A stretch of 21,815 nt of DNA from a virus. The notes beneath the pieces were generated by a model. It did no database searches. It was not told the origin of the DNA and worked only from the letters and a program-made list of their open reading frames with translations. Made by a program: the position numbers and the translations under genes. Positions within the stretch are counted from its first letter, which is position 1, and every line of letters begins with the position of its first letter. Where the stretch lies: positions 1 through 21,815 of IMG/VR virus record IMGVR_UViG_3300045999_003123. One strand, 5' to 3'. Shown here piece after piece: positions 1-21,815 of the stretch.

Positions 1-845
1 AGCATCAATGCATACTGCTTGTCTGCATCGTTTACAGGGAACGGAGTGATTTCGGTCTTAGGTTGATCGCGCTCATTGAAGAACATAACCACCTTGCCAG
101 CGTTACGAGCACCCGACATCTTATTTTCCCAATCCATCATCATCTGCTGCTTCTGCTCAGGTGTTGCCTGACCATTGTAGAAGTTGATGATAGTAGAAGG
201 GAAAAGACCGTTCGAAATTTGGTTAATGTGGAATATAGATATCTGCTTATCTAATTCAATGTAGTTTATCGCGCTCCAATAGTCAGGACGTGGATAGACA
301 TCACTACCGGTGTAAGTAAAGCAATAATAGATTTGACGTGGCTCTTGCTCACGTGTCAAATAGTTATACTTCGGTATGAATTCAGGAGTGTTTCTTTTCT
401 TACGTGTGTTAGTCCAATCGTAGCTGTGAAAGATTCCTATTTCAGTATCGTCCTCTTGATTCACTGCGATGCGGCATTCTTCAAATGGTATAGCGTTTAG
501 CTTGGATATAACCGTTCTGTCATTGCTCCAAATGACTTCGATATAAAACCCACCAAACAACTTTAAATCGTGCGCACATGCATAGGTTAAAGAATCTATG
601 TTCAATGCATCTAATTCGGCTTGGTATTGCTCCGATTGAATACCCTTGCCAGCTATCATGTCACCAATGGCAACCACCAATGAACCATGCACAGGCGATT
701 CGTGCGCCAAATCGCGCAGGTATTGCGGAAAGTCGTTTGCATCTCCGTAATTAACCCATCCCTTTCTGTCTACCTTTTCAGCATCGCTCTTAGCAACATA
801 CTCGCTAAGCTTTAAAGAAACTATATTTGATTCGTTATGGTTCAT
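1..845 (-). CDS. phage portal protein, 3' part outside window
   Basis: The reading frame is open from ATG at 845 to the left edge, giving about 281 N-terminal residues (MNHNESNIVSLKLSEYVAK...). The portal forms the ring at the capsid vertex through which DNA is packaged and to which the tail connects. Portal-like features seen: an early segment GWVNYGDANDFPQYL followed by AHESPVHGSLVVAIGDMIAGKG, then FGGFYIEVIWSNDRTVISKLNAIPFEECRI in pieces, and a later YWSAINYIELDKQ segment preceding the long helical stem region; this order is typical of portals of Bacteroidota siphophages. The start overlaps the end of the upstream 129-residue gene by 11 bases, consistent with translational coupling. The gene is incomplete only because the window ends. 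Identification is by recognition of the family pattern, not by a search. Confidence 0.82.
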   Translation of the reverse strand, partial: MNHNESNIVSLKLSEYVAKSDAEKVDRKGWVNYGDANDFPQYLRDLAHESPVHGSLVVAIGDMIAGKGIQSEQYQAELDALNIDSLTYACAHDLKLFGGFYIEVIWSNDRTVISKLNAIPFEECRIAVNQEDDTEIGIFHSYDWTNTRKKRNTPEFIPKYNYLTREQEPRQIYYCFTYTGSDVYPRPDYWSAINYIELDKQISIFHINQISNGLFPSTIINFYNGQATPEQKQQMMMDWENKMSGARNAGKVVMFFNERDQPKTEITPFPVNDADKQYALM

Positions 846-1224
846 AGATTATATCGTTTGGTATTGTGATAGAAGGCACATCGAAGAACTGGGTGTTTGC
901 CGTTAATACGACATAACCACGCTTGAGCAAACCTACTACACTTGCGTTTGTTGGATCAATATTTACAGCTGAATTTTGACCGTATACGTCATAACGATAG
1001 CGACCTGCCAACGTTAGTGAACTGGTTGTTACAGTCAATTGAGTTATTCGCACATTCTCATTTACGATCTGCGCCACCTGTGCAAGCTTATCTCCGGTTG
1101 TGCTATTTTCTTCGTGTGTCAAAATCAACAGGTAGTGCGTGAATGGTGTGGCAAAATACTGCCTTGTTTCATCTAGCTGTAAGTAGATGGTTTGTGCAGG
1201 TGTATCGGTTTGTAAATATATCAT
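835..1224 (-). CDS. small virion structural protein, 129 aa (function unknown)
   Basis: A 129-residue, beta-rich protein without cysteines, signal peptide or membrane segment. It begins MIYLQTDTPAQTIYLQLDET and contains the phrase TLAGRYRYDVYGQNSAVN followed by VVGLLKRGYVVLT, a pattern I have seen in short proteins encoded between capsid/tail and portal genes of Bacteroidota phages; their role is not established as far as I know. Its position between the tail-tube-like gene and the portal, in the same leftward direction, suggests a virion or connector component. It starts 86 bases after the previous gene, behind a hairpin terminator, and ends inside the portal start (11-base overlap). Alternative: a decoration or head-tail joining protein. 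Confidence 0.6.
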   Translation of the reverse strand: MIYLQTDTPAQTIYLQLDETRQYFATPFTHYLLILTHEENSTTGDKLAQVAQIVNENVRITQLTVTTSSLTLAGRYRYDVYGQNSAVNIDPTNASVVGLLKRGYVVLTANTQFFDVPSITIPNDIIYEP

Positions 1225-1238
1225 AGTCTTTTTAAATT

Positions 1239-1271
1239 AAAAGGGCAAGTCATGAATAACCTGCCCTTTTT
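1239..1271. terminator. hairpin terminator between tail-tube-like gene and 129-aa gene
   Basis: A nine-pair stem (AAAAGGGCA at 1239-1247 with TGCCCTTTT at 1262-1270) and a 14-base loop. Reading rightward it is followed by a T tract; reading leftward by TTTTAATTT. The leftward gene downstream continues the operon, so here it would act as an attenuator or 3'-end stabiliser. Confidence 0.6.
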
Positions 1272-1310
1272 TTCAATACAACAAGAACACACAAAACGGA
1301 AAACAAATTC

Positions 1311-1886
1311 TTAGTAAGCAGGGCTTACAACGATACCCGTAAAATTTTCAAATGGTGTTTCACCTGCACCGTATGGTTCCAAGTGACTAGCAGGAACAAG
1401 ATTTTCTGCAATCAATGTTACTTGATAACCCATCAAATCTGCCTTCTGCTGTCCTGATTGAACAGTACCTGCAGTAAGTTGCGCTCCTTCAGTGGTACCA
1501 ATCAACAAAATTTGATCATCATTTGTACGAACGAACACAATCATTTTAGCCTTAGCAACATTCAAAAATTCGTTACGCATATCTTGGTTCAACTTACCGA
1601 AAGTCCATCCAACTTCCTGCGAGAAAAACAGTGTACCTGTTTCCAAATTCTTTTGTACCGTTTCAACGTATGAACCTGAATTGCGGAAAGGAACGTAACG
1701 ATAGATAGTTACAGGCGCAAGTGCTGTTCCGGGCAATCCAGTCACAAAACCATCAAGATCGTAAGTGATGCCTGAAGTGAAATCACTACCATCCGCTAAT
1801 GTGTAGTTAGTAATAAGAACCTCTTTAACCCCACCGATACCTTCAAGGCATCCAAGTGTAAAGCCGGTTGTCAATTCACAAGCCAT
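1311..1886 (-). CDS. putative major tail tube protein
   Basis: A 191-residue soluble protein (MACELTTGFTLGCLEGIGG...) with no membrane segment. It is predominantly beta-like by eye, with a central helix-prone stretch (LNQDMRNEFLNVAKAKMIVFV) and a C-terminal part ending MGYQVTLIAENLVPASHLEPY. Proteins of this size, coded next to the major capsid gene with their own intergenic spacers, are commonly the tail tube subunit in siphophages. The gene is flanked on both sides by hairpin terminators (1239-1271 and 1911-1931), which would give it a discrete abundant transcript as expected for a major virion protein. The tail-tube call is inference from size, context and fold impression; a second capsid or head-completion protein is the main alternative. 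Confidence 0.5.
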   Translation of the reverse strand: MACELTTGFTLGCLEGIGGVKEVLITNYTLADGSDFTSGITYDLDGFVTGLPGTALAPVTIYRYVPFRNSGSYVETVQKNLETGTLFFSQEVGWTFGKLNQDMRNEFLNVAKAKMIVFVRTNDDQILLIGTTEGAQLTAGTVQSGQQKADLMGYQVTLIAENLVPASHLEPYGAGETPFENFTGIVVSPAY

Positions 1887-1910
1887 ATTATTATTTTTTT
1901 AATTGGTTAA

Positions 1911-1931
1911 AAGGGGGCTGTTACACCCCCT
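1911..1931. terminator. hairpin terminator downstream of the major capsid gene
   Basis: A GGGGG (1913-1917) to CCCCC (1926-1930) stem, extended by one A-T pair, with an eight-base loop. Read leftward it is followed by TTTTAACC. It lies in the 59-base gap between the capsid gene and the tail-tube-like gene, so it probably makes a capsid-rich transcript with partial read-through. Confidence 0.65.
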
Positions 1932-1945
1932 CCTTAATTTATTGA

Positions 1946-2842
1946 TTATGCACCCCAGTAGGTGATGTCCTCACCAACTGCAATCTGTGCACCCAAGTAG
2001 AAACGTGCACCGTAGCGAACGTTCTGTGAACCATCAAGATTTTGCATGTCCAAAATGAAGATTTCATTCATTTGGTTCTCTTGCCAAGTACCAAGCATCA
2101 AGTTTGACTTTTGTGCAAACACGATGTTGTTAGCAGCCATACCCGGACATACGTAGATTTCGTACATACCTACGAAACGCTTAGAAACTTCAGGACCACC
2201 TGTCAAGTACCAACCGTTGCCAGCAGCAATCTGTGCTTGCATGTAGGCTTCCCAAGCAGCCTGTCCCATGTACAAAGCTGGCTTTTCAGCAGCACCCTTA
2301 ACAGCCGAATTTGCTGTGTTGATGATGTCCCAAATGGTAGCGATGATGTTTGTTGCATCAAGTGCGCCTGAACCTGCAGATACAGCACCTGAACCGGCTG
2401 CCTTGATCAAAGTCAAGAAACCATCGTACTGACCAGCGGTGAGGTTAACACCGTTCCACATTACAGATTCGTTAGCAGCAGCAATACCATTTACCAAACG
2501 CTCAATGATAGCGTCTTGGATTTGCGTGCTTACGCGACCGCTCATTACATCAGCTGTTGACCAATCGGTGAACAATTCTCTCTTACAGATTTCGCGCTGA
2601 ACTTGGAATTCTTCCAAAGTCAAAACGCGCTCGCTCAAGTTGATTGTTCCTGTTGGAGTGAAATCACATGTGCCTGCAGCGAAAGTTACAGTGTCATCAA
2701 TTTTACGTACTACTGATTTGTATGGTACGTTTGGCTTCATTGTAACGTATTGAGTTGATACGTTAGATAGCAGAGCCTTTGCTACAATTTCACCTGCCAG
2801 TTGTCCTGAGTAGGTGTTGTTTAATAGAACTGGATTTGGCAT
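1946..2842 (-). CDS. major capsid protein
   Basis: A 298-residue protein (MPNPVLLNNTYSGQLAGEIVAKALL...) that would be the shell subunit. Evidence: it lies directly after the scaffold gene and before a strong terminator; the N-terminal part reads like an HK97-type arm and loop (YVTMKPNVPYKSVVRKIDD, then FTPTGTINLSERVLTLEEFQV and KRELFTDW), the middle holds an Ala/Gly-rich helical domain (residues about 150-215), and the end has YEIYVCPGMAANNIVFAQ followed by NVRYGARFYLGAQIAVGEDI, a usual closing strand set of Bacteroidota phage capsids. No protease-processed N-terminal domain is obvious, so maturation may act mainly on the scaffold. The gene starts 29 bases after the scaffold stop. High confidence from combined sequence and position. 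Confidence 0.82.
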   Translation of the reverse strand: MPNPVLLNNTYSGQLAGEIVAKALLSNVSTQYVTMKPNVPYKSVVRKIDDTVTFAAGTCDFTPTGTINLSERVLTLEEFQVQREICKRELFTDWSTADVMSGRVSTQIQDAIIERLVNGIAAANESVMWNGVNLTAGQYDGFLTLIKAAGSGAVSAGSGALDATNIIATIWDIINTANSAVKGAAEKPALYMGQAAWEAYMQAQIAAGNGWYLTGGPEVSKRFVGMYEIYVCPGMAANNIVFAQKSNLMLGTWQENQMNEIFILDMQNLDGSQNVRYGARFYLGAQIAVGEDITYWGA

Positions 2843-2871
2843 ATTACTTTACTTTTTTATTCTTTGATTAA

Positions 2872-3459
2872 TTACTTTTTTGAACGGATGCCTTCCATGA
2901 AGTCGCTGAATGATGAACCATTCGAAGCAACAACCGGAGAAGCATTCTTTTTAAACTCTTGTGATTTAACAGAAGGTACAGCAGGTGCTTTCTTAACTGA
3001 AGCAAGTTCAGTCTTCAATGCTTCTGCATCCTTCTTAGCAGTTTCTACTGCCGCAGCTAGTTCAGTCTTTTCAACTTCAAGTGCAGCAATGCGCTCCGAC
3101 AAGTTACCGATAACAGCAACTAAGTCTTCGCTGCTCATTTCGGTAGATTGTTCTTCGCGTTCGATTTCGGCAATTAGACCATCTTCGCCTACGACTACTT
3201 TGGTCACACCATCTTCTAATAGGTATTCACCTGCAGGTACGGGCACTGGGTTTCCTTCAGCATCTTGAGTAAAGATGTCCACACCTACTGTCCACTCATC
3301 AGCGGTAGAATAGATTTTAGTACCATCATTCAAAGTACCTTCTACTGCAAACTTTACTTCTGTTGCAGCAGCTTCTTCTTCGAACTTGATACCCACTGTT
3401 GAAGGATCAATGCCGTACTTATTGAATACGGATTTGATTTGTTCTTTAATATTCGACAT
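2872..3459 (-). CDS. capsid scaffolding protein
   Basis: A 195-residue acidic protein (MSNIKEQIKSVFNKYGIDPSTV...) immediately before the capsid gene. Residues about 1-100 are beta-like and Glu-rich (EYLLEDGVTKVVVGEDGLIAEI); residues about 105-155 form a clear heptad-type coiled coil (LVAVIGNLSERIAALEVEK, then Lys/Ala/Glu-rich helix); the tail is Pro/Ser/Lys-rich and ends SSFSDFMEGIRSKK, a short basic amphipathic helix like the capsid-binding end of scaffolds. Scaffold subunits fill the procapsid and are removed by the maturation protease, which fits the XkdF-like gene upstream. It is separated from that gene by 317 bases holding an opposite-strand regulator and a terminator, so it must be driven by a promoter of its own or by read-through; only a near-match (TGTTTTTG, minus strand) is visible. 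Confidence 0.75.
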   Translation of the reverse strand: MSNIKEQIKSVFNKYGIDPSTVGIKFEEEAAATEVKFAVEGTLNDGTKIYSTADEWTVGVDIFTQDAEGNPVPVPAGEYLLEDGVTKVVVGEDGLIAEIEREEQSTEMSSEDLVAVIGNLSERIAALEVEKTELAAAVETAKKDAEALKTELASVKKAPAVPSVKSQEFKKNASPVVASNGSSFSDFMEGIRSKK

Positions 3460-3482
3460 GTTTGGATATTTGGGTATAGTAG

Positions 3483-3526
3483 CAAAAACAGCGTTTTGTT
3501 ACATGTAGCCACATGTCTTATCTTAG
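3483..3526 (+). promoter_or_regulatory. promoter with operator-like repeats for the RHH gene
   Basis: TTTG at 3495-3498 and TATCTTAG at 3519-3526 (one mismatch to TAnnTTTG) are 20 bases apart, as in Bacteroidota promoters. Between them lie two copies of the palindrome ACATGT (3501-3506 and 3511-3516) separated by four bases. A second inverted pair, CAAAA/TTTTG, spans 3483-3498. Two palindromic half-sites inside the promoter fit binding by a dimer-of-dimers repressor such as the downstream ribbon-helix-helix protein; autoregulation is inferred. Confidence 0.5.
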
Positions 3527-3549
3527 CGGTATAAATAAATACCCATATT

Positions 3550-3684
3550 ATGAAAGCAAACCCTGAGTTTATGACGAAGAAGATTTCAGTTCGTCTAACT
3601 GAAAAGCAGTACAAGGCTGTGATGAAAAATGCAAAAGCAAGCAAGATGACAGTAGCGGAATATTCGCGTGCCTGCATGCTGTAA
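3550..3684 (+). CDS. small ribbon-helix-helix DNA-binding protein, 44 aa
   Basis: ATG at 3550 opens a 44-residue frame (MKANPEFMTKKISVRLTEKQ...). Residues about 10-44 match the ribbon-helix-helix layout: a polar beta strand (KKISVRLTE), helix A (KQYKAVMKNAKAS), turn (KM) and helix B beginning TVAEYSRACML, like MobC- or Arc-type proteins and the CopG family. Such dimers bind DNA through the strand. It is the only plus-strand gene in the left arm and lies between the protease and scaffold genes. A promoter with paired ACATGT sites precedes it and a hairpin terminator begins just after its stop, so it is a self-contained transcription unit. It could repress itself and, from the same site, the leftward scaffold/capsid unit; that is inference. 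An alternative start at Met8 would remove the first seven residues. Confidence 0.68.
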   Translation: MKANPEFMTKKISVRLTEKQYKAVMKNAKASKMTVAEYSRACML

Positions 3685-3690
3685 AAAAAA

Positions 3691-3719
3691 AGAAGGGGCT
3701 CGTTTGCCCCTATCTTTTT
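3691..3719. terminator. bidirectional terminator after RHH gene and protease gene
   Basis: The stem AGGGGC (3694-3699) pairs with GCCCCT (3706-3711) around a six-base loop. It is followed rightward by a T-rich tract (3713-3719) and, read leftward, by a run of T (complement of the A run at 3683-3691). It would end the plus-strand RHH transcript and also the leftward transcript leaving the protease gene. Confidence 0.75.
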
Positions 3720-3776
3720 AATCTAAAACCTAAATCTCTTATGACGTTTATATAACCAACGTTCGGCAAATATATA

Positions 3777-4367
3777 TCATTTTCCCAAACCTGCAAGTAT
3801 TTGGTCTAGTTCCAAAACCAATTCTGCTTCGTAGTTTTTAACCCCACTCATAGCTACGCCCACTTCATTAAAGAAGCCTTCAATGCTGTAACCTTTTACT
3901 TTTCCTTCCTTTACATCATTCCAAACATGGTCTTCATCTACTTTGGTTCCGATGAACCATGTACCATCAGGCAGTTCAGGCAACCCGAGTTGAATGCTCT
4001 TATCATTCTTGCCTTCTTTCAACCATGATTCCACCACTGTCACACCGGTAACAGGTATTTCATGTTGCAGGTTAGTGGTATGTTGCAGATTCTTTTTGAA
4101 GAATTGATGCGCTATTGCCTGCACTGTTGCCTTTTCAAAGTACACATAGTAAGGTTCGCCTTTCTCGTCATAGCGCAGTATCTCCTTATCCGGTATCAAT
4201 GCAGGTCCATATAGCATTCTACGTTCGTCATCCACTTTGGCAAACTGAATCTTGCTCAATGCAATCCAATTTTCTTCGATTGCTGGCATGTCTACTAGCC
4301 CCATCGCTGTAATACCTAAACGACCTTCCTCGTCAATTACACACTTAACTACTTTTCTTTTTTCCAT
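3777..4367 (-). CDS. XkdF-like prohead maturation protease
   Basis: A 196-residue protein whose layout matches the XkdF-like putative serine protease family (peptidase U35 type) that trims scaffold and capsid during head maturation. Seen: DMPAIEENWIALS (26-38), the family signature YGPALIPDKEILR (53-65), YYVYFEKATV followed by the FFKKNLQHTTNLQHE helix (89-103) with a candidate catalytic His, GVTVVESWL (108-116) with a candidate catalytic Ser at 114, GTWFIGTKV (135-143), and KGYSIEGFF (158-166). The exact catalytic assignment is inferred from family habit. It follows the tape measure gene by 18 bases and is followed by a bidirectional terminator and then scaffold and capsid genes, which fits its proposed substrates. 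Length is normal for the family. Confidence 0.75.
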   Translation of the reverse strand: MEKRKVVKCVIDEEGRLGITAMGLVDMPAIEENWIALSKIQFAKVDDERRMLYGPALIPDKEILRYDEKGEPYYVYFEKATVQAIAHQFFKKNLQHTTNLQHEIPVTGVTVVESWLKEGKNDKSIQLGLPELPDGTWFIGTKVDEDHVWNDVKEGKVKGYSIEGFFNEVGVAMSGVKNYEAELVLELDQILAGLGK

Positions 4368-4386
4368 GATTTAAATATATATTGTT

Positions 4387-6228
4387 TTATCCTATACGTG
4401 CTAAGTCTTCTACATTCTCGCGTACTTCTTGTTGACTTGATACATCACCTGCCAACACATACGCACGTGGTAAGTATTGATCAGGGCGATTTGTAACGAC
4501 CTGCGCAGCAAATGGATTGAACGTTGCTGGTTGTGTACCTTCGTTACCACCACCACCGAATGAAGGTGGAGTTGTGTTGTTATTACCCGGTGTCGAACCA
4601 CTACCTTGAAACTGTTGTGATGCGATTGTTGCAACATTGGCAAGACCAGCAGCAACTGCAACACCTGCAGCTACAAATGGCGCACCCGGAAAGGCAACAG
4701 TGATTGGGTTCTTTGCTGTGCTGTTAAAGATTGAGTTAGCAGATTCGTAAGTGCTAATGGTTGCCTGTGCTATACTGATTGCCTTTTGCACCTTAAATGC
4801 TGCCTTTGCAGTCTTTTCATTATTCTTACCAAATGCTGAAGTGATAGCAGCTATACCATCCAATGTTTGCTTTGCAAAATCTAACTTTTGCATCTGCGCA
4901 TTTTTTTCAATTTGCGCAACTTCATCCGCATTCATCTGTGCAATAATTGCAAGCTGTTCAGCATTGCCTTTGGCAGCATCGCGCATGGCTGCATACTTCG
5001 CATCAGCCATTGCAATCTCTTTATCTACACCTTCCTGCATTAACTGAATACTGAAATCCTGTGCGTTTCGCTGTGCTTCTAATTCAGCATCAAAATCACT
5101 TATACCACTTTTCGCACTATCCGGTTGTGTTTGGTCAGCTTCAATTTGTGCTTTTAACTTTTGGCTTTGCTCATATATTTTACCCCTGAGTGCAGATAAA
5201 CGCTGACCTGCTTCTTCAAGTCTGCGCAGTCTATCTTCTTCACGTTTTTGAGCATCATCTTGCGCTTTTTGGTCTGCTTCAGTGATTGATTTATTTATAT
5301 CAGTCAATACTTTTTCAAATGCAGCATTTTCTTTAATAGCAGCATCTAAACGTTGTTGCTGGTATTCATCTAACTTACCACCACGCTCAACAATTAGATT
5401 GAACTCATTAATCAAATTTTCATTTAATACTTTAACTTGATCGCTGTATTCTTTAAACTTTTCACGCGCTTGTTTTAAGTTACCTCCTGAAGCTTGTAGG
5501 ATTTGTTGACTTTTTTTCTCGACATCACTACCTACAGTATTCGCATATTCCTTTACATTATCTAACGCTTCCTTATTTTGTTGCTTAATTTTTTCGGCTT
5601 GCTCGGCTGCTTTAGTATTCGTTAATCCTATCGCATCGGATAACGCAAGCAAACTATCCTTAAGAAATGTAACAGAATCGGATATTCCTGTAAAGAAATT
5701 ACCCAATGCACCGCCCGAATTTTTAAGTGCCTCAAAATTTGCAATGATTCCTACTAAAACAGTTCCAAGTAAGAAAATAGGATTTGTCAACAGTGCCTTA
5801 CCTAAAGTGCCCAGCGTAGAAGTCAAACCTTTTACACCTTCGCTTACATCCTTTAGCTTGATACTACCAGCATTCTGTGCAAATAATTTAGCACCTTCCG
5901 CAGCACCTTGAAAATCTAATGAAAATAAACGTGATGTAACAAGTCCAATGGAACCGCTAACCTTTTCGAATGCACCACCTGCCTGTGTACCTACAGCTTG
6001 CGCTGCATCTTGCATCCTATCCTTAAGTTCACCCGCCGCGATACTAAGGTCACGGTACTTTTGCGTTTGTGGATCAGTGTTGGCAAGCTGCTGATTTAAT
6101 TCGCGAAGCTGTGCCCTAAGCGATTTTCCTGAATTATCTGCGCTGTCTAAAGCACTACCTAACTGTCGTAGGTTCTGCTCACTTTTCGCAGTGTCAATTT
6201 CAAATGTCCGTACAATAGGTTCAGCCAT
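4387..6228 (-). CDS. tail tape measure protein
   Basis: A 613-residue, helix-rich protein that would set tail length and enter the host envelope during DNA delivery. Residues 15-80 are coiled-coil-like (SEQNLRQLGSALDSADN, LRAQLRELNQQLANTD). A hydrophobic segment at 145-165 (LLTNPIFLLGTVLVGIIANF) looks transmembrane. Residues about 205-480 are long charged helices rich in Lys/Gln/Glu. A second hydrophobic Ala/Gly-rich stretch near 510-540 follows AFKVQKAISIAQATISTYES, a phrase I recognise from tape measure C-termini of Bacteroidota phages. The end is Gly/Asn/Pro-rich. It is short for a tape measure protein, implying a modest tail if the usual residue-to-length proportion holds. Its ATG overlaps the stop of the 57-residue membrane protein (TAATG), so the two are translationally coupled. 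Confidence 0.85.
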   Translation of the reverse strand: MAEPIVRTFEIDTAKSEQNLRQLGSALDSADNSGKSLRAQLRELNQQLANTDPQTQKYRDLSIAAGELKDRMQDAAQAVGTQAGGAFEKVSGSIGLVTSRLFSLDFQGAAEGAKLFAQNAGSIKLKDVSEGVKGLTSTLGTLGKALLTNPIFLLGTVLVGIIANFEALKNSGGALGNFFTGISDSVTFLKDSLLALSDAIGLTNTKAAEQAEKIKQQNKEALDNVKEYANTVGSDVEKKSQQILQASGGNLKQAREKFKEYSDQVKVLNENLINEFNLIVERGGKLDEYQQQRLDAAIKENAAFEKVLTDINKSITEADQKAQDDAQKREEDRLRRLEEAGQRLSALRGKIYEQSQKLKAQIEADQTQPDSAKSGISDFDAELEAQRNAQDFSIQLMQEGVDKEIAMADAKYAAMRDAAKGNAEQLAIIAQMNADEVAQIEKNAQMQKLDFAKQTLDGIAAITSAFGKNNEKTAKAAFKVQKAISIAQATISTYESANSIFNSTAKNPITVAFPGAPFVAAGVAVAAGLANVATIASQQFQGSGSTPGNNNTTPPSFGGGGNEGTQPATFNPFAAQVVTNRPDQYLPRAYVLAGDVSSQQEVRENVEDLARIG

Positions 6229-6401
6229 TAGTAGATGAGTTTATAGATTAAAAAAATAACACTTAGTCCTAGCAAGATGCGCCATGTATACAGTGTAACA
6301 TACCATAACACACGCTGCCATTTACGCAATGAATAGTTATGTTCCTTCTTTGTTGCGATTCCTAGCTGGATGTAGCGCATTGAGTTTTTGATTGAATCCA
6401 T
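6228..6401 (-). CDS. small single-pass membrane protein, 57 aa
   Basis: ATG at 6401 gives 57 residues (MDSIKNSMRYIQLGIATKKE...) and a TAA that shares its last A with the tape measure ATG. Residues about 1-30 are basic and polar; residues about 33-55 (LWYVTLYTWRILLGLSVIFL) form a membrane helix with a charged Arg near its middle. It starts one base after the stop of the 1108-residue tail gene. The tight packing on both sides (no free base on one side, one on the other) and leftward frame openness support a real gene. Position next to the tape measure gene suggests a tail- or envelope-related role, but the family is not recognised. A holin is possible; nothing in the sequence decides this. Confidence 0.65.
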   Translation of the reverse strand: MDSIKNSMRYIQLGIATKKEHNYSLRKWQRVLWYVTLYTWRILLGLSVIFLIYKLIY

Positions 6402-6402
6402 T

Positions 6403-9400
6403 TTATGCTGTTTTTGATTGTTGATATTGAAGTGATGAAGTAATTACAAATCCATCGGGATATGTGCCACCCGTAAACGTGACGTTTATGCGATGTTCAT
6501 CTGTGTCTGTTGTCGTATCGATTCCAAATGTGAAGACGTTTGCACCTATTGCACCTATTGTGCTTAGTGTGGTTATTGCGCTGGCTGTTGCAACGCCACC
6601 TGTTTTGTCAAGTGTAAAGTGATGCAATGATGTTTCACTTGCGCCCGTTGTATCTTTTATTGTGACATTCCAAAAGCAACTCCAAAGAGTGTCATCAGGT
6701 AGATTTATATATTCTCCTGCTACACCTTCAATATATAAATTTTGAGTTGAACCCGATGTAAGAACGGTAACTAAACGTTGCAGTACAAATGTTCCAAATT
6801 GCGCCCATCCGTAGTAAGGTGCAGTGCTTAAACCATTGCGATATCCACCGCCTACATGCAATCCCGGTAGATTGGCCACAACGTTTCGACCTAATAGGTT
6901 ACTACCGCGCACACTTTTAGTCAAGGACAAATCTTGTCCAACCATTAACACAGCATTATTGCCCGGTACTATTGAAAGTTTACTACCATTTGCTATTGAA
7001 AGCGGTGCATTTGATAATGCTTGAAGTGCTGGGTTGTTAATTTGTGCTGTTTGATTTGAAACGATTGAATTGCGGAATTGACCACCGTTGTTAAATGCCC
7101 AGCACACACCATTGATTTCATCCCAAAAATAGCCGTATCGTGAACAGCAATCTTCATTTGGTTCTACCGCTTCACCTCCACTTTCAAATTCAACTTCACC
7201 ATTTGCAGTAACACCTACCGGAGTAGATGAACAGTCGTTGATTTGGTCAAGATACTTTATCAACTTGACTTTTGTGCTTTCCTGTAATCCTACTTTGTAG
7301 TCGCTGATTTCAAGTATGCGCCAATAGCTGTCTTGAATCCAAACTTTATCAGCAAATGAGAACGTCAATATATCCTTCAGGTCAAGCGCAAAGAATGCTT
7401 CCATTATTCTACCTTCTGGCGAATAAATTTCATTCATGTAGTTGCGCCAATAAAGATTGAATAAGTTGTTGTACGGATTAGAACTAACGGTTACAACATG
7501 CGGTGGTATTTCAGGTGCCCAATTCAAATCGTAATCGTCAACATTTGGATAAGCTGCACTATAATGGTTTAAGATGGGAACCACAACTTCTACTGCACTA
7601 CCGCTTACTTCATTATATAAACTTACTGTAAGTCCTGCGGCATTATATAACGCACGCGGTCCCGGTGCAACAAATTCTAACTGCTCGTTATAAAAGCACT
7701 GTATTGGTGCGCCTGTTCCGGGTATGAGTGCCGCAGGTGCGCTGCGTGTTACAAGTGTAATCTTTTGATCACCTATTGCAAAGTCACTAGGTGCAGTCGA
7801 TGGATTAATGGTATAACCTTCTTGCTTGAAGTCACCATAAACGCGGTTGGCATCTTTGTAAAGCTTGCTGTAAGCATCTTCACCTGCTGTATATGTAAAT
7901 TGAAACGTTGCCTTTTGAATATCGACAGTGCTGCTTGTCATCACATCCTTTGATACGTCAAGTTTGCCTGTCCAATCTACCACATCGCCTGTGCCTAAAT
8001 AGTTATTTTGCGGAATGATTCCGATTTGATTTGGCACGATGCGACTAGGAATAATTGCACAGTTATGCATCTTAATGACATCATTCACGAAATCGATTTG
8101 ACGCATGTCCGGTGCGTTCAATGAATACGAAATAGTTTGACCTACTGTAATATCCGCAGAATTGATTTCAATATACGATGTGTTTGTTGTGCCATCACCT
8201 GCAAGACCATACACATCCGCAGTGCCATTTTCAAATAAATCAACAGGTGTCCAACTTAAATTACCATTGACTAAACTGCCAATAGCAATCGCTTGAAAAC
8301 TTTCATATTCGAATAGTACGGTATCACCGATTTCTAAACTAAGATTAAATGTTTGATCAAACAGACCAGTTTGTGGTACCGCTGCACCTTGATTACTGAA
8401 AAAATATCCCCAATAGGCAGAATCTAGACTGTCATTTATATAAACGTTTAATTTAATTATGATGTAATTGGTTCCTGCAACACCAGTAGCTGTACTGAAA
8501 AACTGACGAACACGAAAAGTAAAAGTGCCAACAGCTGAAGCCGTATAAATACCAGTCACCGCATCAAAGTCACCATTGTTATCAAACAACTCGACCATGT
8601 TTGTATAACTAGAATCCGGATTCATAAAATCATTATCCACTAAAAAAGAATCATCCGGATAAGCCGCAAAGAAGTATTGATTACTACCACCTTCATTTTG
8701 TAATTGTGGTGTGTTGCAAAATGGCATCCAGTAATCATTGAGAATGTTCTCAAGTGACGAAGCAACAAGTTCAAAGCCCGCTTCAGTTACGATGTTACGC
8801 AATAGAAACCACCAACTAACAGCAGGCGTTAAATCTGCAGGAAAAATCGGTGCATTTGGGTTTAATATTGGCCGTGAACCTGTGCTTCCATCATTGCTCC
8901 ACTTTTGCCCACGATCACACAAAGCCCAAATGCGGTCTGCTGTTTCTGTTATCACATTACTAGCAGTCACTGGTTCATTCAAATCAGCAAGAGCAGCAAT
9001 ATCGCTTAGCTTCTTTTCGCCAATGGTGCGAACAAGGTCAGGTGTTTCAGCATAGAAAGCTACTTCGACTTCGCTCAACCGATTCATCTGTTTGTACACC
9101 TTGCGCACACGCAAGTAACCTGTGGCAATCGGTAGGGTATCTACGCGGATTTCAGCAGGCAGTTTGTAGAAGAAATAGTTTTCCGCACCTTGCTCTACGT
9201 TGTTATCGAATAATGCGCCTAATGCTTCCTTATTTGTTTCGCTGAATGGTATGCGAAATTCACGACTGAATGCACCCTGCGCTGTGAAGTTGGATAAGTC
9301 CTGAAACTTCCAGTTCTGCGAAATGCTTTCATTTTCATATAAGTCGAGAATGTAAGACATACTACCGGTTCCAGCGAACCAAATAAAGTAGGCGGTATTT

Positions 9401-9729
9401 ACTACCTGTATACTAGTTTGTGCGGCGTCGTATTTTAAAGTCGTTTGAGGCGACACACCGCCACAACCAATGTCATATCCGGATAGGGTATTTAAAAAGG
9501 CGGTCCCCAAGCTATTGTCGTTTAGGTCGAATAGCTGCACGGTTAAACCGCCCTGGCTCTGTATAGTATCTAAAAGCAGCTGCGACTCCTCACAAATAAA
9601 GTTGGGGCTCTGGTCGGCACTTATATACATTTTTTCCAAGTCGGGTGCAACGTTTATAGGAACGTTTAGCCACTGTGTATATGTGGCAGGCCCTATATTC
9701 TTGACAATTAATTGTACTTCTCCGTTCAT
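6403..9729 (-). CDS. large tail tip / baseplate protein, 1108 aa
   Basis: The largest gene in the window. The protein (MNGEVQLIVKNIGPATYTQWL...) is beta-rich, with aromatic and Asn/Thr/Gly-rich segments and no signal peptide. Residues about 125-250 contain the block YENESISQNWKFQDLSNF followed by FSREFRIPFSETNKEAL and then RVRKVYKQMNRLSEVEVAFY, which I recognise from large structural proteins of Bacteroidota phages that sit beside the tape measure gene. A receptor-binding or fibre-like C-terminus is suggested by repeated short beta stretches (residues about 880-1108). A cluster EDCCSRYGYFWDEINGVCWAF (split here at about 862-882) has three cysteines of unknown role. Start is one base after the previous gene. 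Most likely a distal tail or baseplate subunit that combines hub and adhesin functions; that is inference from size and position. Confidence 0.62.
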   Translation of the reverse strand: MNGEVQLIVKNIGPATYTQWLNVPINVAPDLEKMYISADQSPNFICEESQLLLDTIQSQGGLTVQLFDLNDNSLGTAFLNTLSGYDIGCGGVSPQTTLKYDAAQTSIQVVNTAYFIWFAGTGSMSYILDLYENESISQNWKFQDLSNFTAQGAFSREFRIPFSETNKEALGALFDNNVEQGAENYFFYKLPAEIRVDTLPIATGYLRVRKVYKQMNRLSEVEVAFYAETPDLVRTIGEKKLSDIAALADLNEPVTASNVITETADRIWALCDRGQKWSNDGSTGSRPILNPNAPIFPADLTPAVSWWFLLRNIVTEAGFELVASSLENILNDYWMPFCNTPQLQNEGGSNQYFFAAYPDDSFLVDNDFMNPDSSYTNMVELFDNNGDFDAVTGIYTASAVGTFTFRVRQFFSTATGVAGTNYIIIKLNVYINDSLDSAYWGYFFSNQGAAVPQTGLFDQTFNLSLEIGDTVLFEYESFQAIAIGSLVNGNLSWTPVDLFENGTADVYGLAGDGTTNTSYIEINSADITVGQTISYSLNAPDMRQIDFVNDVIKMHNCAIIPSRIVPNQIGIIPQNNYLGTGDVVDWTGKLDVSKDVMTSSTVDIQKATFQFTYTAGEDAYSKLYKDANRVYGDFKQEGYTINPSTAPSDFAIGDQKITLVTRSAPAALIPGTGAPIQCFYNEQLEFVAPGPRALYNAAGLTVSLYNEVSGSAVEVVVPILNHYSAAYPNVDDYDLNWAPEIPPHVVTVSSNPYNNLFNLYWRNYMNEIYSPEGRIMEAFFALDLKDILTFSFADKVWIQDSYWRILEISDYKVGLQESTKVKLIKYLDQINDCSSTPVGVTANGEVEFESGGEAVEPNEDCCSRYGYFWDEINGVCWAFNNGGQFRNSIVSNQTAQINNPALQALSNAPLSIANGSKLSIVPGNNAVLMVGQDLSLTKSVRGSNLLGRNVVANLPGLHVGGGYRNGLSTAPYYGWAQFGTFVLQRLVTVLTSGSTQNLYIEGVAGEYINLPDDTLWSCFWNVTIKDTTGASETSLHHFTLDKTGGVATASAITTLSTIGAIGANVFTFGIDTTTDTDEHRINVTFTGGTYPDGFVITSSLQYQQSKTA

Positions 9730-9730
9730 G

Positions 9731-11020
9731 TTATGTCCAGTATTCGTTTGCCATTCTTACTTTCAAAGACAGATTGTACAGCTTGCCGTCACGTGTCTTG
9801 CGTTCGGTGTAGGTTGTGTCATCTAAATTGACAGGCAACGCAATGTTCTCACCGTTGCGCTGTGTTATCCATACAACCTGATTGCTCACAAGCAACGAGC
9901 GAAGGAATAGAAACTCACCTTCCTGAATGTAGTCGCTTGTTACTGTTAAGACTTGCTGAACTAAGTTTCTACGCTCTAACAATCCGCGATCATCTTTGCT
10001 GAACACGCTTGTTGTACTATTGAACAACACCTTCCTGTACTTCTTGCGCTCAATCTCATCGTTCATCTCCGACTTTTTGATGAAGTTGAAGTAGTCCCAA
10101 CCACCGCGACTATTGACCCAGCCTAAACGAATCACATCATTGTGGCAATCCTTCTGTCCATATTTAGCAGCATTGTAGAAGCGATATTTCACACTTGATT
10201 GTGCGCTGCCTGTTCGGGCAAATACTTCGTAATATCTCCAACCGGGATTGTCTACTTCATTGGGTTTAATTGTCCATGCACCTGTCCAATCATTCAAGTT
10301 AGCAGGATAAACAGGCAAAGCTTCAATATCGTAACCACTTAATGATAATGTTTCGGTAGCTGTTGTTCCATTTGCCTTATACAATACAATGCGCACGTTG
10401 TCTACAAGGTTATTGAACATGTAAGTTGCGTTACCCGGTATGCTCAATGTTCCGTAGTCAGTTTCGTATGAAGGAATCCAAATAATGTTTTGCGCTGTTG
10501 GGTTGCCTGCTCCCCAAGTTGGTGCTAAATACCATGAATGCGTGCTGAACTTTCGGTCGCTCATTGCGTAGTTAAAGCTAACTTCAAGCACATACTTAAT
10601 GTCATCAACACCAACTTCAGGATTTGGTTTGTAACCATCGAATACTTGATAGGCTGCATTGATTACGATGCGACCAATCATGGTTACTTCGCTGCCTTCA
10701 TTTTCTGTTAGCACACCATCAACTAACCACCATTCAGTGATTGATGCGCTAAGCGAATACTTGCTCAAATCATCAATGGTATCATCCGTTCCAAAGTGAT
10801 ATTGCTGGTTGCGCAAGTCGTCAACAAGTGGCGCAATGTCGAAGTACATGTTATCATCCGGAGCAGGTGACAAATAGAACGTATACGTCTTAGCATCAAC
10901 AGTTATATTTAAGCCATAGCGAAAACCTTGCTGCGCTACTTCTGTGCTCGATGCAATGAGCATAATCTTTTGACCACGCACCACCCAGTTGAAGGGTTCA
11001 TCTACGATTGTTAATGCCAT
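9731..11020 (-). CDS. tail / baseplate structural protein, 429 aa
   Basis: A 429-residue beta-rich protein starting MALTIVDEPFNWVVRGQKIM with no membrane segment. It has the look of a family encoded directly upstream of the largest tail protein in Bacteroidota phages: an N-terminal beta domain (GLNITVDAKTYTFYLSPAPD, residues about 36-55), a DIAPLVDDLR motif, a middle section around LSGYDIEALPVYPANL, and a C-terminal charged part (IKKSEMNDEIERKKYRKVLF, then TYTERKTRDGKLYNLSLKVR) ending ANEYWT. Distal-tail proteins that ring the tail tip often end in a strand-rich domain of this kind. It abuts the gp10-like gene with no gap and is one base from the 1108-residue gene, so the three are presumably co-translated. 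Exact role not known. Confidence 0.58.
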   Translation of the reverse strand: MALTIVDEPFNWVVRGQKIMLIASSTEVAQQGFRYGLNITVDAKTYTFYLSPAPDDNMYFDIAPLVDDLRNQQYHFGTDDTIDDLSKYSLSASITEWWLVDGVLTENEGSEVTMIGRIVINAAYQVFDGYKPNPEVGVDDIKYVLEVSFNYAMSDRKFSTHSWYLAPTWGAGNPTAQNIIWIPSYETDYGTLSIPGNATYMFNNLVDNVRIVLYKANGTTATETLSLSGYDIEALPVYPANLNDWTGAWTIKPNEVDNPGWRYYEVFARTGSAQSSVKYRFYNAAKYGQKDCHNDVIRLGWVNSRGGWDYFNFIKKSEMNDEIERKKYRKVLFNSTTSVFSKDDRGLLERRNLVQQVLTVTSDYIQEGEFLFLRSLLVSNQVVWITQRNGENIALPVNLDDTTYTERKTRDGKLYNLSLKVRMANEYWT

Positions 11021-11548
11021 CTATCTTTTGTTTAAGAGTAATCTATTTTCTATGTCTTTAATGTAAGCATTCATTAGCTTATCCTTGTATTCGTCCCATG
11101 TATCGTCTATTGCTTCCTGATAATAGTTGATGCCTTGAATACCTTTTGCACCTATGCTTTTTGATATGGCAATAGCCGCACTTTTAATTGCGCTTTCAGT
11201 TGATTTAATAAATGCGCCCTGTTTGTTGCGAAGCTTTAGTGGTTTCATCCGAATCCACTTCATGATGTCTTCGTATGGTGGGCGTTTTGTTGGATCACCC
11301 GGATAAGGTTTGCGTCCGAATTCAATAACATCTGCATATTTACCAGCATCCCCTTTGACAGTGAAGTCAATGGTTGGTTTGCCGTAGCGAATTCGCAGCT
11401 TATAAGTTAATGAACGAAGCAAGTTACCTGAAGCAACACGATTCACAATCTTGCCACGCACTCGGCGTTTAATGCGCAGGTTAGATTGCGCACGTTCTAT
11501 GACTGCGACTGCGTATTCGTTTAGTATGTTTTCAAATTCGTCAGACAA
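11021..11548 (-). CDS. HK97 gp10-like tail completion protein
   Basis: A 175-residue basic protein. After an N-terminal helix (MSDEFENILNEYAVAVIERA) it has RVASGNLLRSLTYKLRI (37-53), a strand pair with IDFTVKGDAGKYADVIEFG (about 60-78), then RPPYEDIMKWIRMK (88-101) and two C-terminal helices. The GKYADVIEFGRKPYPG phrase corresponds to the (Y-A-x-x-[VI]-E-x-G) signature of HK97 gp10-type proteins, which cap the tail tube at the neck. Its start lies eight bases inside the end of the 67-residue gene, and its stop abuts the following start. The context, between a tail-terminator-like/fibre fusion and the tail tip genes, fits a neck or tail completion role. Confidence 0.68.
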   Translation of the reverse strand: MSDEFENILNEYAVAVIERAQSNLRIKRRVRGKIVNRVASGNLLRSLTYKLRIRYGKPTIDFTVKGDAGKYADVIEFGRKPYPGDPTKRPPYEDIMKWIRMKPLKLRNKQGAFIKSTESAIKSAAIAISKSIGAKGIQGINYYQEAIDDTWDEYKDKLMNAYIKDIENRLLLNKR

Positions 11549-11744
11549 TGCCTAATAGAGTTTTAATTTGTTCAAGTTCATTTGGTGTCGCATTAAGAAC
11601 AGCTTTTAGTGCTGTTCCGATTTCTTGTGTAGGGTCTTCATAAACCATGTAAACCGAAATGACTTCATCTAATTCATTAAACTCCGTAACAGTCCATGAG
11701 TCGCGCCCATCGCCTTGTAATTTGTATTTATATTCTTTTCTCAT
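11541..11744 (-). CDS. small conserved-looking phage protein, 67 aa (unknown)
   Basis: A 67-residue protein (MRKEYKYKLQGDGRDSWTVT...). The first half looks like a three-stranded sheet (YKYKLQ, SWTVTEFN, EVISVYMVYED), the second half a helix (TALKAVLNATPNELEQIKTLL). It overlaps the preceding large gene by four bases (ATGA) and the following gp10-like gene by eight, so it is firmly within the operon. No family is recognised. Small proteins at this site in phage neck modules can be head-tail joining or chaperone components, but nothing in the sequence proves it. Confidence 0.6.
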   Translation of the reverse strand: MRKEYKYKLQGDGRDSWTVTEFNELDEVISVYMVYEDPTQEIGTALKAVLNATPNELEQIKTLLGIV

Positions 11745-14353
11745 GTGCGTTCAAAATAAAGTATAACAGCTAATTGAGCATTGGTTGGATTTGTTGCCCA
11801 AGTTGGAGTTGTCCATTTGATGATGAAAGTATTGCCAACTGCAAGATTCACAGAAAGTCCTGTTACACTATAAGCATTTGCAATGGGTATTGTACCGCCA
11901 AAAATTATGGCATTGCTTAATAGTGTGTCCGTAGTGTTATTTACACGGAAATTCACCGTGGATGCTTCATTGCTTGCGTTTGTTGTAGCATTAGCCGCAT
12001 AAATAATCGCTGCAACTAAGGTGCAATTGAATGGTATGATTGCATCGTATAGCGTAGCATTGGTTGAATTGGTTAATGCTTGCTCACTAAAAAAGTAAGT
12101 TGTACTATCCGCTGGATTAAAACCACCAATAGCCGTTCGGATAGTAAACATATCCTTCTTATTATTTAGCTGCGTTTGAATTGCACTTGTCACGCCGTCT
12201 AAATACCCAAACTCTGTATTGCTTACCGCACCACTTCCGATGTTTGCCGCGTCAATACCTATAGGCATATCACTCGATGCAAGAGATGCGCTAGCTGTAA
12301 CTAATCCTTTGCTATCATAGGTAATCTTAGTAGCCGTTGCGCCCGTTATAGGCGCATTACCTGTTAGCTTACCATAAAACGTTGACCAATCTGCGCTGCT
12401 TAACGCACCACGATTTGTTGCGTCTGCTGTTGGCAGATTAAATGTATGTGTGCTTCCTGCGCTGCTTATTCCAAAATCAGTGCCTGATGTACCTACTGCA
12501 AGGTTTTGAACTTGCGCTGTGATTCCATTGATTGCATTGATGCCTGTGCTAAGTGTAGTTATTACTTGACACAAATGCGAATTTTCAGTATGCAATACCA
12601 AAGTTCGGCCCGATGTAGTAACAAATACACGCAAAGCCAATCTATCGCTTAAAGTCATAACCGTTGCTGGTACTGCAAGGGCTGTGAAATAGGCATCTAT
12701 TACTGTCCCTTGCGTTATGCCTTCAGGCGTTGCAACATCTGTGGCTAAAAGTGTGAATGTGCTGCCACTAACTTTATATAATTCAACATAGAACGAAGGT
12801 GAACCACCACCTGATGAAGCACTAAAATAAAGTTCAAGGTTGAAGTTACCACCCGGCACCAATAGCACATTTGGATCATTAAGGTCCGTAATGAATTGGG
12901 CTATTAATCCGTTGCCTTGTGCATTGGTTCGCGTGAAGTCAGTACCTGCACCAAATACAGCTGTCTTGCTCATTTGGTAGTAGGTGCTGCCACCTATTGT
13001 ACCTTGATTTATTGAGCCGTTTAAGTAGTAGCTAACTGATGAACCACCTCCACCCGTTGTTGGGAAGTTGGCAAGTTGCCCATCGCCTCGCACGTATTGT
13101 GTCGCAAGCCCTGCTCCCGATATTGCAAGTGTGCCTGCCGTAGTAATTGGTGAACCTGTAACACTGAAAGCAGGGGGAACCGTAAGAGCAACCGAAGTAA
13201 CCGAACCACCTGAAGCAGGTGTAACAGCTTCCCAATCGCCTGATGTGGTGTTGTAGCTTAGCACCTGCCCATTCGAAGGTGTGGGTGCGTTTACATCCGC
13301 AAGGTCATCAAGATTCGTTGGTATAAATGGTTTATTGAGAATCTCAGCCACTCCACTCACAGCGTTCCAATCACTATTTACTTGCGCTGCTGGTATAGTG
13401 GGCTTGTTTAAAATCTCAGCTACTCCGCTAACTGCATCCCAATCACTATTAACTTGCGCAGCGGGAATCGTTGGTTTGTTTAGGATTTGATAGTCACCGC
13501 TTGTTGCGTTCCAATCCACAGGAGTTTGACGCAAGCGATAACCAACAGCAACTAATGTCCAATAAGTCGGGTTAGTTGGGTTGATTGCATCATTATTGGC
13601 AATGCATCTGTAAACACTTCCGTTATACCATACCCTGTCACCTATTTGGTAAGGGTTGCCTAATGCAGTTATGTGATTTGCGTTGTATTCGGTACTCACA
13701 TATTCACCACCACCTCCTCCTCCACCTGCTGCATCTATCGTAACGCTTCCATCTCCATTGTCTGTGATGGTTACGTTGGTACCTTCTACTAAGTCAAGGA
13801 TGTTTTGAACTGCGTTATCTACGCCATTGGTGCGAAGTGTCAAGCCGTAACCCGTTCCGCTTCCACCACTTGATGAACCGCCCACTGTCCAAACAGCAGG
13901 TATATCACATGCGCTCCAATCCCAGGGCACTTCGAGTGTCAATGTAAAACCTACTCCGGTAATTGTGTTTTTGTATTCTTCGATGAATGGTTCAAACGTT
14001 GGAATGTTGACCAGCTGCACATCGAAACCGAATAAGTCCAAACCGTTGCGCACTTCAGCTATCAAATCCTGTCCTAAACGGATGCAATCGCTAATTACTT
14101 CGCGCTGGTATTCTGCTTTGTATTCTTTGTCACGTGGGATGTCTGCGAACATGACTAAGAAACCGAACTGCATACCACCCTGAATCGGAGTAATCGTGTC
14201 AGGTGTTACGTGCATGAATGGATATTGATCGTCTTGCAGTTGGTCTGCAAGGTCAATCTGCCCATGTGTGAATCGCTTAATCAAAAAGTGACCAGCAGCA
14301 AAAGCTTCAAGTCGATTGATAAGTACATTATAGCTGTAATTGTAGCTAGTCAT
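11741..14353 (-). CDS. tail-terminator-like domain fused to fibre/adhesin, 870 aa
   Basis: A composite protein. Residues 1-150 (MTSYNYSYNVLINRLEAFAA..., ending LTLTLEVPWDWSACDIPA) look like the compact alpha/beta fold of phage tail terminators or neck completion proteins, with a QYPFMHVTPD strand. A Gly/Ser linker (158-170) and a Gly7 run (210-216) separate later domains. Residues 218-268 resemble a small carbohydrate-binding module: PYQIGDRVWYNGSVYRC followed by NPTNPTYWTLV. Residues 280-350 are three 24-residue repeats. After 380 the protein is Ser/Thr/Gly-rich beta fibre with NRGALSSADWSTFYGK and FGYLDGVTSAIQTQLNNK, phrases common in fibre proteins. Its ATG overlaps the stop of the -1-frame chaperone extension (TAATG). 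The fusion suggests a fibre anchored at the neck; that role is inference, while the domain layout is seen directly. Confidence 0.68.
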   Translation of the reverse strand: MTSYNYSYNVLINRLEAFAAGHFLIKRFTHGQIDLADQLQDDQYPFMHVTPDTITPIQGGMQFGFLVMFADIPRDKEYKAEYQREVISDCIRLGQDLIAEVRNGLDLFGFDVQLVNIPTFEPFIEEYKNTITGVGFTLTLEVPWDWSACDIPAVWTVGGSSSGGSGTGYGLTLRTNGVDNAVQNILDLVEGTNVTITDNGDGSVTIDAAGGGGGGGEYVSTEYNANHITALGNPYQIGDRVWYNGSVYRCIANNDAINPTNPTYWTLVAVGYRLRQTPVDWNATSGDYQILNKPTIPAAQVNSDWDAVSGVAEILNKPTIPAAQVNSDWNAVSGVAEILNKPFIPTNLDDLADVNAPTPSNGQVLSYNTTSGDWEAVTPASGGSVTSVALTVPPAFSVTGSPITTAGTLAISGAGLATQYVRGDGQLANFPTTGGGGSSVSYYLNGSINQGTIGGSTYYQMSKTAVFGAGTDFTRTNAQGNGLIAQFITDLNDPNVLLVPGGNFNLELYFSASSGGGSPSFYVELYKVSGSTFTLLATDVATPEGITQGTVIDAYFTALAVPATVMTLSDRLALRVFVTTSGRTLVLHTENSHLCQVITTLSTGINAINGITAQVQNLAVGTSGTDFGISSAGSTHTFNLPTADATNRGALSSADWSTFYGKLTGNAPITGATATKITYDSKGLVTASASLASSDMPIGIDAANIGSGAVSNTEFGYLDGVTSAIQTQLNNKKDMFTIRTAIGGFNPADSTTYFFSEQALTNSTNATLYDAIIPFNCTLVAAIIYAANATTNASNEASTVNFRVNNTTDTLLSNAIIFGGTIPIANAYSVTGLSVNLAVGNTFIIKWTTPTWATNPTNAQLAVILYFERT
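13304..13516 (-). repeat. three tandem 72-base coding repeats in the fibre gene
   Basis: Units of 24 residues start at residues 280, 304 and 328. The shared core is DWxAxSGxxxILNKPxIP, with AAQVNS closing the first two. The DNA copies differ at many third codon positions while the protein stays nearly identical, so the repeat is old and held at protein level. Confidence 0.8.
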
Positions 14354-14622
14354 TATCTATTGCGTTTTTTCATTTCCATTTTCTGCACATACACGTAATC
14401 TGCTAAGTACGTTAAGTGCGTGAACACTTCATAACATCTGCGCTCTGTCACTGCATCAAACTTCGTTATGTCCCGGTCAGCTAGTGATTCAATAATATGA
14501 AACCAACCGTACACACCTAATCCGTCAGGGGTTGCTGTTCCTTCATCTCCTTCACTATCTCCGTTATCTCCTTTGCCAAATAAACGAGGGAATCGTTGTA
14601 TAGTTCGATTTCTAAACTCGAA
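14353..14622 (-). CDS. -1 frameshift extension of the tail assembly chaperone (gpGT-like)
   Basis: Continuing leftward from the slippery run in the -1 frame gives 89 sense codons and a TAA at 14355-14353 that overlaps the next ATG. The frame has no ATG until its last few codons, so it needs frameshifting to be made. The product would be 255 residues: 166 shared with the 200-residue protein, then FEFRNRTIQRFPRLFGKGDN, an acidic Gly/Asp/Glu linker, and a helical end with YGWFHIIESLADRDITKFDA and RCYEVFTHLTYLADYVYVQK. The motif W-x-x-I-x-x-L-A-x-x-D-I-x-K-F-D is one I associate with the T domains of such fusions in Bacteroidota phages. In lambda the G and GT pair recruit tape measure and tube subunits. 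Here the tape measure gene is about 8 kb downstream rather than adjacent, which is unusual. Confidence 0.78.
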   Translation of the reverse strand, partial: FEFRNRTIQRFPRLFGKGDNGDSEGDEGTATPDGLGVYGWFHIIESLADRDITKFDAVTERRCYEVFTHLTYLADYVYVQKMEMKKRNR

Positions 14623-15119
14623 AAAAAAAGCAGCGTATTTAACACATGGTCTAAAGTCAATTTGCCTATGGCATCTTCGTACTTACGTTTGCCGTTACTA
14701 TCATAAGCTTCGATGTCGTAATACTTTCCGAACTTAGCTTTGATGGGGCGGTATAGTATGCACATCATTTTGTGAGCAGCTTCGCCCATGATTACACCAT
14801 CTTTATAGATGTCACCGCAAACAGTGTCCATGTCCACGTATTCGCCAAAAGACATTGCACTCAAGTCAGGAATAAAGCCTAATTCGTATGCACCAATGCG
14901 CACTGTGCGTTCAAAGTCACCACTGCTTAACCGAATGGCTGCTTCAAACGTTTCAATGATTTCATCAATTACATGCACCTGAAGCAGGCGAATACTTTCG
15001 CTGCTCTTGCCAGTGATTACATGCACCTGCTCAACCTTATCGACTGCGTTTTGATAGTCGATGTATTGGTTCAGAGTGATGCCTTTCGCGTTAGCTGCTA
15101 TGCTAAAATTTAATTTCAT
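14517..15119 (-). CDS. putative tail assembly chaperone, zero-frame form (gpG-like), 200 aa
   Basis: A 200-residue acidic, helix-rich protein (MKLNFSIAANAKGITLNQYI...) with LNQYIDYQNAVDKVEQ (16-31), DEIIETFEAAIRLSSGDFER and the SMSFGEYVDMDT phrase (about 88-99), typical of tail assembly chaperones that begin with a short strand then a helix bundle. Its last 34 codons follow a run of nine U at 14629-14621; there ribosomes could slip back one base to make the 255-residue fusion. The zero frame ends at TAG (14519-14517), 163 bases before the next gene, and that tail region is open in the other frame, as expected for a G/GT arrangement. The stop at 14517 is thus not the true end of coding. The function is inferred from architecture and the frameshift, not from a database match. 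Confidence 0.68.
   Translation of the reverse strand: MKLNFSIAANAKGITLNQYIDYQNAVDKVEQVHVITGKSSESIRLLQVHVIDEIIETFEAAIRLSSGDFERTVRIGAYELGFIPDLSAMSFGEYVDMDTVCGDIYKDGVIMGEAAHKMMCILYRPIKAKFGKYYDIEAYDSNGKRKYEDAIGKLTLDHVLNTLLFFSSLEIELYNDSLVYLAKEITEIVKEMKEQQPLTD
14621..14629 (-). promoter_or_regulatory. -1 ribosomal frameshift site (U9 slippery run)
   Basis: On the minus strand, nine U follow CUGC. In the zero frame the codons are CUU UUU UUU UCG, giving the canonical U UUU UUU heptamer. A slip back of one base leads into the 89-codon extension. Codon 166 (14624-14622) is the last zero-frame codon read before the shift. No strong downstream hairpin was established by eye. Confidence 0.75.
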
Positions 15120-15153
15120 GGTCTGTTGTATTGTAGTTTTTGCTTCCTTTTTG

Positions 15154-15444
15154 TTACAAGTCCGAATGCACGTTGATTACTACCGGTGCTTTTTGGTCAC
15201 CAGCTACGGTAACACGTGCTTGTTTGGGTTTGAAGTATTCAAGTACATCCAGCGTAAGTGCTGAAGCCTTAAACTTCAAATCTTCATCGCGTGAATCCAT
15301 GCACTCATTTATAAATTCCGCAACCTTTGGCAATGCTTCAGCTACAAAGGTGCGCCCGAATTCTTCCCATTCAAGTGTCTTCTTATTCAAGCTTCCTAAT
15401 GGTCTACCATTTGGGTTGTTGGTCATTCCTTTTTGTAAGCCCAT
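15154..15444 (-). CDS. DUF5681-type small terminase-like protein
   Basis: A 96-residue protein with the hallmark TNNPNGRPLGSLNKKT near the N-terminus (8-23), the N-P-x-G-R-P-x-G-S-x-N-K signature of the DUF5681 family that often stands as or beside the small terminase subunit. The remainder is a helical stretch (EEFGRTFVAEALPKVAEFIN) and a beta-like C-terminus (RVTVAGDQKAPVVINVHSDL). Small terminases recognise pac or cos DNA for packaging; here the basic loop would be the DNA-binding part. The large subunit is not beside it, which is odd (see findings). Start choice is the first ATG after the previous gene, 24 bases downstream of its stop. The DUF5681 assignment is firm by motif, the terminase role less so. 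Confidence 0.62.
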   Translation of the reverse strand: MGLQKGMTNNPNGRPLGSLNKKTLEWEEFGRTFVAEALPKVAEFINECMDSRDEDLKFKASALTLDVLEYFKPKQARVTVAGDQKAPVVINVHSDL

Positions 15445-15468
15445 ATTTGTTATTTTGATGTTTACAAG

Positions 15469-15609
15469 TTACTTAGTATCATACTGCGCAATGCATACAG
15501 CAATGCGTTGTTGTGCATCAGGGTATTCACTTTGCGTCTTAGCATCACTCATGCAGCGTGCCACGAAATCATTCTTTGATTCTTCTGTTGTTGGTGTTGG
15601 TAGGGGCAT
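15469..15609 (-). CDS. 46-aa phage protein with RC...YPDxxQRxAVC motif
   Basis: The frame from ATG at 15609 codes 46 residues: MPLPTPTTEESKNDFVARCM, then a tail ending AVCIAQYDTK. It carries the pattern F-x-x-R-C-x(10)-Y-P-D-x-x-Q-R-x-A-V-C, which I have seen as a stand-alone short protein in phage genomes and as a C-terminal segment of head proteins. The two Cys (19 and 39) sit in the conserved motif. It starts four bases after the Cys-rich gene and ends 24 bases before the small-terminase-like gene. Function unknown; the motif suggests a virion or head-maturation accessory. Confidence 0.65.
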   Translation of the reverse strand: MPLPTPTTEESKNDFVARCMSDAKTQSEYPDAQQRIAVCIAQYDTK

Positions 15610-15613
15610 GTTA

Positions 15614-16063
15614 TTATGGTTTATCGATTTTTCCTAATTGTCTACGGAATTCTGTAATTAGATCACGTATGCACGATGCGCACCCGGATGGACGTTCGTG
15701 CTTCTTAGTTATTTTGCTGTACCAATAGTAAAGCATCTGCAAGTCTTCGGATTCTATTCTGTTGGCTTTACTTACTTTGCTTATGAAGGTGTCCAGCGCA
15801 GCTATTTCTTCTTCCTTCATGTCCTGGGCAAACCATTTACGTGCTGGGCATGATGCAAAGCGGAATTTAGTCTTTACATCCATGAAGCAGCCGCACAATT
15901 TTATCTTCTCTTTGTAGTAAGTAACATCATTTTCTTCAGCATTGACGTTATTACCTACGATTGGTGTACCGCAAGTGCCAAATGTGCCGTTATAAAACTT
16001 ACATTTTTTGCAAGTATTCAATCTCTCGCGTTGAATGTGCGATGGAACGTTGAAGTTTAACAT
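15614..16063 (-). CDS. Cys-rich, probably zinc-binding phage protein, 149 aa
   Basis: A 149-residue protein with two cysteine clusters. Cluster one: CKKC at 18-21, then C31, LCGC with C57 and C59, and C72 in SCPARKW. Cluster two: C128 and C131 (GCASC) near the end. CxxC pairs spaced like this are usual for zinc ribbons. The pattern ERLNTCKKCKFYNG, then CGCFMD and KTKF...SCPARKW is familiar from Bacteroidota phage genes upstream of the packaging genes. The start at 16063 overlaps the sigma-like gene by 65 bases and keeps the first cluster, so I accept it; the first ATG is two codons before the conserved part. A role in late gene control together with the sigma-like protein is possible but not shown. 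Confidence 0.62.
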   Translation of the reverse strand: MLNFNVPSHIQRERLNTCKKCKFYNGTFGTCGTPIVGNNVNAEENDVTYYKEKIKLCGCFMDVKTKFRFASCPARKWFAQDMKEEEIAALDTFISKVSKANRIESEDLQMLYYWYSKITKKHERPSGCASCIRDLITEFRRQLGKIDKP

Positions 16064-16448
16064 ATTCTCTTATTCGTTTTAATGCTCTGTGTATTGATGT
16101 GCGCAGGTAGCTGTATGGAATACCTGTTTCTGCGCTCAATTCTTTGTAGTCGAAATCGGGTTTACTGTATAGACGCAAAAGGATTGCATCAAATTCATTC
16201 AAACGTCCTATTGCGTTGTATAAATACTCACCATCTATGAATGCACCTATCCATGTTTCGTCCTGTTTGCTATCGTCCACCTGCCTTTCTACGTGTAATT
16301 CGTAGTATTTGCGATACTTGATAGCGTAATCACTTCGTGCGCTGTGCCATGATAGCCACAATGCCCTGTTCACGTATGCTTCTATCTTACCACCGCACAC
16401 TATATCTTCAATATCCTGCTGTGGTCTATCCATCAACCTGGCAAGCAC
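15999..16448 (-). CDS. sigma-70 region 4-like regulator, N-terminus unresolved
   Basis: First gene of the leftward operon. The frame starting with GTG at 16448 gives 149 residues; residues 79-130 read as a sigma region 4 helix-turn-helix (NAIGRLNEFDAILLRLYS, then YKELSAETGIPYSYLRTSIH and RALKRIREYVKLQ). Region 2-like sequence also occurs: EAYVNRALWLSWHSARSD. In the same open frame a further 36 codons upstream (to 16556) read plausibly as the region 2 N-terminus, including HYSAWLDKASRLAHDK and SDLLHEV, before a stop at 16559-16557, but they hold no ATG, GTG or TTG. The true start may be non-standard, or there is an indel in the sequence. The likely job is directing host polymerase to late promoters, or an anti/alternative sigma role; that is inference. 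Confidence 0.6.
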   Translation of the reverse strand: MLARLMDRPQQDIEDIVCGGKIEAYVNRALWLSWHSARSDYAIKYRKYYELHVERQVDDSKQDETWIGAFIDGEYLYNAIGRLNEFDAILLRLYSKPDFDYKELSAETGIPYSYLRTSIHRALKRIREYVKLQRSIAHSTREIEYLQKM

Positions 16449-16607
16449 TTCATGCAGTAGATCACTTCCTTTCTGTTTATCGTGTGCAAGCCTACTAGCC
16501 TTATCCAGCCATGCGCTGTAATGTTTCCCTATATGGATACTTACGCAGTCGATTTGTTAAAATTTAAAAATATCGGTGTAAATACTTCCACTATCCAAAA
16601 AAGCGTG

Positions 16608-16615
16608 TACATTTG
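16608..16615 (+). promoter_or_regulatory. candidate -7 box of the rightward early promoter
   Basis: TACATTTG fits TAnnTTTG. It lies 33 bases before the first plus-strand gene. No TTTG is found 19-20 bases upstream, so the promoter may need an activator or be weak. Confidence 0.45.
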
Positions 16616-16622
16616 TACCCGT

Positions 16623-16630
16623 CAAAGATA
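16623..16630 (-). promoter_or_regulatory. candidate -7 box of the leftward late promoter
   Basis: On the minus strand TATCTTTG fits TAnnTTTG exactly, and is identical to the box of the promoter at 18866-18873. It faces, and is separated by seven bases from, the rightward box at 16608-16615. No TTTG at the expected upstream spacing is visible. The divergent gap 16449-16647 is AT-rich and contains nothing else I could name apart from the sigma-like gene's possible N-terminus. Confidence 0.35.
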
Positions 16631-16647
16631 ATCAAAAACAAAACAAC

Positions 16648-16905
16648 ATGAGCTATTTCACTTTTGAACACGACTGCAGCAATGCACCTATCACACTCAC
16701 TATTGAAGTTGAGTACGTAATCACATTCTCTAGAGGCGATTATTACACGCCTGAAGAAACAACTATTGATCAGTGTAAATACACACTGCTTTGCGCTGGC
16801 ATTGACATGACTAAGTGCATCATGAATAGCAATAATAAAAAGTTAATCGGTGAAATAGAAGATGCAGTGACTGCAGCTATTTGGCAAGATGACGAAAATC
16901 AGTAA
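16648..16905 (+). CDS. unknown early phage protein, 85 aa
   Basis: First plus-strand gene of the right arm. 85 residues (MSYFTFEHDCSNAPITLTIE...) beginning with a beta hairpin-like stretch, followed by a helix-prone region and a C-terminal helix (LIGEIEDAVTAAIWQDDENQ). It has three Cys (residues 10, 43, 49 by count) but no metal-binding spacing. No family is recognised. Its position as the first gene after the putative rightward promoter makes it an early product; small early phage genes often modify the host, but no specific clue is seen. Confidence 0.55.
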   Translation: MSYFTFEHDCSNAPITLTIEVEYVITFSRGDYYTPEETTIDQCKYTLLCAGIDMTKCIMNSNNKKLIGEIEDAVTAAIWQDDENQ

Positions 16906-16926
16906 ACAATTTAAAACCTCAATACA

Positions 16927-17256
16927 ATGTTAATCGAAGTAACACACACAGCACCGGTAAGAATAGGTACTACCAAAGTAACACTGCCACACTACTACAT
17001 TGATGGCGACTATACCAAATTTTATTGCTGCATCACTGCAGATTTAAAGCTTATCACAGTTTACCATAACGCATATAGCTGCAACATTGAAACAAAATGC
17101 TACGAAGATGAGCAGGATGTAGCCTTCCGTTTAGAACGTGACATGCGCGATAAGCTTTACGAGCCAATCGATGAAGCAGTGTTCATGCATAAGTTCAGCG
17201 AAGCGCACCGCGAAATCTTCTACGTAGCTAATCCAAAATTAAAACCAATCGAATGA
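16927..17256 (+). CDS. unknown early phage protein, 109 aa
   Basis: A 109-residue protein (MLIEVTHTAPVRIGTTKVTL...) starting 21 bases after the previous stop. Two-thirds is beta-like (HYYIDGDYTKFYCCITADLK, LITVYHNAYS) and the C-terminal third is helical with acidic runs (RLERDMRDKLYEPIDEAVFM). Its stop overlaps the next start by four bases (ATGA). Not recognised. It is coded like its neighbours with no obvious difference in codon use by eye. Confidence 0.55.
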   Translation: MLIEVTHTAPVRIGTTKVTLPHYYIDGDYTKFYCCITADLKLITVYHNAYSCNIETKCYEDEQDVAFRLERDMRDKLYEPIDEAVFMHKFSEAHREIFYVANPKLKPIE

Positions 17257-17489
17257 GAAAGCGACAGGAATTGAATCAACTGATTGCACGCACAGTAGGG
17301 AGCAAAGCTGCTCTCCTACGTGCGATGCAAAGAAGCAACACGCCCATAGTAAAAAAGACTTTGCATAATTGGTGTGATGATCCGGGCAGCATCAAGTTAC
17401 GCCAGCTGATAAACCTTAGCCGGGTAATGGAAGTGCCAGTGTGCGAGATAGTCGATTGTATAACCATTAAAAACGAAGGCGATGAGTAA
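17253..17489 (+). CDS. Cro/XRE-like helix-turn-helix regulator, 78 aa
   Basis: A 78-residue basic protein. Residues about 6-60 form the helix-turn-helix core: LNQLIARTVGSKAALLRAMQ, then RSNTPIVKKTLHNWCDDPGS (recognition helix region) and IKLRQLINLSRVMEVPVCEI. The arrangement of five short helices with VPVCEIVDC at the end matches phage Cro and XRE-type repressors, and the sequence around KTLHNW resembles the DNA-contacting helix. It starts in the ATGA overlap with the upstream gene and ends eight bases inside the next. The most likely job is repression or activation of phage early promoters. A strong hairpin lies 36 bases into this coding region. Confidence 0.68.
   Translation: MRKRQELNQLIARTVGSKAALLRAMQRSNTPIVKKTLHNWCDDPGSIKLRQLINLSRVMEVPVCEIVDCITIKNEGDE
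17289..17324 (+). other. hairpin inside the Cro/XRE-like gene
   Basis: CGCAC (17289-17293) pairs with GTGCG (17320-17324), and GTAGGGAGC (17295-17303) with GCTC plus CCTAC (17310-17319), with one bulged A, one bulged T and a six-base loop AAAGCT. That gives 14 pairs, well above what adjoining coding sequence shows by eye. It could affect translation of the gene or be an operator. Confidence 0.45.
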
Positions 17490-18075
17490 ATATAAAGCAT
17501 ATATAAAGACTCAAGGCAAGAAGCTGCGCACTACTAAGCTACCAACACGCAGTGATATCCTTACTATCATGAAGAAGTTTGATAAAGTAAGCTTTGCTGA
17601 TTTGCGAAAGGAGCTAAACATAAGCAATGCTAAGTTGATGGATTGGTGTAAGCTGGTATTCAGCACAGATGATAAGGAGAAAAGGTGGCGCGAAATCGAG
17701 GACAATCTAAACAACCTTGAATTTCATGAGAACTTTACTGATTCGATGGAGAGTGAATACGATGTGCATGATGTGCGCAGGGTAAATGACAAGAACATGT
17801 ACATCGTAAAGAAGAAAGTAGTCAATGAAAATCGCATGTGCTATCTTGTTACGATTAACCATGACCAGCACGTCATAGTTCGCTTTGATATTCCCGTAGA
17901 ACGTAGCAGTGTGCAATACTGCCCAATCACATTAGGTTGTGATTATCAGGTAAATTCACTCGGTCAGTGGGAGTATATGGAACTAGAATCACATCTACCT
18001 GTCATAAACATTCAGGCGGATGAAGACTACATCGGGAAGTTTTGGTTAGCAATATCTAATTCCCTGAATGCATGA
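17482..18075 (+). CDS. unknown early phage protein, 197 aa, N-terminal HTH-like
   Basis: A 197-residue protein (MSKYKAYIKTQGKKLRTTKL...). The first 25 residues are basic and disordered-like. Residues about 24-58 (DILTIMKKFDKVSFADLRKE, then LNISNAKLMDWCKLVF) could be a helix-turn-helix, with ISNAKLMDW as the recognition helix. The middle is charged (KRWREIEDNLNNLEFHENFT) and the C-terminal half (about 95-197) is beta-rich. It overlaps the Cro-like gene by eight bases and the VRR-NUC gene by four (ATGA). No family recognised. A regulator or a replication accessory factor fits its location. Confidence 0.55.
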   Translation: MSKYKAYIKTQGKKLRTTKLPTRSDILTIMKKFDKVSFADLRKELNISNAKLMDWCKLVFSTDDKEKRWREIEDNLNNLEFHENFTDSMESEYDVHDVRRVNDKNMYIVKKKVVNENRMCYLVTINHDQHVIVRFDIPVERSSVQYCPITLGCDYQVNSLGQWEYMELESHLPVINIQADEDYIGKFWLAISNSLNA

Positions 18076-18434
18076 AGCACGAAGAAAGCAAGATTCAGCA
18101 ACGTTGCGTAGAATGGTTCCGCTATTCCTTCCCTCGCACACTAATCGCTTCCTTCCCCAATGGTGTGTTTATAGGTGGCACTCCGGTACAAAGAGCAAAA
18201 CGCTGGAACATATTGAAAGCAGAAGGGGCTATGCCCGGTATGCCTGATTTGATGATCTGTATGAGCAGTGGTTCATACCATGCCCTGTTCATCGAGATGA
18301 AGACCGAGAAGGGCAAACTATCCGACACACAAAAAATCGTTCACGCACAGCTTATCAATGCAGGTTACTGCGTAAAGGTGTGCAGGTCATTTGAAGAATT
18401 TACAATCATAATTAAAACCTATTTAGAGCAATGA
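18072..18434 (+). CDS. VRR-NUC family nuclease, 120 aa
   Basis: A compact nuclease of the VRR-NUC fold (PD-(D/E)XK superfamily), as found in phages and restriction-like contexts. Seen: helix with E4 and Q9 (MKHEESKIQQRCVEWFRY), FPNGVFIGG (28-36), then the catalytic set: G-M-P-D59 in EGAMPGMPDLMI (51-62), E75-x-K77 in ALFIEMK (71-77) and Q87 in GKLSDTQKIV (81-90). All key residues are present, so the protein is likely active. The length is normal for phage members. In the host it would cut flap or Holliday-type DNA during phage replication; that is family-based inference. It shares four bases with both neighbours. Confidence 0.8.
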   Translation: MKHEESKIQQRCVEWFRYSFPRTLIASFPNGVFIGGTPVQRAKRWNILKAEGAMPGMPDLMICMSSGSYHALFIEMKTEKGKLSDTQKIVHAQLINAGYCVKVCRSFEEFTIIIKTYLEQ

Positions 18435-18853
18435 GAAAAAACACAAAAAGCAAGTATTACGAATTCATGTGTGCATTACATGCCATGCAAGAATTTGATA
18501 TCAAACAAATGCGCAATGAATATCGTGTTGGTGCGCGATTGATTACGCTGATGCGCGAACACAACATGATTAAACGCGAAGGCAATGTAACACGCTGGAT
18601 AGGCGATAAGCCTACGCAAGCAATAGCTGTTGCATTTGCTAAAGAATGTTTGAAGGAATCACGTATTGCCAATGCACAAAGCAAAGCAGGTACGCAGCAG
18701 CTAACTATCAAACCCATCAAACGTGTTGAGCGCATACAGCCAGCACCGGTGCATGAAGAACCTATCTGCGATAACAGCAATAGCAAGATGCTATTGATCA
18801 TGGCTGTTGGTGCCGTAATCGGATTCATGATTGCAACAGCAATTTGGAAGTAG
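18431..18853 (+). CDS. unknown protein with C-terminal membrane anchor, 140 aa
   Basis: A 140-residue protein (MRKNTKSKYYEFMCALHAMQ...). The N-terminal 60 residues look like a winged-helix-type DNA-binding domain (FDIKQMRNEYRVGARLITLM, then REHNMIKREGNVTRWIGDKP). A Lys/Gln/Pro-rich linker follows. Residues about 119-138 (MLLIMAVGAVIGFMIATAIW) form one transmembrane helix with only a short tail, so the protein is C-terminally anchored. It overlaps the VRR-NUC gene by four bases. Not recognised; the combination of a possible DNA-binding head and a tail anchor may tether DNA or a replication complex to the membrane. This is inference. Confidence 0.58.
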   Translation: MRKNTKSKYYEFMCALHAMQEFDIKQMRNEYRVGARLITLMREHNMIKREGNVTRWIGDKPTQAIAVAFAKECLKESRIANAQSKAGTQQLTIKPIKRVERIQPAPVHEEPICDNSNSKMLLIMAVGAVIGFMIATAIWK

Positions 18854-18873
18854 AAATATTTTGATTATCTTTG
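18843..18873 (+). promoter_or_regulatory. Bacteroidota-type promoter upstream of the leader RNA
   Basis: TTTG at 18843-18846 and TATCTTTG at 18866-18873 are 19 bases apart, a full match to the -33 and -7 consensus. The expected start site is near 18880, giving a leader of about 100 bases before the GIY-YIG gene. It begins inside the end of the previous gene. Confidence 0.72.
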
Positions 18874-18887
18874 CAACGCTAGTTCGT

Positions 18888-18950
18888 ATGAAAACATTTT
18901 TTAAATCCCATCTTCACTGCATTGCCATAAGCCATTCGGCTACGGACTAG
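18888..18950 (+). CDS. possible 20-aa leader peptide in the structured RNA
   Basis: ATG at 18888 opens MKTFFKSHLHCIAISHSATD and ends in TAG at 18948-18950, inside the structured leader. Translation would run through the 5' arm of the long stem. It could be an attenuation-type leader peptide or a chance short frame; nothing beyond its placement supports it. Confidence 0.25.
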   Translation: MKTFFKSHLHCIAISHSATD

Positions 18951-18975
18951 CCTTTGCATGTGAAGGTGGGTATTT
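18903..18975 (+). ncRNA. structured leader RNA before the GIY-YIG gene
   Basis: CCCATCTTCAC (18907-18917) pairs with GTGAAGGTGGG (18960-18970) in 11 pairs including one G-U wobble, and AAAT (18903-18906) pairs with ATTT (18972-18975) past one bulged U, for 15 pairs in total. An inner TGCA/TGCA helix (18918-18921 with 18955-18958) follows. The apex can form either AGCC-ATTC-GGCT (18930-18941) or GGCTA-CGGAC-TAGCC (18938-18952); these share GGCT, so they exclude each other. That is what a switch or a pseudoknotted RNA would look like. Family unknown to me; function not assigned. Confidence 0.6.
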
Positions 18976-18981
18976 AGTTTT

Positions 18982-19272
18982 ATGTTTTATTTAAAAGATT
19001 CATGGTATACACCCAATACCTACGATAGAAACTTCGCTTATCCTTCAAACAAGGAAGGAGTTTATGTAATTGTCGAACCTACGTTGGGCATTTTATACGT
19101 TGGTAGTTCTATAAATTTATGGCAGCGTTACAATAGGCATGAAGTATTACGTTTATTGAATGCAACTTATGGTTATGTTCAGTTTTATTTTACAGAATGT
19201 ACAAACTCAAAAAAGTTTGAAAAACATTTGATTAAAACTTTACAGCCGAAATACAACACACAGCACAAATGA
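18982..19272 (+). CDS. single-domain GIY-YIG endonuclease-like protein, 96 aa
   Basis: A minimal GIY-YIG domain. GVYVI (26-30) and LYVG (38-41) form the GIY and YIG parts; R49 in INLWQRYNRH is the usual catalytic Arg; E80 in SKKFEKHLIKTL is the usual metal-binding Glu; N92 in PKYN is also conserved. No DNA-binding domain is attached, so the specificity must come from another factor or from structure. The gene follows the structured leader by six bases and shares four bases with the replication gene. Members of this superfamily include intron-encoded homing enzymes, UvrC-like repair nucleases and restriction enzymes; which one applies is undecided, and the protein lacks the C-terminal parts of the first two. 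Confidence 0.78.
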   Translation: MFYLKDSWYTPNTYDRNFAYPSNKEGVYVIVEPTLGILYVGSSINLWQRYNRHEVLRLLNATYGYVQFYFTECTNSKKFEKHLIKTLQPKYNTQHK

Positions 19273-20132
19273 AAAATAACGGTTACGACCTTTCCCGGAA
19301 GTGGTTTGACTTTGCCTTTGAGCATTCGGAAGTTAAGTGCCAGCACACTGCTTTGTTCATGTGGATCATTGAACTAAACAATCGACTTGGATGGAAAGAG
19401 CAGTTTGGAATACCAACGAACGCAACAATGGAAGGGTTGCACATTGGTAACAAGCGCACCTACTTGGATGCACTTAGCGACTTAGCTAAATGGAATTTCA
19501 TTCAAATTATCAGTGAATCTAAGAACCAGTATAGCAGCACAATAATATCAATATGCCGTAGCAAAAAAGCCACAGCACTGCATACGGCATTAGATACGGC
19601 ATTGATACAGCACAGCAACGGCATTGAACACAGCATTGAACACAGCAGTGCCCCCATAGATAAACCAAGAAACCAAGAAACCAATAAACAAAGAAACAAT
19701 GATATAGGGCTTAACAGCCCCGAATCACAGAATGAAATTATAGTTGAAGATGCAAATGAAAAAAAAGTAACGCGCAAACGATTCGTTAAACCGGAAGAAC
19801 ATGAAGTGTACAACTTGATGGGCGAACTGAATGCGACAGGTAAAAACTTTATGAGCGAAGATAGATTAGTTAATTTCGCTCGCACCTTCATGGATCACTA
19901 CGAAGCTAATGGCTGGATAGTAGGTAAATCTTCAATGAAGGATTGGCAAAGCACAGTGCGCAACTGGATGCGCAGAGAATGGGATAAAATTAAAAATCAA
20001 AAATCATATGGCAAACAATCAAATTCAACAGCAGACAGCATTGCAAAAGCTAATGCACTTTACGCCGAAGCAGTCGCTATCAGTCGAGCACGCGATAACA
20101 CAAGACCAGATTGGTCTCCTTCGGAAGCTTGA
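19269..20132 (+). CDS. replication initiator-like protein containing the putative origin
   Basis: A 287-residue protein. Residues about 1-100 resemble the winged-helix start of phage replication initiators (MKNNGYDLSRKWFDFAFEHS, then KCQHTALFMWIIELNNRLGW and NKRTYLDALSDLAKWNFIQI). Residues 102-127 are low-complexity and coded by DNA repeats. An acidic/basic linker follows and residues about 165-240 carry a DnaD-like helical segment (EHEVYNLMGELNATGKNFMS, then FARTFMDHYEANGWIVGKSS, MKDWQSTVRNWMRREWDKIK), which loads helicase at the origin in related systems. Its end overlaps the next gene by 125 bases. Start overlaps the GIY-YIG stop (ATGA). As with lambda O, the origin would lie within the gene; this is inferred from repeats, not tested. 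Confidence 0.68.
   Translation: MKNNGYDLSRKWFDFAFEHSEVKCQHTALFMWIIELNNRLGWKEQFGIPTNATMEGLHIGNKRTYLDALSDLAKWNFIQIISESKNQYSSTIISICRSKKATALHTALDTALIQHSNGIEHSIEHSSAPIDKPRNQETNKQRNNDIGLNSPESQNEIIVEDANEKKVTRKRFVKPEEHEVYNLMGELNATGKNFMSEDRLVNFARTFMDHYEANGWIVGKSSMKDWQSTVRNWMRREWDKIKNQKSYGKQSNSTADSIAKANALYAEAVAISRARDNTRPDWSPSEA
19572..19649 (+). repeat. seven iteron-like repeats
   Basis: Core ACRGCAYT-like octamers start at 19572, 19584, 19596, 19607, 19618, 19630 and 19642, so spacing is 12, 12, 11, 11, 12, 12 bases. Five of the seven match ACRGCA(T/C)T; those at 19607 (ACAGCACA) and 19642 (ACAGCAGT) differ at the end. Because of the 11-base steps the repeats fall into all three reading frames, so the protein does not explain them. 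Confidence 0.78.
19572..19701 (+). other. putative phage replication origin
   Basis: The iteron array (19572-19649) is followed by five tandem eight-base units (19662-19701): AAACCAAG, AAACCAAG, AAACCAAT, AAACAAAG, AAACAATG. These are A-rich, strongly strand-asymmetric and have a period of eight that does not respect codons. Iterons plus an A-rich stretch within the initiator gene is the lambda-type layout, where the initiator binds the iterons and the A-rich part melts. Confidence 0.68.
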
Positions 20133-20697
20133 TAAAGAAACAACCAAAGACAAAATCATGCAGCTGGTTACACGATGTACTCAACTGATGAATGTGCAGA
20201 ACAACATGAACGCTATGCAGATTGAGTTTTGTGCTGAACAGATTATGCAACAGAAATATTTTTACTCACTTGAAGATGTGCAGATATGTTTAGATCGTGG
20301 AGCTATTGGTGCATATGGAACAATATACAACCGCATCGACCCGGCAACTGTGCTTGCATGGTTTCCACTTTATGACCAAGAAAGGCAAGTAGTTGTAAGG
20401 GCAAAGAAAACCGCTGAACAAGAAGCCAACAACATCTACGAAATGTTTCAGCATCCGCAAATCATGGATGCGATGCAACAGGCAGCAGATAAGTTGAAGA
20501 TTAAAGAAGAACCAGTGCGCGAAGTGAAAAGGGAAAATCCACCACCACTTGAGATTGCACTGATGCGCGAATACGATGCGCTGCCGCAATGGGATAACGA
20601 CATGCGCTTTCGCGTGTACAAAAACAAGCCGTATCAGTTTACTGAATACAGGCAGGAACGTTACAGGGAATTAATCGAAACGCAAAATGAATACTGA
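20008..20697 (+). CDS. DUF6633-like phage protein, 229 aa
   Basis: A 229-residue protein with a feature pattern I associate with DUF6633-type proteins of Bacteroidota phages: an N-terminal part SVEHAITQDQIGLLRKLDKE (25-44), helix LVTRCTQLMNVQ, AEQIMQQKYFYSLEDVQICL and RGAIGAYGTIYNRIDPATVL followed by AWFPLYDQERQ. The rest is a charged linker with QRQER-type runs. The ATG at 20008 gives a 125-base overlap with the replication gene in another frame; a later ATG at 20158 would avoid it but cut off the N-terminal pattern, so I keep 20008. Likely part of the replication module, perhaps a helicase-loader partner; inference. Confidence 0.62.
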   Translation: MANNQIQQQTALQKLMHFTPKQSLSVEHAITQDQIGLLRKLDKETTKDKIMQLVTRCTQLMNVQNNMNAMQIEFCAEQIMQQKYFYSLEDVQICLDRGAIGAYGTIYNRIDPATVLAWFPLYDQERQVVVRAKKTAEQEANNIYEMFQHPQIMDAMQQAADKLKIKEEPVREVKRENPPPLEIALMREYDALPQWDNDMRFRVYKNKPYQFTEYRQERYRELIETQNEY

Positions 20698-20917
20698 TAT
20701 GAAAAAGCAAACAGCAATAGAGTGGTTAATTAATGAATTGAAATTAAATGATACCATTGAGAAAGAAAATTTGATAATTGCTCGACAAATTATTGAACAA
20801 GCTAAAGCAATGGAGAAGGAGCAGATTGTTGATGCTTATGATGCTGGAAAAGATGACCATCATCATATGTCTTATGCGGCACAATACTACAACGAAACAT
20901 ACGGAGGTGACAAATGA
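20687..20917 (+). CDS. small conserved-type phage protein, 76 aa
   Basis: A 76-residue mostly helical protein. TAIEWLINELKLN (9-21) and IARQIIEQAKAMEKEQIVDA (31-50) followed by AAQYYNETYG near the end form a pattern I have met many times as a short gene in Bacteroidota phages and prophages. The protein is acidic in its middle and carries HHHM. It overlaps the upstream gene by 11 bases and the next by four (ATGA). The alternative ATG at residue 5 would give 72 residues. The function is not known. Confidence 0.65.
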   Translation: MNTDMKKQTAIEWLINELKLNDTIEKENLIIARQIIEQAKAMEKEQIVDAYDAGKDDHHHMSYAAQYYNETYGGDK

Positions 20918-21075
20918 AGCAATACGATAAGCAAAAAGAAACCGAGCTGCTCCGCAAACTATTTGTGCTAACAGCCAGGCGAAGCATGCGCCCTGCAATG
21001 AGCGATAATCTAACAATGCGTCTTATCTTTGAAGAATTACATTTGCTAACTGATAAAGACGAATACAAGCTATGA
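20914..21075 (+). CDS. small helical phage protein, 53 aa
   Basis: A 53-residue frame from ATG at 20914 (MKQYDKQKETELLRKLFVLT...) ending at TGA 21073-21075. It is helical by appearance with an amphipathic first helix, then SMRPAMSDNLTMRLIFEELH. ATGA overlaps at both ends (20914-20917 and 21072-21075) tie it firmly into the operon, even though it is too short to stand out as an open frame. No family recognised. Confidence 0.62.
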   Translation: MKQYDKQKETELLRKLFVLTARRSMRPAMSDNLTMRLIFEELHLLTDKDEYKL

Positions 21076-21254
21076 CTATCGGTGAACTGTGGGATGCATT
21101 GGCACAATACCCGGACGAAACAGAAGTGTACATCGGGTATATTGAAGGGCACAGCATCCAGCAACTGAACTTTGATGTTGTAATAACAACAGAGTTTGGC
21201 GGCAAGAAGACAGTATCACTGATGTACGAAGACATCAACATCATAAATAATTAA
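21072..21254 (+). CDS. small phage protein, 60 aa
   Basis: A 60-residue acidic protein. It opens MTIGELWDALAQYPDETEVY, then IGYIEGHSIQQLNFDVVITT. The T-x-G-E-L-x-x-A-L-x-x-Y-P-x-x-T-E-V start is a common small-protein pattern in phages and mobile elements. It shares four bases with the previous gene and ends five bases before the next. The function is not known. Confidence 0.6.
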   Translation: MTIGELWDALAQYPDETEVYIGYIEGHSIQQLNFDVVITTEFGGKKTVSLMYEDINIINN

Positions 21255-21259
21255 ATACA

Positions 21260-21490
21260 ATGAGCAATTACCAAATGCAAGAAGGGCAGTTCACCCTATT
21301 TAAGAACAACAAGACAACCAATAATGCACCTGAATACACAGGCGAAATTATGGTCAATGGAAAGAAGATGCGATTGGCTGCATGGGTTAAGGAAGGCAAG
21401 AACGGCAAATTCTTTAGTGGCAAGATGAGTGAGCCACTCGTAAAACGTGACGAACAACAAGACGATCCATCAGGAGATTTACCATTCTAA
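21260..21490 (+). CDS. DUF736-like protein with SSB-type acidic tail, 76 aa
   Basis: The body (QFTLFKNNKTTNNAPEYTGE, residues 10-29, then IMVNGKKMRLAAWVKEGKNG) looks like the DUF736-type beta fold. The tail from about 64 is acidic and ends DDPSGDLPF, which resembles the DDDIPF tip of single-stranded DNA-binding proteins, the part that recruits replication and repair partners. No typical OB-fold SSB length is present. It ends one base into the next gene's ATG (TAATG). A small single-strand binding or partner-docking protein in the replication module is the most likely reading; inference. Confidence 0.62.
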   Translation: MSNYQMQEGQFTLFKNNKTTNNAPEYTGEIMVNGKKMRLAAWVKEGKNGKFFSGKMSEPLVKRDEQQDDPSGDLPF

Positions 21491-21726
21491 TGAACCTGCC
21501 TATCCTACCTGAAGACAAAGCCAACCATGCGCTATATGGTTTAGTCATTTATGCACTTTCTGCATCTTTGTTCGCTCCACCTTTTGCGATGGTGGCTGTG
21601 TTTGCCTGCGCAATGGGAAAAGAATTGTACGATTCTGTGCTGAAGGAAAAAGCATTTAGCAATGCAGACATGATAGCTACGCTGTGCGGTGGTTTGGTTG
21701 GAATGTACATCGGGTTGTTTACATGA
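21490..21726 (+). CDS. two-helix membrane protein, 78 aa
   Basis: A 78-residue protein with membrane helices at about 13-40 and 60-77. Motifs: LPEDKANHALYG (6-17), GKELYDS (43-49) and NADMIATLCGGLVGMYIG (58-75). The pattern D-K-x-x-H-x-x-x-G ... K-E-x-x-D ... D-x-x-A-T-x-x-G-G resembles small YfiM-like or VanZ-like membrane proteins found as late or accessory genes in phages. It starts within the preceding stop (TAATG). A holin-like or envelope role is possible, and nothing decides it. Confidence 0.55.
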   Translation: MNLPILPEDKANHALYGLVIYALSASLFAPPFAMVAVFACAMGKELYDSVLKEKAFSNADMIATLCGGLVGMYIGLFT

Positions 21727-21749
21727 TATGCTAAAAAATACTTTTATCA

Positions 21750-21784
21750 TTTGGTTGCGCAACCAAAAACATAAAGTATATTTG
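21750..21784 (+). promoter_or_regulatory. operator palindrome with promoter, gene at right edge
   Basis: A perfect 18-base palindrome (TTTGGTTGCGCAACCAAA, 21750-21767) overlaps the place of the -33 box: GTTG at 21754-21757 is 19 bases upstream of TATATTTG (21777-21784), which fits TAnnTTTG. A dimeric repressor bound there would block polymerase. The start codon at 21789 lies just downstream, so the transcript would be nearly leaderless. Confidence 0.62.
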
Positions 21785-21788
21785 TATC

Positions 21789-21815
21789 ATGATAACATTA
21801 GAATCTATTAACTCA
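21789..21815 (+). CDS. start of a gene leaving the window
   Basis: ATG at 21789 gives MITLESINS before the sequence ends. It follows the promoter and operator at 21750-21784, so it begins a separate regulated transcript. Nine residues are too few to identify it. Confidence 0.4.

Follow-up and report, generated by a model that had tools for sequence, protein, structure and literature searches.

The origin of phage lambda lies within the initiator gene O, where iterons, each about 18 bp long and built of inverted halves, occur in 4-6 copies (their number varying between relatives) and share the middle of the gene with an AT-rich tract, ahead of a gene in the helicase-loader position (PMC7466680). 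In the pSK41-type RepA_N initiators, an N-terminal winged helix binds Rep boxes located centrally in the rep gene; this central part encodes the linker of the protein, and the origin-encoded linker is dispensable as protein (PMC5703833). In the chimeric initiator of pPR9, the N-domain and the origin have been exchanged, and the C-domain is still >97% identical (PMC5703833). Additionally, the PLE of Vibrio cholerae, a mobile element, encodes RepA, an iteron-binding initiator with a winged helix (PMC7145576). A literature search, with subscription papers mostly outside its reach, returned no paper describing an initiator-gene origin of the phages considered here.

The DNA analyzed here, referred to as the window, is an entire IMG/VR virus record of 21,815 bp. 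The virus probably infects Bacteroidota, a host suggested by the type of its promoter and by its relative, the Polaribacter phage Danklef. The layout of its initiator gene resembles that of lambda in that iterons and an A-rich tract lie in the middle of the gene, before a gene in the position of a helicase loader, and in that the copy number of the iterons varies between relatives. In contrast to those of lambda, the iterons of this group are about 9 bp long, non-palindromic, 11-12 bp apart and mostly present in 6-7 copies, and those of the window are not built of inverted halves. The term "lambda-like", proposed in an earlier sequence-only reading of this DNA, thus suits the layout but not the short, non-palindromic iteron sequence. 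The pSK41-type plasmids share the central repeats and linker behind an N-terminal winged helix (predicted here), and the cassette exchange described below has a close counterpart in pPR9. However, the window protein does not match the RepA_N profile (PF06970), the match in fold is unspecific, the C-domain has no shown relation to that family, and the host phylum is a different one. The solved N-domain of PLE RepA (4ro3) is among the structural matches to the phage N-domain, whereas the PLE iterons sit in a non-coding region (PMC7145576) and the phage array sits in a gene.

For comparison, a protein search yielded 80 loci in viral contigs (L numbers below denote individual loci), and searches with an alignment of the N-domain added more distant ones. 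Removal of near-copies left 79 representatives with the N-domain type of the window, and the repeats were analyzed in 78 of them.

Iterons and A-rich units in the initiator gene

The seven iterons (Table 1) start at 19572, 19584, 19596, 19607, 19618, 19630 and 19642, with spacings of 12, 12, 11, 11, 12 and 12 bp; their phases relative to the gene are 0, 0, 0, 2, 1, 1 and 1, so that all three reading frames are used, exactly as the sequence-only reading had it. The sequence ACRGCAYTG, which is not palindromic, is exact in four of the seven and carries one mismatch in the other three, the core ACRGCA being present in all, and an extra ACAGCA at 19612 is out of register with the array. When AC[AG]GCA chains at 11/12-bp spacing are ranked over the window, the four top plus-strand entries all fall in the array (7 copies), the minus-strand maximum is 1, and the chain never exceeds 2 in 2000 triplet shuffles of the window. 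In synonymous shuffles of the window gene alone, in which the protein is fixed, a chain of seven arises in 0.5%, and a motif-free lag-11/12 score under the same constraint gives p=0.0095. DNA hairpins across the array are no more stable than in shuffles.

Behind the iterons, AAAC recurs at 19662, 19670, 19678, 19686 and 19694, which bears out the earlier description of five A-rich units of exactly 8 bp. Positions 19652-19712 are 66% AT, compared with 51% in the array, with an A:T count of 32:8 on the plus strand; an A/T-rich tract therefore adjoins the iterons, as in the layout of lambda O and pSK41 rep.

An origin of the DnaA-box kind was not found, as the window contains no DnaA box (TTWTNCACA) on either strand. 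The cumulative GC skew was considered as a pointer to an origin at the array and rejected, because it turns at 17103, away from the array and near a change in gene orientation. Elsewhere in the window, a tandem repeat of 72 bp in 2.5 copies is present at 13340-13516, inside a long minus-strand ORF (11741-14353).

Table 1. Positions of the features discussed, numbered along the window.
Feature	Coordinates	Strand	Basis
Putative Bacteroidota-type promoter, TTTG-N19-TATCTTTG	18843..18873	+	Sequence
Leader RNA with pseudoknot, ahead of the initiator operon	18868..18982	+	Fold z -4.7; covariation
GIY-YIG endonuclease-like ORF between leader and initiator	18982..19272	+	Pfam PF01541, E=1.2e-7
Exchangeable cassette: GIY-YIG ORF, N-domain, iterons and A-rich tract	18985..19730		BLASTN against L044
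Initiator gene, 287 aa: winged-helix N-domain, repeat-carrying linker, helical C-domain	19269..20132	+	ORF; AlphaFold2 model; PHROGs of relatives
Winged-helix N-domain, residues 1-100	19269..19568	+	Model, pLDDT about 78-96, order H-H-E-H-H-E-E
Predicted recognition helix, residues 62-74	19452..19490	+	AlphaFold2 model
Iteron array, 7 copies, core ACRGCA	19572..19650	+	Sequence; chain counts; shuffles
Putative strand-opening region: five A-rich units of 8 bp, AAACMAAR-like	19660..19702	+	Sequence; excess in relatives
C-terminal part common to proteins with different N-domains	19731..20132	+	Matches to L042-L049
Downstream ORF, 229 aa, putative helicase-loader position	20008..20697	+	ORF; phrog_35728 (unknown)

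The initiator protein and its operon

The N-terminal winged helix that had been proposed from the sequence agrees with the AlphaFold2 model, in which the N-domain is followed by a low-confidence linker (residues 121-168), encoded over most of the array and the A-rich tract, and then by C-terminal helices. A structural comparison of the predicted N-domain returns winged-helix chains at Z 8-10, plasmid initiators included; the chains named as initiators or Rep proteins (4pt7, 4pta and 5kbj) score 8.2-8.5, and 4ro3 scores 7.9. Unrelated winged helices score equal to or above these structures, which indicates that the likeness is one of fold and not of family.

The window protein matches no Pfam family at E<=0.1, none meaningfully up to E=10, and no NCBIfam family, and its PHROG matches are to unnamed families only. 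By contrast, relatives with the same N-domain match families named "replication initiation O-like", "replisome organizer" and "replication initiation protein"; the Danklef relative matches phrog_391 ("replication initiation O-like") at E=1.5e-10, an O-like match that the window protein itself lacks. The DnaD-like C-terminal part of the sequence-only reading was not recovered in the window protein: its C-domain has no Pfam match, DnaD and DnaB_2 included. Relatives with the same N-domain do match DnaD-like families, and L135, a member of the same C-domain family, has a weak hit (E=0.005) to phrog_8489 ("DnaD-like helicase loader"). Neither the initiator nor the downstream ORF has a match among solved structures searched by sequence.

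Over the 78 loci, the start of the predicted recognition helix (IGNK versus IKSY, IKNW or IKKH) pairs in a nearly perfect split with the type of repeat (ACG/ACA-GCA versus AAA-GCA). Independent covariation of helix and repeat was considered and rejected, as the tree shows a single change, and the split does not count as independent evidence.

Upstream, the leader RNA is predicted to contain two interleaved helices, P1 (18878-18887 with 18942-18951) and P2 (18903-18921 with 18955-18975), with a small hairpin between. In an alignment of 45 distinct leader sequences, 99.4% of the cells are paired, and both partners have changed in 17 of the 33 pairs. Covariation scores 0.451, whereas shuffles reach 0.185 and sliding never gives more than 0.079. 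Relatives show a TTTG-rich -7 element ahead of this leader. The leader has no match in Rfam up to E=1. A DNA pattern blind to the protein retrieves 116 readable copies; in 110 of them an initiator ORF lies no more than 2 kb downstream, and in 60 it directly adjoins the copy. P2 ends just before the start codon, which makes control of translation or transcription by the leader likely. Scanned generically for pseudoknots, the regions ahead of distant initiators give 31, compared with about 25 expected, barely above shuffles, and the leader RNA is thus claimed for the near group only. In L187, L200, L203 and L127, a hairpin with a T-run lies 12-17 nt before the initiator ATG, together with a possible second interleaved helix, a pattern that the generic scan does not set apart from chance.

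The downstream ORF overlaps the initiator gene by 125 bp and is conserved together with the C-domain; it matches no known family, and a fold search gave nothing usable. An SSB-like gene lies close downstream of the initiator.

A winged-helix fold of this kind is common to many transcription regulators, and the Danklef homologue is annotated as one, which would suit an operator through which the protein only represses or times its own operon while replication starts elsewhere. However, the array sits well within the gene, 300 bp from its start and distant from the putative promoter, and is followed by an A-rich tract in the relatives examined; the relatives match initiation families rather than repressors, and the nearby SSB-like gene also speaks against an operator, which we regard as improbable.

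Exchange of the N-domain and iterons as one cassette

Most of the loci L042-L080 resemble the window in the C-terminal part only, where identity reaches 100%; in L042-L049 the match is restricted to residues 157/161-287, at 98-100%. In the BLASTN alignment of the window with L044, identity is 95.6% over 14355-18984 and 96.3% over 19731-20675, and nothing is aligned between. The right breakpoint at 19731 is identical in all type B/B2 loci compared. A single segment is thus replaced between near-identical flanks, which indicates that the N-domain, the iterons and the A-rich tract travel as one unit. Additionally, L039 combines a distant window-type N-domain and AAAGCA repeats with a C-terminal half that is 90% identical in DNA.

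Five N-domain types occur on a single C-terminal lineage, and every type brings its own short repeats and A-rich tract. Of the other-type N-domains in L042-L080, the best-scoring one matches DUF1376 below its cut-off. The linker repeats of type B are CCACGGCA at 12 bp, and those of types B2 and C are ACATATG at 11-12 bp, followed by GAAAAT units. Statistical support for these repeats is fair in B and B2 and not significant in type C, and the B and C repeats are fewer and individually weak.

The GIY-YIG ORF may promote cassette exchange. It is absent from the same junction in L003, and other small ORFs replace it elsewhere. Breakpoints on either side of the array, and a GIY-YIG ORF within the cassette of the window, would fit an array that drives the exchange as a target of recombination or homing, for instance by this neighboring nuclease; yet L003 and many other loci keep the array without the ORF, and the breakpoints fall not in the array but at the start codon and at 19731, which makes such a target very improbable.

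Conservation of the repeats at the DNA level

The array is present in all but one of the 79 representatives, L123 being the only one among them that lacks repeats at this place. A strict chain of at least 5 is found in 59 of the 78 loci analyzed, and degenerate or short chains only in 15. In L123 (1501-2157), the array has been lost by an in-frame deletion that joins AAAGCAACG to TTTACACC; its protein has a Leu at a Trp that is otherwise invariant in the alignments made, and no other repeat cluster is seen within its 3.3 kb locus. A defective copy or an error of assembly may account for L123.

Summed over the 78 loci, the longest GCA chain at 11/12-bp spacing amounts to 442, compared with 151±8 (maximum 173) in synonymous shuffles. 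Entropy was calculated for the other three bases of the core, on which detection did not rely; the conservation of GCA is built into the test. In the 29 loci with spacing 12,12,11,12,11, the entropy of these three bases is 0.32 bits, compared with 1.03 in the spacers, and 0.34, 0.28 and 0.34 at codon positions 1-3; in the 14 loci with spacing 12,12,11,11,12, the values are 0.39 bits in the cores and 0.70 in the spacers. In these two commonest arrangements, codon position 3 of the cores is no freer than positions 1 and 2, and the spacers drift. The 8-bp A-rich chain is likewise in excess over the relatives (254 versus 134±7 under synonymous shuffles). Taken together, the chain excess, the core entropy and the A-rich excess show that the repeats are kept as DNA whatever they encode, so that selection acts at the DNA level within a coding gene, as the sequence-only reading had supposed in place of protein repeats. 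For the repeats, the single gene provides moderate evidence and the comparison of relatives overwhelming evidence.

Down to about 40% N-domain identity, Danklef included, relatives show the spacing pattern with two 11-bp steps; conserved spacing is what the sequence-only reading had expected of an alignment of relatives. The drift of the linker fits the dispensability of the pSK41 linker as protein. The notion of a low-complexity linker made by slippage and kept for protein flexibility, with meaningless DNA repeats, finds some footing in the low-confidence, probably disordered linker and in the gain and loss of tandem copies between relatives, but it is rejected, as the repeats spread over three reading frames, the cores are conserved at codon position 3 while the spacers drift, synonymous shuffles destroy the chain, and the spacing is kept across about 40% identity.

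Cousin genes in cellular genomes (L251, L258, L259, L263 and L266), which are weak relatives whose phylum was reached through a Flavobacteriales MAG, carry, as judged by eye, different linker repeats, often with A-rich stretches behind them; some of these repeats are palindromic, such as CTGTCCCAANNNTGGGACA in L251.

A probable replication origin within the gene of its initiator

The repeats lie between the predicted DNA-binding domain and the C-domain, are selected as DNA and are inherited together with the N-domain. On these grounds, and with the initiation-family matches of relatives and the nearby SSB-like gene, the array very probably functions as the phage replication origin inside the gene of its own initiator, as the sequence-only reading had proposed; a probability of roughly 0.87 is assigned to this reading. 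We infer binding, strand opening, helicase loading and the start of replication at the array by analogy with the intragenic origins described above. The winged-helix N-domain would bind the seven iterons at their 11/12-bp spacing, and its loading would strain the flanking A-rich tract until the strands open. The C-domain, tethered by a flexible linker whose coding sequence is the origin, would then recruit the host helicase machinery, perhaps assisted by the product of the overlapping next gene.

An origin inside an initiator gene is of a known kind; what is added here is the phage group, the short period of the iterons and the extent of natural cassette exchange. The leader RNA may be a newer finding than the origin. 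More tentatively, and at slightly under even odds, the locus may be viewed as a self-contained module of phages probably of Bacteroidota, in which an exchangeable cassette for initiator specificity and origin is combined with an undescribed pseudoknotted leader that limits initiator synthesis, and in which origin, initiator and copy control evolve separably.

With five or more types of N-domain joined to a single C-domain lineage, and dozens of natural variants of one type, the family forms a data set for how winged helices read iterons, and it is suited to testing whether a joint swap of domain and origin alters replication compatibility. The family likewise supplies candidate replication origins for a large number of uncultured phage genomes and points toward small replicons for Flavobacteria and their kin.
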